Below are positions 1-64,000 of a stretch of 64,000 bases of DNA, in pieces. Made by a program: the position numbers and the translations under genes. Below the pieces are notes generated by a model that was not told the DNA's origin, made no database searches, and saw only the letters and a list, made by a program, of their open reading frames with translations. This stretch comes from Ignavibacteriota bacterium (lineage in GTDB: Bacteria > Bacteroidota > Ignavibacteria > Tepidaquicellales > Tepidaquicellaceae). Each line of letters opens with the position of its first letter. The stretch's first letter is position 1. The stretch lies in the NCBI GenBank assembly GCA_016218085.1, contig JACREY010000008.1, positions 124,001-188,000 of the forward strand, written 5' to 3'.

Positions 1-177
1 TTCTAAATTTCTAAATTCGCGAATTGTACTTCCAAGCATCTCATATTCCTGCCTGAAACCGGAATTATTTTCTATTTCATTAAGGATTGCTTCCTTTATT
101 TCTGAATCGATTAGCCTGCCTACAATAAAATCGGGCAGATTAAATAACAATTCTTCTTTTGAAAATTCTCTGTTCAT
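1..177 (-). CDS. Probable anti-sigma-type regulator, N-terminal part (runs off the window)
   Basis: The ATG is the complement of 175-177 and the frame stays open to base 1, giving 59 residues that start MNREFSKEELLFNLPDF. It begins 3 nt after the stop of the ECF sigma gene, so the two are almost certainly co-transcribed. The visible part is charged and helical, with no membrane segment and no zinc-finger Cys/His cluster. A gene directly after an ECF sigma factor is often its anti-sigma factor. That role is inferred from position only, because the missing C-terminal part would carry any membrane anchor. Confidence 0.6.
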   Translation of the reverse strand, partial: MNREFSKEELLFNLPDFIVGRLIDSEIKEAILNEIENNSGFRQEYEMLGSTIREFRNLE

Positions 178-180
178 ATT

Positions 181-759
181 TTAAATTCTTTTTGTTTTCT
201 CTTTTATTATTGTCCGGATTTTCTTAAAAGCATGAAAATAGTTTGCTTTTAAACCTCCGACCGATGTATTTGTTATTTTTGCGATCTCTTCATAAGACAG
301 TTCTTCGTAAAATCTGAGTGTAAATACAGTTCTCTGCTGTTCAGGTAAGGACTGTATTGCCTCCTTAATAATCCCGGAATTCAATTTGTTATCATAATTC
401 TCATCAGGGTTCTTCTCGCCGGATTTAATTCTGAATGCTTCATCATCAAGGCCCTTTGTAACGGAAGAAGTCGTTTTAGTCTTTTTAATATGGTTCAGGG
501 AATAATTCACTGCCATTTTATAAATGTACGTATATAAAGCTGATTCACCTCTGAAATCACTGAGTGATTTATATAGTTTAACGAATACTTCCTGCGTAAT
601 ATCGTCTGCATCGTCATGATTAAGTACAAATTTCCTTGTGACCCAGTAAATTTTTTTCTGATATTTCAAAATAATTAAATTAAAAGCACTGCGATTGCCT
701 TTAATAAAGCTTTCAATAATATCTTTATCTTCGCTATTTATGTTAATGTTATCTTCCAA
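181..759 (-). CDS. RNA polymerase ECF sigma factor (sigma-70 family)
   Basis: This is a 192-residue protein of typical ECF length. Region 2 covers about residues 20-95, with DDITQEVFVKLYKSL in the core-binding helix and FRGESALYTYIYKMAVN in the -10 recognition helix. Region 4 covers about residues 135-185, with LPEQQRTVFTLRFYEELSY leading into a helix-turn-helix. Regions 1.1 and 3 are absent, as in ECF factors. The start is TTG: a TAA lies two codons upstream in frame and no earlier ATG exists. It diverges from the lytic transglycosylase gene across about 120 nt and probably shares an operon with the partial regulator downstream. The signal it answers to cannot be read from the sequence. Confidence 0.93.
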   Translation of the reverse strand: MEDNININSEDKDIIESFIKGNRSAFNLIILKYQKKIYWVTRKFVLNHDDADDITQEVFVKLYKSLSDFRGESALYTYIYKMAVNYSLNHIKKTKTTSSVTKGLDDEAFRIKSGEKNPDENYDNKLNSGIIKEAIQSLPEQQRTVFTLRFYEELSYEEIAKITNTSVGGLKANYFHAFKKIRTIIKEKTKRI

Positions 760-881
760 TATTTAATCCAGTTATTAGACAAAAATAAACAATTTCAGGT
801 TTAATTGTACAGAATATCATTTTTATGCTGAATTTTTAAAGCACTTTGATTAAATTAAAAATTGTGAATTAAGAATAAATT

Positions 882-1877
882 TTGTTAAAACAAATTATTA
901 GGCGGAAATACATTTTAATCGCAGTTTTTATAGGAATCTGTCTGATTGCCTATGCGATTTTCAGCAAAAAAAATTCACAGCTTCCGTTATCCGGGACTCA
1001 GTTGAAAAACGAGGAATCCGAAATTCTGATACCGCCGGACATGAGTAATTTACAAAACAATAACCCAAATTTTAATCCAAACGAAAAATATTTTTTTATT
1101 GTAAGCAAATGTGAAGGTCTTTTCAGCGAATGGTATGAGGTATTTGATTATTTTTCAGCAAATAAATCGCTTGTCATTAAAAACAAGAATATAGATTCTG
1201 CAGGTCTGGAAAAACTTTCGGATAAAATTAGGAAAGTTCAAAACGCATTTAGTATCGGCAATGTTAATGAACTTGTAAGCGAATACGGTGATATGATAAA
1301 ATCGCAGTGCACGCATTATAATATTGACTGGCGCCTGATACTTGCCCTGATTCATCAGGAATCACTTTTTAATTCAAATGCTGTATCCAGAGCGGGCGCT
1401 TTTGGATTGATGCAGATTATGCCCAGGACGGGTCTTGGTCTGCAAAACGAATTGAATCTTGAAGATACGAAAACACCGCAGAATAACCTTACCGCAGGTA
1501 TGTATTATTATGCAACTCTTGTGGCTAATTTTGAATTTGCAGGTGATGAAAAATATAAATTTGCATTAGCAGCATACAATGCAGGATTCGGAAGGGTAGT
1601 GGATGCAATGACGATTACATTTTATTTCGGAAAGGACTATAAAATATGGGACAATGTAAAGGAATATTATCCTTATTTATCATCAAAACAGGACTCAGTT
1701 CACGGGCTGGTTTGGCCGAATACCAAGCGTCCACCGGCAGGAACGCTTGATAACTGGATTGAACCCTATAAATACGTTGAGAACATCTGGTTTTATTTTA
1801 ATGAATATAAAAAGTACTTTCCCGGGAACCTGCCGGACCAAAAAACGAAAGTAAAAAAAACCAAGAAAAAAAATTAA
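882..1877 (+). CDS. Membrane-anchored lytic transglycosylase (SLT domain, GH23)
   Basis: This enzyme cleaves the MurNAc-GlcNAc bond of peptidoglycan non-hydrolytically, in the periplasm. Residues 5-27 form an N-terminal membrane anchor or signal segment. The SLT domain starts near residue 145 with WRLILALIHQESLFNSNA. E160 of HQES is the catalytic glutamate, followed by GAFGLMQIMP and later FALAAYNAGFGRV, all hallmark GH23 motifs. The lysine-rich tail is of unknown role. The start is TTG; the next in-frame ATG falls after the anchor. The downstream aminotransferase begins 4 nt after the stop, suggesting co-transcription. Confidence 0.92.
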   Translation: MLKQIIRRKYILIAVFIGICLIAYAIFSKKNSQLPLSGTQLKNEESEILIPPDMSNLQNNNPNFNPNEKYFFIVSKCEGLFSEWYEVFDYFSANKSLVIKNKNIDSAGLEKLSDKIRKVQNAFSIGNVNELVSEYGDMIKSQCTHYNIDWRLILALIHQESLFNSNAVSRAGAFGLMQIMPRTGLGLQNELNLEDTKTPQNNLTAGMYYYATLVANFEFAGDEKYKFALAAYNAGFGRVVDAMTITFYFGKDYKIWDNVKEYYPYLSSKQDSVHGLVWPNTKRPPAGTLDNWIEPYKYVENIWFYFNEYKKYFPGNLPDQKTKVKKTKKKN

Positions 1878-1881
1878 AAAT

Positions 1882-3051
1882 ATGAACAACGCGGAAAATC
1901 TGATTGAAACAATAGAAAAAATTGAAGATGCAAGAAAAATATTTCCTGTAACTGAGTCATGCGTGTATCTGGATTCGGCTCATTACAGCCAGTACTCGCT
2001 CGAAACAAACAGGAGACTTGTAAATTTCATAAATGAATTTACTTATACAAACAAAAATTTAAGTACATTTGTAAACAAGAAAGCAGATGTGCTAAAGGAA
2101 AAGATTGCAAAAATCATTAATGCAGGGAAAGAAAATATTATTATAACCGGAAGTACAACTCACGGTTTGAACATTTTTGCGAACGGAATTAATCTGAAAG
2201 CGGGGGAGAGGGTGGCTTTTGCTGATTCTGAATTTCCTGCAGTTGTTTATCCCTGGCTCAATCAGAATAAATTAAAAGGAACAGAATATGTCTATATTCC
2301 TTCTGAAAACGGTAAAATTCGGCTAGAAGATATTGAAAGTATTATTACAGAAAACAATGTAAAGGTTTTGACAATTAGTTCAGTGGAATTTCTTGGCTTC
2401 CGGAATAATCTGTCTGAAATTAGCAGAATTTGTACGGAAAATAACTGCATTCTCCTTGTCGATGCAATACAGAGTCTTGGGGTATGCCCGATGGATGTTC
2501 AAAAATACAAAATAGATTTTCTTGCAGCCGGAGCGCAGAAGTGGATGATGTCTCCTGCGGGAATCGGGTTTGCGTATATTTCAGACAGGATGAGAAGTGT
2601 AATAGTCCCGACCTATGCTTCTACATCAGTCATTAAGTATGATTTCAAGAATTTTCTTGAATATGAACTTAATTTCAGGGATGATGCATCCGCTTATGAG
2701 AATTCAACTCACAATTGTCTCGGAATGATTGGGCTTGAGTCGACGATGGATTTGTTTTTAAAAATCGGAGTTCAAAATATTTTCAGTCACATAATCGGAC
2801 TTCTCGATGAATTTATTTCCGGGATTGATTTAAAAAAATATAATATTGAATCATCTTTAAAGCAGGAAAACCGCTCGAACATACTAATATTTTCCCATAA
2901 AGAAAGAAACAGAAATGATGAGATTCAAAAATACCTTGAGTCGAAGAAAATATTTATTGCTTTGAGAGAAGGTTTTCTAAGGGTTTCACCGCATTTATTT
3001 AATAATGCAGCAGATATCAGAATATTCCTAAAAGAGCTTAACGGGATTTAA
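1882..3051 (+). CDS. Class V aminotransferase (SufS/cysteine-desulfurase-like fold)
   Basis: This is a PLP-dependent enzyme of 389 residues. Recognisable elements are ITGSTTHGLNIFANGI (cofactor phosphate region), LLVDAIQSLGV (the Asp contacting the pyridine nitrogen) and AGAQKWMMSPAGIGF, where K220 would form the Schiff base. The C-terminal stretch ends in LRVSPHLFNN, typical of the family. It lacks an obvious SufS/IscS active-site Cys loop, so it may be an aminotransferase, kynureninase-like or selenocysteine-lyase-like enzyme rather than a true desulfurase. No suf or isc genes are adjacent. It lies 4 nt after the transglycosylase gene and abuts the convergent ComF-like gene with no spacer. 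Confidence 0.85.
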   Translation: MNNAENLIETIEKIEDARKIFPVTESCVYLDSAHYSQYSLETNRRLVNFINEFTYTNKNLSTFVNKKADVLKEKIAKIINAGKENIIITGSTTHGLNIFANGINLKAGERVAFADSEFPAVVYPWLNQNKLKGTEYVYIPSENGKIRLEDIESIITENNVKVLTISSVEFLGFRNNLSEISRICTENNCILLVDAIQSLGVCPMDVQKYKIDFLAAGAQKWMMSPAGIGFAYISDRMRSVIVPTYASTSVIKYDFKNFLEYELNFRDDASAYENSTHNCLGMIGLESTMDLFLKIGVQNIFSHIIGLLDEFISGIDLKKYNIESSLKQENRSNILIFSHKERNRNDEIQKYLESKKIFIALREGFLRVSPHLFNNAADIRIFLKELNGI

Positions 3052-3747
3052 TTACCTTGCAGAAGCAATCGTAAATGCGGAAATTTCTTTTATGTCTTCA
3101 TTTCTAAGCACCTTAATTACCTCATTCATTGTAGCTCCTGTGGTAACAACGTCATCAACGAGTAAAATGCTTTTACCGGAAATTTTACATTTAAAAGTAT
3201 CGTTTATTTTGAAAGCGTCCTTCACGTTTGATAGTCTTTCAAAATATTTCAGATGAGTTTGTGATTTTGTGTGTCTTGTTCTTATGATCAGGTTGTTTAT
3301 CTGGCTGATACCTAAAATAGAATTTAATCCGGAGCAAATAAATTCTGATTGGTTGTATCCTCTTTCCCTGACTTTGGTTTTAAATAACGGAACCGGGCAA
3401 ATTATATCATATCTTTCCAGCTTTGTGAATGTCTTAACATATTCTCCGCCGTAATATTTACCAAGGAAACTTCCAATTCTACTGAATCCTCTGTATTTCA
3501 GGTAATGGATTAAAACTTGAGCAGGGCTTTCGGATCTGAAGGGAAGATAGCTGTTAAAAAAATCTGCTTTTACTTTTTCTCTCAATTCCAAAAGGTCATC
3601 AGGTGTTAATCTCGGAATTCCGGAAAGTAATTTATCATCAACAAAATCATTTGAATTTTCCCTGCTGAGCTTTTTATCTGAAATAATGCAGATTTTTGGA
3701 AAGAAAAAATCTTTGATATTGTCGAAAAAATTTTCCAGAAATATCAA
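3052..3747 (-). CDS. ComF-family phosphoribosyltransferase-like protein
   Basis: This 231-residue protein has the ComF layout. LIHYLKYRGFSRIGSFLG and CPVPLFKTKVRERGYNQSE are the family's central motifs, and SILLVDDVVTTGATMNE is the PRPP-binding loop near residue 190. ComF proteins act in DNA uptake or salvage, but the reaction is unproved for most members. The N-terminal four-Cys zinc site usual in ComF is missing: only CIISDKK remains where two CxxC pairs would be expected. The stop codon abuts the convergent aminotransferase stop. No other competence gene is visible nearby. Confidence 0.85.
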   Translation of the reverse strand: MIFLENFFDNIKDFFFPKICIISDKKLSRENSNDFVDDKLLSGIPRLTPDDLLELREKVKADFFNSYLPFRSESPAQVLIHYLKYRGFSRIGSFLGKYYGGEYVKTFTKLERYDIICPVPLFKTKVRERGYNQSEFICSGLNSILGISQINNLIIRTRHTKSQTHLKYFERLSNVKDAFKINDTFKCKISGKSILLVDDVVTTGATMNEVIKVLRNEDIKEISAFTIASAR

Positions 3748-3797
3748 TATTATTTAGTTTCAGGAGACTGGTATAACTTATAGATATTTAAAGTAAA

Positions 3798-4256
3798 TCA
3801 GTTAATGTCCTTGAGTAAATCCGATAAAAAAGTTTTCAATTCTTTCAGGTCGCTAATCAGGGGTTTATTATCAATATCGCCGTTCGTCTGTTCAGCTGAT
3901 TTTTGTTCGTCCGAATTAAACAGGCTTAATTCAGTTTTTGTATGCGCAAAAGAAGCTTTTGGTTTTGCATCGTCCGTACCTGTCAGGAGTTGTTCTTCTT
4001 CTTTAATATTATATGACTTAAGAAGCTTTTTAGCACCTTCAATTGTATATTTTTCATCACGAAGAAGCTTTTTTATGTGCAGAATCAGCTTTATGTCTTT
4101 GTTGGTATAGATTCGGTTCCCGGCAAGGTTTTTAGCCGGTTTAAGCTGGTCAAATTCTGTTTCCCAGTATCGTAATACATATTGCTCCAAATCAGTTATT
4201 TTACTCACTTCACTAATCGAATAGTAAAGTTTTTTCATTGCAAAGTTTTTCTTCAT
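3798..4256 (-). CDS. MerR-family transcriptional regulator
   Basis: This 152-residue protein has a winged helix-turn-helix of MerR type at about residues 9-80. YYSISEVSKITDLEQYVLRY is the recognition-helix region, followed by WETEF and the wing GNRIYTNKDIKLILHIKKLL. The C-terminal half is polar and has no Cys pattern for metal sensing. It resembles the short MerR-like proteins widespread in Bacteroidota whose targets are unknown. Translation could also begin at the second Met (residue 7). It sits alone between the ComF-like gene and a 200-nt A+T-rich spacer. Confidence 0.88.
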   Translation of the reverse strand: MKKNFAMKKLYYSISEVSKITDLEQYVLRYWETEFDQLKPAKNLAGNRIYTNKDIKLILHIKKLLRDEKYTIEGAKKLLKSYNIKEEEQLLTGTDDAKPKASFAHTKTELSLFNSDEQKSAEQTNGDIDNKPLISDLKELKTFLSDLLKDIN

Positions 4257-4459
4257 AATATTTGGATATTATACTAAAATATATGTATTATAAATAGATT
4301 TATCAATACAAATGTTTTAAGCAATACTTTTTGTCAATGTTTATAACTATTTTAAATATAACGAGATAGCACCGATACTCTAAAATGCATTTTATAAAAA
4401 TACATAATTCATTATGTTAATAGAATCAAAAATGTGAAATTTTAAACCAATACTTTATT

Positions 4460-6145
4460 ATGAAATTTATCAATTTTTTGCTTTTAATTTTTACTGCAAT
4501 AGTCTTTTTTGCCTGCTCAAAAAGTGAGACAACTGTATTTCTGAATGGAAAAATATATACATTGGATAAGAACAATTCAGTTGTAGAGGCAATCGCTGTA
4601 AAGGATGGAAAAATCATAGATTTAGGGAAAAGTAATGAAATTAAAGATAAATATGGAAAAGAGAAAACCGTTGATTTAGCAGGTAAAACCGTTTTACCCG
4701 GATTTATTGAATCTGAAGGCTCTCTTGTGGATTTTTCGCTCGAGCTTGCAAGGTATAACAATATGGCAGATTTGAAAAATCTTAAGAGTATTGAAAAAAT
4801 TATTAATGCCGTAACCGATAAAGTGAAAAACTCAAAAGAAGGTTCGTGGGTTGGAGGATACGGTTGGGATGATGAAAGTCTTGCCGGTGAGATAGAATTA
4901 ATTACAAAAAGTACTCTGGATAAAATATCCACTAAACATCATATATACTTGATTAACAGTGACGGGACAATTGTATGGTGCAACTCAAAAGTAATTAAAG
5001 CCCTGCAGATTACAAATCTGACTCCTTCACCAGAAGGCGGAGAAATAAGCAGGGATGATAATGGTGAACTTGACGGGCTGTTGTTTGGTAAAGCAATAAA
5101 TCTTGTTAAGGAGAAACTTCCGAAATTCACAAAGGAAGACATGCAAAATGCCCTTGAAGGTGGTGCCAGGGAAATGCTAAAATATGGAATTACAGGTGTG
5201 GCAGACAGGAATTTAACAAGCGAGTCGATTAATGCATTTAAAGAGCTTATAGACAGCAGCAGAATACCAATTCATATTTATGCTATTCTCACAGGAAGTG
5301 ACGAGGCATTCGGCGAGTATCTTAATAAAGGAATTGTAGCTGACTATAAGAATAAACTTTCGGTCAGGTCAGTAACACTTGATTATGACGGAGCATTCGA
5401 GCTTCAGAGTGCTGCTATGAGTGAAAACTACAAAACTGAAAGTAAGAAGAAAAATCCATATACGGATGAAGCCACAATTGAAAAAACTCTGAGAGCCGCA
5501 CTGGATAAGAATTTTCAGTTCACAATTAAGACTGTTGGTGATGAAGCTGTTAACAGGGTATTGAACATAATAGAAAAGGTTATTAAGGAAAAGAATCCCA
5601 AAGATGCCAGAATAAAACTTGAGAATGTTGAATTTATAAGCCAGAGCGATTTGAACAGGATTAAGGAATTGAAGATAATACTTTCTGTAAGGCCTGAATC
5701 GAGTGTATCAGATATGGATTATATCAATATTCTGATTTCACCTGAAGCAAAAAAGAATTTTGCATTATGGAATTCTATGATTAAGAGTGCGGGATTAATT
5801 ACAAGCGGATCGGGATTTCCGTTCAGTCTTTCCATAAGCCCTTTAACCGGTATTTATTATCTGACTGCCAGGCAGCCTGTTGATACTTTATTAAGCGATG
5901 TACCGAATCCTGACCAGAAAATTTCAGTTCAGGATGCCGTAAAGGCATATACTGTCTGGGCTGCGTATTCAACTTTCCAGGAGGAAACAAGGGGAACGCT
6001 TGAGAAGGGCAAGTTTGCAGATATGGTAGTGCTTTCGGATGATATTTTTAATTTAACCGGAACTGCAATACTGAATACAAAAGTAATAATGACGATTGTT
6101 AACGGAATAGTAGAATATGAAATCAAAGAAAACAAAACGAAGTAA
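4460..6145 (+). CDS. Amidohydrolase-superfamily lipoprotein (YtcJ-like) lacking metal ligands
   Basis: The 561-residue protein begins with a lipoprotein-type signal (FLLLIFTAIVFFACSKS, Cys19) and then follows the YtcJ-like amidohydrolase pattern. These landmarks include VFLNGKIYTLDKNNSVVEAI, VDLAGKTVLPGFIES, GYGWDD, KYGITGVADRN, a late AYTVWAAYSTFQEETRGTLE and GKFADMVVLSDD. The expected metal ligands are all replaced. HxH becomes E86/S88, the Lys of 'VKL.DG' becomes T306, the His of 'HAIGD' becomes K357, the His of 'EHAQ' becomes N389 and the Asp of 'GSDFP' becomes G452. The fold is kept but hydrolytic activity looks lost. Its stop overlaps the prmC start (TAATG). The function is unknown; it could bind a ligand or have a structural role. 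Confidence 0.85.
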   Translation: MKFINFLLLIFTAIVFFACSKSETTVFLNGKIYTLDKNNSVVEAIAVKDGKIIDLGKSNEIKDKYGKEKTVDLAGKTVLPGFIESEGSLVDFSLELARYNNMADLKNLKSIEKIINAVTDKVKNSKEGSWVGGYGWDDESLAGEIELITKSTLDKISTKHHIYLINSDGTIVWCNSKVIKALQITNLTPSPEGGEISRDDNGELDGLLFGKAINLVKEKLPKFTKEDMQNALEGGAREMLKYGITGVADRNLTSESINAFKELIDSSRIPIHIYAILTGSDEAFGEYLNKGIVADYKNKLSVRSVTLDYDGAFELQSAAMSENYKTESKKKNPYTDEATIEKTLRAALDKNFQFTIKTVGDEAVNRVLNIIEKVIKEKNPKDARIKLENVEFISQSDLNRIKELKIILSVRPESSVSDMDYINILISPEAKKNFALWNSMIKSAGLITSGSGFPFSLSISPLTGIYYLTARQPVDTLLSDVPNPDQKISVQDAVKAYTVWAAYSTFQEETRGTLEKGKFADMVVLSDDIFNLTGTAILNTKVIMTIVNGIVEYEIKENKTK

Positions 6146-7011
6146 TGCAGGAAAAAAAGTTAACAACTTTACTTGAAATAATAAAATATTCGGCTAATCT
6201 TCTAAGTGATAAAGGTATAAAGGACTCAAGACTGAATGTTGAACTTATGTTTTGTGATATTCTTAAATGCGACAGGATAAAACTGTATCTTGATTTTGAC
6301 AAGCCCCTGCAACAGGACGAAATCACAATTTTTAAAAAGATGCTGAAAAGAAGAATGCTTAAAGAGCCGCTTCAATACATACTGGGCAAAACAAATTTCT
6401 ATGGTTACGATATTATACTGAATAGCAAAGTTCTGATACCAAGGCAGGAAACTGAAATTCTTGTTGAAAAAATTATTAATGATATTCTTAGTTCATCCCA
6501 CGAATTTATAAGAATTCTGGAAATCGGCTCCGGTAGCGGATGCATAGCTGTGGCATTGAGCGGGGAGCTAAGTAAAAAAAATATAAAGCACAGAATACTA
6601 TCCATAGATATTTCTGAAGAAGCAATCGATATTGCCAGGCAAAATGCAGATAGGAATAATATAGAACTGAGTAATTTGGAATTCAGGAAATTTGATTTTC
6701 TAAAAGAAAGCATCACTGATATTTTTGATTATGTAGTTTCGAATCCGCCATATATTCCTGAAAAGGATATTCAGTCCCTTGATGATGAAGTCAGGTTGTA
6801 TGAACCTGTAAATGCTCTTTCGGACGGGGGGGAGGGTACGGCATTTTATTCAAAGATTTTCAGTGAGTTAGCAGATAAATCCAGGATTTTTCTTGAAATT
6901 GGAGACGGAAGAAGAAAATATATTGAAGACGAATTGAAGAAACACAATATAAAGGACTATAATTTTTGTAAAGATTATTGTAATATTGACAGGGTATTAA
7001 TAATAAAATAA
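6145..7011 (+). CDS. prmC: Peptide chain release factor N5-glutamine methyltransferase
   Basis: PrmC methylates the glutamine of the GGQ motif in release factors RF1 and RF2, using S-adenosylmethionine. The 288-residue protein has the N-terminal helical substrate domain and ILGKTNFYGYDIILNSKVLI. The motif I loop LEIGSGSGCIAVAL lies near residue 128, and VVSNPPYIPEKD carries the diagnostic NPPY of N-methyltransferases. The ATG shares its A with the stop of the upstream lipoprotein gene, so translation is probably coupled. The dtd gene follows after 1 nt, making a translation-quality cluster. Confidence 0.95.
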   Translation: MQEKKLTTLLEIIKYSANLLSDKGIKDSRLNVELMFCDILKCDRIKLYLDFDKPLQQDEITIFKKMLKRRMLKEPLQYILGKTNFYGYDIILNSKVLIPRQETEILVEKIINDILSSSHEFIRILEIGSGSGCIAVALSGELSKKNIKHRILSIDISEEAIDIARQNADRNNIELSNLEFRKFDFLKESITDIFDYVVSNPPYIPEKDIQSLDDEVRLYEPVNALSDGGEGTAFYSKIFSELADKSRIFLEIGDGRRKYIEDELKKHNIKDYNFCKDYCNIDRVLIIK

Positions 7012-7012
7012 A

Positions 7013-7459
7013 ATGATTGCGGTAGTTCAAAGGGTATTAAAATCAGGAGTAGAAGTAGAAGGAAAAACAGTCAGCAGAATATCAAAAGGCCTGCTTGTAT
7101 TCTTAGGAGTAAAAAAGGGAGACAGAGAGGATAATGCTGATACACTGGCAAAGAAAATTGCCGGCCTGAGAATATTTCCTGATAAAGAAGGAAAGATGAA
7201 CCTGAATGTAGGCGATACGGGTGGCGAGATACTCGTAATCTCACAATTCACACTTTGCACAGACAACAGCAAAAGCGGTAACAGGCCGAGCTTTACATTT
7301 GCAGAAGACCCGGAAAGGGCAAATTCGCTTTATGAATATTTTATCGGAAGGCTTAAGGCAGAATACAATGCCGGTAAAATATTCTCGGGGGTCTTTGCGG
7401 CTGAAATGAAAGTTGATATTCTAAACGACGGTCCAGTAACTATAATACTCGAAAAATAA
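7013..7459 (+). CDS. dtd: D-aminoacyl-tRNA deacylase
   Basis: This enzyme frees tRNA from wrongly attached D-amino acids and glycine, using an RNA-based mechanism in the cytosol. The 148 residues match the family length. MIAVVQRVLKSGVEVEG is the typical start, LVISQFTLCTD contains the SQFT active-site motif, and SGNRPSF with the C-terminal NDGPVTIILE completes the cross-subunit Gly-Pro signature region. It starts 1 nt after prmC and is followed after 1 nt by the DUF2520 gene. Confidence 0.96.
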   Translation: MIAVVQRVLKSGVEVEGKTVSRISKGLLVFLGVKKGDREDNADTLAKKIAGLRIFPDKEGKMNLNVGDTGGEILVISQFTLCTDNSKSGNRPSFTFAEDPERANSLYEYFIGRLKAEYNAGKIFSGVFAAEMKVDILNDGPVTIILEK

Positions 7460-7460
7460 T

Positions 7461-8366
7461 TTGACTGGAATTAAAAAATATCTCAATAAGAAGATTTGCC
7501 TTGTCGGACTTGGCAAGGTCGGATCTGCATTGTATCACGCGCTTATTAATTCAGGTTTACCTGTAAGCAGTGTTGTGGAAAAAAATACAAGACAGGGGAA
7601 AAGAATTATTTCGGGACGCAATGATGTCGCTTTCAGGAAAAATATTACAGGAAAAATATTAAAAGAATGTGATGTAATTATTTATTCAGTGCAGGAAAAG
7701 AATCTGAAAGATGCAGTCGGCGAACTTAAAAAGTATAAAAAAATCCTGAATGATAAAATCCTGCTTCATACCAGCGGAGTTGAAACTTCGGAATTATTTG
7801 AATCCGTTTCGTCAAGAAAAGCATTGAACGGCTCATTTCATCCATTACAGACATTTAATCATATATCATATAATAATAATAACTTGCTGAATAATATATA
7901 CTTTGGAATAGAGGGCGGTAGTGTTGCTGTAAAGTATGCAAAAATTATTTGCAGTGTTCTGGAATGCCGTCATATAGTTATTCCAAAAAGCAAAAAAACA
8001 TTTTATCACAGCTTATGTGTGATAGCTTCGAATTTCCTAGTAACTCATTATAATATATTAGGCAGACTTTCTGAAGAGCTGTCTCCCGATAAAAAAAGTG
8101 GAATAGAAATATTTGAAGCTATAATCAGAACCACTACCGATAATGTTTTTATACACGGAACTCAGAAATCATTAACCGGCCCTTTTGCGAGAGGCGATAT
8201 AAAGACCATCCAAAAGCACCTTGAATATATGAGAGAGAATATCCCGAATCACTTGTATTATTATGTTCTGCACGGGCTTGAGGCACTTTCATTATCTGTG
8301 AAAGAAAAAAAAATAGAGCGGAAAACTGCTGAACAAATTGAAAAATTATTAATTAAGTTTATATAA
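7461..8366 (+). CDS. Rossmann-fold dehydrogenase-like protein (DUF2520)
   Basis: This 301-residue protein opens with a dinucleotide-binding fold (KICLVGLGKVGSALYHALIN, GxGxxG). It continues with HTSGVETSELF and NGSFHPLQTF, which are family landmarks, and a helical C-terminal DUF2520 dimerisation domain. Proteins of this family resemble ProC and 6-phosphogluconate dehydrogenase-type oxidoreductases, but no substrate is established. The start is TTG, 1 nt after the dtd stop; translation is probably coupled to dtd. Confidence 0.88.
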   Translation: MTGIKKYLNKKICLVGLGKVGSALYHALINSGLPVSSVVEKNTRQGKRIISGRNDVAFRKNITGKILKECDVIIYSVQEKNLKDAVGELKKYKKILNDKILLHTSGVETSELFESVSSRKALNGSFHPLQTFNHISYNNNNLLNNIYFGIEGGSVAVKYAKIICSVLECRHIVIPKSKKTFYHSLCVIASNFLVTHYNILGRLSEELSPDKKSGIEIFEAIIRTTTDNVFIHGTQKSLTGPFARGDIKTIQKHLEYMRENIPNHLYYYVLHGLEALSLSVKEKKIERKTAEQIEKLLIKFI

Positions 8367-8373
8367 ATCCGAA

Positions 8374-8988
8374 ATGAGAATAACCAAATTATTATTTCTG
8401 CTGCTGATATTACTTGCAGCAGGATACAGCTGCTCACAGGAAGATTCATTAAAGGCAGGTCTGAAAAATTTAAATTATAAAAAACCGGGCGGTATCTTCA
8501 TTTCTCCTGTTCTTGGGGCTGAATTTCCTACAAGGGATTTTGTATCAAATTCGAAATACGCTTTCTGTATCGGGGGTAAACTTGAATATTCTTCTCTAAA
8601 CATTTATCCTCTCGTCATAGGTGCTTCCATACAATATCAGAATCACAGCGGGGCTGATGATTTCAAGACAAAGTATCTTCTGAATTCCTTAAGCACAAAA
8701 ATTACTTCATTCGGAGCAAGTGTAGATATCCTTCTGAATAAATATCTTAATTCAAGTTTCACAATCCCGTTCGTTTTTCTCGAAGCAAAGATGCTTAATG
8801 TAAAGAGGGAAGCTTCGCCCGAAAGCAACTACCCTGATTTCAAAAGCACGGACAGCAAAATAGGATACGGTATTGGAGGTGGTTTTACATTATACATTTT
8901 CGATATTTACGGGACTTATTTCTATGCTAAGGAATACAGCACTGTTTCCGTTAAGATGAGATTCAGATTCCCTCTGATAAAATTTTAA
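8374..8988 (+). CDS. Putative outer-membrane beta-barrel protein
   Basis: The 204-residue product has an N-terminal signal peptide (residues 1-20, LLFLLLILLAAGYSC). The rest alternates hydrophobic and polar residues with many aromatics and glycines, for example GIFISPVLGAEFPTRDF and KIGYGIGGGFTLYIFDIYG, ending in MRFRFPLIKF. That ending and pattern suggest a small eight-stranded barrel. A lipidated Cys at residue 20 is possible but the lipobox is poor. It lies 7 nt after the DUF2520 gene and its stop overlaps the convergent glycosyltransferase gene by 4 nt. No specific function is recognised. Confidence 0.7.
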   Translation: MRITKLLFLLLILLAAGYSCSQEDSLKAGLKNLNYKKPGGIFISPVLGAEFPTRDFVSNSKYAFCIGGKLEYSSLNIYPLVIGASIQYQNHSGADDFKTKYLLNSLSTKITSFGASVDILLNKYLNSSFTIPFVFLEAKMLNVKREASPESNYPDFKSTDSKIGYGIGGGFTLYIFDIYGTYFYAKEYSTVSVKMRFRFPLIKF

Positions 8989-10088
8989 TGCTTTCTTTCT
9001 TTCCAGCTTATTTTGGTGCCAAGAAGAAAAGTCAGGGGAAGCAAAAGGCCGTATGCTGCAAAGTACAATTGGAAAATTGGAAATAAAGTAAACACACCTT
9101 TAAATTTTAGCTTATTATGAACCGGTATCATTATCATAAGTTCGGAAATAAATTTAATAAAAATCAAAAGAAGGTACATTAATGGATTCAGGAAAAATAA
9201 TCCTGCAACAAGCATCAGGTTTACCGCATACATATCGAAGCCGAGAATCCATCCGAGAAAATTTATACCGAGTCCACCCTTAAACCATCTTTTTTTCTGA
9301 TTATACAATTCCTTTACTGTCTTGCACTCCTCCGTAAGTACTGCACACTCTGGATTTACAGGGTATATTACTTTGTATTTGCTGTCGGAATTTATTCTTC
9401 TCATCAATGCAAGGTCTTCTGTAACGGAGAAATTTATGCTGCTGTAGCCACCGATTTCATTATAAACTTTCTTTGAGAATGTGAGATTATTTCCGATACA
9501 GCTTAATATGCTTCCGATACCACTGCTGCAAGATGCCAGTGCCTGCAGATATATCCAGTCAAGTGCCTGAAGCTTTGCGAACATTGAGTTCTTGTAGTTA
9601 ATCTTTGTAAATCCGCATACCATTTCAACATTGCCAAGGAAATATTTTACGGTTTCCTTAACCCAGCCGGGTGGTACATTGCAGTCAGCATCGGTCATAA
9701 GAATAATATCACCTGATGCTGACTTTACCGCAGAATCTATTGCATTGGCTTTTCCCTTCAGGTTCTTTGTTTCGGTGTTGTCGGAATCCAATACAATAAA
9801 TTCAGGGTATCCTTTGGTACTTTCAAGCATTATTTCCTTTGTCCTGTCGGTGGATTTATCATTAACGAGGAATATTTCCAGGAGGCTTTTTTCGTAATGA
9901 AGATTTTTTAATGATTCTATGCAGTTTGAAATAATATTTTCTTCGTTTCTTGCTGCTACTATTACTGAGATTTTAATATTAAGGTTATCAGGATTCTGCT
10001 TGAGTGAGGAGGAGCGCAGATATCCGAATAAAAAAATTACGTGTAAAATCAAATACAGAAATACAGAAACAATGAATATTATTTCCAT
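8985..10088 (-). CDS. Membrane glycosyltransferase, family 2
   Basis: This is a 367-residue GT2 enzyme that would transfer sugar from a nucleotide-sugar to a lipid or polysaccharide acceptor at the inner membrane. An N-terminal membrane helix (residues 3-25) precedes the GT-A domain. That domain contains ISVIVAARNEENIISNCIES, the DxD-type MTDADCNVPPGW, the acidic VTEDLALMRRI and QKKRWFKGG (QxxRW), as in processive or long-chain synthases. Three hydrophobic segments follow near the C-terminus. No other polysaccharide genes are adjacent, so the product is unknown. Confidence 0.9.
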   Translation of the reverse strand: MEIIFIVSVFLYLILHVIFLFGYLRSSSLKQNPDNLNIKISVIVAARNEENIISNCIESLKNLHYEKSLLEIFLVNDKSTDRTKEIMLESTKGYPEFIVLDSDNTETKNLKGKANAIDSAVKSASGDIILMTDADCNVPPGWVKETVKYFLGNVEMVCGFTKINYKNSMFAKLQALDWIYLQALASCSSGIGSILSCIGNNLTFSKKVYNEIGGYSSINFSVTEDLALMRRINSDSKYKVIYPVNPECAVLTEECKTVKELYNQKKRWFKGGLGINFLGWILGFDMYAVNLMLVAGLFFLNPLMYLLLIFIKFISELMIMIPVHNKLKFKGVFTLFPIFQLYFAAYGLLLPLTFLLGTKISWKERKH

Positions 10089-10117
10089 TTAATAAAGAAT
10101 ATTGAAATAGGCGGTAG

Positions 10118-13100
10118 TTATTTAACTACAGCGATTTTTATAATTTTTCTTTCCTTATTGCCGTCAATTTCAGCTTCTATTACACCGTAATAGATGCCGC
10201 TCTGGACGTTTGATACATCCCATACAATTTCATTATCTGCATTTGATATTGCTGTTGCGTTCAGCTTGGTAACCATTTCACCTGAGAGGTCAAGGATTTT
10301 AACGGTTGCCGATGTTGCATTTCCGTTTATATAATACCTTATAAATGTCTTCGAATCGTATACCGGATTTGGCCAGTTGTAAGCCCTGTCTGATGGCAGT
10401 TTTTCGCTGAAGTTGTTCGAAGAAGTCAGATATTTGAAATTGTTATTAGACAGATATTTGTCTTTATGGAAGTTTTTCCAGAGAATTTTGCTTTCGTCAT
10501 AGCGGGTATTGGTTTTATATGCATAAAGGTATCCGTCTCCGCCATACACAATTATTCCGAGTGTATCATTCAAGTTTGCAAGAGCGGGAGTGGAAACGGA
10601 ATTTGCTCCGGTTTTCACCGGATATCCGCTGCACAGCTTGCCGTTAATGCCATATGCATACAAGTCACCGTCAATAGTTGTGAAGACTATATCCATTATT
10701 CCGTCGTTATTTATGTCTCCAACGACAATTCCGTGAGAAACTTTTTTATTATACGAAACAGGGAAATTTTCCAGAAGGACGCCTGCGGAATTAATAGCAA
10801 ACAAACCTTCATTTGCGGTAAAAATAATTTCCTGTCTGCCGTCTTTATTTACATCCGCAAGTATCGGGCTTTGCGCACTCGTAATTTTATAATTAATATT
10901 TAATTTTTTCCCGTTTATATAAAAATCACTCGTAGTGTAAACTAATTCAAGTGAATCTATTGTATTTTTACCGAGCAGATTACCCGTAATTATATGTCTG
11001 TCGTATGCTGTTCTGTATAAATACCCGGTATTATTTAATTTCGAAAATATTGTAGGAGTGCTTCTTGCAGATGAATCGATAACTGTTGGGGAATTATCGA
11101 GTTTTACTTCATAAATCCATCCGTTACCAAAACCTAATACGACTTTAGAGGAATCAAAAATCAAAGGATAAGCTGAAATGCCTGATGGATGAGTATTTTC
11201 GGTTGCTGAATCAGTAATTATTCCGTTATTAATACCGAAAAATCCAATTTTATAATTATTTGAAATTAAAGCTAATTTATTGGCATTACCATATTTTGAT
11301 GAATAGACAATTGATGCAGGCATTTTCCCGTAATTATAAACTAACACACCGCCGGTATCAGATGAAATCGGGCTTCCGTCAGATTTAAATCCGTATAAAT
11401 TATAATGATTATTAATAAAGAATTCGTCCCTGCCGTCACCATTTATATCGAATGCCATTGGACGGTTTTGGTGATCCCAGTTATCATTCCCGACATATTT
11501 TGGAAATCCGGCAAGAGGTCTTATAAAATCAGTACCAATTTTCACCCTGAATTTCATTACAGCTGCAATCGAGTCAAACTCAGTGATGTAAATACCGTTA
11601 TTCGCTTTTGAATTACTGAGTGAATTCGGATAAGAAGTCGGAGTAAATTCATTCTTGTAAATGTTTGCAGGCACATAGTGATTTCCTCTGTACCAGAAAT
11701 CCACAAAATATCCGTCAGATGTAACATCACCGAAAGGTGTGTTGTAAGTGACTCCGATATCCTGCGAGCCTTTTGCTTCCATCAGCTTTACTCCGCGGTT
11801 TTTTATATCGGCATTAATCGAGTTTGTAACGATTTTTGCATCTATTATATTTTCATCTATATGCCATATAAGAATGCCTCCGCTGAAGTTGCAGGTATCT
11901 GCAATTACTCCCGGAAGGCTCCAGTCAAGGTATTTGACGTTTGTTATATTTCCGTTGACTGCATAAACATCGTAGTTTACAAATCCGGGAACATCTTTAG
12001 TGAAATTAAGAGAGTCTCTGAAAGCCCTGTTTCGGGTATAAACAGTCTGTCCCGAATTATCAAAACTTCTGTTCCTGTTTTCTATGAGGAAATATTCTTT
12101 TGAACTCATCAGAACTTTGAGAACCGTTGTATCTCCGATTCCGCTGTTCGAAGATGTCTTTAACCTGTAATATGCATCTCCCGATGAAACAACAACAGGC
12201 ACTGTCCATCCGAGATAAATCTTTTCCCATGCTGACGGTTCGGGTGGAAATATCCCGTTAAAGCTGAAAATCGACTGTCCGTCCATCAGGCCGAATCTTC
12301 CTATAGCAGTTGTTCCCGTTTTAGTATCGAACAAATCGGGAAGTCCGATATAACTGCCGGTGCTAGCGGTTAAAATACCGTTAATGCCGAGCTGGAGTAA
12401 AAAGTTACCTGATATAAGGTTTAGTTCCCTTAATTCATTCGATGGAATTATCATCGAATTCCTTATTATGAATCCTGTCCTTGTCACATAGCCGTTTATC
12501 TGAATCTCCTGAAGATTTTTTGGTCCGAGATAAACCGATGGTATGTCGTAAGGATACGGATCATATCCGAATATTGATTCAAGATTGATGTCTTTGCCGA
12601 CACCTGCGTGAAAAATCACAAATGCAGTTCCGGTTGAATCGTATCCGCTCAAATCCATTATACTGTCAGCTCTTGACCATGTATCATTAAACAAGTATCC
12701 GTATTTTGTAAAGTTCTCGTTTTTCTGTGGTGAGTAATATGCCATTTCATGTGGAAGCGTAATCAGTTTTCCATACAGTTTGTAATTTATTATCTGTTTT
12801 CCTTTTGAGGATTTATAATAATAGTTTTTAAGGAATTCAAGATGATCTGCAAAATATGCGCTGTCATAGGGCGGAGCATCTATAACTGTGTCTCTCTGAA
12901 GTCCCGGGTCATAGTATTTATTCGATAAATCCATTTTACCGTTACCTGTTGTTCTTGGGTCATTGTCTTCCTGAAACTGCACCATTACAGCGATAATATT
13001 AACCGTATCTGAGGTTTGTGCATGAAATTTAATTGTCATTCGTGGTTCGGTTGGGCCGTACTTAACAGGATGCGAGAGGGAATAGTTAATCCTGTCTTTT

Positions 13101-13162
13101 GACTGGCTGAATATAAATCCTGCTGATAAAAATAAAATGCTTAATAATTTTATAAATTTCAT
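10118..13162 (-). CDS. T9SS-sorted protein with M6-peptidase-like domain and FG-GAP/VCBS-type repeats
   Basis: The 1014-residue protein has a signal peptide (1-19) and then a region resembling M6 metalloproteases. Matching pieces are VMVQFQEDNDPRTTGNG, GLPDLFDTKTGTTAIGRFG, LMDGQSIFS and PSAWEKIYLGW. The zinc motif HExxH that normally precedes 'GLPDL' is absent: LNLISGNFLLQLGING stands there (residues about 246-261), and no HExxH occurs elsewhere. The second half has calcium-loop style repeats (LADVNKDGRQEIIF, VGDINNDGIMDIVF). The last 90 residues form a T9SS-type sorting domain (YNWPNPVYDSKTFIRYYI ... QSGIYYGVIEAE). It lies just downstream of porV and porU on the same strand. It is probably secreted and proteolytically inactive. 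Confidence 0.85.
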   Translation of the reverse strand: MKFIKLLSILFLSAGFIFSQSKDRINYSLSHPVKYGPTEPRMTIKFHAQTSDTVNIIAVMVQFQEDNDPRTTGNGKMDLSNKYYDPGLQRDTVIDAPPYDSAYFADHLEFLKNYYYKSSKGKQIINYKLYGKLITLPHEMAYYSPQKNENFTKYGYLFNDTWSRADSIMDLSGYDSTGTAFVIFHAGVGKDINLESIFGYDPYPYDIPSVYLGPKNLQEIQINGYVTRTGFIIRNSMIIPSNELRELNLISGNFLLQLGINGILTASTGSYIGLPDLFDTKTGTTAIGRFGLMDGQSIFSFNGIFPPEPSAWEKIYLGWTVPVVVSSGDAYYRLKTSSNSGIGDTTVLKVLMSSKEYFLIENRNRSFDNSGQTVYTRNRAFRDSLNFTKDVPGFVNYDVYAVNGNITNVKYLDWSLPGVIADTCNFSGGILIWHIDENIIDAKIVTNSINADIKNRGVKLMEAKGSQDIGVTYNTPFGDVTSDGYFVDFWYRGNHYVPANIYKNEFTPTSYPNSLSNSKANNGIYITEFDSIAAVMKFRVKIGTDFIRPLAGFPKYVGNDNWDHQNRPMAFDINGDGRDEFFINNHYNLYGFKSDGSPISSDTGGVLVYNYGKMPASIVYSSKYGNANKLALISNNYKIGFFGINNGIITDSATENTHPSGISAYPLIFDSSKVVLGFGNGWIYEVKLDNSPTVIDSSARSTPTIFSKLNNTGYLYRTAYDRHIITGNLLGKNTIDSLELVYTTSDFYINGKKLNINYKITSAQSPILADVNKDGRQEIIFTANEGLFAINSAGVLLENFPVSYNKKVSHGIVVGDINNDGIMDIVFTTIDGDLYAYGINGKLCSGYPVKTGANSVSTPALANLNDTLGIIVYGGDGYLYAYKTNTRYDESKILWKNFHKDKYLSNNNFKYLTSSNNFSEKLPSDRAYNWPNPVYDSKTFIRYYINGNATSATVKILDLSGEMVTKLNATAISNADNEIVWDVSNVQSGIYYGVIEAEIDGNKERKIIKIAVVK

Positions 13163-13228
13163 GTTATTAAATGGAATAATTAATATATCATTTCAGAAGA
13201 TACAAATTCAAAAAGGAGATAAAAATGA

Positions 13229-13280
13229 AATAATCTTTGAAACCAGATTTAGGGAAATAAATTAGGTTCCAAAGATTATT
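13229..13280 (-). terminator. Probable terminator or hairpin downstream of porV
   Basis: 13229-13244 and 13265-13280 are complementary at 15 of 16 positions around a 20-nt loop, beginning 16 nt past the porV stop on the minus strand. The following T-tract is short (TTTTT), so termination may be partial and allow readthrough into the M6-like gene. Confidence 0.5.
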
Positions 13281-13295
13281 ATATATCAGAATGAA

Positions 13296-14414
13296 TTAAA
13301 AATCCAAAACTAATCCGAACCTGAGCGTATTTGCAAGCGGATGATTTTCTTCAACTGCATTTATATAACTGAAATCAAATCCGTATTTATCATACCTGAT
13401 ACCTGCTCCAAGTGTTATGAATTTTCTGTTTCCGTTGTTTGGATCTTCATAGAAATAGCCTGCTCTTAATGCAACGAGTCTGGGGCTTCCGTACCAGTAT
13501 TCAACACCTACTGAAGACTGGATAGTTGTACCAATCTGTCCAAGTCCGCCTTTCCAGGAAGTTGCCATAGCTTTATAAAATGCATCTGATGTACCGTCGG
13601 GATGCCTGTTTACAAGCAGCTTTGAAAAGTCAGCTGTAAGCATCAGGTCATTACCTTCATTTTTGAAAAGGTTATATGCAATACCAAGCCTTAGCTGTGT
13701 AGGTATCGGGTCTGCCTGAGAAGCATCGACGTAGGAAATTTTCGGACCGAGGTTTGAAAGATTAAGACCAATGGAAAGCTTGTCTTTAATCATCTTCGGA
13801 CCTCTTTTGAATTTGTACAATCCCGAAATGTCAAAGCTTGTTGTAAAAGCTGTACCGCTGCCTTTTTCATTACCTACCTGAAGGTTATTAGGCGAAAGTC
13901 TGCTGTATATAAATCTTACAGTAACACCGGCACCAAATTCCTTATTCAACTGGGTTGCATATGCCATTGCTACGGCGAATTCATATGCTTTATAGTTTTT
14001 TGATTCATCCATTCTTCCGGATTCGTCTGTGTAAATAACTTCACCGATATTCAGATAAGTGAAATCCATACCCACTGTACCGTTCAGGCTTTTTATATAT
14101 TTTCTTGCCGCAAGATAATCATAAAAAAGATCCGAAAGACCGAGACCTGCAAGCCAGGGGGAGTGAGTGAAATTAACCTGAGTCCCATCCGTCTGAAATG
14201 CGAGTCCAGATGGATTCCAGTGCATAGCTGTTGCATCATCAGCTATTGCCGTACCGGTTTCACCCATACCTGCAAATCTTGAGTTCGGTCCTATTAAAAG
14301 GAAAGGCACTCCTGTTGATACTGTATTCTGTGCGAATAAAGTATTAAAATCAAAAATCATCGTTAGAGCAAATATAATCACTGCTGTATTTCTAACACAT
14401 TTTAAATTGAACAT
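13296..14414 (-). CDS. porV: T9SS outer-membrane protein PorV (LptO family)
   Basis: PorV is an outer-membrane beta-barrel that receives T9SS cargo and works with the sortase PorU in the attachment complex. The 372-residue product has a signal peptide. It then has VPFLLIGPNSRFAGMGETGTAIADDATAMHWNPSGLAF in pieces typical of PorV/PorQ: residue blocks 'GPNSRFAGMG', 'ADDATA' and 'NPSGLA'. The barrel closes with NTLRFGLVLDF. I place the start at the ATG 14414 because GGAGG lies about 11 nt upstream; an in-frame TTG at 14432 would add six residues across that GGAGG. porU lies 40 nt upstream on the same strand. Confidence 0.9.
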   Translation of the reverse strand: MFNLKCVRNTAVIIFALTMIFDFNTLFAQNTVSTGVPFLLIGPNSRFAGMGETGTAIADDATAMHWNPSGLAFQTDGTQVNFTHSPWLAGLGLSDLFYDYLAARKYIKSLNGTVGMDFTYLNIGEVIYTDESGRMDESKNYKAYEFAVAMAYATQLNKEFGAGVTVRFIYSRLSPNNLQVGNEKGSGTAFTTSFDISGLYKFKRGPKMIKDKLSIGLNLSNLGPKISYVDASQADPIPTQLRLGIAYNLFKNEGNDLMLTADFSKLLVNRHPDGTSDAFYKAMATSWKGGLGQIGTTIQSSVGVEYWYGSPRLVALRAGYFYEDPNNGNRKFITLGAGIRYDKYGFDFSYINAVEENHPLANTLRFGLVLDF

Positions 14415-14454
14415 TTCTTGTATTACCTCCAAAAGTTTATTATTAAAAATCTAT

Positions 14455-17400
14455 TTATTTTAATTTTGCTATTATTCCGGTACTTGTTTTATTGTAAAGT
14501 CCGTTATCTGATTTTACGGTTACTTTGTAAATATACGATCCGTTTGCTATCGCATCACCATCTGTATCCCTGCCGTCCCATTCTAGTATAACATTTTTAT
14601 CACCTATATTAGTTCTTGTTATTTCTTTAATTAGTCTTCCCCCTACAGTATAAATCTTAACCTTAACACTAATGGGTGAATCCAAGTTATGCTGGAAAGT
14701 GAAACTTGTATTATCCTTAAAAGGATTAGGATAATTGAATACCTTATCCACATAAAGCTGTGATGTACCTTTTACCGTGAAATAGATAATTGCTTCGGAA
14801 AGGTTATTATAAGTGTCCCAGGCCCTTATTTTAAGCCTATAATTACCGTCTGCCAGGTTCTGCAACGGGTATTCGAGAGAGCCGTACTGATAACTCGTAT
14901 CCGAATTATAATAAGATGTAAGGTCAATTTTTCCGTTCTCATTATCGTTCAAAATTGCTTCGAGTTTATGACCGATTTGGCCTGTAAGGTTAATTCCGCT
15001 GAGATCGTATAAATCAGCAATTATTTTTGTGTTCTGATTTACCATATCGCCGGTACGGAAATTTCTTGTATCCATAAAAGCGTTAATTACTGGACCGGTC
15101 GTATCAACAGTTGCATTTGTATCGATACCGTTCAGCACAAACCTGTTGGAATATCCGGATCCTTCAGTATATGTATCCGAGAAATATGCAGTTAGCTTTC
15201 CATTTCCTGTTGTATAAGAAATATCCCGCGGGACAATAAATTTTATTGTCCATTTGCCGTTTACTACCCTGGTTTTTCCCTTGAAGATTGTACCGCCGTC
15301 TAACCTGAAAAAGAAAGGATAACCAAAATCATAATACACTATGTTTTTATCTACATCGAATACTTTAATTGTAATTTCCCCGTTATACGTGTTCCAGAAA
15401 GATGAATCAGGATAAAGTACTCTTCCTTTAATTTCCACTTTTTGAAGGGCCTTAATAGTATCAACAGAAAGAAAATCACCTACGTATGTTTTATTTATGC
15501 TGTCAACAGAAGTGAAATATTGTGGTATGCTGATCCTTACTGTCGGGTCTCCCTCATATCCGTATTTCATATCGTTATCAGAAAGGTTCAGTTTGAGCTT
15601 GCATCTGTACATTGCTTTTCCGAATCGTATAGGAAGGTTAAGAGTATCTTTTTCGAACATGTAGCTGTCCCAAAGCTTATTATTGAATTCTGCGTTGTTA
15701 GTGGCATATACAGGTCTGTTTGCACCCACAACACCTATTGCGCCGCTTTCAATAAGTACGAGCTGTTCGCCTGCGCAAATTGAAAATGGGTCATCCCATC
15801 TTAAAAGGTCGCAGCTTGCAATCGTGACCAACGGTAATTTGCTTTTATTGGTAAGCTGGGGTACGGATTCATCTCTTACAAATACGTGTTCGTGCGCCCA
15901 TAAGTCGGTACTTCCGTGTCCTACATAATTGATAACAAGTCTTCCTTCATTCCAACCTTTGATAATATCAACATTGGCACCCGGTTTTCTGCGTCCCTGT
16001 GGTGTTATTACAGCAGGATAAGTAACAATATAAATTTTTTCTTTTTCGAAATCTCTGGGTGTATATGTTTCAGCTATATCTTCGCATTGTTGTGTATGAA
16101 TATTATTCTCCTGTCCCTGATTATTTTCCGTCGTCCATCCGTCATCGGCTACATACATAATTTTCTTTTTCCATATTCCGAAATTATCTCTTGCTTCATA
16201 TCTTTTAATTTTTTGAACGGCAAGATTGGCATCTGAAAGATAATTCAGATTCAGTCTTCCTGTATAAAAATCGGGTAGTGTTGCCTGAGGAACAGGGGTG
16301 CTTGAATTTATATCGCAAATAAAGTCATCACTTGGGTAACTTGTTATTTCATCATTATAGTCGCTGTTTTTTTCAATAGGGGGAAGGAAATTTCTCAATG
16401 TAAGATTGTAAATATTCTTGAAATCATAACTTCCGTCACCGAAGAAAAGCACATAAACGGGTTTTCTTTGCCAGAAGTTGAATGTATATTTAAGGAAATT
16501 CCTCATCGAAACGGGGTCCGGCAATCCGCCTCCGAATTCATTATAAATTTCATTTACATTTATCACAACAGTTTTCAGGTAATCGGGGTGATTTTCTCCC
16601 GGTGACTCCCTGTAGTTTTTTAATTCGTTGGCTGCTGAAAGGAATTCAGGAGGTGAAATAATTATGAAATCAGCGCCCGCAATATAACCCCCGTGCAGAT
16701 TCTGGTTTGCTACTCTCGATGAAATCGAAACCGGTGTTTTGTAATTATTCCCGCCTATTACATAATAATTATTCAATATGCCTAGGGTGGAATTAATATC
16801 CTGGAATCTGACAATCCCGGAATTGAATGAAATCGGGTTAATAAGTCTGACATTGTTAAATTCAGTTACATCGAATATTTTTACATCGCTTGTATTAAAT
16901 GAAGAAACCTGATATTCAACAACATCGGTTGTATCGAGCGCATAAAAATGCAAAACATTATTGAAAGCGCTGTTGAAACTTCTATCGTAAAAAACTTCAA
17001 GGTAATCATAATAAATATCAACGCTTCCTGTATTGTATTGGGGATTTATGTAAGCAGAAAGATTAAAAGTATTTCCTGAATTTATTGCATAACCATCTAT
17101 TATATTAGCGGGATTTATATGAATAAAACCACCGCCAAGATTGGCATCCAATGTGTGGAACTGGTGATAGTTGTTAGCGTCTTTGAATTCCAGGACTGCT
17201 GTATTGGATGAGGCGTTTCCCATTCTGAATTTAAAATTAACTGTTGAACCGTTTACAAAACCGTTCAGAGTTCTGCTGAAAGAAAAGCTCTCGCCGATTC
17301 CGATTCTCTGGCTGAGCCACAACATTCCTGTAGAGCCGAGGTTGTTAATTTCGGGTTCATCAAAAAACATATCCTTGAAAGACTGTGCAGGGGGCAGGTT

Positions 17401-18513
17401 ACCGTTATTTATCGAATTTGTAATGGAAATTCTTCTGCCATTGCTGCCTCCGTATGTAATCCAGTAATAGTTGGATACAGAATAATGGTTTATGTTGTGA
17501 TAGAACTTTTTGGTAACAGGGTCGTATGTCCACCAGTTCGGGGAATTTCCGTAAAAAAGAATGAAATCATTATCATCGAACTTACCGTCATTTTCTCCTT
17601 CCACTAATATCTTAAGCTCTGCAAGGTCATCAGTTACCTGAAGTAAATTGTCGTATGGAAGTTCTTGACCGCCATTTCCGTATATTTTTATAGTTCTCGG
17701 GTCCAGATTATTTACATTAATTCCTGCATTCTGCAATGAATTTTTATCAAGCTTATAAATCCCGTCTTCTTTAACTTCAATTTTGTAAAAATCTCCTGTT
17801 GCAAGAACACTGTTATTTACATTTGCTCTAAAACTTACAGATTCTTTTGTTGACCAGTTTATAGCAGTTTTTGCATTAAGTGCGATATCATAAAAAAATG
17901 ACTTTTCCTGCAAACTCAGATTCCTTTGCGAAAAAACAGGCCTGTCACCGAAAGTAATGCGCAGTCTTATATAAGTGTATTTTCTAATTGTTTTAGAAAC
18001 GGGATTGTAAACAACAGGATACACCTGCACCATTCCAAGATATTTATCCCTTAAAGTCTTATCCTGTTTTATGTCTATTATGTTATTTGGATAAAAACTG
18101 TTATTTAAATATATTTTATTATCTGGTGAATAATCATACAGCAATTCAAGTTTATTGTTTGCTTTTTTAGGTTTGGGAACCGGTTTTACTTCTACATTGA
18201 TTTTTTCCGAGAATCTCGATTCCAGAATTTCCACCCTGTTATTCTTATTTCCTGGGAGTATAAAAGAGAAAGTTCTGCTGCCAAGATTCGGTTTTCCGTA
18301 TTCGGTTGTGTTAAATGAAGAATTTTGAAAATTTACATCATCTGAATATATGGGTGTAAATTCAATTTCAAGATAGGTGCTTGTGGATGCGACTACTTTA
18401 TAATCAGGTATATTATATTTAATTGCAGATTCTGTGTCTTTTTTTGACTGTGAAAAAGCAAATGCTGCTGTAATAAAGATTAATACTGATAAAATTATTT
18501 TTTTTGCACCCAT
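14455..18513 (-). CDS. porU: T9SS C-terminal signal peptidase/sortase PorU (peptidase family C25)
   Basis: PorU removes the C-terminal sorting domain of T9SS cargo and links the cargo to the cell surface. The 1352-residue protein has a signal peptide (1-21), a long beta-rich N-terminal region, and a gingipain-type C25 domain at about residues 620-1000. The catalytic pair is H866 in INYVGHGSTDLWAHE and C901 in LVTIASCDLLRWDDPF, followed by GAIGVVGANRPVYATNN. An immunoglobulin-like part and a FlgD-like C-terminal domain (VFNYPNPFKDNTSFTF) complete it, as in other PorU proteins that keep their own terminal domain. It heads a porU-porV-M6-like run. Confidence 0.93.
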   Translation of the reverse strand: MGAKKIILSVLIFITAAFAFSQSKKDTESAIKYNIPDYKVVASTSTYLEIEFTPIYSDDVNFQNSSFNTTEYGKPNLGSRTFSFILPGNKNNRVEILESRFSEKINVEVKPVPKPKKANNKLELLYDYSPDNKIYLNNSFYPNNIIDIKQDKTLRDKYLGMVQVYPVVYNPVSKTIRKYTYIRLRITFGDRPVFSQRNLSLQEKSFFYDIALNAKTAINWSTKESVSFRANVNNSVLATGDFYKIEVKEDGIYKLDKNSLQNAGINVNNLDPRTIKIYGNGGQELPYDNLLQVTDDLAELKILVEGENDGKFDDNDFILFYGNSPNWWTYDPVTKKFYHNINHYSVSNYYWITYGGSNGRRISITNSINNGNLPPAQSFKDMFFDEPEINNLGSTGMLWLSQRIGIGESFSFSRTLNGFVNGSTVNFKFRMGNASSNTAVLEFKDANNYHQFHTLDANLGGGFIHINPANIIDGYAINSGNTFNLSAYINPQYNTGSVDIYYDYLEVFYDRSFNSAFNNVLHFYALDTTDVVEYQVSSFNTSDVKIFDVTEFNNVRLINPISFNSGIVRFQDINSTLGILNNYYVIGGNNYKTPVSISSRVANQNLHGGYIAGADFIIISPPEFLSAANELKNYRESPGENHPDYLKTVVINVNEIYNEFGGGLPDPVSMRNFLKYTFNFWQRKPVYVLFFGDGSYDFKNIYNLTLRNFLPPIEKNSDYNDEITSYPSDDFICDINSSTPVPQATLPDFYTGRLNLNYLSDANLAVQKIKRYEARDNFGIWKKKIMYVADDGWTTENNQGQENNIHTQQCEDIAETYTPRDFEKEKIYIVTYPAVITPQGRRKPGANVDIIKGWNEGRLVINYVGHGSTDLWAHEHVFVRDESVPQLTNKSKLPLVTIASCDLLRWDDPFSICAGEQLVLIESGAIGVVGANRPVYATNNAEFNNKLWDSYMFEKDTLNLPIRFGKAMYRCKLKLNLSDNDMKYGYEGDPTVRISIPQYFTSVDSINKTYVGDFLSVDTIKALQKVEIKGRVLYPDSSFWNTYNGEITIKVFDVDKNIVYYDFGYPFFFRLDGGTIFKGKTRVVNGKWTIKFIVPRDISYTTGNGKLTAYFSDTYTEGSGYSNRFVLNGIDTNATVDTTGPVINAFMDTRNFRTGDMVNQNTKIIADLYDLSGINLTGQIGHKLEAILNDNENGKIDLTSYYNSDTSYQYGSLEYPLQNLADGNYRLKIRAWDTYNNLSEAIIYFTVKGTSQLYVDKVFNYPNPFKDNTSFTFQHNLDSPISVKVKIYTVGGRLIKEITRTNIGDKNVILEWDGRDTDGDAIANGSYIYKVTVKSDNGLYNKTSTGIIAKLK

Positions 18514-18542
18514 AGTTTTTATTTTTTAATGATAATAAAAAA

Positions 18543-18581
18543 CCATTTATTAAAGTTCTAAGGAATAACCTTAATAAATGG
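18543..18581 (-). terminator. Rho-independent terminator after rnc
   Basis: An 11-bp stem (18543-18553 with 18571-18581) has a 17-nt loop. On the minus strand it is followed by a run of T (complement of 18537-18542). It lies about 140 nt beyond the rnc stop and just before porU, so it probably separates the acpP-fabF-rnc unit from porU. An A+T flank on the other side could also let it work for plus-strand transcripts. Confidence 0.65.
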
Positions 18582-18722
18582 CCTTTTTATTATATTTAAT
18601 CATTAATTTAATTTTTAATTCTTAAGCAATATCAACCGGCAATAATTAAATACCTCCCTTTTTTAATACAAAAATATATCTACTTACAAATAATGTCAAG
18701 ACTTAAATGAAATTAATCGGCG

Positions 18723-19541
18723 TTATTTTCTTTTTTTAAGTCCAAGTTTTTCAATAGCATCAATATTATGCAGGGCATTTTTTGCCGCTTCCTGCTCTGC
18801 CTGCTTTTTCGATTTACCTTTTCCAATGCCCAGGCAGTGTTTTGCAAGATGCACTTCTACGGTAAAAAGCTTGTGATGCTCGGGACCTTCTTCATTTATA
18901 ACAAAATATTCAGGAATAAATTCTGTATGTGCCTGTGCATATTCAAGGAATTTGCTCTTGTGGTTTTCATCAAACTGATTTAGCCATTTTATGTCAAGCT
19001 TCACGAATATCTCCTGATTCAGGAATCTTTTTGCTGATTCGTATCCGGAATCAAGGAAAATAGCGCCTATCAATGCTTCATAAGCATCTGCAAGAATGGC
19101 ATCATATCCTTCTTCAATGGATTTTATTGCGGTATTGGAAGCCAAAAGAAAATCCTGAAGCCTGATGTTTTTTGCTCGTTCGGAAAGAAAGCGCTTATTT
19201 ACCAATATAGACCTGAATTTTGTTAAATCTCCTTCTTCATTCAAAGGAAAGTTCTTATACAAGAATTCCGCAACTACAAGGTCAAGAACAGCATCACCAA
19301 GAAATTCGAGTCTTTCGTTTGATATTAAAGAGAGGTTATTCGGGTCCCTGCGTATTTTTAAAAAAGACCGGTGGGTGAGTGCGGTAATAAAAAAATTTTT
19401 ATCAATTATCTTGTAATGAATAGAATCCTGAAATTTCTCAAAATCAATTTTCTTGATTGCTTTTGAGAGAGATTCTTCAGATTTTTCTTCCTTTTTTCTA
19501 AAAGGAAGAAAAATCTTTAATTTTTTTAACGTCTTGAACAT
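18723..19541 (-). CDS. rnc: Ribonuclease III
   Basis: RNase III cuts double-stranded RNA during rRNA and mRNA processing. The 272-residue protein has the signature NERLEFLGDAVLDLVVAEFL at 75-94, with E79 and D83 as metal ligands. ADAYEALIGAIFLDSGYES carries the second acidic pair. A C-terminal dsRNA-binding domain (KSKFLEYAQAHTEF ... GKGKSKKQAEQEAAKNAL) completes it. About 35 extra basic N-terminal residues precede the core. It lies 32 nt after fabF, in the acpP-fabF-rnc order seen in many bacteria. Confidence 0.96.
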   Translation of the reverse strand: MFKTLKKLKIFLPFRKKEEKSEESLSKAIKKIDFEKFQDSIHYKIIDKNFFITALTHRSFLKIRRDPNNLSLISNERLEFLGDAVLDLVVAEFLYKNFPLNEEGDLTKFRSILVNKRFLSERAKNIRLQDFLLASNTAIKSIEEGYDAILADAYEALIGAIFLDSGYESAKRFLNQEIFVKLDIKWLNQFDENHKSKFLEYAQAHTEFIPEYFVINEEGPEHHKLFTVEVHLAKHCLGIGKGKSKKQAEQEAAKNALHNIDAIEKLGLKKRK

Positions 19542-19573
19542 AGTATCAATTATTAGCCACTAAATCGTTAAAT

Positions 19574-20818
19574 TTATTCGAATTTTTTAAATATAATGGC
19601 AGTATTATGCCCGCCAAATCCTGAGTTATCGGATAAAACGGTGTTAACTTCACGCTTTACCGCAGTATTGGGTACATAGAATAAATCACATTCTTCGTCT
19701 TTAGTTTCGTAATTTATAGTCGGCGGAATAATGCCATTTTTTATTGTCAAAATTGATGCAATTGATTCGATAGCACCTGCTGCCCCAAGAAGATGCCCTA
19801 TCATAGACTTAATTGAATGAACAGGGATTTTGTATGCTCTATCTCCGAATACAGTTTTTATTGCTGCTGTTTCGTTTCTGTCGTTTGGAGGTGTAGAAGT
19901 GCCGTGCGCATTAATTACGTCAATGTCATTTTCAGTCATTCCTGAATCTTTTATTGCAAGTCTCATTGCTCTTACTACGCCGTCGCCTCCGGGTGCAGGG
20001 TCGGTAATGTGATGAGCATCTGCAGTCATCCCGATACCGGTTATTTCTGCATAAATTTTTGCTCCTCTTGCTTTTGCATGCTCGAGTTCTTCTAAAACCA
20101 GAGTCGCAGAGCCTTCACCCATAACAAATCCGCTTCTGTTTTTATCAAAAGGTTTTGATGCTTTTTGAGGAGCTTCGTTAAGTGTTGAAAGTGCACCCAT
20201 AGCATTGAAACCGCCAATACCCATAGGACAAATTACCGCTTCAGAACCCCCTGTAACCATAATATCAGCCGCATCTCTCTGGATTATCATTACGGAATCT
20301 ATAATTGAATGTGCCGACGTTGAACATGCCGATATCGTTGCATAATTCGGGCCTTTCAACCCGTAGGTCATTGAAATTCTTCCTGCCGCAATATCAGCAA
20401 TCAGCATAGGAATAAAGAACGGACTAATCCTATCCGGATTTCCGCCTCTTGTGAAAAGTATGTTCTGCTGTTTATCGTATGTCCACATTCCTCCGATTCC
20501 GGAGCCGAATATAACGCCTGCTCTTTCTTTGTCAATTTTTTCGAGATTTAATTCACTGTCTTTAATGGCTTCGGCTGTTGATGCCAGAGCATACTGTGTG
20601 AACGGGTCTGTTCTCTGTGCAAGCTTTCTGTCCATGTAATTCTGCGGATTGAATCCTTTAAGCTCTGCGGCGAATTTTGTTCCAAATTCCTTAGTGTCAA
20701 AGTAAGTAATATAGTCAACTCCACTTTTACCCTGCGTAATGGAGGACCAAAACTCCTGTACGGATAAACCTACAGGAGTTATTGCTCCTAAACCTGTTAC
20801 TACAACTCTTCTTTTCAT
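19574..20818 (-). CDS. fabF: 3-oxoacyl-[acyl-carrier-protein] synthase II
   Basis: FabF condenses malonyl-ACP with the growing acyl chain in type II fatty acid synthesis. The 414 residues match the family. The catalytic triad is visible: C165 in ATISACSTSAHS, H305 in VINAHGTSTPPND and H342 in KSMIGHLLGAAGAIE. The C-terminal FGGHNTAIIFKK is standard. It starts 14 nt after acpP, so the two form a fatty-acid synthesis unit. Confidence 0.97.
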   Translation of the reverse strand: MKRRVVVTGLGAITPVGLSVQEFWSSITQGKSGVDYITYFDTKEFGTKFAAELKGFNPQNYMDRKLAQRTDPFTQYALASTAEAIKDSELNLEKIDKERAGVIFGSGIGGMWTYDKQQNILFTRGGNPDRISPFFIPMLIADIAAGRISMTYGLKGPNYATISACSTSAHSIIDSVMIIQRDAADIMVTGGSEAVICPMGIGGFNAMGALSTLNEAPQKASKPFDKNRSGFVMGEGSATLVLEELEHAKARGAKIYAEITGIGMTADAHHITDPAPGGDGVVRAMRLAIKDSGMTENDIDVINAHGTSTPPNDRNETAAIKTVFGDRAYKIPVHSIKSMIGHLLGAAGAIESIASILTIKNGIIPPTINYETKDEECDLFYVPNTAVKREVNTVLSDNSGFGGHNTAIIFKKFE

Positions 20819-20832
20819 TAATAAAAATTTAA

Positions 20833-21078
20833 TTAGTTTCCTATTTTTGAAGCTATGTAATCTATCGCTTCTCCAACCTTGGTAATTTTTTCGTTGTCTT
20901 CTTCAGGAATTTTTATACCAAATTCATCTTCAAATTTCATTACTAACTCAACTGTATCAAGAGAATCTGCACCTAAATCATTTATAAATGAAGCATCTTT
21001 CGTAACTTTAGATTCTTCCACGCCTAATTTGTCGACTATTGCTTGTATTACTTTGGCTTCAATTTCTGCGTGTGTCAT
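20833..21078 (-). CDS. acpP: Acyl carrier protein
   Basis: This is an 81-residue acidic protein with the phosphopantetheine site [20 protein letters not shown], Ser39 being the attachment residue. Length, acidity and four-helix pattern are typical of AcpP. It is the first gene of acpP-fabF-rnc. An AAAAAAGGAGT stretch (complement of about 21083-21093) supplies a Shine-Dalgarno close to the ATG, stronger than for most genes in the window. Confidence 0.97.
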
Positions 21079-21181
21079 TAGAATAACTCCTTTTTTTGTT
21101 AATTAATAAATTTTATAAATATAGTGATATTATATATCTTTTTAAAGTGAAATTTAATAAAAACTTAATCGGTTTCAGATG

Positions 21182-21862
21182 CTAAAAATTCTTCCTGACA
21201 GGACGCCTTACAATGAAACTGCCTGAAAGAGGATATTTCCCATAAATAACATTATTCAATACATTTTTTCCGTTATCTTTTTTGGAGGTTCCTGCCCATA
21301 TGGCTTTGGCATATAAATCCCTGTTTACTTTTGCAAGTGTGTCGTAAATTATTACGTGCCCGTTCCAGATTATTAAATCACCTTTTCTTAAATCTTCTGG
21401 TTTCCTAACATCTGCAATTGGAAGTTCATCTTTGAATAATCTTTCATTCACCAGGTCTTTTGTCCGGGCATTGGTTTTTGGTGTCTTAAATCCTGCTTTA
21501 AAAAGTGTGTTAATTGCAAAAATATTACATTTGGTATGATTTTTTAATTCAAGCTTTTTATTTTTCAACCAGTAAAGGTATACATAATCGGAATTTTTAG
21601 CGTACATCGACTTTTTCTGTTCTCTGAATGCATATTTGAATATAAGGTCACCATTACTTAATTTATTATCTGCTTCGGTTAGGTTCGGCAGGTAATTTAC
21701 AGAATCGGGAATACCCAAATCCTCGAGGTCAATCTGCACTTCCTCCTGCTCTTCTTCAGTCTCGACAGGGGGTTTTCTGTAAGGAGTGGCTACACAACCG
21801 CTTAGAATCATTAAAGCCGAGAAAGTTATGAAGATAAAATATTTAATAACTGATTTTTTCAT
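21182..21862 (-). CDS. Lipoprotein with an NlpC/P60- or CHAP-like domain
   Basis: The 226-residue protein has a lipobox (ALMILSGCVATPY, Cys22), an acidic Glu-rich linker (residues 32-47), and a C-terminal domain with the order Cys...His. These are NHTKCNIFAINTLFKAGF and later RKGDLIIWNGHVIIYDT, which mimics the catalytic Cys and His strands of NlpC/P60 and CHAP amidases. A wall-acting or amide-cleaving role in the periplasm is inferred, not shown. It follows purL by 4 nt, probably by read-through transcription rather than shared function. Confidence 0.7.
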   Translation of the reverse strand: MKKSVIKYFIFITFSALMILSGCVATPYRKPPVETEEEQEEVQIDLEDLGIPDSVNYLPNLTEADNKLSNGDLIFKYAFREQKKSMYAKNSDYVYLYWLKNKKLELKNHTKCNIFAINTLFKAGFKTPKTNARTKDLVNERLFKDELPIADVRKPEDLRKGDLIIWNGHVIIYDTLAKVNRDLYAKAIWAGTSKKDNGKNVLNNVIYGKYPLSGSFIVRRPVRKNF

Positions 21863-21866
21863 ATAA

Positions 21867-24125
21867 TTATTTTGCCGTCATTATTTTATCCAGCTTTTTA
21901 TAGTATGCCTCGGCAGCTGAATCGAGTGCAACGCAAATTTCCTTGTTTATCTTTATATTCGTTCCGCCTGTTACTCCGATTTTCTTAAACGGTACATTAT
22001 GCAATTTGCAGATTTCAGAAATTTTATCCGAGTTTTCGGCTGATGCGGATACAATTATTCTGCTCTGGGTTTCCGAGAATAAGTCAATATCTTGTCTAAA
22101 CTCATAATCATATGAAATTTCACATCCGATGCTGTTGTTTCTGCCGATTATGCAGCATTCTGCAATTGCAACGGCAATCCCGCCTTCGGAAATATCGTGA
22201 GCAGATTTTATAAATCCTCTGTCAATTAATTCCAGAACGGATTTTTGCAGGTTAATTTCCTCATCAATAATAATATCGGGTGCATTTCCCTTAATAAGGT
22301 TATGCATCAGTTTAAGGTATTCACTGCCTCCTACTTCACCTTTATTTTGCCCAAGTACAAATATTACATCGCCCTCCGATTTGAAATTTGATGTCATCAG
22401 ATTGTCAACATCTTCAATCAAGCCAAGCATTCCTATTACAGGGGTAGGGAATACCGCATATTCCTGCGATTGGTTATAAAAACTCACATTACCTCCCGTG
22501 ACCGGAGTATTCAGCTTCCTGCAAGCATCTCCTATGCCTCTTATTGCTTCACTGAACTGGTAATATACTTCAGGATTGTACGGATTCCCGAAATTCAGGC
22601 AGTTGGTAATGGCAAGCGGTGTAGCACCCGTGCATACAACATTTCTTGCAGATTCGCAGACAGCAATCACTCCACCCTTATACGGGTCAAGGTAAACGTA
22701 TCTTCCGTTGCAGTCTGTTTTAAGTGATAATCCTTTCTTTGTGCCTTTAATTCTTACTACCGATGCATCTCCGCCGGGCATTAATATTGTATTTGTTCTT
22801 ACCTGAGTATCATATTGCTCATAAACCCATTTTTTGTTTGTGATATTCGGGGAAGAAAGCAGATTAAGCAGAATATCATTGTAATTCTTCGGTTCTTTAA
22901 TTTTACTGCTGTCGAAATTCTTTGTGTAATTAAAGTAATCGGGTAACTTAGTTTCCCTTTTGTAAACAGGCGCTCCACCACCGAGTACGAGTTCGAATGC
23001 CGGTACATCAGCTTCAAGTTTTCCCCTATAATGCACCTTAATGTTTTTTTCTTCAATTACTTTTCCCACTTCGATGCAATTTAAATCCCATTTATGGAAA
23101 ATTTCTTCTGCTTGCTTTTCTTTTCCTTTCTCCACCACGACAAGCATTCTTTCCTGTGATTCAGAAAGCATAATTTCATATGCACTCATATTTTCATCAC
23201 GCAGGGGAACGAGGTCGAGATTTATTTCCATACCGCATTCTCCTTTTGCGCTCATTTCGCATGTAGAGCAGGTGATACCCGCCGCTCCCATATCCTGAAT
23301 TCCGACTACAACTCCTGATCTTATTGCCTCAAGAGTGGCTTCGAGCAAAAGCTTTTCCGTAAAAGGGTCACCCACCTGAACACTTGGTCTTTTCGATTCG
23401 GATTTTTCCGAAATTTCCTCTGAAGCGAATGTTGCACCGTGTATACCGTCTTTGCCCGTAGAAGAACCTACTATGAACACAGGATTTCCAACTCCTTTTG
23501 CAGTTGCAGATGCAACGTTTCCGTGTTTTACGATTCCGACTGCCATGGCATTTACAAGCGGGTTATCCTGATAACACTCATCGAAATAAACTTCACCGCT
23601 TATAGTCGGAACTCCAAAACAGTTTCCGTAGTCGCCAATTCCTTTCACCACGTTCTTGAAAAGATATTTTGTGCGTTCAATCTGTTGCTCAGTGGAATTT
23701 TCAATTATACCAAATCTCAGCGAATTCAGTGATGCGATTGGCCTCGCTCCCATGGTAAATATATCCCTCAGAATGCCGCCTACGCCCGTTGCAGCTCCCT
23801 GGTATGGCTCTACCGCCGATGGATGGTTATGAGATTCGATTTTAAAAGCAACTGCCATTCCGTCTCCAATATCCACCAGTCCTGCATTCTCTTCTCCTGC
23901 TGAAACCAGGAGTTTTCCTCCGCTTCTTGGAAGTGTTTTTATCTGTGAAATGGAATTTTTATAAGAACAGTGCTCGCTCCACATAACGGAAAAAATTCCA
24001 AGTTCTGAATAAGTCGGAATCCTTCCGAGTATATCAAGTATTCTTTTATATTCCTCTTCGAGTAATCCAAGCTCTTTTGCTAATTCAAGATTTACTTCTG
24101 GGTCTTTAATGGTAACGGTAGGCAT
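21867..24125 (-). CDS. purL: Phosphoribosylformylglycinamidine synthase subunit PurL
   Basis: PurL converts FGAR to FGAM with ATP and ammonia in purine synthesis. At 752 residues it is the small form that needs separate PurQ and PurS; neither is in the window. Landmarks include VMWSEHCSYKNSISQIKTLP with the catalytic His, FKIESHNHPSAVEPYQGAAT, GGILRDIFTMGARPIA, GNCFGVPTISGEV and a second AIRS-like half with LKTDCNGRYVYLDPYKGG. It lies between the EI24-like gene and the NlpC-like lipoprotein gene on the same strand. Confidence 0.97.
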   Translation of the reverse strand: MPTVTIKDPEVNLELAKELGLLEEEYKRILDILGRIPTYSELGIFSVMWSEHCSYKNSISQIKTLPRSGGKLLVSAGEENAGLVDIGDGMAVAFKIESHNHPSAVEPYQGAATGVGGILRDIFTMGARPIASLNSLRFGIIENSTEQQIERTKYLFKNVVKGIGDYGNCFGVPTISGEVYFDECYQDNPLVNAMAVGIVKHGNVASATAKGVGNPVFIVGSSTGKDGIHGATFASEEISEKSESKRPSVQVGDPFTEKLLLEATLEAIRSGVVVGIQDMGAAGITCSTCEMSAKGECGMEINLDLVPLRDENMSAYEIMLSESQERMLVVVEKGKEKQAEEIFHKWDLNCIEVGKVIEEKNIKVHYRGKLEADVPAFELVLGGGAPVYKRETKLPDYFNYTKNFDSSKIKEPKNYNDILLNLLSSPNITNKKWVYEQYDTQVRTNTILMPGGDASVVRIKGTKKGLSLKTDCNGRYVYLDPYKGGVIAVCESARNVVCTGATPLAITNCLNFGNPYNPEVYYQFSEAIRGIGDACRKLNTPVTGGNVSFYNQSQEYAVFPTPVIGMLGLIEDVDNLMTSNFKSEGDVIFVLGQNKGEVGGSEYLKLMHNLIKGNAPDIIIDEEINLQKSVLELIDRGFIKSAHDISEGGIAVAIAECCIIGRNNSIGCEISYDYEFRQDIDLFSETQSRIIVSASAENSDKISEICKLHNVPFKKIGVTGGTNIKINKEICVALDSAAEAYYKKLDKIMTAK

Positions 24126-24152
24126 AATTATTTGGTTATAAGTATAAAAAAT

Positions 24153-24899
24153 TTAATTATTGGATATATATTTTTTTTCAAAGAATAAAGCAGTTCCTGC
24201 AGAAACGCATACAGGCTTAAGCAGAACATTAATAACAGGTACAAACATCATAAAAAACACGCAGCATCCGAATCCCATCGAAAGCATCTTTCTTGAAGTC
24301 ACCGTATTAATTTTTTTCCTTAAAGTGAAAAACTTTCTCGTCATCGGATAATCGAGAAAATCCAATGCATTAAAGAAAAAAGAAAATAGTATTCCAAGGG
24401 ATGTTGATAAAACTGAACCAATAACAGGTAATAAATTTAATAAAAAAATCGGGATTAATATAGATAAATAAAAAATAATTTTAAGTCCTTCAGCTTTCAC
24501 GCTTAAATATGCATCCTTCCAGAAACCTACGTTGTATTCAATTTCTTTGTTTGTAATAATCATTTCTGTGTACCGGGAAATGTTTTCGTTGAAAGGTGCT
24601 GTGACCAGATTTCCGATTGTAACGAATGCAAGATAGCAGATTACCAGAACAAGCAGGAAAAAAACTATCAGAAGCAGGATATTAAGGAGCTCCTGCCACC
24701 AGGCAGCATCAACGATCCCGCTGCCGGTAATTTTACTTGAAAAATCCGTAAGGTAATTATAACTAATAATAAAAATAGTCCCGTATATAATAATATTAAT
24801 TATTAATGGGACTATTGAATATAAAACCAGTTTCGGGTGTTTAAGATAAAATCCTATGCTTTTTATCGGGTAAACAAATCCGAAAAAAAATTCCTTCAT
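24153..24899 (-). CDS. EI24-domain (CysZ-like) integral membrane protein
   Basis: The 248-residue protein has four or more hydrophobic segments, with the family opening FFFGFVYPIKSIGFYLKHP. Other landmarks are LVTAPFNENISRYTE after the second helix and ALDFLDYPMTRKFFTLRKKI between the later helices. EI24/CysZ proteins include the sulfate transporter CysZ, but many members have no known substrate and no cys genes lie nearby. It sits between metK and purL on the same strand. Confidence 0.8.
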   Translation of the reverse strand: MKEFFFGFVYPIKSIGFYLKHPKLVLYSIVPLIINIIIYGTIFIISYNYLTDFSSKITGSGIVDAAWWQELLNILLLIVFFLLVLVICYLAFVTIGNLVTAPFNENISRYTEMIITNKEIEYNVGFWKDAYLSVKAEGLKIIFYLSILIPIFLLNLLPVIGSVLSTSLGILFSFFFNALDFLDYPMTRKFFTLRKKINTVTSRKMLSMGFGCCVFFMMFVPVINVLLKPVCVSAGTALFFEKKYISNN

Positions 24900-24930
24900 C
24901 TTTATTTAATTAATCAGATTTATTTACTGA

Positions 24931-26076
24931 TTATTTTACTGCTTTCAAAAGAGTATTTACAAGGTCAGTTCTTTCCCAGGTAAAGTCTTTATCATCTCTT
25001 CCGAAATGGCCGTATGCCGCTGTTTTTCTGTAGATAGGTCTTCTAAGATCGAGTCTGGTAATTATTCCCTTGGGTGTAAGGTCAATTTCTTTCTTGATTA
25101 TTCTTGCAAGTTCAAGGTCGGAGATTTTTCCAGTTCCGTTTGTATTAACCATAATCGAAACCGGCTCTGCAACTCCGATAGCATATGAAACCTGTATCAT
25201 GCATTCCGAAGCCAGCTTGGAAGCAACTATGTTCTTTGCAATATGCCTTGCCGCATATGCCGCGCTCCTGTCAACTTTGGACGGATCTTTTCCTGAAAAT
25301 GCTCCGCCTCCGTGAGGTGCTTTACCGCCGTATGTGTCAACTATGATTTTTCTACCGGTAAGTCCAGTATCTCCGTGTGGCCCTCCGATTTCGAATCTGC
25401 CGGTGGGATTGACAAATATTTTTGTTTTTTTGTCAATAAGGTAGGCAGGAATAACTTTCTTAATCACGTGCTGAATCACATCGGTTTTTATTTTGCTTTG
25501 TTTAACATCAGGGTCGTGCTGGGTGGAAATTACAACTGCATCTACCCTTACCGGCTCATTGAAATCATTGTATTCTATAGTTACCTGAGATTTTGAATCT
25601 GGCCTTAAATAGGGCATAAGTTTCGGTGATTTTTTCCTGATGTCTGCAAGCTTTTTAACAAGCTTGTGTGCGTACACTATCGCCATAGGCATCAATTCTT
25701 TTGTTTCATTCACGGCATATCCAAACATCATTCCCTGGTCCCCGGCTCCTCCTGTATTCACGCCCATTGCTATGTCAGGGGACTGCTTATTGATAGCTGA
25801 CATAACATTTATAGAATGTGAATCGAACCTGTAATCACCCTTGGTATAGCCTATTTCGGCAACAACTTTTCTTACGAGATCGGGGACGTCAACATAGTGT
25901 CTGGTTGTGATTTCACCGCCAACAAGTACCAAACCGGTCGCACAGAAGGTTTCGCATGCAACTCTGGCATATTTATCGTAAGTTAAAATATCATCAAGAA
26001 TTGCGTCAGAAATCTGGTCGCAAATTTTATCCGGATGTCCTTCGCTGACTGATTCCGATGTGAAATAATAAGACAT
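24931..26076 (-). CDS. metK: S-adenosylmethionine synthetase
   Basis: MetK makes SAM from methionine and ATP in the cytosol. Family signatures are [20 protein letters not shown], the ATP-loop [15 protein letters not shown], and [20 protein letters not shown] start it at ATG 26076, which has AAGGAAAA 8-12 nt upstream and gives the canonical [10 protein letters not shown] opening. An in-frame ATG at 26106 would add ten residues that do not match the family. The product is 381 residues. No SAM riboswitch is evident in the roughly 250-nt leader. Confidence 0.97.
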
Positions 26077-26331
26077 TTTATTTTCCTTTTTAAAATTTAT
26101 ATACATTTATGTAAAATAATAAAATTTATTAAATATTAATATTGAAATTAATCGTGCAGTATTTTAAATAACATAGTCATATTACTACGTAAAAAAGAGT
26201 AAAACTAATCAATTTTTATTTCATTCCAGTGTTCTTATGAAAAACGTACAAAAATTCATTTAAATTCCTGGCATGCTAATTGATATATTTATAACAACTA
26301 TTAATTAATTAAAAAAATCGGGGGATTTAAA

Positions 26332-26436
26332 ATGAAACAGACAGACAATCCGGCAATTTCAAGATATGACTTCATATTCTTTTCGGTAATTATATCATTA
26401 TCGTTATTAATAGTCGCCGGCTTTCTAATAGTTTAA
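26332..26436 (+). CDS. Small single-span membrane peptide, 34 residues
   Basis: The open frame reads MKQTDNPAISRYDFIFFSVI and continues with a hydrophobic run to the TAA at 26434-26436. GGGGA lies about 6 nt before the ATG, one of the better Shine-Dalgarno matches in the window. The first 13 residues are polar, and the remaining 21 are hydrophobic and long enough for one membrane pass. It stands alone in a 512-nt gap between divergent metK and an outer-membrane protein gene. I recognise no family. It could be a chance frame, but start signal, composition and isolation favour a real small protein. Confidence 0.5.
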   Translation: MKQTDNPAISRYDFIFFSVIISLSLLIVAGFLIV

Positions 26437-26488
26437 CACTATTGCAAATACTTTAAATTTCATCTTGCACATTATTATTATCCGGTTG

Positions 26489-26510
26489 TTCCGGCAAACA
26501 ATTGCCGGAA
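26489..26510. other. Perfect GC-rich hairpin after the small membrane gene
   Basis: 26489-26497 and 26502-26510 form a perfect 9-bp inverted repeat (TTCCGGCAA) with a 4-nt loop. Outer flanks (about 26458-26470 and 26513-26526) can pair further in part (CATCT with AGATG). There is no T-run after it on either strand, so it is not a standard terminator. It begins 53 nt after the small gene's stop and could stabilise its transcript. Confidence 0.5.
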
Positions 26511-26618
26511 TCGTGAGATGAATTTTCCTGAAAATTAATGGATACGAAATAGTCTTTTTTATTGATAATTTTTTTATAAAATTCCATTAATTTAGTAAAT
26601 AAAATAATACATAATTCT

Positions 26619-27713
26619 ATGAAGCAGTTGGGTATATTATTTTTAATGTTAGTAATATACCCTTTTGCTTTATTTGCGGCTGATTCGCTTGAAGTAAAAA
26701 ACGAATCGGGTTTGTTGTCTCCTTCCTTAATAACTGATTCAACAATTCAGAATAATTTTCCTTTAATTTCGACCGATTCTGTAATAACTGCTCCTGTTAT
26801 ACCATTTACGGTACCCTCAGATACTTCAGAAAAAAATATAACAGAACCGGAAATTTTAAAAACTGATACAATTAATCCGCTTGAAAGCGTTCCTTTAATT
26901 GTGCCTGATGATTCTACTGCAGGGATAAAAATTGAAGTTATCAAATTTACTGATTCACTTACGGTGAAAACGGACAGCCTTATGGTTCTGGATTCGCTTG
27001 GCAAAGTTAAAATCAGGCAGGATTCAGTACCAAGGATGGAATTCAGGTCGGTTTATGTGGATTCGATTGAGCAGGGTAATCCGAATTTCCTACCGAAAAG
27101 TGTTTTAATGATTAAATGGATAACGGATGAAAAGCGCGATACAGTTATCAGGTATAAAAATCTGTTTGGCATCAATGCTTTTTATGGTTCATATTGCTAT
27201 GGCTTGGGCGGAGGTATGTTTATAAGACTTAGTAACGACGCGGATTTTATTGCTAACATAAATTTTGCCAGTGTCTTTGACAGGAGAACGGAGGGTGATC
27301 TGGATTCAACCGGAACCCTGCGGGATCTTGAGCGAGAAAGCAGACTGCTGACAATAATTTTTAATGCAGGCCTGGAAAAATATTTTATGCAGAACAGAAC
27401 TGACTGGAAAATAAAACCGGTTTTGCTGTTTGGTTTTGCTCCTGCAATAGTTTTTGCAGCTCCTTATGAACGTTCATTCTTCTCATCTATTTTTAAATCA
27501 CAGGTATCTTATGGACTGGGTGTGTTTGCCGCTCTTGGTTTTGACTGGCAGGCATTTCAGAAATTCGGAATAAATCTTACGGCACGGTATGCATTTATTC
27601 CCATTATTGGAAGGGATATATATTATTACAAGGGATTCCTTGTAAAGAATGTCGGAGGTTTTTATGTCAACTTCGGCGTAACGCTTTTAAAAGAATATTT
27701 CAGTAAAAACTGA
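26619..27713 (+). CDS. Secreted protein with Thr/Ser/Pro-rich linker and probable beta-barrel
   Basis: The 364-residue protein has a signal peptide (1-20, ending FALFAADS). A low-complexity region follows, rich in Thr, Ser, Asp and Pro (residues 25-145). The C-terminal half alternates polar and hydrophobic residues with aromatic and Gly content (YGSYCYGLGGGMFIRLSND, VGGFYVNFGVTLLKEYF), consistent with an outer-membrane barrel. I recognise no family. It ends 2 nt from the convergent methyltransferase stop. Confidence 0.6.
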   Translation: MKQLGILFLMLVIYPFALFAADSLEVKNESGLLSPSLITDSTIQNNFPLISTDSVITAPVIPFTVPSDTSEKNITEPEILKTDTINPLESVPLIVPDDSTAGIKIEVIKFTDSLTVKTDSLMVLDSLGKVKIRQDSVPRMEFRSVYVDSIEQGNPNFLPKSVLMIKWITDEKRDTVIRYKNLFGINAFYGSYCYGLGGGMFIRLSNDADFIANINFASVFDRRTEGDLDSTGTLRDLERESRLLTIIFNAGLEKYFMQNRTDWKIKPVLLFGFAPAIVFAAPYERSFFSSIFKSQVSYGLGVFAALGFDWQAFQKFGINLTARYAFIPIIGRDIYYYKGFLVKNVGGFYVNFGVTLLKEYFSKN

Positions 27714-27715
27714 AA

Positions 27716-28510
27716 TTACTTATGTGCCTGTACCTGGAGCCTCACCATTTTTATATTGGTTCTGCCATCGCTGTCCAGTGGATATTTCATTAGAAAAGCA
27801 TTCACAATGTCGTTTATAAGTTCCATTTTAAGATTTTGCGGAACCCGGTTTAAAAACGGATGCCAGGTAGTTCTGATCCATCCTGCCAGACTGTTGACAT
27901 TATCATGAGTCATAATTCTTGGAATCAGTTCAACATTATCAATATGAAAATATGTTTTATTTAAAAATGAAGAATATTCCAAATCACTATAGAAATAAAA
28001 TGGATTTTCAAAATCATTGAAATACTGATTCCATTTTCCGCCTTTAAGGGTGTTAGTTATAATCGATATCATTTCTTCGAGATTTCCCTTGCCGCCCATT
28101 TGTAAAAGGATCTTTCCGCCTTTTTTAAGGGATTTGAAAGATTCATTCAGGACGCATTCCTGGTCTTTTATCCAGTGCAATGCCGCATTTGAATATACTA
28201 CATCAAATTCTTCTTTGAATCCGAGATTGCATGCATCTTTAAGCTCGAATGACAGGTTTTCAAATTTATCATTTGTATATTTATGCCGGGCAAACCTTAT
28301 CATATCCTTTGAACTGTCGATACCGACTACCTTACCCGATTTCAGTTTTTTAGAAATGAGCTCTGTAATCTTTCCGTCACCGCAACCGATATCAAGCAAT
28401 CTTTCGGTACCATTCAGACTTAAAACATCAAGCAGTTCTTTTCCCCATTTATACTGAGCAGAAGAGTGTTCCGCATAATCCTCCGGATTCCAGATAAATA
28501 TATTTTCCAA
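27716..28510 (-). CDS. Class I SAM-dependent methyltransferase (Tam-like)
   Basis: The 264-residue protein opens with FIWNPEDYAEHSSAQYKWG and then the SAM-binding motif RLLDIGCGDGKITELI, the acidic GIDSSKDMIRFAR, and DVVYSNAALHWIKDQ. This pattern resembles trans-aconitate 2-methyltransferase and related small-molecule methyltransferases. The actual substrate cannot be read from the sequence. It follows the Fe-S oxidoreductase gene by 8 nt on the same strand. Confidence 0.85.
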   Translation of the reverse strand: MENIFIWNPEDYAEHSSAQYKWGKELLDVLSLNGTERLLDIGCGDGKITELISKKLKSGKVVGIDSSKDMIRFARHKYTNDKFENLSFELKDACNLGFKEEFDVVYSNAALHWIKDQECVLNESFKSLKKGGKILLQMGGKGNLEEMISIITNTLKGGKWNQYFNDFENPFYFYSDLEYSSFLNKTYFHIDNVELIPRIMTHDNVNSLAGWIRTTWHPFLNRVPQNLKMELINDIVNAFLMKYPLDSDGRTNIKMVRLQVQAHK

Positions 28511-28518
28511 AGTATTTT

Positions 28519-30531
28519 TTATTTTAAGTTTTCTAAAACTATTTCAGATATATCCTTTATCTTAATTTCTTCGGATTTTTCCTTTGCTTTTAATCCGTCT
28601 GAAAGCATCGTCATGCAGAAAGGACATGCAGAGCAAACCGTAGATGCTTTTGTGTCAATAGCTTCTTCTGTTCTTTCAATGTTGATTCTTTTTCCTTCTG
28701 TCTCTTCCATGAACATCCTGCCTCCTCCTGCTCCGCAGCAGAATCCTTTGTCCCTGGAGCGTTTCATCTCAACGAGTTCACCCGAAGAAACTTTTCCGAT
28801 TAATGTGCGCGGTGAATCGTAAATATTATTATATCTTCCAAGATAACAGGAATCGTGGTAGGTGAGTTTTTCATTATTGTGTTTCCCTGCGCTTATTTTA
28901 TTATTATCGAAGAGGCTCTGTATGTAATCTGAATGATGAACAACATCCATTTCTATGCCGAACTGCGGATATTCATTTTTAAGAGAATGCAGGCAGTGGG
29001 GACAGGTAGTAACAACTTTTTTAATATTATATCTTTTGAAAGTTTCTGTATTCTGAGTAATGAACTGCTGTGCAAGAAATTCATTCCCGAGTCTTCTGGC
29101 AGTATCACCGTTGCATTTTTCTTCGCTTCCGAGAACACCGAATTTAATACCTGCCTTGCTTAATATTTTTGCAAAAGACTTGGTAACGTTTCTGTATCTT
29201 TTATCAAATGCTCCTGCGCAGCCAACCCAGAATACTATATCGAGATTATCCGCAGAGCCGGCATTAGAAAGCCTGACAAGCGTACTGCCGATTCCTTCTT
29301 TTACGGATTCATCCTGAAACTCTTCAATCCATTCATTTCTGGCTTCTGCCCCGAATGCCCAGGGTGATTCATTATTTTCCAGATTTTTGAAAACAGTATT
29401 CAGCTCGTTAGGGAAAGAAGACTCCATCATGGTAAGATTCCTTCTCATATCAACAATCGAAGTTAGATGGTCTATCATAACGGGACACTCTTCGACGCAG
29501 GCAGCACACGTTGTGCAGGCCCAGAGTTCCTCCTGGGAAATATAATCGTGAACGAGGGATTTTTCAAGAATCGGATCTGATTCGGTTTTCTTGACGACAA
29601 GCGGGCCTTTATCCATCGTGCGTTTTCTTATCTGCGTAATAATCTTTTTCGGATTAAGAAGTTTTCCGGTTGAATTTGCAGGGCATACCTCGGTACAACG
29701 CCCGCATTCGGTGCAGGTGTATCCGTTTAAAAGCTGCTTCCAGGTCAGGTCTTCTATGTCCTTTGCCCCGTACTGCTGAATGCTTTCATCTTCGAAATTA
29801 ATTGGTTTTATAATATTTTTTCTATCTATCCTGAAATTTGACAGGAAAGTATTAGGTACAGATGAAATAACATGAAAATGCTTGGAATAGGGAAGGTAAT
29901 TCATGAATACAAGAATTACTACATTATGCGCCCACCAGAAAAAATGATACATTGTTTCCGAACCCTCGCCATTAATTATGCCTGCAATAAAACGGGTTAT
30001 CGGTCTGGCTCCTCTTGTGGTACCCAGAAATGTTTTCTCAAGGTTCATTCCGATCATGGTAATCATAACAAGAAGAATCATAATTAGTATGAATGTTGCA
30101 TCAGGCCGGGATGATTTATCATTAAGTCTTTCTGGAGTTCCGATGTATCTTCTGACAAGAGAAAATATAACGACAGCAAAAACAAGGTATCCGAAGAAAT
30201 CCTGTGTAACAGTGATTAGGGAATAAAATTTCCCGAGAAAAGCGAAAGAAAAATCAGGGATGAATCCTTCAATAAATCCCTCCAATACAACCAGAAGCAA
30301 AGCGCAGAAACCCCAGAATATTGATACATGAAGAAATCCTGCCAGCCTGCTCCTGAATAACCTTGACTGCAGAAGAGCAATCTGTATTGTATTGACTATT
30401 CTTTTCCCGATATTATTCATCCTGTTTTCATCTTTACCGACTTTAAGGTATAATATAATATTCCGCATCGAGTAAATGAAAAATCCGAATGCTAAAACCA
30501 GAAAAACCGTAAAAATAATTGTATTTATCAC
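28519..30531 (-). CDS. Membrane Fe-S oxidoreductase, HdrD/GlpC-like with NarI-like domain (probable ETF:quinone oxidoreductase)
   Basis: The 670-residue protein joins five or six N-terminal membrane segments (residues 1-225, NarI-gamma-like) to two [4Fe-4S] ferredoxin motifs, CTECGRCTEVCP and CTTCAACVEECP. Two cysteine-rich CCG domains follow, as in HdrB, HdrD and GlpC (FWVGCAGAFDKR, TTCPHCLHSL, HDSCYLGRYNN, GFCCGAGGGRMFM, CPFCMTML). Proteins of this build linked to EtfAB pass electrons from electron-transfer flavoprotein to menaquinone. etfA and etfB lie 3.5-5 kb upstream on the same strand, which supports that role. Alternatives are lactate or glycerol-phosphate dehydrogenase subunits, but no partner for those is visible. 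Confidence 0.85.
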   Translation of the reverse strand: MINTIIFTVFLVLAFGFFIYSMRNIILYLKVGKDENRMNNIGKRIVNTIQIALLQSRLFRSRLAGFLHVSIFWGFCALLLVVLEGFIEGFIPDFSFAFLGKFYSLITVTQDFFGYLVFAVVIFSLVRRYIGTPERLNDKSSRPDATFILIMILLVMITMIGMNLEKTFLGTTRGARPITRFIAGIINGEGSETMYHFFWWAHNVVILVFMNYLPYSKHFHVISSVPNTFLSNFRIDRKNIIKPINFEDESIQQYGAKDIEDLTWKQLLNGYTCTECGRCTEVCPANSTGKLLNPKKIITQIRKRTMDKGPLVVKKTESDPILEKSLVHDYISQEELWACTTCAACVEECPVMIDHLTSIVDMRRNLTMMESSFPNELNTVFKNLENNESPWAFGAEARNEWIEEFQDESVKEGIGSTLVRLSNAGSADNLDIVFWVGCAGAFDKRYRNVTKSFAKILSKAGIKFGVLGSEEKCNGDTARRLGNEFLAQQFITQNTETFKRYNIKKVVTTCPHCLHSLKNEYPQFGIEMDVVHHSDYIQSLFDNNKISAGKHNNEKLTYHDSCYLGRYNNIYDSPRTLIGKVSSGELVEMKRSRDKGFCCGAGGGRMFMEETEGKRINIERTEEAIDTKASTVCSACPFCMTMLSDGLKAKEKSEEIKIKDISEIVLENLK

Positions 30532-30567
30532 TGTATATAATATTTATTTAGATATTCATAGTAATTT

Positions 30568-30987
30568 TTATTCTCCTATAATCTGGACTATAACTCGTCT
30601 TGACCTGCTTTTGTTGTCAAAATCAAGAAGTACTACCTGCTGCCAGGTGCCGAGTGTCAGTTCCCCTTTAAAAACCGGTATCGATAAAGATGTTTTAAAC
30701 AAAGCGGATCTGAGGTGGGCATGGCCGTTTCCGTCTCCCCAGGTATCATCGTGATGATATCGCACAGCAGGGGGAATTAGCTTGTCGAGTAATTTTGGTA
30801 TATCTTTTAAAAGTCCGGGCTCATACTCGATAGTTGTAATCCCTGCAGTTGAACCCACAGAAAACACTGTGCATTGTCCTTCCTTAATTCCCGATTTCAT
30901 AACAGCAGCGGATATTTCTGATGTAATATCCTTAATATCGCAGTTGCCTTTTGTCTTTAGTTGTATTTCCTGAGTAGATATTTTCAA
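30568..30987 (-). CDS. yjbQ: YjbQ-family protein (UPF0047, secondary thiamine-phosphate synthase-like)
   Basis: The 139-residue protein has the complete UPF0047 pattern. The N-terminal CTVFSVGSTAGITTIEYEP comes first, then YHHDDTWGDGNGHAHLRSAL with the clustered His and Asp residues, then GTWQQVVLLDFDNKSRSRRV. Some members have weak thiamine-phosphate synthase activity, but the main role is unsettled. Its ATG overlaps the stop of the upstream DUF4905-like gene by 4 nt. Confidence 0.93.
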   Translation of the reverse strand: MKISTQEIQLKTKGNCDIKDITSEISAAVMKSGIKEGQCTVFSVGSTAGITTIEYEPGLLKDIPKLLDKLIPPAVRYHHDDTWGDGNGHAHLRSALFKTSLSIPVFKGELTLGTWQQVVLLDFDNKSRSRRVIVQIIGE

Positions 30988-31859
30988 ACGGTTGCCTGTG
31001 TTAATTTAATGCAATGAAGCTCTCTCTTTTCTTTAAGATAAAAAAGGTATTCGTCCCTGGTGAAAAAATTGTCCGGAACGCAGTAATTTGTCTTCTTATT
31101 CAGAACATCTCCGAATAAAATATCACCGGAAGCGGAATTGCAAATTGCAAACCTGTTTTCAAAATATTCCTTTACCAGACCGTTTTCCTCACCTGCGAAT
31201 TTAATATAGTAGTTAAAAATAAGCAATGTTCCTTTTTTTATATATTCGATTGAGCCAATATCATGCTTGCTGTAGCATATCCTGTTGAATAATTCCGTTA
31301 ATTCCTCGCTGTCATTTTCCTGCTCGAATAATAATGGATAATTTGAGTTTTCATATATGTAATCTTCGCTGGAATTTCTCAGGTTAAATACTTCAAGATG
31401 CTCATCGGGCTGTAATTCCCTTGAAACTTCACCGGTTCGAATGTCTATCTGGGCAATAAGGTTGCTTTCAAACCCTTTTTTTATACCATAGAGAATGTCT
31501 TCAGTATTGAACAGGAATGAGAATGTTTCGTTTTCCCAGAGTATATTTCCTGTCTTAATATCAAGAGCAATGATGTTTTTCTGATAGGGAAGTTCTGGCT
31601 TCTCAAACCTGCCGAGGAACAAAATTTCTTCTGTTGCCCCTTCTATAGAAACCCAGTAATTTTTTTCTTCGAATGAGAAATTTTTCAGATAAGTTTTCCC
31701 TTGAGTGTAATCAAGAGTGAAAAGTTCCAAAGTCTTTTCCTCAATATTTCTTGTTTCGCCTGCAATGAATTTCCTGCCTCCGAATATGAATCTGAAAATA
31801 TTCTGATTTTGAGTAAAAGACCAAAGGGTTTTTATTTTATTTTTTCCGAAAAGTTTCAA
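30984..31859 (-). CDS. Uncharacterised protein resembling DUF4905
   Basis: The 291-residue protein has no signal peptide or membrane segment. It contains PQQ- or WD-like blade patterns such as ELFTLDYTQGKTYLKNF and NIIALDIKTGNILWENETF. The pairing of a 'LD..TG' element with a Trp, repeated about three times, looks like a small beta-propeller and resembles the DUF4905 family of Bacteroidota. That assignment is from memory of the family and is moderate. It overlaps coaX upstream and yjbQ downstream by 4 nt each, implying translational coupling. Confidence 0.65.
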   Translation of the reverse strand: MKLFGKNKIKTLWSFTQNQNIFRFIFGGRKFIAGETRNIEEKTLELFTLDYTQGKTYLKNFSFEEKNYWVSIEGATEEILFLGRFEKPELPYQKNIIALDIKTGNILWENETFSFLFNTEDILYGIKKGFESNLIAQIDIRTGEVSRELQPDEHLEVFNLRNSSEDYIYENSNYPLLFEQENDSEELTELFNRICYSKHDIGSIEYIKKGTLLIFNYYIKFAGEENGLVKEYFENRFAICNSASGDILFGDVLNKKTNYCVPDNFFTRDEYLFYLKEKRELHCIKLTQATV

Positions 31860-32608
31860 TATTTGGTCTGTTTTTGATTAATAATATAGTTTATTCCTTC
31901 GAGCACGAGGTTCTTATCTTTTTTATCTATCAGTTTTGTCTTTTTAAAAATTATATCCGCCAAGCCACCGGTGCACACTATAAATAAATCCTTATAGTCC
32001 TTTTTCAGTTTTTCTATCACTTTCTCTGTGGTAAAAAGACTCTGATGCATCACACCGGATATGATATTCGCTTCTGTTTTATTTCGGACAAGCCTGCCTG
32101 ATGATTTAAGCCCTGCCACCGGCAGGTTCGCGTGTGAATTTAATGCGCTTAAAGAAGTAATAATGCCCGGTGTAATCAATCCGCCGAGGTATACAAGATT
32201 GATTATTAAGTTATATGTTGTTGCAGTTCCGAAGTCTATAACAAGGATATTTTTTCTGGGTCTGTATTTAACCGCTGCGGCAACTGCTGAACAAATCCTG
32301 TCGGTTCCGAGCGATTTTTCATAAATTATTTTTATCGGAAGGCTTTTTGAAAATTTTATTATCTCCGGCTTTATAGAATATCTCAGCTTGCAGATGTAAT
32401 CGACTAATTTGTGGTTATTTTTATTCAGACAGGATACACCTATTCTGCCCACTTCCTTCTTTTTGTAAGTAAGAGACTTCTTGAAATCATTCAGAAAATT
32501 TTCATCCGAGTAAGAAAACCGCTTAACACTGTATACGCTCCTGCCTTTGCTTAGGGCTGTCTTGATTCCGGAATTACCTATGTCTATTAAAAGATTATTC
32601 ATTTGCAT
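31856..32608 (-). CDS. coaX: Type III pantothenate kinase
   Basis: CoaX performs the first step of coenzyme A synthesis, phosphorylating pantothenate. The 250-residue protein has the ASKHA-type phosphate loops LLIDIGNSGIKTAL, the pantothenate-site motif LGTDRICSAVAA, IDFGTATTYNLI, and YLGGLITPGIITSLSALN. It lies first in a coupled coaX-DUF4905-yjbQ set and is separated from the upstream small porin-like gene by a strong terminator. Confidence 0.94.
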   Translation of the reverse strand: MQMNNLLIDIGNSGIKTALSKGRSVYSVKRFSYSDENFLNDFKKSLTYKKKEVGRIGVSCLNKNNHKLVDYICKLRYSIKPEIIKFSKSLPIKIIYEKSLGTDRICSAVAAAVKYRPRKNILVIDFGTATTYNLIINLVYLGGLITPGIITSLSALNSHANLPVAGLKSSGRLVRNKTEANIISGVMHQSLFTTEKVIEKLKKDYKDLFIVCTGGLADIIFKKTKLIDKKDKNLVLEGINYIINQKQTKY

Positions 32609-32621
32609 TCAGACAAAAAAA

Positions 32622-32650
32622 AAGCGTAAAAGAAATAATCTTTTACGCTT
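32622..32650 (-). terminator. Rho-independent terminator of the small outer-membrane protein gene
   Basis: An 11-bp perfect stem (32622-32632 with 32640-32650, AAGCGTAAAAG) has a 7-nt loop. On the minus strand it is followed by a T-run (complement of 32615-32621). It starts 21 nt after the stop of the gene at 32671 and ends before the coaX start, so coaX needs its own promoter or readthrough. Confidence 0.85.
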
Positions 32651-32670
32651 AAAAATATACTAAATATAAA

Positions 32671-33225
32671 TTACAAACTAAATTTAATTCCGCCGCAAAG
32701 AACAATTCCTTTGATATTCGGGTCGCCAACAATAATTTTATACTTTGCGTCAATGAAAATCGAATAATTTGCTCCGGCACCGACAAAATCAAGTCCGCCG
32801 CCTAAATCAAGACCGAGTTTTGTTTCGTTTTTATTTGTAACTTTATCATCAAGGAAATTGATTCCTATACCACCGTCAACATATGGTTCAATACTACCGG
32901 CTCTGAATCTCATCCTTGCTATGCCGGCCATTTCGAAGTTATTCATTTTGTCCAGCTTCCAGTAATTAGCCTGCGGGACCATCGAGAAACTTTCTGTTCT
33001 TATTTCCGCAAACATGCCGACTGCCAGTCCTGAATTGCCTTCGAATTTCGCAAATCCGCCCTGAATACCGAGTGAAACGGTCGGTGTGAAACTGTTCAGC
33101 TTAACTAATGTATTAAACCTGTCTAAATTCTGTAACGATTGGAGAGGTTGGTTCTTAACTTGCGCATACATCGTGGTGAAAGCCAGTATGAACAAGACGG
33201 TTAAACCTAATTTTATCTTTTTCAT
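32671..33225 (-). CDS. Small outer-membrane beta-barrel protein
   Basis: The 184-residue protein has a clear signal peptide (MKKIKLGLTVLFILAFTTMYAQ). The remainder has alternating strands rich in Gly and aromatic residues, for example VSLGIQGGFAKFEGNSGLAV and GLDLGGGLDFVGAGANYSIF, ending in GIVLCGGIKFSL. It resembles OmpA/OmpX-like barrels of Bacteroidota. No binding partner can be inferred. A terminator follows it. Confidence 0.7.
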   Translation of the reverse strand: MKKIKLGLTVLFILAFTTMYAQVKNQPLQSLQNLDRFNTLVKLNSFTPTVSLGIQGGFAKFEGNSGLAVGMFAEIRTESFSMVPQANYWKLDKMNNFEMAGIARMRFRAGSIEPYVDGGIGINFLDDKVTNKNETKLGLDLGGGLDFVGAGANYSIFIDAKYKIIVGDPNIKGIVLCGGIKFSL

Positions 33226-33249
33226 TTTAAAATATAAATTAATAAAAAA

Positions 33250-33879
33250 TTAATTTAAATTGGAAATCTCTAACTTCTTTATCTCGTCCCTTATCTGGGC
33301 GGCTTTTTCGTAATCTTCATTTGTTACTGCCGCATCAAGTTCGGATTTAAGTTTTTCTATCTTCGATTCGACTGATTCCGTTTCTTCTTTCTGCTCTGTC
33401 TTGTGTCCTCCGATGTTTAGAGCACCGAGATTGTCAGTACCGGATTCTTCTTCCTTATCAGGCTCAGGAATAAATCCTATTTCTTCCATTATATTTGATG
33501 CAACTAAAATAGGCGCTCCGAATTTAAGTGCAATCGCAATCGCATCCGAAGGTCTGGCATCTATATCATCGATGGCAGGTATGTCGAATCTTATTTTTGC
33601 AAAGAATGTTGAATCTTTCAATTCGTATATTATTATACTGTCAACATTGTATCCCAGAGCTTCGATAATATTCTTTAATAAATCGTGTGTTAACGGACGG
33701 GGAGGTTTTATGCCTTCAAGCTCAAGGGCAATAGCCTGAGCTTCAAACTGCCCGATTATAATAGGCAGTCTTTTCTCTCCGCCGATTTCTTTTAAAATTA
33801 TTGCATATCCGCCCCCGCTGACTGTCGAGGAAAGCGACAATCCGAATATATCCACCTGTATTAAATCTTTGTCTTCCAT
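33250..33879 (-). CDS. Bifunctional nuclease family protein (DUF151) with C-terminal UvrB/UvrC motif
   Basis: The 209-residue protein has a DUF151 domain (residues 1-135: YAIILKEIGGEKRLPIIIGQ, RPLTHDLLKNIIEALGY, DARPSDAIAIALKFGAPI). An acidic linker follows, then a UvrB/UvrC interaction motif (KLKSELDAAVTNEDYEKAAQ, with RDEIKKLE). DUF151 proteins have reported nuclease activity in some lineages. The UVR tail suggests a link to DNA or protein quality-control partners. It lies between the small porin-like gene and etfA. Confidence 0.92.
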   Translation of the reverse strand: MEDKDLIQVDIFGLSLSSTVSGGGYAIILKEIGGEKRLPIIIGQFEAQAIALELEGIKPPRPLTHDLLKNIIEALGYNVDSIIIYELKDSTFFAKIRFDIPAIDDIDARPSDAIAIALKFGAPILVASNIMEEIGFIPEPDKEEESGTDNLGALNIGGHKTEQKEETESVESKIEKLKSELDAAVTNEDYEKAAQIRDEIKKLEISNLN

Positions 33880-33983
33880 TTTCTTGTAATTTTGTCCTTC
33901 TATATTTTATACACTCTTAAATAGTATAAAGTTTCAATCTATATAAAAATATGATAATTATAATAAAGATTAAAGGTAAATAT

Positions 33984-34982
33984 TTAAGTCAGTTTATTAA
34001 ATTCTTCTGTCAAAACAGGTAAAACCTCAAAAACATCACCAATTATGCCGTAATCTGCCACCTGGAAAATCGGTGCATCCTTATCCTTATTTATTGCAAC
34101 TATGCATTTTGATGATGACATACCTGCTAAATGCTGTATTGCACCGCTGATTCCGCATGCAATGTATAAACTTGGGGATACGGTTTTACCTGTTTGTCCG
34201 ACCTGCTCGCCGTGTGGTCTCCAACCTGCATCTACTACAGCCCTAGATGCACCTGTTGCTGCACCTATTGAAGCGGCTAAGTTTTCGATTAAGTTAAAAT
34301 GTTCGGGACCTCTCATACCCCTTCCGCCTGAAACAATCCTGTCCGCTTCCGCTACGTCGAGTTTTTCCGAAGTAATCACGACGTCTTTAACCACTGTTTT
34401 GAAATCTGCTGCTGTAATATTGAGTGATGATAAATCAAGATTCTCAATTTCAACTGCACCGTCTGATTTTTCTGCCTTAAATACATTCGGTCTGAGTGTA
34501 AGAAGCACTTTATCCGAATTAAATTTAATTTCGGAATATGCTTTGCCTGCATATACGGGCTTGGTTACCGAAATTTTTCCGTCTGAAATTTTTATATCAA
34601 CCACGTCCGGACAGAAAGCTGTATCAGTTTTCATTGCAACCGAAGGCGCAATCTCTTTACCAAAAGAAGTTGCTGACATAATTATTATGCTGTATCCCGA
34701 ATTTGCAACTTCGCCGATAACTTTTGCAATTGCCGTGTGTGAATATTTTATCGGGCTACCGGCAAGAGCATTAAGCCCGTTTGCATCCACAACTTTTACT
34801 TTTTTAGCTCCATAAGCGCTTAGTCCGTTGATTTCGGGATTACCCTGATTGGTAACTGTAAGTACATCGAATTCGCATCCAAGTGCTGATGCAAGTTTCT
34901 TTGCTTCAGAAATCACCTCGAAGGCCGAATTCTTGAATTTATTATCCTTTGATTCTATATATGCTAAAATTTTATTTGTCAT
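33984..34982 (-). CDS. etfA: Electron transfer flavoprotein, alpha subunit
   Basis: EtfA binds FAD and, with EtfB, accepts electrons from acyl-CoA dehydrogenases. The 332-residue protein has the C-terminal FAD-binding signature SGGRGMRGPEHFNLIENLA, then SRAVVDAGWRPHGEQVGQTG and YIACGISGAIQHLAGM, typical of the family. An N-terminal adenine-nucleotide-type fold precedes it. It is the second gene after etfB, 114 nt downstream, the gap being filled by tandem repeats. Confidence 0.96.
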   Translation of the reverse strand: MTNKILAYIESKDNKFKNSAFEVISEAKKLASALGCEFDVLTVTNQGNPEINGLSAYGAKKVKVVDANGLNALAGSPIKYSHTAIAKVIGEVANSGYSIIIMSATSFGKEIAPSVAMKTDTAFCPDVVDIKISDGKISVTKPVYAGKAYSEIKFNSDKVLLTLRPNVFKAEKSDGAVEIENLDLSSLNITAADFKTVVKDVVITSEKLDVAEADRIVSGGRGMRGPEHFNLIENLAASIGAATGASRAVVDAGWRPHGEQVGQTGKTVSPSLYIACGISGAIQHLAGMSSSKCIVAINKDKDAPIFQVADYGIIGDVFEVLPVLTEEFNKLT

Positions 34983-35022
34983 TTTATTTTTATTTCCGGT
35001 TTAAAATTTTTATTAAACTTAA

Positions 35023-35099
35023 TTGCTCTTTCACTTTTGCTCTTTCGCTTTTGCTCTTACTTTATAAACTTTATAACTTTATAAACTTTATAAACTTTA
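35023..35099. repeat. Two adjoining tandem repeat arrays in the etfB-etfA spacer
   Basis: 35023-35060 holds about 2.7 copies of a 14-nt unit (TTGCTCTTTCACTT, with one A/G change). 35061-35099 holds about four copies of a 9-nt unit (TTTATAAAC, one copy a base short). The second array runs into the etfB stop codon. There is no hairpin with a T-run, so the repeats do not look like a terminator. Confidence 0.8.
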
Positions 35100-35843
35100 A
35101 ACCACTTTAGCTTCTTCGCGCAGCAGTTTCACCAGTTCAGGCACGCTTGCCGCTCCGCCGTCAAGAATTTTTCCTTTTGACTTTGCCGCAGGAAGTTTCA
35201 TTTCAGTCACTTCGAGCTTATTGCCTGTGTATGAGGGAGCTTTTTCCGTTATCGGTTTTGATTTCGAAGCCATAATAGCTTTAAGGTTCGGGTATCTGGG
35301 ATTATTAATTCCTTTTTGTGTTCCGATAATCAGAGGCAGATTAGCTTCGATAATTTCCTTGCCACCTTCAACTTCTCTTTCTATCACTGCGGCAGTGCCG
35401 TTGATATCAAGCTTGGTAACGATATTCACTGCGGGCATATTCAGGAGTTCGCCCACCATTGCGGGAATCTGCGAGCCGTCAAAATCAATTGACTGCTTTC
35501 CGAAGAGAACTATATCCGGTTTAATTTCTTTTATTGCATCCGAAAGGTTTTTTGCCACAGTGTAAGAATCGAATTCTCCGTCTGCTTTTATCAGAACGCC
35601 TGCATCTGCTCCCATCTGGAATGCCTTCTTGATTGCCTCTTTATACTTATCATTTCCGAAAGAAATAGCGGTAACGTCACCACCGTTTTTTTCTTTCAGC
35701 CGGACTGCTTCTTCAACTGCGTATTCATCATACGGATTAATCACAAAGCTGACGCCTGTTTCATCTATAGTTTTATTCGTACCCGATATTTTAATTTTAG
35801 TAGTGGTATCCGGCACCAGTGAAACACAAACTACAATTTTCAT
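35097..35843 (-). CDS. etfB: Electron transfer flavoprotein, beta subunit
   Basis: EtfB is the AMP-binding, partner-docking half of the electron transfer flavoprotein. The 248-residue protein shows INPYDEYAVEEAVRLKEKNG, VTAISFGNDKYKEAIKKAFQ, PDIVLFGKQSIDFDGSQIP and NLPLIIGTQKGINNPRYPNL, the ordered motifs of the family. It heads the etfB-etfA pair. The membrane Fe-S oxidoreductase at 28519-30531 is the likely electron acceptor. Confidence 0.95.
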   Translation of the reverse strand: MKIVVCVSLVPDTTTKIKISGTNKTIDETGVSFVINPYDEYAVEEAVRLKEKNGGDVTAISFGNDKYKEAIKKAFQMGADAGVLIKADGEFDSYTVAKNLSDAIKEIKPDIVLFGKQSIDFDGSQIPAMVGELLNMPAVNIVTKLDINGTAAVIEREVEGGKEIIEANLPLIIGTQKGINNPRYPNLKAIMASKSKPITEKAPSYTGNKLEVTEMKLPAAKSKGKILDGGAASVPELVKLLREEAKVV

Positions 35844-35994
35844 CTTTTATTATATTTGATTTTATTTTGCAATTACAAGTTTAACAATAAATTAAATATA
35901 AAAATTCAAAAAACATAATGCAATATTATTATTAAATAAAATAACATTTATTTGTAAATAATGTTTTGAATAAAATTGTGTCTTTTACATTACA

Positions 35995-36023
35995 TTGAAA
36001 AATACAAATTTATTGCGTATATT
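35995..36023 (+). promoter_or_regulatory. Sigma-70-like promoter of the initiator tRNA
   Basis: TTGAAA at 35995-36000 and TATATT at 36018-36023 are separated by exactly 17 nt, and the tRNA begins 10 nt after the -10 box. This matches the general sigma-70 pattern better than the TTTG/TAnnTTTG consensus of Bacteroidota. Because the region is A+T-rich, chance similarity is possible. Confidence 0.4.
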
Positions 36024-36032
36024 ATAAAACAT

Positions 36033-36105
<73 letters not shown>

Positions 36106-36117
36106 CAAATTATAGGT

Positions 36118-36152
36118 AACCCCAAAGCAATTTTTTGTTTTGGGGTTTTTTT
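36118..36152 (+). terminator. Rho-independent terminator after the tRNA
   Basis: AACCCCAAA (36118-36126) pairs with TTTGGGGTT (36139-36147) around a 12-nt T-rich loop. The T-run continues to 36152. It ends 14 nt before the start codon of the amidase gene, which therefore must be transcribed from a start at or beyond the hairpin, or by readthrough. Confidence 0.85.
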
Positions 36153-36166
36153 GTAATTTCACCCTG

Positions 36167-36976
36167 ATGAGAAAAACAACCGCTTACATAATTGCTGTAT
36201 TTGTATTAACCTGTCTGATTTTACTGCCATATCCCAATCCCGGAAAGGGGAATCCTTATAAGCAGGGTAAGAAGCTGGAGACTATAATTCTGGATGCAGG
36301 GCACGGCGGCAAAGACCCCGGCACGATAGGCATTTCTGGAGTTTATGAAAAAAATATTGTCCTGCCTATTACACTTAAAACAAGAGATTTTCTATTAAAG
36401 GATTACAATGATATGAAAGTAATCCTGACCCGCGACAGGGATGAATTCATAGAACTGAAGAACAGGGGAAAGATAGCAAATAATAATAACGGCGACCTGT
36501 TTGTCAGCATTCACTGCAATGCCAGAAAATCGGAAGAAGTTGATAAGAACGGATTCGAAATTTATATTATGGACCTAGGCAGACTGAATGAGGCAATGAA
36601 TATTACTTATGCAGAAAACAATTTCCTGAATTTCGAAAAAAAGGATTCAATCACATTCAGACAGAGCGTGGATTACCTTGTCACTTCACTTGCACAAAAT
36701 TCATTTCTGAAAAACAGCGAGCGGATGGCAAACATATTGCAGCAGCAGATGGGGCTCGATACAAAGCTGGAAAGCAGGGGAATATATCAGGCGGGGTTTT
36801 ATGTTCTGATTGGTGCCTCGATGCCGACTATGCTGGTCGAAACCGGATACCTGTCAAATAAAAACGATGAAGAATACCTCAACTCTCAAAAAGGACAGGG
36901 CGATATCGCAAAAGCAATTTATAAGGCAATAAGGCTGTATAAGTTCGATTATGATTATGAGAACTTAGCAAAGTAA
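36167..36976 (+). CDS. N-acetylmuramoyl-L-alanine amidase (Amidase_3)
   Basis: This amidase splits the stem peptide from glycan during cell separation or wall turnover. The 269-residue product has an N-terminal membrane or signal segment (TTAYIIAVFVLTCLILLPY). Zinc-site motifs follow in order: ILDAGHGGKDPGTIG (His), YEKNIVL (Glu), LFVSIHCNA (His) and MLVETGYLSNKND (catalytic Glu). I start at ATG 36167 because an earlier in-frame TTG lies inside the tRNA terminator. The gene converges on rlpA, which also acts on peptidoglycan. Confidence 0.94.
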   Translation: MRKTTAYIIAVFVLTCLILLPYPNPGKGNPYKQGKKLETIILDAGHGGKDPGTIGISGVYEKNIVLPITLKTRDFLLKDYNDMKVILTRDRDEFIELKNRGKIANNNNGDLFVSIHCNARKSEEVDKNGFEIYIMDLGRLNEAMNITYAENNFLNFEKKDSITFRQSVDYLVTSLAQNSFLKNSERMANILQQQMGLDTKLESRGIYQAGFYVLIGASMPTMLVETGYLSNKNDEEYLNSQKGQGDIAKAIYKAIRLYKFDYDYENLAK

Positions 36977-36983
36977 ATAAAAA

Positions 36984-37008
36984 AAGGCTGTCTTTTAGGG
37001 ACAGCCTT
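36984..37008 (-). terminator. Rho-independent terminator of rlpA
   Basis: AAGGCTGTC (36984-36992) and GACAGCCTT (37000-37008) form a 9-bp perfect stem with a 7-nt loop, 4 nt beyond the rlpA stop. On the minus strand a T-run follows (complement of 36978-36983). There is no good T-run for the plus direction, although the amidase stop is only 7 nt away. Confidence 0.88.
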
Positions 37009-37012
37009 AAAT

Positions 37013-37894
37013 TTATATTTTAACCAGTTTTACGTTAAATTTCATATCTTCAAGTGTTTTTCTTACATCGTACGTTTCATATTCATTTTTAAAATTTCCT
37101 ACAAATATTCTCAGACTGGTCGAGTCTTTGTCATTTATCTGAACAATGAAAACAGTATCAAAATTTTCAGACTCAATTTTACCAATTAGTTCGTCTATAT
37201 CGTTAAATTCGGATTGAACTTCAAGTGTATATCCCTTAAGGTTACGTATCTTATGGGTTATATCAAAGTAGTTGTGTTCGTTGGCAACCGGATTTTCCGG
37301 TATGTCATTTTCAGAATCGGCTGTAAAAGCTTTAATTTTTACCTTTTTGAGGGTGTTTATTATCTTTTCGATATTAAACTTCTCAAGTTCCCGTGCTTTG
37401 GCAAGTTCCATATAAATGCGGGAATTTGGTGGAAATACATCTTCAAAAAGATTAATAGGTTTCGAAGCCTCGCTTAGTTCAGGTTCTGATTTCTCTATAG
37501 GTTGAGCTATCTCAATTCTGACTTTGGCTAAGCCTCCCATTTCCAGTTCCTTTTTAGCAGCCATGGATAAGTCAATTATCCTTCCACGTGCGTAAGGACC
37601 TCTGTCATTTATTCTGACAGTTGTTGTTTTTCCGTTTTCGAGGTTGGTTACCAGTAGAATTGTACCAAATGGCAAGGTCTTGTGAGCTGCTGTTAGCTCA
37701 TGAGTGTCGAATTTTTCTCCACTCGCGGTTTTTCTGCCGTGAAAACCGGGACCGTACCAGGATGCAATTCCTTCCTCATAGTATTCGGAATAACTGCCGG
37801 AGGTCTGTGCATTTAACTGATTCTGTTTAACGTAACTAATTGGATTTATTAAAATTAATGTGAGTATTACCACACCTATTTTAATGTTTAGCAA
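37013..37894 (-). CDS. rlpA: RlpA-type septal lytic transglycosylase with C-terminal SPOR-like region
   Basis: RlpA cleaves denuded glycan strands at the septum. The 293-residue protein has a signal peptide (about 1-30). Its double-psi beta-barrel carries [39 protein letters not shown] and [18 protein letters not shown], with the catalytic Asp in NDRGP. A linker follows and then a SPOR-like end ([20 protein letters not shown] ... [12 protein letters not shown]). It converges with the amidase gene and has its own terminator. Confidence 0.93.
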
Positions 37895-38217
37895 TATTAC
37901 TTCTCCTGTTTATTTTATCAAAAAATCTTAATAAAATCCAATAGCACTTTTTTAGTGCTCAAAATTTTATGTAAAAGAACGTGATATATATTATTCTTTC
38001 TTACGATACTGTATAGAAAAATAAAAATATGAAGTTTGGATAAAAGAGTCAAGAGATAAACAGAAAATAATTGGAAAACTTAAAATTTTATAGTGACAAT
38101 AAATATTGTAATATCAATAATATATTTGTATTTTTATGCGAATTTATAAGTTAAAGTCCATTTTCTATGGAAAAATAACCCTTATATTATTGTATTAACA
38201 ATATATTAGTAATATTT
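37895..38217. other. 323-nt A+T-rich spacer between rlpA and the receiver/ATP-grasp gene
   Basis: No open frame or RNA gene is supported here. It should hold the rlpA promoter, read leftward. A 6-bp hairpin AGCACT/AGTGCT occurs at 37943-37959 with an all-T loop. Near 38180-38205, ATATTATTGT and ACAATATAT can pair weakly, followed by the stop of the minus-strand gene at 38218. I see nothing stronger. Confidence 0.6.
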
Positions 38218-41199
38218 CTAAGGTTTTCTGATTACTCCGATATTTTCGTGAGCATTCATTTTTATGGTTAACGGCTTCTCAAGCCTGATGTGTCTGACAA
38301 AATTCTTTTCCTCGATGGTTTTCTGTAAATGCAGCCATTTCCAATCTAATTTACTATCCTTATTATTTGTATTTACAGTAAAATAGCCGATTGAAAAGGA
38401 TGTGAGATTCTGAAAGAAATGTGAACCCTGTGAAGGTTCGACAATCATATCTTTCATTCCTGTTTCTATAATAACTTTTGCTCCGCTGATTTGGGACCAG
38501 GTTACCGGAATTCCAAGCCAGGGGTCGTGTGTGCCCCATCTGCCTACACCGATAAGAAGGTACGGCTTGCATTCATCAATCAGCTTGCTGTTAAACTGAC
38601 TGACTTCCATTGCTACTTCGCGGCTTTTTGACCTTTCAAAATTATTAACATCAACGTAAACAATATCATATAAATCTTTTATAATTCCGTTTCCAAGTAC
38701 TTCATTACTCTTGCATAGAAGTTTGCTTTTAGGAATTTCATCAAAACTAAGCTCATCATCTTCACGACTGACAACCAGCGGCCTCATTTGAAGCACTCCG
38801 AAATGCTTCTTTTCACCGGGAGCAGCAGACATATTCACAGCAAATTCGATTTCCACAGAAGAACCCATACCCCAGCTTCCCAGGTCAAGAAGAAGTTCAA
38901 GTATCTGAGGAAGCGGGAATACCTTATTTTTTAAAACAGGTGCAAAGGTAATAAGTCTGATTCCTGGTCTTGATATGCCGTCATAAACAGCATCGTTTTC
39001 ACTGGAGTATGTTGAACCAACATAATTTAGTGTTCCGTCTTCCTCAGCAGTTTTAACACCATACTTTTTAATATATTCTTCCTGAATAATCACATTTGAA
39101 TTTTCCAGATTTTTTACTGTGTTCAGATCCAGTGCAAAAAACTCCTGCTGACTGCTTTTCAGAGCTTCTTTGGCATTATGAAGCTGAATCAGATGCGTAG
39201 GATATTTGGGGCAGAATCTTATCGATTTTCCTCCTTCGGCTACTGTTTTTCCCAGACCTAAAGCTACCGATATTATCCCATCGTTTGGTTTAATCGGAGG
39301 AATTGGGTAGAAATTATGTGTTTTGGCAACTCCTGCAAAATCAGGATAAAATCTGCCGTTATGTACGGAACCAACCATCTTTTGAATTATAACTGCCATC
39401 TTTTCTTCTTCTAGTCGATAGTTCGTTATTTTTATATAGTCTTTCGAATTGTTATAAAACGTCGAGGCATAAACCAGAATTATTGTATTTATTAAATCCG
39501 CCAGCCTCAGCACCTTGTTCTCGTTATTATTCGGAATCATATATGTTTCATATACACCTGCGAATGGATGATACTGGGAATCTTCGAGCAGGCTTGATGA
39601 ACGAACAGAAAGCGGCTCTTTTATCAATTCAAGAAAATCCCTCAGCTGGTTTAGAGTTTCTTCCGGAAATTTTTTCGCCTCCAGAAACTTTGCCTTTACT
39701 TCCTGGTCATCACTGCAGTTCAGCGCAAAACTTCTTAAATCGTTTTCATCGAGAAACTGGTCAAACACATCGGTGCCGATAACCACACCGGCTGGAATTC
39801 CGATATAAATCCCCTCGAATTTATCACTGACTTCGTAATTATATATAAGTTTATTCAGAAAACTGAGTCCTCTGGCCTTACCACCCAGAGACCCACCGCC
39901 TATTCTGGCGAAGCTGTAAGTCGGGTCAAATGTGTCTTTGTGAAAATCTGTAATGGTCCCTTTTTGCCTGAGCTTTCTGTAATCACGCAAAGATTTTATC
40001 AGGTATGCCCTGATTTCTTCAATTGATTCGAAATCGTTTACCTGCTGAGGTCTGAGTTTTTCTGCAAGCCAGAATTCCGTTCTTGCCTTTAACCAGTTTG
40101 AAAAATGATTTCTTTCACTGTGATACTTAAGGCTATCATGTGAAAGAACCTTTAATGTTTTTTCAAGCGAGATGAGGTCTGTTGCCCTTGATATTTCCTC
40201 ACCGCCCGGTTTTCTGAAAACAAAATCACCGAATGAGAAATTATTAATCATAAATTCCCTCAGTTCCTGCAGGAGAGTAGGGGAGTTTTTCAGAAGGAAT
40301 GAAGCACCTATTTTTTTTGCTTCCGATTCGTTTGAAGATTCCGATGACTGCAGAAGAATTGGGATGTCAGTATATCTTTTTTTAACTTCACGGGCGAATT
40401 CAAGACCTGCCCTGGGGTCTGACTTGCCTTTGTGACTGAAATCTATATCCGATATAACTCCGAGAATACACTCATCATATTTTTCGAAATAGCTCCACGC
40501 CTCCTCAAAAGTGCTGCAAAGCAGAATTTTCGGCCTGGCGCGCATTCTCAGATATTTATGGGATAGGTTTATGCCTTCCGAAGTAAGTCTGTTTGACTGT
40601 TTTATGACTTCGGTGTATATAATCGGCAGGAAAGAAGAATAGCTTCTTATGTCATCTTCGATTACTATTATGGACTGAACCCCGATTGATTCTGTGTCGT
40701 GGTGGACATTCAGCCTGTCTTCGAGAAATTTTATCATTCCTATTAAAAGCCGGTAATCTCCCTGCCATAGAAAAACTTTTTCAAATACCTGTGTATCATG
40801 CCTTATAATGAGGTCATGAAGCTCTGCATTATCGAATGCAAGCAAAACTACAGGTATATCAAGATTCATTTCCTTCAGTTTTTTAGCAAACCTTACCGGG
40901 TGCATATCTTCAGTATGAAGTGTAATTATTACCATATCATATTTCTTCTCTCCCTGAAGTATATCGATTGCGTCATTTGCTCTGGAAACTCTGGTAATTT
41001 CAGGAGAATGGCTGAGCCTTAATCCTGCGTATTCCTTTCTGATAAGTTCATACAGTCTTCCGTCTTCTTCTATAAGGTATAAATCGTAAAGACTCGAAAC
41101 CAGCAGAACATCGGCAATCCTGTGCCGCATAAGGTTTTGAAAGCTTTGTATTCGCATTCCGTATCCGTGTTCAATCCAGTTGCTGTCGTAATTTTGCAT
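38218..41199 (-). CDS. Two receiver-like domains fused to a PEP-synthase/PPDK-type ATP-grasp domain
   Basis: The 993-residue protein has no signal peptide. Residues about 28-140 look like a receiver fold but lack the phosphorylated Asp (VIITLHTEDMH at that strand). Residues about 175-330 form a second receiver with acidic IVIEDDIRS, a plausible acceptor Asp in GVISDIDFSHKG and a conserved-type Lys in FLLKNSP. A PPDK N-terminal ATP-grasp region follows: FARIGGGSLGGKARGLSFLN, PLSVRSSSLLEDSQYHPFAG and EEEKMAVIIQKMVGS. The phosphohistidine swivel domain and PEP/pyruvate barrel are missing, so it is not a full PEP synthase. A signalling or phosphotransfer role is inferred. Confidence 0.85.
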   Translation of the reverse strand: MQNYDSNWIEHGYGMRIQSFQNLMRHRIADVLLVSSLYDLYLIEEDGRLYELIRKEYAGLRLSHSPEITRVSRANDAIDILQGEKKYDMVIITLHTEDMHPVRFAKKLKEMNLDIPVVLLAFDNAELHDLIIRHDTQVFEKVFLWQGDYRLLIGMIKFLEDRLNVHHDTESIGVQSIIVIEDDIRSYSSFLPIIYTEVIKQSNRLTSEGINLSHKYLRMRARPKILLCSTFEEAWSYFEKYDECILGVISDIDFSHKGKSDPRAGLEFAREVKKRYTDIPILLQSSESSNESEAKKIGASFLLKNSPTLLQELREFMINNFSFGDFVFRKPGGEEISRATDLISLEKTLKVLSHDSLKYHSERNHFSNWLKARTEFWLAEKLRPQQVNDFESIEEIRAYLIKSLRDYRKLRQKGTITDFHKDTFDPTYSFARIGGGSLGGKARGLSFLNKLIYNYEVSDKFEGIYIGIPAGVVIGTDVFDQFLDENDLRSFALNCSDDQEVKAKFLEAKKFPEETLNQLRDFLELIKEPLSVRSSSLLEDSQYHPFAGVYETYMIPNNNENKVLRLADLINTIILVYASTFYNNSKDYIKITNYRLEEEKMAVIIQKMVGSVHNGRFYPDFAGVAKTHNFYPIPPIKPNDGIISVALGLGKTVAEGGKSIRFCPKYPTHLIQLHNAKEALKSSQQEFFALDLNTVKNLENSNVIIQEEYIKKYGVKTAEEDGTLNYVGSTYSSENDAVYDGISRPGIRLITFAPVLKNKVFPLPQILELLLDLGSWGMGSSVEIEFAVNMSAAPGEKKHFGVLQMRPLVVSREDDELSFDEIPKSKLLCKSNEVLGNGIIKDLYDIVYVDVNNFERSKSREVAMEVSQFNSKLIDECKPYLLIGVGRWGTHDPWLGIPVTWSQISGAKVIIETGMKDMIVEPSQGSHFFQNLTSFSIGYFTVNTNNKDSKLDWKWLHLQKTIEEKNFVRHIRLEKPLTIKMNAHENIGVIRKP

Positions 41200-41309
41200 A
41201 AGTGATTGAGTTTTGATAAAAATAACAAATAGGGGTGTTTAATGAAACAGATTTAAAATGCATAGGGTATATCCAATTTTATTACGCAAGAGTACAAAAA
41301 ACAACCAAT

Positions 41310-41447
41310 TTTATTAACATGAAAAAAAACACAGGGGAATATCAAATAAAGTTTGACGCTGGGAATCTATCGAGCGGAATATATTTTTATTCGTTATATG
41401 CAGATGATATTAGAATAGATAAAAAAAAATTAATATTACTAAAATAG
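41310..41447 (+). pseudogene. Remnant of a T9SS C-terminal sorting domain
   Basis: From about 41310 the frame reads FINMKKNTGEYQIKFDAGNL and then SSGIYFYSLYADDIRIDKKK before ending LILLK and TAG. This matches the last 45 residues of the sorting domains at 42790-42927 and elsewhere, including the final 'KKLILLK'. No upstream frame continues into it: the region 41200-41300 shows no cargo domain and no signal peptide. It is best read as the stump of a deleted cargo gene or a duplicated fragment, next to the intact gene at 41533. Confidence 0.75.
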
Positions 41448-41532
41448 AATTCGTAATATATTGTTAACTTTCATTAGACGAGATTATTAATTATATTTGT
41501 TTATAATATTTTTCAACTTTAAATTTAAAGTT

Positions 41533-42927
41533 ATGAAGAAAAAGTTGCTTTTCAGGTTTACCGTACCGTTTATTTTGATCGTTTTATTATTAATTGTAGT
41601 CATAGGGATAAGTTCAAAAAACACTGATATAAATTCCCAATCCGGCTGGGTTTTACAAACGAATTTGCAAAGTCAGCTTAGAGGGAGAACTATTAATGAT
41701 ATGACTTTCATAGATAGTGTAACCGGATTTGCAGTTACAAATGGTTTAAGTCAAACGGACACTTGTTTTGTATTTAAAACAACAAACGGAGGTGATAACT
41801 GGTTTGTGAATTATTGGACAAATGAGCAATATTCAAATGCATTTTATCAAATCTTTTTTCCAGATAGTAATATCGGATACATTTGCGGAGGTGGTGGAAT
41901 AGCGCTTATATGTAAAACAACGGATAGGGGAAATACCTGGGTTAAAACAAACTATATGACTACGTTACGATTTAAAGGAATGAGTTGTATCAATAAAGAC
42001 ACAGTATATGTTATAAATGATGAAAACCTAACAGGCGGTATTTTCCGCACAACAAATGGCGGAGCGAACTGGCAGAATATCTATGCCGCAGGTCAGTATA
42101 ACCCATACAATATATATATGTATAATGCGCGAATCGGATTTTACAGTGACGACAGCAGAACCTGGAAAACATCAGACGGTGGATTTAATTGGACGCAGAT
42201 AAATAATAAGGGGTATAGAGATATTCATTTCTTAGATTCAATTGTTGGGTATAGAATATCGGACAGTAATGGTTTTGGAAGGATACAAAAAACACTAAAC
42301 GGAGGAATTAATTGGACACAACAAACAACACCTAATTTACCTGGTGGATCAACTTGGAATGATTTGCTAAAATTTTATTTTATCAATAACGATACAATAT
42401 TTGCCGTAGGAAGCGTAATTGAATACATAAATCCATTAAGAGATAGAGGAATTATAAATAAAACTACTAATGGTGGTTTAAATTGGGGTTATCAGTTACC
42501 CGATACACATACGGTTCTATCTTTTCGGTATTATCATGTATATTTTAAAGAAAATAAATATGGTTGGGCATATATGACTAATGGGTATGGAGTAAGAACA
42601 ACATCCGGAGGAGACACAACTTATTACACCGGAATAAATAACCAAACAACAAATATTACAACAGATTTTGTACTTTATCAGAACTATCCGAATCCTTTTA
42701 ATACATCTACAAAAATAAAAATCCAAATGTTAAATCAAGGTTCGGCAGAAATAAAAATATTTGATATAACAGGAAAATTAATAAAAGTTTTTGTAAATCA
42801 AAATTTAAATTCAGGAGAGCATACTTTTATGTTTAACGCTGAAAATTTCGCGAGCGGTATTTATTTTTATGCTCTTTATATAAATGAAAATTTAATTGAT
42901 ACAAAAAAACTAATACTATTGAAATAG
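41533..42927 (+). CDS. T9SS-sorted protein with YCF48/BNR-type beta-propeller repeats
   Basis: The 464-residue product has an N-terminal signal or anchor (RFTVPFILIVLLLIVVIGIS). Repeats of the kind 'F.D...G.......I..TT.GG..W' follow, seen as VFKTTNGGDNWFVNYW, ICKTTDRGNTWVKTN, IFRTTNGGANWQNIY, TWKTSDGGFNWTQI and INKTTNGGLNWGYQ. The T9SS domain at about residues 378-464 includes LYQNYPNPFNTSTKIKI and FASGIYFYALYI. The start is ATG 41533; an earlier in-frame ATG at 41497 would put polar residues before the signal. It would be exported by T9SS and held at the surface. The ligand or role is unknown. Confidence 0.88.
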   Translation: MKKKLLFRFTVPFILIVLLLIVVIGISSKNTDINSQSGWVLQTNLQSQLRGRTINDMTFIDSVTGFAVTNGLSQTDTCFVFKTTNGGDNWFVNYWTNEQYSNAFYQIFFPDSNIGYICGGGGIALICKTTDRGNTWVKTNYMTTLRFKGMSCINKDTVYVINDENLTGGIFRTTNGGANWQNIYAAGQYNPYNIYMYNARIGFYSDDSRTWKTSDGGFNWTQINNKGYRDIHFLDSIVGYRISDSNGFGRIQKTLNGGINWTQQTTPNLPGGSTWNDLLKFYFINNDTIFAVGSVIEYINPLRDRGIINKTTNGGLNWGYQLPDTHTVLSFRYYHVYFKENKYGWAYMTNGYGVRTTSGGDTTYYTGINNQTTNITTDFVLYQNYPNPFNTSTKIKIQMLNQGSAEIKIFDITGKLIKVFVNQNLNSGEHTFMFNAENFASGIYFYALYINENLIDTKKLILLK

Positions 42928-42944
42928 GATTTTAATTCAGAATT

Positions 42945-43042
42945 AAAAAAAGGGCAGGTTAACCAAATAAATAATCCCTGGCAGGATTTATATAAATTGA
43001 TTTTTTCATCAATAAAGATGAAATAGTCCTGCCCTTTTTTTA
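42945..43042. other. 98-nt structured element, terminator-like with inserted stem-loops
   Basis: AAAAAAAGGGCAGG at 42945-42958 is perfectly complementary to CCTGCCCTTTTTTT at 43028-43041. Between them lie a small stem AATCC/GGATT (about 42973-42988) and a stem TTTCATC/GATGAAA with a 6-nt loop (about 43005-43024). The outer stem ends in a T-run on the plus strand and an A-run that gives T on the minus strand. It may be an unusual bidirectional terminator or a small structured RNA. It lies 18 nt after the T9SS gene stop. Confidence 0.65.
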
Positions 43043-43165
43043 TTTAAAAATAGTAATTCCTGCAATATAAATAAAGAGGTATTAATATATAAAAGAACTT
43101 ATACAGGAAAGTTGCAAAAATATTTATAAATCTAAAAAAAGATTTCTAAACTAAAACAATGAATT

Positions 43166-43783
43166 ATGAAAACTAAAAAATTTATTTATGTATTATCGGT
43201 AATATTATTTGTTCTTATTGGTTTTCGATTTATTCCTTCAAACATCGGAAAAAATAATTCTTCATCTCCTCATTCATCACCCACAGATCACCCAAACGAG
43301 TTTTTAATCGGCGCATATGATATGAAATGGGACCAATTATTCTACCTGCACAAAGACGCATTAAAATTTAATATCTGGCATAACTATGAATGGGTTGATA
43401 AAACTACTTATAATGGTGTAGAAAGATATTATCCATTTGGATGGGGTGTATTTAATTCGACCTGCGCAAGTGATTTGCTTTATAATAATATTATTGATTA
43501 TCAAAATCCGGTAAAGCAAGTAATAAAAGATAATAAAAATAACGGTTTTTGGTCTTTAATCCAGAGACCAAAAATAATGTGGATTTGCTACGGGCAAAGC
43601 AGCAAATATCAATGTGAAAATCAGCTTTCCCAGGATAATTTTGAATCATTTTATGCGTTTAATTATCACTCCGGAGGTGAAGACATAATAGATGAAGGAG
43701 TAAACGTAAGAAAGTTCACCTGCATTCCATCTGAAAATTTGGAAGGAACCGTAATTAGCGGAGTGAAAGTAAAAAACGAATAG
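43166..43783 (+). pseudogene. Giant T9SS cargo gene, N-terminal fragment (ends at in-frame TAG)
   Basis: This 205-residue fragment has a signal peptide (FIYVLSVILFVLIGFRFIPS) and then an unrecognised globular domain starting NEFLIGAYDMKWDQLFYLHK. It stops at TAG 43781-43783. The same frame continues with no further stop through 43784-46873 (SALNGQNGIYIDKYYKWFI ... then QGLGPGVRVCSI). One base change at the TAG would therefore restore a single protein with the next fragment. It has the intact start of a secreted protein and could still be expressed as a truncated product. Sequencing error is the main alternative. Confidence 0.8.
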
Positions 43784-43867
43784 AGTGCATTAAATGGACA
43801 AAATGGAATTTATATAGATAAATATTATAAGTGGTTTATTAAACCAAGAATAAAAATACCGCAAGGT

Positions 43868-46800
43868 TTGGGACCGGGGGTTAGAGTTTGTTCAATTAAA
43901 ATAATTAATTGTAAAGGTGATGAAATATTAAACGAAATAATTTATGCAGAGAATTTCATAATTCCAGGTTACAATGAGAAATTTTACAAAATAAATTATC
44001 CACATTTTCTTGAACTTGACGGAACTGCTTTAGCCGTAAGCCCTAATTTAGGAAGTTTTGATATACAGATATATTGGTATAATGAATGCGATATGTGGAT
44101 AGATTATGTGAAAGTAGAAAATGAGGTAGCAGATAAATTATTAAGTAACGATCCACAAAACAATTTTGATCCATGGATTCAGTGGGAGGCAGATAATATT
44201 GGAGGTGAAAACGGAGCATTAAGACTTAGTGTTGACGAGCCTGACTATAATATGCTTCCCTGCGTAAAATATGTTCAAGATATGATAATAAGTCAGAATT
44301 ACAAAATTTCTTTAATAGTAAATGAATATTCTTATGGTATAGATCCTTCTCAAAATAATTATTTAGATTATAGCGTTTATGAAAAAAAATTAGATGGAGC
44401 AAACTTACCTGAAGTTTTAACCGCTTCCTACCCCCAGAGGGATAAAATGGCAATACCATACAATTTGCAACCGGAGGATTATAATCCGGATAATGGATTT
44501 TTAGGAATTCGCACTTATGAAAACGTATATGAACCTGCATTACAGGATACTCTCGATAATGTATTTATTAAATGGAGTGAAAAAGGATTAAAATATGCTA
44601 AATTGCATAATAAAAATCTTTATTTCGTACCTCAGGTACATTTATATAAAACCGGTGGAATTCCAACCCTAAGAGAGCCCACAAATGAAGAAATAGAAGC
44701 TATGACGGATATAATGATTAGTTACGGAGCGAAAGGAATATTTTATTATTGCTATAACAGCTGGAATGAATTTGACAAAGCAGATTATTGCAGAGGGCTA
44801 ACCTCGTATTTAAATCCGCATACACCTTTATACAACAATGTATACGGTCAGCCAAAATGGTCTTTTATTTGTACTTTCGATGAAAAATTACAAACCTGGG
44901 GACCGACACTTATGAGCTTGCCGATTGCAAATACAAATTCATATAGTTACAGGCTTGAAGAACAAAGAAATCAACTGATATCAAATTCTTATTTTTATGG
45001 AATAACGACCTTTAAACTGGGTAATGATATACCACTATGTAATGAAGATAATGTTCCTCCGGGAGTAACTTATGATTGCCCTGACGAAAGATATCTTCAG
45101 GTAGCAACTATGAAAAACTCGGAACCAAACACAGAATATTTTATGATTGTAAACAGAAGGTGTTTTGTTGATCCCCAAGATAATAACCCGCATAAATTCG
45201 GAGCCAGATCTGTTAGAGTATTTTTTAAACCCAACCACCCGTCTTTTACCGGATTTAATAACTGGAGCATAGTAAATATCGAAAATGGCTCTGTCGTAGG
45301 TACGTTTAACAAGAATAATTACAGTTATGTTAATTTGAGTATAGAAAATGATGATTATAATGGCTGGTTTAAGCCCGGCGAAGGGAGATTATATAAAATC
45401 GTGCCAACTTATGTAAGCGGCGGTACGCTTGTATGCGATGAGAATATTCAGGGGGTAAATATTACCTGCAATAACCTTGTTACAGCAACAGATAAAAATA
45501 TAAATATTGGTTTTAGCACAACCATTAATTTTACTCAAAATGCCAGATTCGAATTTACGGGTGGAACATTCAGTTGCGGTGATGTGAATCAACCTACTCA
45601 CGAAAAAAATATTATTTTTCAAAGTCCATTAGATTGGAACGGGATTACGTTAAACTCCTGCAATCTTGTGAATATTAATTCCGCAAAATTCGAGAAAGTA
45701 AAAGGAGAACTTCAAAATACAAATTATGCACTGAAATTATTTGATTGTTTTACAATGAATATAAATAATTGCACTTTTACTAATTATCAAAATCAAAAAT
45801 CAGGTGCAATAGAATCAAATTATAACAGCACCGCAACAACAGAGCCAAATATTTATATTGCCGGGAATATTTTCGATATGAACTCAAGTGATAAAAGAGC
45901 ATTGAGCATTATGTCGTTTGCAAGCGGAAATGTACCGGTCAGAATTTATAACAATAATTTTACTTCAAATTCTAATTCTGCTACTGCGATTTATTTGTCC
46001 TTTGTAACAGGTGTCGCGGTTTGCGATAATGTTATAACGGGTTTTAATAAAGGCGCAGAGCTAATTGAAACAAATATAGATTTTTATAACAATGTAATAA
46101 CATCAGTATCGGGAAATAATTTAGCAAGAAGTGTTGATGCAACAGTCAATAGTGTGGTAAATATGTCATCAAACGGAAATTATATAACGGGCGGAAGAAA
46201 CACTTTTGACAATACTAATAATTACGCGGCAAATATTTATGTGAATAACTCGACATTTTTATTGGATTATGGAATAAATAATTTCAACATAATGCCGAAT
46301 TCAAACTCTCTGCATTTAAGTGGATATTTTCCCGGAGAAGGTACTGATGCGGTTCAATATGAAAGAAAAAACTGTTTCAAATTGAATAATTCTCCAATAG
46401 TAGAACCAAACCTACCACTCAAAGAAGTAAAATGGTTGGCTAATAATAACGATGTTGAATTTGAATTCTTTCCATATGAATGTGCAGGTAATTCATCGAA
46501 TACAGACATTGTAATCGATGTAGGTAATTACGTATTTGATACAATTCAATATAGCTCCGGTGGTACCGGTGGAGGATTTGGAAGAACACAAACGGTTTCA
46601 CCTAAAACTATTTATGATTCAGTTTGTATTTTAATGAGGCTGAGGAATTATGTTTTGGCGAAAGCAAAGTGTTACGAGTTGCTAAATTTATTTCCTGACA
46701 GCCTCCATAGTCTTAATTCAATTTCTAAACTTTATCAGCTTGCAGTAACTCTTGACACTTCATTGACAAGTGCAAATAATTGCAAAACATATTTAAACAC

Positions 46801-46873
46801 ACTTATTCTAAATCATCCGAATAATCTGCAACTAGTAAGGAAATGTAATTATTATATTAGAAATGCAAAGTGA
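43868..46873 (+). pseudogene. Giant T9SS cargo gene, middle fragment (TIM-barrel-like and beta-helix parts)
   Basis: This 1001-residue frame is in phase with the N-terminal fragment, and no signal peptide precedes it. The listed start is TTG 43868; reading really continues from 43784. Residues about 100-330 resemble a (beta/alpha)-barrel (KISLIVNEYSYGIDPSQNN, KNLYFVPQVHLYK, SYGAKGIFYYCYNSWNEF). Residues about 530-850 carry right-handed beta-helix style Asn-rich turns (FEFTGGTFSCGDV, NINNCTFTNYQNQK, VRIYNNNFTSNSNS). A TPR-like helical end follows. It runs to a TGA at 46871 that overlaps the next fragment, whose sequence continues the helical repeat. Confidence 0.8.
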
Positions 46874-47706
46874 GATTAAAAGAATACCAGTCTGCAATGG
46901 CAGGATTCCAGCAAATCATTCAGCAAAACCCCTATACATATGAAGCCTTGCTGGCAAGCTGGGATTATGCGGCGACAAATTTGCTTGACAGCTTAAACGG
47001 TCACAGTGGTGGTGTCTCCAATATCTACCCGGAAGAACAAACAATAAATGAGGTTATTATTCCTGTGGGAGCAGAAAGGGAGGACTTTATTAATGAATAT
47101 TTTGAAAAAATGGATAATAGATTATTTAATGATGATGACAAAGATAAATTCACTAAAGAAGAGAGAAAAACAATTACAGTTTCTGTCATTACCGCTCTCG
47201 ATGATTCAAAAAAGAAAGTTAAAGATAAAATTGATATACTAACTAAAAAAAGTGAAAAAGGCGAAAGTAGTGCAAAAATTGAATTGAGGGTGATGAAAAC
47301 CATTCATGAAGTTGTTAGAATAAGAAGACCAAAAACAGTTTTCGAACACATAAATGCAGTTAATAAAGATATACAAAAGTTGAATGTGGTGAGAAATGAG
47401 ACTGTAAATAATGAAACAAATGTAATACCTGAAAATTATAGTCTATCACAAAACTACCCAAACCCCTTTAACCCGGTAACTAAAATAAATTACGAACTTC
47501 CAAAAGACGGGAAAGTGAAACTCGTGATTTATGATATCCTCGGCAGGGAAGTGAAATCACTGGTTAACAATGAATTTAAGACAGCAGGTAGATATACAGT
47601 TGAATTCAATGGAACCCAATTTGCCAGCGGAGTATATTTCTATAGAATACAGGTAGAGGACGGGAAAGGATTTACAGCAGTAAAGAAGATGGTGCTTGTG
47701 AAATAA
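46870..47706 (+). pseudogene. Giant T9SS cargo gene, C-terminal fragment with sorting domain
   Basis: The 278-residue frame begins at GTG 46870, 1 nt out of phase with the preceding frame. Joining them gives NYYIRNAK-VRLKEYQSAM, a natural continuation of the helical repeat. One missing G at 46870/46871 would explain the break. The fragment holds a coiled charged region (about 60-175) and a complete T9SS sorting domain: LSQNYPNPFNPVTKINYEL, LVIYDILGREVKSLVN and FASGVYFYRIQ. It has no signal peptide of its own, so as a separate protein it could not be exported. A -1 translational frameshift is an alternative but the slippery site is poor. Confidence 0.8.
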
Positions 47707-47718
47707 TGATATTAAACC

Positions 47719-47752
47719 AAAAGGCGGAGAGGATTGCTCCGCTCCGCCTTTT
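47719..47752. terminator. Bidirectional Rho-independent terminator between the T9SS gene and gdhA
   Basis: AAAAGGCGGAG (47719-47729) pairs perfectly with CTCCGCCTTTT (47742-47752) around a 12-nt loop. It lies 13 nt after the plus-strand stop and 26 nt before the minus-strand gdhA stop. The A and T flanks serve both directions. Confidence 0.88.
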
Positions 47753-47777
47753 ATATTTGGATAATAACTTCCTTTTA

Positions 47778-49139
47778 CTATACTAATCCCTGGTCAATCA
47801 TTGTGTTGGCTACTTTCAGGAAGCCTGCAATGTTTGCACCGTTTACGTAGTTACCGGGTGTACCATATTTCTTGGCTGTTTCGAAGCAGTTGTCGTGAAT
47901 GTTCTTCATAATCCACTGTAATTTCTTGTCAACTTCTTCTCTTGTCCAGCCGAGTCTCTGGCTGTTCTGTGACATTTCGAGGCCTGATACTGCTACGCCG
48001 CCTGCGTTTGCTGCTTTGCCCGGACCGTAAAGGATTCCTGCTGCGAGGAATTTGTTTACGCCGTCGATTGTGGTAGGCATATTAGCGCCTTCCGATACTA
48101 CATATACGCCATTCTTGAGTAAGTTTTCAGCGTCTTTTCCGTTAACTTCGTTCTGCGTTGCACTCGGGAATGCGCACTGTGCTTTGTGGTTCCAGAGCGG
48201 GTTGTAATCCAATTTCGGGTCAACCGGAATGTATTTTGCTGATTTGAATTTATCTGCGAATTCGGAGACTCTTCCTCTTTTGACATTCTTGAGTTCCATT
48301 AAGAATGCAAGTTTTTCTTTATTGAAGCCTTCTTCGTCATAAATGTAACCGTTTGAATCTGAACAGGTTACCGGTTTACCGCCTAATTCAAGTAATTTTT
48401 CGATTGTGTACTGAGCTACGTTTCCGCTACCTGATACCAGACAGATTTTTCCTTTGTAATCTTCTTTTTTTGTTGCAAGCATATTTGCTCCGAAATATAC
48501 TGCACCGTATCCTGTTGCTTCGGGACGAATAAGTGAACCACCCCAGTTCAAACCTTTACCGGTAAGAACTCCGACGAATTCATTTTTTAATTTTTTATAC
48601 TGACCGAACATAAATCCTATTTCTCTTCCGCCAACTCCGATATCACCTGCGGGTACGTCTGTATCTGCACCAATGTGTCTGAAAAGTTCGCTCATGAAGC
48701 TCTGGCAGAATCTCATTACTTCGTTGTCGCTCTTTCCTTTTGGATCGAAATCCGAACCGCCTTTACCGCCGCCCATTGGGAGCGTGGTTAAGCTATTTTT
48801 AAATACCTGCTCAAATGCCAGGAATTTCAGTATTCCGAGGTTTACTGAAGGATGGAATCTCAAACCGCCTTTGTAAGGTCCGATTGCTGAGTTCATTTCT
48901 ATTCTGAATCCGCGGTTTACGTGTACATTTCCCTGGTCGTCCATCCACGGAACTCTGAATAAAATTACTCTTTCAGGTTCGATTATTCTTTCAACTATCT
49001 TGTGTGAACGGTATTCAGGATGCTTTTCCATAACAAGCGCTAACGATTCTACAACTTCTGTCACTGCCTGTAAAAATTCCGGTTGCGCCGGGTCTTTGTG
49101 CTTAACAATGTCAATAATCTCTTGAACGAATGAAGACAT
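47778..49139 (-). CDS. gdhA: Glutamate dehydrogenase, hexameric 450-residue type
   Basis: GdhA interconverts glutamate and 2-oxoglutarate plus ammonia, probably with NADP(H). The 453 residues match the hexameric NADP-type enzyme. Catalytic motifs are [17 protein letters not shown] with the substrate Lys, and [16 protein letters not shown] with the catalytic Lys. [19 protein letters not shown] and the nucleotide-fold [20 protein letters not shown] complete it. NADP preference is inferred from length and family. It has a bidirectional terminator downstream and a 629-nt A+T-rich region upstream. Confidence 0.96.
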
Positions 49140-49768
49140 AGTTTAACTTCCTTTCTTTAAATAATTTTTATTTATTAAATATAAATTTAGGGTGGTAATT
49201 CTGTTTTGTAATATATGAGCTATCCTATGAGAATGCATAATAACTTTTTTCGTGTCTACAAACATATCAAGAAAAAAATATCAAAACAATACAATTTTTA
49301 ATCATTTTTTATCAAAATATTCAAATTGTATAAAGCATTAAACTGCGTTAAGGGTAGTTATAAATAAATAGAGTATTTCAAGAATTCTATAATTATGGAT
49401 TATAATACACCAAAAATTATTAGTTTACTTGTATCCGGAATTCGGTTGAAAATCTGAAATGCCTGAAAAACAGAATCTAATCGTATATAAATTCATATTA
49501 GTTACTGTTTAAACTAACCACCAATATTTTATACGAAAAACTGTTTTTTGACAGAAATTTATCAGATAAATTTATGAATTAATAAATAGATGAGTATTGC
49601 AATTTCAATGTGCAATATGTAATTTTATTTAGAATTGAAATAATATAAATAGAATAAATTATTATATTTTTTTCCTCGTGTTATATTTAAACGAACATAA
49701 TTTTATTTAAAAGATGTTTTCACTTTTAAAAGTGAAATTTAAATTTTAAATCTTTTAATTTAGTAATT
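49140..49768. other. 629-nt A+T-rich non-coding region between gdhA and a T9SS gene
   Basis: The two flanking genes diverge here, so it must carry both promoters. I find no supported gene: the open frames are under 30 codons without good start signals. A 20-bp palindrome at 49718-49737 is the only clear structure. Runs of A and T dominate, and no tandem repeat or tRNA is evident. Confidence 0.7.
49718..49737. promoter_or_regulatory. Perfect 20-bp palindrome upstream of a T9SS gene
   Basis: TTTCACTTTTAAAAGTGAAA is its own reverse complement and lies 31 nt before the start codon at 49769. It is bracketed by a second, looser inverted pair (AAAAGAT at 49710-49716 and ATCTTTT at about 49749-49756). 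It could be an operator for a dimeric regulator or a leader hairpin. Nothing in the window identifies a regulator. Confidence 0.5.
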
Positions 49769-51061
49769 ATGAAAAAAATAATTTTTATTGCTTTTTTCGT
49801 GTTGTTAATTCCTGCTGTATTATTTCCGCAGTGGGTTCAACTACAATCAGGAACAACACTGGATTTAAATGATATTTGTTTTGTAAATCCATCAACCGGA
49901 ATTGCTGTAGGTTCGAACGGAAAATTGATTAGAACTACTAATGGAGGATTGAACTGGACTGCTATTCCTTTAACCACCACGCAGAATATTTTAAGCACCT
50001 GCTTTCCTGCAATTGAAACCGGCTACATCTCAGGATACACGGGATTTGTCCTTAAAACTACAAACTCAGGCGGAAACTGGATTAGCACTTCAGGCTGCGG
50101 TATCAATGTTTTTTGTATTTCCTTTTTAAATGCTAACACGGGTATTACGGGAGGCAGCGGAACCGGTGGCCTTATGTGTCATACAACAGATGGAGGTTTA
50201 ACTTTTTCACCAAGATATATTCCTGCCCCTTATTTAATTTTTGGAATGCACTATTTTAGCCCGTCGCTTTTACTGGTTTGCGGTACTGATTTAGGAGGAG
50301 CAGTTATTTATAAATCCACAAATAGCGGAAATTCATTCAATGTTGGATTAATGCTGAATAATAATGATCTTACTGTAATGTATGCCCTTAATTCAGTTTT
50401 TTTTAAAAATTCTAATACGGGATTTGCAACCGGTTCACGTACGGTAAATGGTGCCAATTATGCCGATATATATCGTTCAACTAATTCAGGTGACAGTTGG
50501 AATCTGCATTTTAATATCGGACCTGATTCCGGAGTAAGTTTCAATTCCGTTCACTTTAGTGATAGTCTTAACGGCTTTGCCGCAGGAAGCAAGGGAAAGA
50601 TAGTAAGAAGTACAAACGGAGGAGATAACTGGATTGTTCAAAACACCGGAACCAGTTCAACTCTGAACCAGATTTTTATGGTTAATGCTTTAACAGGATA
50701 TGTTTGCGGGAATGGTGGAATTATATTAAAAACAACTAATGGAGGAATAACAGGTTTCCGGCCAATAGGAGAAAATATTTCAGATAAATATGAATTGCAT
50801 CAAAATTATCCGAATCCGTTTAATCCATCTACAATTATTAGATTTCAAATTAAAGAAAAAAGTTACGTCTCACTAAAAATATTCGATGTTTTAGGTAAAG
50901 AAATCGAAACTTTGGTAAATGAATACCTGAATCCCGGAACTTATGAAATACCTTTTTCAATTTTTCATTTTAACGATTACCAAAATCCAAGTGGGATTTA
51001 TTTTTACAAACTAATTGCGGGGGACTTTTCAGAAACTAAAAAGATGATGTTGATTAAATAG
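49769..51061 (+). CDS. T9SS-sorted protein with YCF48/BNR-type repeats
   Basis: The 430-residue protein has a signal peptide (IIFIAFFVLLIPAVLFPQW). About seven propeller-type repeats follow with the turn 'TTNGG.NW' (LIRTTNGGLNWTAIP, VLKTTNSGGNWISTS, IYRSTNSGDSWNLHF, IVRSTNGGDNWIVQN, ILKTTNGGITGFRP). The sorting domain includes LHQNYPNPFNPSTIIRFQI and NPSGIYFYKLIAGDF. It resembles the gene at 41533 in repeat style and ending, so the two are probably paralogous surface proteins. Its binding target is not known. Confidence 0.9.
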   Translation: MKKIIFIAFFVLLIPAVLFPQWVQLQSGTTLDLNDICFVNPSTGIAVGSNGKLIRTTNGGLNWTAIPLTTTQNILSTCFPAIETGYISGYTGFVLKTTNSGGNWISTSGCGINVFCISFLNANTGITGGSGTGGLMCHTTDGGLTFSPRYIPAPYLIFGMHYFSPSLLLVCGTDLGGAVIYKSTNSGNSFNVGLMLNNNDLTVMYALNSVFFKNSNTGFATGSRTVNGANYADIYRSTNSGDSWNLHFNIGPDSGVSFNSVHFSDSLNGFAAGSKGKIVRSTNGGDNWIVQNTGTSSTLNQIFMVNALTGYVCGNGGIILKTTNGGITGFRPIGENISDKYELHQNYPNPFNPSTIIRFQIKEKSYVSLKIFDVLGKEIETLVNEYLNPGTYEIPFSIFHFNDYQNPSGIYFYKLIAGDFSETKKMMLIK

Positions 51062-51191
51062 TTGTTAGTAAGTCTTTATTAATATTATTTAATAATATTC
51101 ATTGAATATCCTTTTTCTCTTGAACTTAAATTGCTTTTTTGCAACCTTGTAATGTACTTACCGTAACTAAAATTAAAACAAATAATTATTT

Positions 51192-52550
51192 ATGAAAAAG
51201 TTTATTAGTATTTTAATTTTATTTTTATTTTCCATTCCTTGTTTCTCCCAAAACATTCCGCGTAAAGCTTTTCTCGGATTAAAGCTTATAGAAGTAAACG
51301 ATTCAATTAAAACTGCTCTTAATCTTTCTGAAAAAGCCGGACTGGTAATCACTGCAGTAACACCTAATTCCACAGGGGAAAAAGCCGGATTGAAAGTTAA
51401 TGATGTAATAATGTTCTTAAATTTAAATAATATCAGGCTTAATAAAGTAAAAGAATACAGGGATGCTGTAAAAGATTACAGGGAAAAAATGCCAATAGTA
51501 TTTTCCGTTATCAGGAATGGCAGTAATCTTGATTTATCTACTGATGCAGTTGGATTGCCTTATGAAAAATCCGATAAGTATGATGTAATTTATGATGAAG
51601 TGAAATTCAAAGAAGGTTACCTTAGAATAATTACAACAAAACCTAAAAAAGAAGGGAAGCTAAAAACAATTCTTTTTATTCCGGGGTATATGTGCTATTC
51701 ACTGGATAATCTCGGCAAGCATCCATACGGACAGGTAGTCGAGCGTCTGACAGAAAAAGGTTATTCTGTAGTGCGTGTGGAAAAACCAGCAATGGGCGAC
51801 TGTTATAATACTCCGGATTGCTTTGAAATAGGATATTGGACAGAACTCGAGGCTTTCGAAGCGGGATTCCAAAAGATGCTGGAATACGATTTTGTGGATA
51901 AAGACAATGTATTCGTATTCGGACACTCGCTTGGCGGATATGAAGCTCCGATGGTAGATAAAAACAGAATTGCAAAAGGCGTAATTGTCTGCGGCACGGG
52001 TCTTAAAAGCTGGTATGAATATATCCTCGAAATGTTCCGCCTTCAGAATCCGATTGCAGGAATGGATTTTATCGAAAATGAAAAAGTTGTAACGGAAATG
52101 ATTAAGGTTTTATATGATATTCTTATTTTAAAAAAATCGCCGAAGGATTTGGTTGTTACCGATGAAGTTAAAGCCATTATGAAAGATAATCTTGAGTACG
52201 AAAGCGGCGATAGAATCTGGTCGCGTAATGTTAAGTTCTGGCAGGAACTTCAGGACTTGAATATGCCGCAGGTATGGAAGAACGTGAAAGCAAACGTCCT
52301 TGTGATTCGAGGAGAGGGTGACTTCGAAGCTTTTTCCAATAAAGACCACGAGGATATTGTAAGTATTGTGAATAAATATAATCCCGGTAAAGGAAAGTTT
52401 TTATTGATTCCGAATATGGACCACGGATTCGGAACAGCAAAAACTCCCGAAGAAAGTTTCCAGAAGAAAAGCATTCCGGGATTCTATTATAATAATTTCA
52501 ATCCCGCTGTAATTGATGAAATATCAAACTGGATAGAGGGATGTAAATAA
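51192..52550 (+). CDS. Secreted PDZ domain fused to an alpha/beta hydrolase
   Basis: The 452-residue protein has a signal peptide (1-19, SIPCFSQN). A PDZ domain follows at about residues 25-120 (AFLGLKLIEVNDSIKTAL, VTPNSTGEKAGLKVNDVIMF). The alpha/beta hydrolase at about 140-450 has the nucleophile elbow VFVFGHSLGGYEAPMV, an acid candidate in VIRGEGDFEAF and the late His in IPNMDHGFGTAKTP. The PDZ part may position the enzyme at protein tails. Substrate class (peptidase, esterase or acyl hydrolase) cannot be told. It lies in a plus-strand run with T9SS genes but has no sorting domain. Confidence 0.85.
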   Translation: MKKFISILILFLFSIPCFSQNIPRKAFLGLKLIEVNDSIKTALNLSEKAGLVITAVTPNSTGEKAGLKVNDVIMFLNLNNIRLNKVKEYRDAVKDYREKMPIVFSVIRNGSNLDLSTDAVGLPYEKSDKYDVIYDEVKFKEGYLRIITTKPKKEGKLKTILFIPGYMCYSLDNLGKHPYGQVVERLTEKGYSVVRVEKPAMGDCYNTPDCFEIGYWTELEAFEAGFQKMLEYDFVDKDNVFVFGHSLGGYEAPMVDKNRIAKGVIVCGTGLKSWYEYILEMFRLQNPIAGMDFIENEKVVTEMIKVLYDILILKKSPKDLVVTDEVKAIMKDNLEYESGDRIWSRNVKFWQELQDLNMPQVWKNVKANVLVIRGEGDFEAFSNKDHEDIVSIVNKYNPGKGKFLLIPNMDHGFGTAKTPEESFQKKSIPGFYYNNFNPAVIDEISNWIEGCK

Positions 52551-52583
52551 AAAAAATTTCAAACAAATATTAAGTTAAAATTC

Positions 52584-52946
52584 ATGTCTGAAGACAATGT
52601 AGAAAAAGAAGTTTATTTCTGTACTGATTGCGGGCATACTGTTAATCCTGATGATAAAAAATGTCCGAAATGCGGAGCAGATTTATTCGAAACAATTGAT
52701 TTGACCGACAAGATTGATGAAACGGAACTTATTGATGAAGTTGCAGTAAAAGTTTTTAACAGTGAGATAGAGGCTTTGATGGCAAAGGAACAACTTGAAT
52801 CGGAAGGAATAAAATGTTTTATATCCTCTGATAATGAAGGCGGTATGATGCCTGCTTTGAATATGCAGGCAGGGGTTAAATTAATTGTAAATGAATACAA
52901 TTATGAGCGAGCAGTAGAAATCCTTAAAGCAATGGATATGTTTTAG
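52584..52946 (+). CDS. Zinc-ribbon protein with DUF2007-like domain
   Basis: The 120-residue protein starts with a zinc ribbon of two CxxC pairs (YFCTDCGHTVNPDDKKCPKC). A domain resembling DUF2007 follows: VAVKVFNSEIEALMAKEQLE, then SEGIKCFISSDN, then a hydrophobic loop, AGVKLIVNEYNYERAVEIL. DUF2007 proteins are small and of unknown role, sometimes called signal-transducing. No membrane segment is present. It lies 33 nt after the PDZ-hydrolase gene. Confidence 0.8.
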   Translation: MSEDNVEKEVYFCTDCGHTVNPDDKKCPKCGADLFETIDLTDKIDETELIDEVAVKVFNSEIEALMAKEQLESEGIKCFISSDNEGGMMPALNMQAGVKLIVNEYNYERAVEILKAMDMF

Positions 52947-53152
52947 CAGATTTTAATTTTTAATCTGAAATAAATGCTAAAATCATAAATACAAGAAAAA
53001 GAAAAGTATTTTATTTATTATATGATATTTATATATTTATATAAGTTTTCCTAAATGATTTCAAATGTATTCTACATATATTTTGAAAGTTTATTTTAAT
53101 TAGAAACTTTATTCCAAAATAACCCAGTCAGTATAAAAAAGAAGGAGTATTT

Positions 53153-54667
53153 ATGAAACACTTTTTCATTTTTCTTTTTGTTTTATTTTGCATTTCAAAT
53201 TTAATTGGTCAGCCTTTAGACAATCCTCAAGTTATCACATCCCAGAGTCCTTTTAATTTTTCCATGTGGGGAAATGATAACGAAGTCCGAAATCTCACCC
53301 CGATTGGACCGATAGATGGTATAGAAATGCAGCGTGGTTCGGTTAAATCAACATATGTTTTAATGAACGATACAAACGGCGGATATATGATAAGATGCTA
53401 TAAATCCACAAACGGGGGGATAAACTGGTCAACCCAATTTGCAACATTGAGTGATGGTAAAGCCAAACAATTAAAGACGCTCAGAACCTCTGATTCAATT
53501 TATTTATCTTTTCAGTATGAAAAAGTTGTATATATTATTAACATTGAAAATGCAGGCCTTGGTGTAAGGCAGTTTTCAACATCACTTAATATAAGAAATT
53601 ATGATATAGTTGCCACATCAACCGGTACATTTTATATGTATTATGTTGATTTTACTTCCGCGCAATTATATTACGCATCATCAACCAACTTCGGGAAAAC
53701 GTGGGGTTCTGCAAATTCAATTGTTGGAAGTGTGTCAACACCAAAGGCTTATACAAACAGCAGTTCCGGCGATACAATATTTGTAGCGATGTACCAGGGG
53801 TTACAGCAGGATACTTTAAAATCTCCTGTTAAATTAGTTATGCAAAGACAAACTTCTCCCGGCACGCTTTCATTGATAGGATACAGGGACATCGATACAA
53901 ATACAAGTTATATGAAAACTGAATTCACAGTAGCAAAAATGGCAAATGTAGTTTGGGTTTTATACTGCCAAAGCATTTCAGGAGACATAGATTTATTGTG
54001 CAAGGTGAGTACAAATAGCGGCTTTACTTTTTCACTCAACGCAACGGTAGCCGCAACAAATAAATACAGCGAATACTGGATTGATGCTAAACATCTTGGT
54101 AATCTTACGCTTCTTGTTTCATTATATCAGGATAGCTTGCAGTCAGGTACAGCAAACAACACTACTGACAGGGTAGTTTTCTCTACTGTAACGACGGCTA
54201 ATCCAACATCTTTTGCCACAGTATTTCCAATTTCAGATCATCCGCCTTATTGGTCTTCAGCGTCCTTTAGACCGAGAATTATACCGACGAATAATAATAC
54301 TAATTTTGCCATTATTTGGGTTGGAAAAGACGGTTCGACCGGAAAAGTATATTTTGACGGAAGTTATTCCATTAATATCAGAAAAATAAGCGAAGTTGTG
54401 CCCGGAAAATTTTTATTATATCAGAATTACCCGAATCCGTTTAATCCGAAGACAAATATTAAATTCGATGTTGCAAAAACCGGAAATGTTTCTCTAATGG
54501 TTTATGATATAAAAGGTAATGAAATTACCACGCTTATAAACAGTAAGCTTTCAAGCGGAACATATGAAATACCGTTCAATTCGGACAATTTATCAAGTGG
54601 CATTTATTTTTATAAACTGATAAGTGATGGGTTCTCAGAAACAAAAAAGATGATTTTAATAAAATAG
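53153..54667 (+). CDS. T9SS-sorted protein with sialidase/BNR-like propeller
   Basis: The 504-residue protein has a signal peptide (FFIFLFVLFCISNLIGQP). A six-bladed-propeller-like body contains BNR/Asp-box style elements (KSTNGGINWSTQF, SSTNFGKTWGSANS, VSTNSGFTFSLNA). A T9SS sorting domain closes it (LYQNYPNPFNPKTNIKFDV, LSSGIYFYKLISDGF). No catalytic sialidase residues are obvious, so it may be a binding or adhesive surface protein. AAGGAG lies 6 nt before the ATG. Confidence 0.87.
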   Translation: MKHFFIFLFVLFCISNLIGQPLDNPQVITSQSPFNFSMWGNDNEVRNLTPIGPIDGIEMQRGSVKSTYVLMNDTNGGYMIRCYKSTNGGINWSTQFATLSDGKAKQLKTLRTSDSIYLSFQYEKVVYIINIENAGLGVRQFSTSLNIRNYDIVATSTGTFYMYYVDFTSAQLYYASSTNFGKTWGSANSIVGSVSTPKAYTNSSSGDTIFVAMYQGLQQDTLKSPVKLVMQRQTSPGTLSLIGYRDIDTNTSYMKTEFTVAKMANVVWVLYCQSISGDIDLLCKVSTNSGFTFSLNATVAATNKYSEYWIDAKHLGNLTLLVSLYQDSLQSGTANNTTDRVVFSTVTTANPTSFATVFPISDHPPYWSSASFRPRIIPTNNNTNFAIIWVGKDGSTGKVYFDGSYSINIRKISEVVPGKFLLYQNYPNPFNPKTNIKFDVAKTGNVSLMVYDIKGNEITTLINSKLSSGTYEIPFNSDNLSSGIYFYKLISDGFSETKKMILIK

Positions 54668-54725
54668 TTTTTTGAAATGTAAAAATTTAATATTCTTCTA
54701 TACGAAATCTGATTAAAAGAAAATT

Positions 54726-55256
54726 ATGGGATATTCCGACAGCGCAAAAAAATATTTTCAGTCACTTGAACAATGGATGAGGCATTTTGGTTTTGCACCG
54801 CTTGGAGTGGAATCAAACTGGCTGTTTGATGCCGCATTCGCGGTTGACAGAGTCGAAATAAGCAAGTTCAGCAAGGTGAATGTGTTCTGCTTCGCAAAAT
54901 ACCAGGATGAGTATTTTACAAAAGCAAAGTTCGAGCAGTTCAGCAGGGAAACTTTTAACTATGCTATGAAAATCAGGCAGGGCAATCCAGTCGGACTTTT
55001 CGGCTCCCTGATTGTATATCCCTGTCTTATTGTGGAAAAGGCAACGAAGGAACAGATTGATTTTCTCGGAGGGTATCTGAACAAGCACTATTCGGCATTC
55101 GAATTTCCCGGATTAGTGGAACTTTTCACGGGTGATTTTTATTGCTATCCGAGAACACCTATGTGGGGTGCATTATTCTATGACGGATTCAGAAAAGAAA
55201 GCAAAAAATTCTTTTCTCCGAAAGCCTGGCAGATGATTGCAGGAGGAAAAAAATAA
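54726..55256 (+). CDS. Uncharacterised 176-residue protein
   Basis: I do not recognise the family. The product has no signal peptide or membrane segment and is rich in aromatic residues (WMRHFGFAPLGVESNWLFDA, ALFYDGFRKESKKFFSPKAW). It looks soluble and folded, with mixed alpha and beta pattern. It lies 59 nt after the T9SS gene and 10 nt before the DinB-like gene, so it may share a transcript with the latter. Confidence 0.7.
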   Translation: MGYSDSAKKYFQSLEQWMRHFGFAPLGVESNWLFDAAFAVDRVEISKFSKVNVFCFAKYQDEYFTKAKFEQFSRETFNYAMKIRQGNPVGLFGSLIVYPCLIVEKATKEQIDFLGGYLNKHYSAFEFPGLVELFTGDFYCYPRTPMWGALFYDGFRKESKKFFSPKAWQMIAGGKK

Positions 55257-55266
55257 ATAAAAATTT

Positions 55267-55731
55267 ATGGATTATAAAATACATTTTCTCGAATTGCTGG
55301 GATATACTCATTGGGCTGATTTAAATGTTGCAGATGTTTTGAAAAGAAATGATATTAAGGAATCCAAAACAAATGCACTTTTTTCTCACATAATAAATGC
55401 TGAAATTATATTGCTTGCAAGAATAAAAAAATCGAAACTTTTTGACCCTTTTGAAGTAAGAAGTGTAGAAGAAAATATCAGGTTAGCAGAAGAAATTAAT
55501 AAGGAATGGAAAATATTTCTTGAAACACTTCCCGTACCTGAGTTTGATAGGATTGTAGAATATGTTAATATCAAGGGGGAGCAGGTGAAAGCGAAGATAT
55601 GTGATATTTTTATGCATATGGTAAATCATTCAACCTATCATAGAGGGCAGACAGCAGCGGCTATAAGAAGCTTGAATGTCGAACCTCCAGTTACAGATTA
55701 CATAAGTTATACTCGTTCAAAAACTAAATAA
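55267..55731 (+). CDS. DinB-family four-helix metal-binding protein
   Basis: The 154-residue protein has the DinB pattern. YTHWADLNVADVLK begins helix 1, FSHIINAEIILLARIKK in helix 2 supplies the first His, and HMVNHSTYHRGQTAAAIRSL supplies the other two. The C-terminal Pro-hydrophobic-Asp-Tyr ending (VEPPVTDYISYTR) is typical. Members are probable thiol-dependent S-transferases or DNA-damage-inducible proteins. The substrate is unknown. Confidence 0.9.
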   Translation: MDYKIHFLELLGYTHWADLNVADVLKRNDIKESKTNALFSHIINAEIILLARIKKSKLFDPFEVRSVEENIRLAEEINKEWKIFLETLPVPEFDRIVEYVNIKGEQVKAKICDIFMHMVNHSTYHRGQTAAAIRSLNVEPPVTDYISYTRSKTK

Positions 55732-55742
55732 ATTAATATAAA

Positions 55743-56246
55743 ATGAAAAAAATTATTCTTCTCTTCTCGCTAGTTTTAATAATGATAAGTTTTTACGGAT
55801 GTCCGTATGAATCAAAAGTTCCTATCAGCGAGGCAACAGTAAAAATTAGCAATGACTTTCTCGGTGAATGGAATTACAAAGATACAAAAACAAAATATAT
55901 AATCTCAAAGGAAGATGATTTTCACATGAGAATCAAATCAGTTCCTGCCGATACTATCTCAAAGGATTCTTCTGAATATATTGCTCACATTTCCAAAATA
56001 AAAGACTACAGCTTCCTGAACATTACAAAAGTTGCAAAGGAGAATTCATTCTTTAGTTCTGGTGTGGGTACATATTATTTATATAGGATTATTAAATCAG
56101 GCAGCAGCGAATTTGCCATTAAGGAAGTGACAAACAACATCAAGGAAAAATTTGATACGCCTAAGGATCTTTATGGTTATATTGAGAAATATATGGACTT
56201 GAGCTTCTTTTACGGTACTGAAGAAACTTATGTAAAAATTAAATAA
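55743..56246 (+). CDS. Putative lipoprotein of unknown function
   Basis: The 167-residue protein has a lipoprotein-type signal (LFSLVLIMISFYGCPYES, Cys21). The remainder is a soluble, Lys-rich domain with LGEWNYKDTKTKYIISKEDD near its start. 'GEW...' followed by alternating strands suggests a small lipocalin-like barrel, but I do not recognise the family. It starts 11 nt after the DinB gene and is followed after 9 nt by another secreted unknown, suggesting a short transcript of all three. Confidence 0.65.
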   Translation: MKKIILLFSLVLIMISFYGCPYESKVPISEATVKISNDFLGEWNYKDTKTKYIISKEDDFHMRIKSVPADTISKDSSEYIAHISKIKDYSFLNITKVAKENSFFSSGVGTYYLYRIIKSGSSEFAIKEVTNNIKEKFDTPKDLYGYIEKYMDLSFFYGTEETYVKIK

Positions 56247-56255
56247 AATAATCTT

Positions 56256-57023
56256 ATGAAAATCATTTTATTGTTTTTAACTTTAACGGCTTATTCGGTT
56301 TCTGAGGCAGGTTCCTGTGATACTGCATTTACTGCCGGTCTTTTTGAATCCGTGAAAAGTAAAGTCTATATAAAGTACGGATGTGATGAAAACGGTTATT
56401 TGAATGACGGAAATTTCACACTGACAATAGACGGAATTACCATAAAGGATTCCTGCGTTGATGCTTATGACGGAATGGAGTCAATGGTATTAGACGTAGA
56501 TAAAAATGATAAGTACAAAGAGATTGCAGTGCTTTATTATTTTTCGATTAACACTTCTTACCAGATTTACAGGTTTGACGGAAAGAAAATAATTTCTCTC
56601 GGAGTTGTCTATTCAAACGAACAGCCCGTTTTACCGGGTGACGGTACGGTTAAAGCAACCGGCTGGATGGGATTCTGGAGCTACGATTTTGAATTCGTAC
56701 TAAATAAAAATAAAATGAAGTTTGAACCTGTTTATAAAGATGAATATCCTGTTAAATTTTACGAAGGATTTGACGGTGAAATAATTGTAAAAGAGAGTTT
56801 CAGCACATTCAAAGAAAGAGATAAAAATTCTGCAGTTGTGACTAAATTTAAAAAAGGGGATAAGATTCAGTTTATCAAAGCATATGTTAAAGTTAAATGT
56901 GATGATGTCGATTACAATGACCCTTGTTTCTGGTACCTGATTAAAGATAAAGACGGGAAAAAAGGCTGGCTGCAATTACGTGACTTCCAGGAAAAAGTTG
57001 ATGGCATTCCCTGGGCAGGTTGA
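56256..57023 (+). CDS. Secreted protein with C-terminal SH3-like region
   Basis: The 255-residue protein has a signal peptide (IILLFLTLTAYSVSEAGSC). A middle region with LDVDKNDKYKEIAVLYYFSI resembles calcium-loop or VCBS-like strands. The C-terminal portion, KEFS-like ESFSTFKERDKNSAVVTKFK through KDGKKGWLQLRDFQ, fits a bacterial SH3-type domain. It probably acts in the periplasm or on the surface, possibly on wall or glycan. It ends the DinB-lipoprotein run and is followed by a strong terminator. Confidence 0.7.
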   Translation: MKIILLFLTLTAYSVSEAGSCDTAFTAGLFESVKSKVYIKYGCDENGYLNDGNFTLTIDGITIKDSCVDAYDGMESMVLDVDKNDKYKEIAVLYYFSINTSYQIYRFDGKKIISLGVVYSNEQPVLPGDGTVKATGWMGFWSYDFEFVLNKNKMKFEPVYKDEYPVKFYEGFDGEIIVKESFSTFKERDKNSAVVTKFKKGDKIQFIKAYVKVKCDDVDYNDPCFWYLIKDKDGKKGWLQLRDFQEKVDGIPWAG

Positions 57024-57058
57024 TTCAATTTTAAATGTTAAATTATAAAAGTAAAATT

Positions 57059-57088
57059 AAAAGAGCCCGCAAGTTGCGGGCTCTTTTT
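57059..57088. terminator. Strong bidirectional Rho-independent terminator
   Basis: AAAAGAGCCCGC (57059-57070) pairs perfectly with GCGGGCTCTTTT (57076-57087) around AAGTT, a 12-bp GC-rich stem with a T-run. It sits between convergent genes ending at 57023 (plus) and 57145 (minus) and serves both. Confidence 0.92.
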
Positions 57089-57103
57089 GTTATTAACTAA
57101 TTA

Positions 57104-57136
57104 TTATTTGTGCGTTCTTTGCATCCGCCTTGGCGG
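57104..57136 (-). repeat. Short 3'-end repeat, copy 1 (downstream of the 2-Cys peroxiredoxin gene)
   Basis: 57104-57126 (TTATTTGTGCGTTCTTTGCATCC) repeats at 57858-57880 with one mismatch in 23. Next to it CCGCC/GGCGG (57125-57136) forms a small hairpin. Read on the minus strand the order is gene stop, hairpin, then GGATGCAAAGAACGCACAAA. Confidence 0.75.
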
Positions 57137-57144
57137 AATATTTG

Positions 57145-57681
57145 TTAAAGAGTTTTTTCGCCTTTTTTCCAGTTGCAGGGAATTAATCCTCCGTTTTGTA
57201 ATCCGTCAAGAACTCTCACAACTTCTTCGACATTTCTTCCGACCGATAAATCATTTACATTAATCCATCTCACATATCCTTTCGGGTCAACTATGAACGT
57301 TGCCCTGTAAGCAATCTTTTCTTCAGCTTCCAGTATTCCCAGGTCTTCAGCAAGTGATTTTGAGGTATCTGCAAGAAGGGGAATCTCGAGCGTCTTTAAA
57401 TCAGGATGTGCCATCATCCATCCTAAATGTGAAAATTCAGTGTCTGTAGATGCACCGATTAATTCTGCATTGCGGCTGTCAAATTCTTTCTTGTTCCTGC
57501 TGAATTCAACTATTTCTGTCGGGCAGACAAATGTAAAATCTTTAGGATACCAGAACATTACCATCCATTTGTTTTTTGATATGTGGTCATTATTTGTGAT
57601 TTCAGAAAATTCCTTCCCGGGTTTCACAGAAACAGTTGCCTTCTTTTTGAACTCCGGAAATTTCTGTCCTAAGCTAATCAT
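57145..57681 (-). CDS. 2-Cys peroxiredoxin (AhpC type)
   Basis: This protein reduces peroxides. The 178-residue product has the peroxidatic Cys at 53 in KDFTFVCPTEIVEFSRN and the resolving Cys at 169 in NGGLIPCNWKKGEKTL, the typical 2-Cys arrangement. LIGASTDTEFSHLGWM matches AhpC. No ahpF or thioredoxin reductase is adjacent, so the electron donor is unknown. A repeat copy and then a terminator follow its stop. Confidence 0.94.
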   Translation of the reverse strand: MISLGQKFPEFKKKATVSVKPGKEFSEITNNDHISKNKWMVMFWYPKDFTFVCPTEIVEFSRNKKEFDSRNAELIGASTDTEFSHLGWMMAHPDLKTLEIPLLADTSKSLAEDLGILEAEEKIAYRATFIVDPKGYVRWINVNDLSVGRNVEEVVRVLDGLQNGGLIPCNWKKGEKTL

Positions 57682-57769
57682 TTTTATTACTCCTGTATTT
57701 ATTTTATTTAAGAATTATTTTTGTAAGTTAATATTGTAAACACAGAAATTAGGAATGAAGTTCACATTT

Positions 57770-57804
57770 GGAAAATGGAAAATGGGAAATGGAAAACGGA
57801 AAAT
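57770..57804 (+). repeat. Tandem 7-nt repeat, five copies
   Basis: Five head-to-tail copies of GGAAAAT occur (GGAAAAT, GGAAAAT, GGGAAAT, GGAAAAC, GGAAAAT). They lie about 90 nt upstream of the 2-Cys peroxiredoxin start, on the opposite strand reading, in its probable promoter region. No gene is associated. Confidence 0.85.
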
Positions 57805-57857
57805 AGTATAAAATATAAATTAACTTAAATAGAATATTTGCTATTATTTGTTATCTG

Positions 57858-57899
57858 TTATTTGTGCGCTCTTTGCATCCCGATTTTTTTTATCGGGAT
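57858..57899 (-). repeat. Short 3'-end repeat, copy 2, with hairpin at the GNAT-like gene end
   Basis: 57858-57880 is the second copy of the 23-nt repeat (22/23 identical to 57104-57126). ATCCCGAT/ATCGGGAT (57877-57884 with 57892-57899) is an 8-bp hairpin with a loop of seven T. On the minus strand it begins right at the stop codon of the gene at 57899. TTATCTGTTATTTG also occurs directly on each side (from 57851 and from about 57899). Confidence 0.75.
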
Positions 57900-59044
57900 T
57901 ATCTGTTATTTGATATTTGCTTGTCGTAAATCCTGTATTTTTTGTATAATTCAGCACCCAGATTATCTGCTGTTGCAACCATTGGACCATTATCCTCAAG
58001 TATCCAGGAAATTTCCGCTCCTTTGTATCCTTTGGCAAGGCCTTCTTTAATGGTATTCAGGATGAATACGGCTTCTGTACCTTTTTTCTGGAATTCGTGA
58101 ATTACACCAAGTGTGATAAGTCTGATTGAATTTATTTTCTTTCTTCCTGCAAGAAGTTTAAATACACCGAACGGGAAAAGTTTTCCGTTCATTTTGATAA
58201 ATACCTGATTGTAATCGGGAAGTGCGAGGGAAAATCCGACTGGTTTGCCGTCGAACTCGGCAAGATAAATTAAATCTTTATCAATTACTGCTTTAAGGTT
58301 TTTTGCAAGGTATTTGAATTCGTCGTCAGTCATAGGAACGAAACCCCAGTTTTTTATCCAGGCTTTGTTATAAATTTCCTGAATCAGCTTAACTTCATTA
58401 TCAAAATCCTGAACGTTAATTTTTCTGATAGTCAGTTTTTCTCTTTTTAATACTATATTTGCTACTCTTTCCAGTTTATCCATCGCTGCTTTATTATTCA
58501 CGATTTTTTCGCTGACATGATATGCATAAAGTTCTTTTGATTTTACAAATCCGTATTCTTCTACAAGACCAATATAATATTCGGGATTGTACGTCATCAG
58601 CATTACTGCAGGTTTATCGAATGCATTTATCAGCAGTCCGATTTCATCATTGGTGGACGGATTAACAGGACCACGCATTGTATCCATTCCGTTTGCAATC
58701 AAAAAATCCTTGACCGTATCGAAAAGTGCTCCTGAAACCTCCTTATCATTGATACAATCAAAATATCCCCAGAACCCTACTTTATCATTGTGAAACTTAT
58801 TGTGATTATCATTCACGATACCTGCAATTCTTCCGACAATTTCGCTGCCCTTGTATGCCAGCCAGAGTTCAAGTTTTGTATGCTTGTATAAAGGATTTTT
58901 TACTGTATTTAGAGTGTTCCTGACATCGAAAATCATCGGGGGAACCCAGTTTGGATTTCCTTTATGAATTTTCCACGGGAATTTTATGAATGCAATTTTA
59001 TCGGCCTCATTTTTTACTCTGTTTATTATTACTTCACGGCTCAT
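57899..59044 (-). CDS. GNAT-like acyltransferase-fold protein
   Basis: The 381-residue protein begins IKFPWKIHKGNPNWVPPMIF and has GSEIVGRIAGIVNDNHNKFH and VGFWGYFDCI, followed by RGPVNPSTNDEIGLLINAFD. This layout is of the large GNAT-fold proteins near YghO. The second half carries LIYLAEFDGKPVGFSLALPD and IHEFQKKGTEAVFILNTIKE, an acetyl-CoA-site-like segment. Substrate is unknown. Its last codons (QISNNR) lie in the repeat near 57899, as though the repeat had been inserted at the gene end. It starts 4 nt after the BCP-type peroxiredoxin. Confidence 0.8.
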   Translation of the reverse strand: MSREVIINRVKNEADKIAFIKFPWKIHKGNPNWVPPMIFDVRNTLNTVKNPLYKHTKLELWLAYKGSEIVGRIAGIVNDNHNKFHNDKVGFWGYFDCINDKEVSGALFDTVKDFLIANGMDTMRGPVNPSTNDEIGLLINAFDKPAVMLMTYNPEYYIGLVEEYGFVKSKELYAYHVSEKIVNNKAAMDKLERVANIVLKREKLTIRKINVQDFDNEVKLIQEIYNKAWIKNWGFVPMTDDEFKYLAKNLKAVIDKDLIYLAEFDGKPVGFSLALPDYNQVFIKMNGKLFPFGVFKLLAGRKKINSIRLITLGVIHEFQKKGTEAVFILNTIKEGLAKGYKGAEISWILEDNGPMVATADNLGAELYKKYRIYDKQISNNR

Positions 59045-59047
59045 ATA

Positions 59048-59500
59048 CTATATTAGTTTTAAAATTTCTACTATGTGACCAGTTACTTTTACTTTTTTGA
59101 ATATTTCCGATATATAACCTTTCTCATCTATGATAAATGTGGTTCTTTCTATTCCCATGTATTTCCTCCCGTACATGCTTTTTTCCTTCCATACTCCGTA
59201 TGCTTCTAGCATATTCGTGCTTTCATCGGATAAAAGCGTAAACGGCAGTTCATATTTAGTCCTGAATTTCCTGTGGGATTCAACGCTGTCTTTGCTGACT
59301 CCGATAATCACTGCATTTTTTTTATGGAACAATTTTGCGTTATCCCTGAAATCACAAGCCTCAGCAGTACATCCCGAAGTCATGTCTTTTGGATAAAAAT
59401 AAAGAATCAGTTTCTTACCCCTGAAATCCTTTAATGAATAAGTCTTACTGTCATCGGCATTAAGTTTGAAGTCCGGCGCTTTGTCATTTTTCTCGAGCAT
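59048..59500 (-). CDS. bcp: Thioredoxin-dependent peroxiredoxin, BCP type
   Basis: This protein reduces hydroperoxides with thioredoxin as donor. The 150-residue product has FYPKDMTSGCTAEACDFRD, with peroxidatic C44 and the atypical resolving C49 four residues later, a BCP feature. SLKDFRGKKLILYFYPKD and IGVSKDSVESHRKFRTKYEL are conserved parts. It lies between ftsX and the GNAT-like gene on the same strand. Confidence 0.95.
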   Translation of the reverse strand: MLEKNDKAPDFKLNADDSKTYSLKDFRGKKLILYFYPKDMTSGCTAEACDFRDNAKLFHKKNAVIIGVSKDSVESHRKFRTKYELPFTLLSDESTNMLEAYGVWKEKSMYGRKYMGIERTTFIIDEKGYISEIFKKVKVTGHIVEILKLI

Positions 59501-59510
59501 ATGAAAATTA

Positions 59511-60386
59511 TTAATTAATGTGTGCTTTTAAAAATCTTTTAACAGAAAACACGCTTCCTAAAATTCCAAGTATTATTCCAATTAATGTAAGATAACCCAT
59601 ATATTCAAAACCGAGAAAGTCCAGTTTTATCTCGTTCTGGCTGAATCTTGTCGAATAAACAACAAGCAGGAAATAGATTATTGCGGAAGCGAATATCCCT
59701 CCTGTAAGTCCCTGCAAAAATCCCTCTATGATAAACGGCGTCATGATATATGAATTTCTTGCCCCCAGAAGTTTAAAAGTCTCTATGATTTTTTTTCTGG
59801 AAGCTATAACAAGTCTTATGGTATTTGAAACCAGAAATACCGATGTAAGCGTGATTATTATAAGTATTACCAGGTTTATAAATAATATTCCTGATGTATT
59901 CTTCTCTATCAGTTCAAGATTCTTCTCGGGGAAAACGATTTCATTTACATTCTGAATAGATGAAAGCTGTGTTTTAATCTTGTTAATTCGTTCAAGGGAC
60001 TTATATTCATCATACAGGTTTATTTTAAAAGAAGCAGGAAGGGGATTTGATTCATATAAATCCAGCATTTCTCTTCCGTATTCTTTTTCGAATATCTTGA
60101 ACGCTTCTTCTTTTGATATTAATGTTATCTGTTTAACTCCGCCTATTGTCTTTATTTTTTCCTTAAGGTTGTTAATCTCATCGGGATTCAGGTTGTCGTT
60201 AATAAATACTTCAATCTCAACTTTATCTTTAATTGATTTTATTAGCTTGTTTGAGTTAAATGAAAGAGTATAATACAGGGCAATTAATATTAAAGACAGA
60301 GTTATTGTGATAACTGATGCTGCAGTTGATAATTTTGCAGAATTAAATCCTCTTAACGATTCTTTTAATAAATACCTTAATTTCAA
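59511..60386 (-). CDS. ftsX: Cell-division permease FtsX
   Basis: FtsX, with the ATPase FtsE, controls peptidoglycan hydrolases at the septum from the inner membrane. The 291-residue protein has an N-terminal cytoplasmic start LRYLLKESLRGFNSAKLST and a first helix (ASVITITLSLILIALYYTL). The extracytoplasmic domain contains VEIEVFINDNLNPDEI and KEAFKIFEKEYGREML. Three further helices follow near the C-terminus. ftsE is not next to it in the window. It heads a three-gene minus-strand run with bcp and the GNAT-like gene. Confidence 0.94.
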   Translation of the reverse strand: MKLRYLLKESLRGFNSAKLSTAASVITITLSLILIALYYTLSFNSNKLIKSIKDKVEIEVFINDNLNPDEINNLKEKIKTIGGVKQITLISKEEAFKIFEKEYGREMLDLYESNPLPASFKINLYDEYKSLERINKIKTQLSSIQNVNEIVFPEKNLELIEKNTSGILFINLVILIIITLTSVFLVSNTIRLVIASRKKIIETFKLLGARNSYIMTPFIIEGFLQGLTGGIFASAIIYFLLVVYSTRFSQNEIKLDFLGFEYMGYLTLIGIILGILGSVFSVKRFLKAHIN

Positions 60387-60603
60387 AACTCCGGTTTACC
60401 TGTTTGAATTTTTAACAATAAAATAGCAGAATCTTAATATTATATTTATTAAAATTCTTAATTTTAGCATAAAATAAAATTACAATTAACAAGATAATCA
60501 AAAATAGTATAAATTAATATTTTAAAATAATTGTCATAAATCAGGCTTAATTACTATCTAGAATTTGAGAAAAAATAAGACTAAATTATCTGTCCAATAA
60601 AAT

Positions 60604-62679
60604 ATGATAAGAGGTAATATGTTAAATAACTTAAATCCTTTAATGAGAAGGAGTGTAATTTCTTTCTCTATTTTTTTCTTTGTTGCAATTCTGATAATCA
60701 GTTTCTACGAATCAAATGTATATACAAGGCCATCCGATGATGTAAATAATAAATATACAAACGTCGGTAATATTCAGATGACCGTTACGAATTACGGAAC
60801 ATTGGGCAAAGGATATTGCGGATCACAGCCTTCCTGCATGTACCCCAAGGGTTCGGGAATCGAAAATCTGTGGCTCGGGGGTTTGTGGTTCGGCGGGATT
60901 AAAAACAATCAGATTAAGGTAACAACCGGCGCAATCGACGTATCAAATGCGAACAAACAGGAAGGATTTGAATTTACAAACGGAGCAGGCTCGGTTATTC
61001 TTGAAAGGTCTTCGCTTATCACCTCACCGTATTACGACCCGAAAGCAATTTCGCATCAGGATTTTGTTTGCGAGTTCTTCGATACTATCACAACAGGTAT
61101 GCAGAATCATACTCCGATTGGTATTAAAGTGCTTCTCGAATCATATACTTATAACCTGAATTTTGCAAATTCATTTGTGATTTTGAATTATAAAATAGTT
61201 AACATAGGATACAACGGAGATACATCTCCGATTGACAGCGTTTATGTAGGATTATGGAAAGATATCGTAGTTAGAAACCAAAATGTATCACCGGGTTGTA
61301 CGGGAGTAGGAACATCATATTATTCACACGGAGCTACAGGATATATTGATTCAATGAGGATGGAATATACTTACGACTATGACGGAGATGTGGGATTTAC
61401 GGATAATTACTGCGGTGTGAAACTGCTTGGTGCATATCCGAAAATTGATACAGAAAGTGTTAAATCAAAATTTACTATCTGGCAGTTTAAAAATGTAGGC
61501 GATCCGTATTATTTCTCGCCGACAACCGATGAAGCCAGATACAGCAAGCTTAAAGGTTTTCTTGCACCGGGTGTGCCGATAGATACAAACAGGATAAATT
61601 ATCTCAGAACTCATCCTGCTAATCGCGTTACACTTATTTCTTACGGACCTTATAAAAAAACAGACGGCTCCCCGCTGTCTTTGAGATATCAGCTCGATAC
61701 TATCAATGTGGTATTCTCTGTAATCTGTGCAAAGAAAAACGGTACCGACCCTGCAAGTAATGATACAGAGTTCCAGAAAAAAAATCTTTATACAAATGCC
61801 GGATGGGCTCAGAGAGCTTATGATAACGGTTACAAGCTCCCGTCTCCTCCCGATATTCCTATTATCAGATCTGAAATTGAAGAGCATAAAGTGACACTCT
61901 GGTGGACTAATAATGCTGAAAATTCTGTCGACCCGATTTCAGGAAAAAAAGATTTTGAAGGATACAGGATTTACAGGACAAATGCAGGAGCGGATCTGAC
62001 AAATAATCTTGATTTGACAACTGCACTGAAACTTTCGGGTGATTTTGACTCCTGCTGCAACGGATACGGCAACAATACAAGCTTTAAATTCATCAAATAC
62101 AGCGAAACCACTCCGAAGACATTTCCCGGAGATACGAATAAGTACTGGTACAGGTTTGAATATCCAAACCAGCTGAATGGCTTCCAGTATATTTATTCGG
62201 TTACTGCTTATGATAAAGGCGACCCTGCACAGGGACTTGAATCTCTCGAAAGCAGTACACTCGCAAATGTAAAAAGATTGATAGTGGGAACAACCGCAAA
62301 AGACAATTCAGGTGCGGAAATCGGTGTTTACCCCAATCCCTATTACGGCAGCGCAATCTGGGACGGCTCAGGAACGCAGAAAGAAGTACTAAGGAAGATA
62401 TATTTTTATAATCTCCCGTCAAAATGCGACATCAGCATCTGGACATTATCGGGCGACCTTGTTCAGACTCTTCACCACGATGCCGGTACATATAACGGCA
62501 GTGATATTCAGTGGTTCAAAACATATGCGGACGGAAGCCAGAAATTCGCAGGTGGTGAGCACGCCTGGGACCTGATTACAAAAGAAAATCAGGCAATTGC
62601 AACTGGGCTTTACCTTTTCACCGTTAAAGATGCCGCTACAGGGGAAATCAAAAAAGGAAAATTTTTAATTGTAAAATAA
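60604..62679 (+). CDS. Large T9SS-sorted surface protein
   Basis: The 691-residue protein has an N-terminal signal or anchor (SVISFSIFFFVAILIISFYE). A long region follows without a recognised domain, containing FWIENLWLGGLWFGG-like patterns (SGIENLWLGGLWFGGIK), a VTLWWTNNAENSVDPISGKK fibronectin-like segment and EGYRIYRTN. The sorting domain near the end is of the FlgD-like type (GVYPNPYYGSAIWDGSG, ATGLYLFTVKDAATGE). Two starts are possible: 60604 (ATG) or ATG 60619, which has AGAGGT close upstream. It would be exported by T9SS. Its function is unknown. Confidence 0.85.
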   Translation: MIRGNMLNNLNPLMRRSVISFSIFFFVAILIISFYESNVYTRPSDDVNNKYTNVGNIQMTVTNYGTLGKGYCGSQPSCMYPKGSGIENLWLGGLWFGGIKNNQIKVTTGAIDVSNANKQEGFEFTNGAGSVILERSSLITSPYYDPKAISHQDFVCEFFDTITTGMQNHTPIGIKVLLESYTYNLNFANSFVILNYKIVNIGYNGDTSPIDSVYVGLWKDIVVRNQNVSPGCTGVGTSYYSHGATGYIDSMRMEYTYDYDGDVGFTDNYCGVKLLGAYPKIDTESVKSKFTIWQFKNVGDPYYFSPTTDEARYSKLKGFLAPGVPIDTNRINYLRTHPANRVTLISYGPYKKTDGSPLSLRYQLDTINVVFSVICAKKNGTDPASNDTEFQKKNLYTNAGWAQRAYDNGYKLPSPPDIPIIRSEIEEHKVTLWWTNNAENSVDPISGKKDFEGYRIYRTNAGADLTNNLDLTTALKLSGDFDSCCNGYGNNTSFKFIKYSETTPKTFPGDTNKYWYRFEYPNQLNGFQYIYSVTAYDKGDPAQGLESLESSTLANVKRLIVGTTAKDNSGAEIGVYPNPYYGSAIWDGSGTQKEVLRKIYFYNLPSKCDISIWTLSGDLVQTLHHDAGTYNGSDIQWFKTYADGSQKFAGGEHAWDLITKENQAIATGLYLFTVKDAATGEIKKGKFLIVK

Positions 62680-62715
62680 AATATTAAAATAAATTATAAA
62701 CGTTAAATTAAAATT

Positions 62716-64000
62716 ATGAAAAAGAAAATAAAATATTTACCACTACTGCTATTATTTGCTCTGTTCTCCTATATAGTGGTTGCAAATATAATGACCTGGC
62801 ATGTACTCACACTTCAGCAGATACAAACCGTATCTAATGATTCATTACAATATGGAAAAGACTGGTCACCAAGGATAGGGGATTCAGTTCAGTTTACTTG
62901 TCGAGTTGTTGCACCACCGCAAGTATATATTGGTGGAGTATACCGTTCATTATTAAGAGGCAGTGACAGCTATACCTGTTATGCACAGGATACAGCAAGT
63001 GGAGTATTTGGTGGAATTGTTATTAGAAAATCAGGTAGAGTAACCAATACAAATTTACAATATGTTGATACCGGAAACATAATAACTGTAAAAGGTATTG
63101 TTCAGGAATTCTGGTCAGCTAGTCCTAATACGCCTTGGCCTAATAGAAGTAAATCAGGATGGTTAACTCAAATTGCACTTGATTCTTCTGGTCCAATTAC
63201 TATCAACTCTATTGGAGGCAGCAGACCGGTTCCAAAACTTGTGAACATTAACGATTTTGCAATAGGTGATTATCCTAATCCAGGTGGTTCTATAAACTAT
63301 GTAGGCGGGGAAAAATATGAAGGGATGTATGTTGAAATTAGAAACGTAACAGTAGGACCCGGGCTTGTTAGCAGACAGCCCTGGAGTATTGTGGACGGAA
63401 ACGGAAATAAATTATATGTAAGAGATTTTTCTAATTTTTATTCAACCTCTCCCTCACCATCAACAGATACGCTAAGACCCTGGTCGCATCCCGCACAAGG
63501 TACTATTGTTAATTACATTAGAGGAGTGATAATCAATACAAATAGCGAAGGTGTACTAGGGAATCAGCTTCCATATGCAATTGTTCCTATTTATCCTAAT
63601 GACTTAAGTTTAGGCGGTGTACCGCCTCAGCTTTCCGGTCCTAATAAAACTCCCGGCGTTCCTACACCGGCAGACAGCGTTTCTGTAAACGTAACTATAC
63701 AAAGTAATACAACGGTAACAAACGCGAGCGTATATTACAGGATTAATGGCGGAGCATTTGTAAATAAACAAATGAATCTGGCAGGAGGAAATATTTATGC
63801 TACAAAATTACCGCCAACTGCATTAAATAATCTGGTCGAATATTATTTCAGTGCAACAAATACAACAGGATTAACAAGATTGTTACCTTCTGATACTTCG
63901 ATATCAAAATTATTTTATAAAGTTAAAGCTTCAGACTCATTATCTATACAGGAAGTTCAGTATTGCCCGAATAACGGCGGACACTCAGGATACGAAAATG
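62716..64000 (+). CDS. Secreted protein with OB-fold-like domain, partial (runs off the window)
   Basis: The frame opens at ATG 62716 and stays open to the right edge, giving 428 residues without a stop. A signal peptide (YLPLLLLFALFSYIVVANI) precedes QYGKDWSPRIGDSVQFTCRV. IVIRKSGRVTNTNLQYVDTG and VKGIVQEFW then form a likely OB-fold of the kind found in secreted nuclease-like or choice-of-anchor proteins. A second similar stretch (PWSIVDGNGNKLYVRDF) and a beta-rich part follow. It starts 37 nt after the T9SS gene at 60604 and probably also ends in a sorting domain beyond the window. Confidence 0.8.
   Translation, partial: MKKKIKYLPLLLLFALFSYIVVANIMTWHVLTLQQIQTVSNDSLQYGKDWSPRIGDSVQFTCRVVAPPQVYIGGVYRSLLRGSDSYTCYAQDTASGVFGGIVIRKSGRVTNTNLQYVDTGNIITVKGIVQEFWSASPNTPWPNRSKSGWLTQIALDSSGPITINSIGGSRPVPKLVNINDFAIGDYPNPGGSINYVGGEKYEGMYVEIRNVTVGPGLVSRQPWSIVDGNGNKLYVRDFSNFYSTSPSPSTDTLRPWSHPAQGTIVNYIRGVIINTNSEGVLGNQLPYAIVPIYPNDLSLGGVPPQLSGPNKTPGVPTPADSVSVNVTIQSNTTVTNASVYYRINGGAFVNKQMNLAGGNIYATKLPPTALNNLVEYYFSATNTTGLTRLLPSDTSISKLFYKVKASDSLSIQEVQYCPNNGGHSGYEN

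Follow-up and report, generated by a model that had tools for sequence, protein, structure and literature searches.

A predicted pseudo-amidohydrolase lipoprotein with charged residues at its former metal site, encoded upstream of prmC and dtd in an Ignavibacteria order

An amidohydrolase-fold lipoprotein gene upstream of prmC and dtd

The window analyzed here is a 64,000-nucleotide stretch of contig JACREY010000008.1 (assembly GCA_016218085.1, Ignavibacteriota bacterium), in which we examined the following genes and features:

4460..6145, + strand: pseudo-amidohydrolase lipoprotein, PF07969, 561 aa
4460..4516, + strand: signal-peptide-like N-terminus of the lipoprotein, with Cys 19, the predicted lipidation site, as its last residue
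6145..7011, + strand: prmC (Pfam), its start overlapping the lipoprotein stop by one base
7013..7459, + strand: dtd, D-aminoacyl-tRNA deacylase (Pfam)
7461..8366, + strand: Rossmann/DUF2520 protein, the next gene of the conserved cluster
8374..8988, + strand: apparent secreted protein, family-less, position conserved

The first open reading frame starts with ATG, has no internal stops and encodes a product that matches PF07969 over residues 69-550 (E = 3.8e-74), scoring 251 bits against a curated Pfam cut-off of 29.7, which places it in the family. Its nearest solved structures are the Pyrococcus YtcJ-like proteins 3ICJ and 3IGH; both align with it from end to end at 22-23% identity, and the DG and GD motifs are kept. 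AlphaFold2, given the window protein together with proteins from related loci, returned a model of the lipoprotein with a mean pLDDT of 92 and the (beta/alpha)8 barrel and beta-sandwich of amidohydrolases. The best structural matches of this model were again 3IGH (Z 48.4 over 476 residues, rmsd 4.2) and 3ICJ (Z 45.9 over 462 residues, rmsd 3.5). At the N-terminus, a signal-peptide-like helix precedes Cys 19, which is Cys in every member of the clade described below that covers the column; the protein is a predicted lipoprotein on the strength of this hydrophobic N-terminus and invariant Cys, and a cell-envelope location is most likely. Fold, lipidation and gene context had been proposed in the initial annotation, and all three are supported by the PF07969 match, by Cys 19 and by the Pfam assignments of prmC and dtd, two genes for the quality of translation.

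In the sequence TAATG the lipoprotein stop codon overlaps the start of prmC, and the initial annotation had proposed that translation of the two genes is coupled. The overlap is real in the window but is not a conserved feature: in most relatives the gap between the two genes ranges from -14 to +45 nt (the value is larger or absent at a few loci whose frames are shifted or whose starts are unclear). The gaps support an operon but not strict coupling. The order AH-prmC-dtd-DUF2520-unknown-GT2 is kept across clade loci with enough flanking sequence. Nothing specific came out of scans for promoters and terminators. The product of 8374..8988 has no Pfam match, and throughout the order its gene follows the DUF2520 gene in the same position.

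Replacement of the metal and catalytic residues

In the alignment with 3ICJ, residues E86, S88, T306, K357, N389 and G452 of the window protein fall in the columns of H-x-H, Lys, His, His and Asp, respectively, so that the canonical enzyme set is absent from it. The sites are as follows:

4715..4723, + strand: E86-G-S88, replacing H-x-H of strand 1 (alignment)
5375..5383, + strand: T306, replacing the bridging Lys of strand 4, with D308, a clade-specific acid
5528..5530, + strand: K357, replacing the strand-5 His; Lys in 42/42 clade members
5624..5632, + strand: N389, replacing the strand-6 His, with E391, a clade-specific acid
5690..5698, + strand: R411 and E413, two charges specific to the clade, where strand 7 ends
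5813..5815, + strand: G452, replacing the strand-8 Asp; Asp retained in 31/42 clade members

The same six columns hold the complete metal and catalytic set in 116 aligned non-redundant homologues, and the six substituted residues lie on or just after strands of the model (82-87, 300-308, 353-357, 386-388 and 447-449). The substitutions are thus located where the initial annotation had put them, by alignment with the structure as well as with the homologues. In metalloBSH of Bilophila wadsworthia, another PF07969 protein, changing any of the six corresponding residues to alanine kills activity (PMC13081902). The window protein should be inactive by the canonical mechanism, and we infer from its sequence that both metal binding and hydrolysis have been lost.

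Conservation and selection across the clade

We searched 59 genomes from the same family, order and class, and found proteins of 41-73% identity in two families (f1 and f2) of one order. After the records of a second collection had been added and duplicates removed, the clade set comprised 42 sequences, some of them partial, with the following residues at the six positions:

Position 86 (H-x-H, first His): Glu 31, Asp 7, Asn 2; Glu or Asp in 38/40
Position 88 (H-x-H, second His): Ser 26, Asn 14, and nothing else
Position 306 (strand-4 Lys): Ser 30, Thr 8, Cys 2, Gly 1, Glu 1; Ser, Thr or Cys in 40/42
Position 357 (strand-5 His): Lys in all members
Position 389 (strand-6 His): Tyr 28, His 7, Asn 3, Ser 2, Gly 1, Ala 1; the His thus retained in 7
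Position 452 (strand-8 Asp): Asp 31, Asn 6, Gly 3, Glu 2

H-x-H is missing from every member that covers the site, as are the Lys of strand 4 and the His of strand 5. The whole clade thus shares four of the six losses, and those on strands 6 and 8 are patchy. The claim that every ligand is replaced holds in full for the window protein but for only a minority of its relatives; the window lineage (the window protein, L002 and L003), in which the strand-8 Asp has become Gly, is among the most degraded of the clade.

All clade records are metagenome-assembled genomes, most of them named Ignavibacteria or Ignavibacteriae bacterium and some Chlorobi or Bacteroidetes bacterium. Beyond the order, no additional members were seen in 294 genomes of the class or 395 of the phylum, where the best non-members scored below 500 bits and clade members about 650 or more. 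Three genomes (G031, G037 and G041) yielded no clade gene; prmC was also fragmentary or not found in them, the fragment in G031 sitting at a contig start, so missing sequence is likelier than true gene absence.

Across the clade, dN/dS was about 0.03-0.12 for unsaturated pairs; between the window gene and that of its genus mate dS was saturated, with pN 0.16 and pS 0.76. The clade gene is under strong purifying selection. This, together with the conservation of the replacement residues in close homologues, K357 above all, agrees with the earlier view that the substitutions are not random decay. We applied a definition of pseudoenzymes as proteins without the conserved catalytic motif of their own family (PMC10211241), and the clade protein falls within it, with the family motif missing and the protein maintained by selection.

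Origin of the clade

A maximum-likelihood tree of 130 proteins placed all clade members on a single branch (SH-aLRT 100), surrounded by class-level homologues with all six residues; the stem of this branch is long, at 1.0 change per column. The tree table counts two changes because L055, a truncated protein missing the H-x-H region, had been grouped as "pseudo"; it belongs with the intact proteins. Such class-level homologues (for example L245, L222, L236 and L045) resemble the window protein in sequence (about 28-34% identity) and in having an N-terminal membrane or lipid anchor, and several are encoded upstream of prmC-dtd, but they retain the six ligands and are presumed active. Nearest to the clade among the intact proteins are the lipoproteins L045, L237 and L241 of family f12, a pairing with an SH-aLRT of 83. 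Families f4, f13 and f17 have an all-ligand homologue with a hydrophobic N-terminal anchor within about 4 kb upstream of prmC-dtd, and in L245 the intact-type gene directly adjoins prmC-dtd. The metal site was probably lost in place, with vertical descent of the gene thereafter; given the weak support for the sister group, this leans mainly on gene order.

At three loci of f4 and f13 (L236:7735-8991, L218:8696-9871 and L047:7237-8331), the gene of a multi-spanning membrane protein separates the intact-type homologue from prmC. The protein looks transporter-like by eye and is a possible hint to the ancestral substrate.

Other PF07969 proteins were also encountered. A second, independent partial loss was seen in three lipoproteins of family f8 (L230:7484-9238, L231:6905-8659 and L246:7856-9610, from genomes G147, G160 and G068), which keep H-x-H and have Arg for the strand-4 Lys, Glu for the strand-5 His and Cys or Gly for the strand-6 His; L246 also has Gly for the strand-8 Asp. 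Their same-genus homologue L046 retains all six residues. The genome of the window encodes a second PF07969 protein (L031, G000:C20:16251-17726) with all ligands, and most genomes of the order have paralogues like it. Proteins of this type start at the domain and have no signal peptide; they would therefore be cytosolic, and a heteromer of L031 with the lipoprotein is unlikely. At L064:3370-9138 (G020), three PF07969 genes stand in tandem, all with intact ligands.

Gained charges around the old metal site

We scanned the alignment for charges conserved in at least 90% of the clade and at most 20% of the intact homologues. Eight were found: acids at 86, 293, 308, 391 and 413 and bases at 297, 357 and 411. 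Six of them (E86, D308, K357, E391, R411 and E413) surround the former metal site, where strands 1, 4, 5, 6 and 7 end, an enrichment with P = 4e-5 (0.002 leaving out the two catalytic positions). The pocket windows for this test were drawn manually from the strand ends of the model, once an initial list of clade-specific changes was known but ahead of the charge scan. The entropy of these six columns is below that of the mean column. Positions 86/88, 306/308, 389/391 and 411/413 form pairs two residues apart, and two such residues on a strand would face the same side, here the barrel interior. The strand positions in the model suggest that a charged network has replaced the zinc centre, a pattern not expected of neutral decay, and salt bridges may link the new charges.

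Interpretation

We favor, with a probability of roughly two in three, the reading that the protein is a pseudoenzyme in which the zinc centre of a YtcJ-like ancestor became a charged cluster, and which now serves as a non-hydrolytic binder on the envelope face. The ancestor would have been a membrane-anchored YtcJ-like metallohydrolase whose gene already lay upstream of prmC-dtd, and its binuclear metal site would have been lost once, in the common ancestor of the two families. Barrel, inserted domain and lipid anchor would have been retained while the metal site was rebuilt from acids 86, 308, 391 and 413 and bases 357 and 411, the charged network taking over the structural job of the zincs. 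The protein would act at the periplasmic or outer-membrane face, where the old pocket may hold a small ligand or partner protein, or mediate the hold on one. We read the role of the charged cluster as ligand binding or structural.

A different use of the same residues would be a metal-free enzyme, with zinc chemistry swapped for acid-base or Lys catalysis by K357 and either the strand-8 Asp or acids 308, 391 and 413. The invariance of K357 and near invariance of the new acids fit this, and 31/42 members still have the strand-8 Asp, which normally acts as the general base, so that metal-free activity is possible in most of the clade. The lactonase LigI is a metal-independent member of the amidohydrolase superfamily, which also counts in its favor. 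Another point for it is the migration of catalytic residues in some pseudoenzymes (PMC10211241). However, the strand-8 position is Gly in the window protein and its two nearest relatives and Asn or Glu in others; the clade can thus do without the usual base, and we consider such an enzyme unlikely. Slightly less doubtful, and still speculative, is the wider proposition that the protein is either a metal-free enzyme or a periplasmic receptor, its Lys/Arg/acid network representing a new chemistry of the YtcJ branch or a sensing function linked to prmC-dtd.

Less probable than either is that the pocket is irrelevant and that only the scaffold or surface matters, for assembly or a structural partner. 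The drift of the strand-6 and strand-8 ligands in parts of the clade would suit such a role, and PyrC', with aspartate transcarbamoylase as its partner (PMC2770081), is a precedent; yet the new charges are concentrated in the pocket, with conservation above that of the average column, which this explanation accounts for only if they serve stability alone. That the gene is decaying, or that errors of sequencing, alignment or frame produced the pattern, is very improbable: the window lineage has lost two more ligands than most of the clade (N389 and G452), but the substitutions are common to independent genomes, frames are intact, dN/dS is far below 1, and the alignment agrees with the high-confidence model.

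Three known systems can be compared with the window protein. YtcJ-like PF07969 proteins (3ICJ, 3IGH and metalloBSH; PMC13081902) share the full-length fold and domain order, but the window protein differs in having all six residues replaced and new Lys, Arg and acidic residues at the metal site. The CRMPs (dihydropyrimidinase-related proteins) likewise have an amidohydrolase fold kept by selection, have lost most ligands and the bridging Lys (CRMP-4 retains two of the six metal ligands; PMC4051505) and have no parent-type hydrolase activity, but they belong to the PF01979 branch and the animal cytosol, with another set of losses and an unrelated pathway. PyrC' of pseudomonads is an inactive dihydroorotase required for aspartate transcarbamoylase assembly (PMC2770081, citing Schurr 1995). 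It too is a dead bacterial amidohydrolase retained for a non-catalytic role; it differs in its dihydroorotase branch and in having a known partner, and is not known to carry a lipoprotein signal. The initial annotation had thought it new for a dead amidohydrolase to have a non-catalytic role, but CRMP-4 and PyrC' are precedents. In the open-access literature searched, we found no published report of a ligand-free protein of the YtcJ/PF07969 branch. What is new here is that conserved, clade-specific charges (E86, D308, K357, E391, R411 and E413) have taken the place of the old metal site.

For the order, the activity part of the "amidohydrolase" annotation of this gene is probably wrong. The clade apparently arose once and has about 40 members, and neighbouring families hold intact relatives, some of which share its gene context; with the single origin, the intact relatives and the specific replacement, the transition between a zinc enzyme and a protein without metal can be reconstructed and tested residue by residue.
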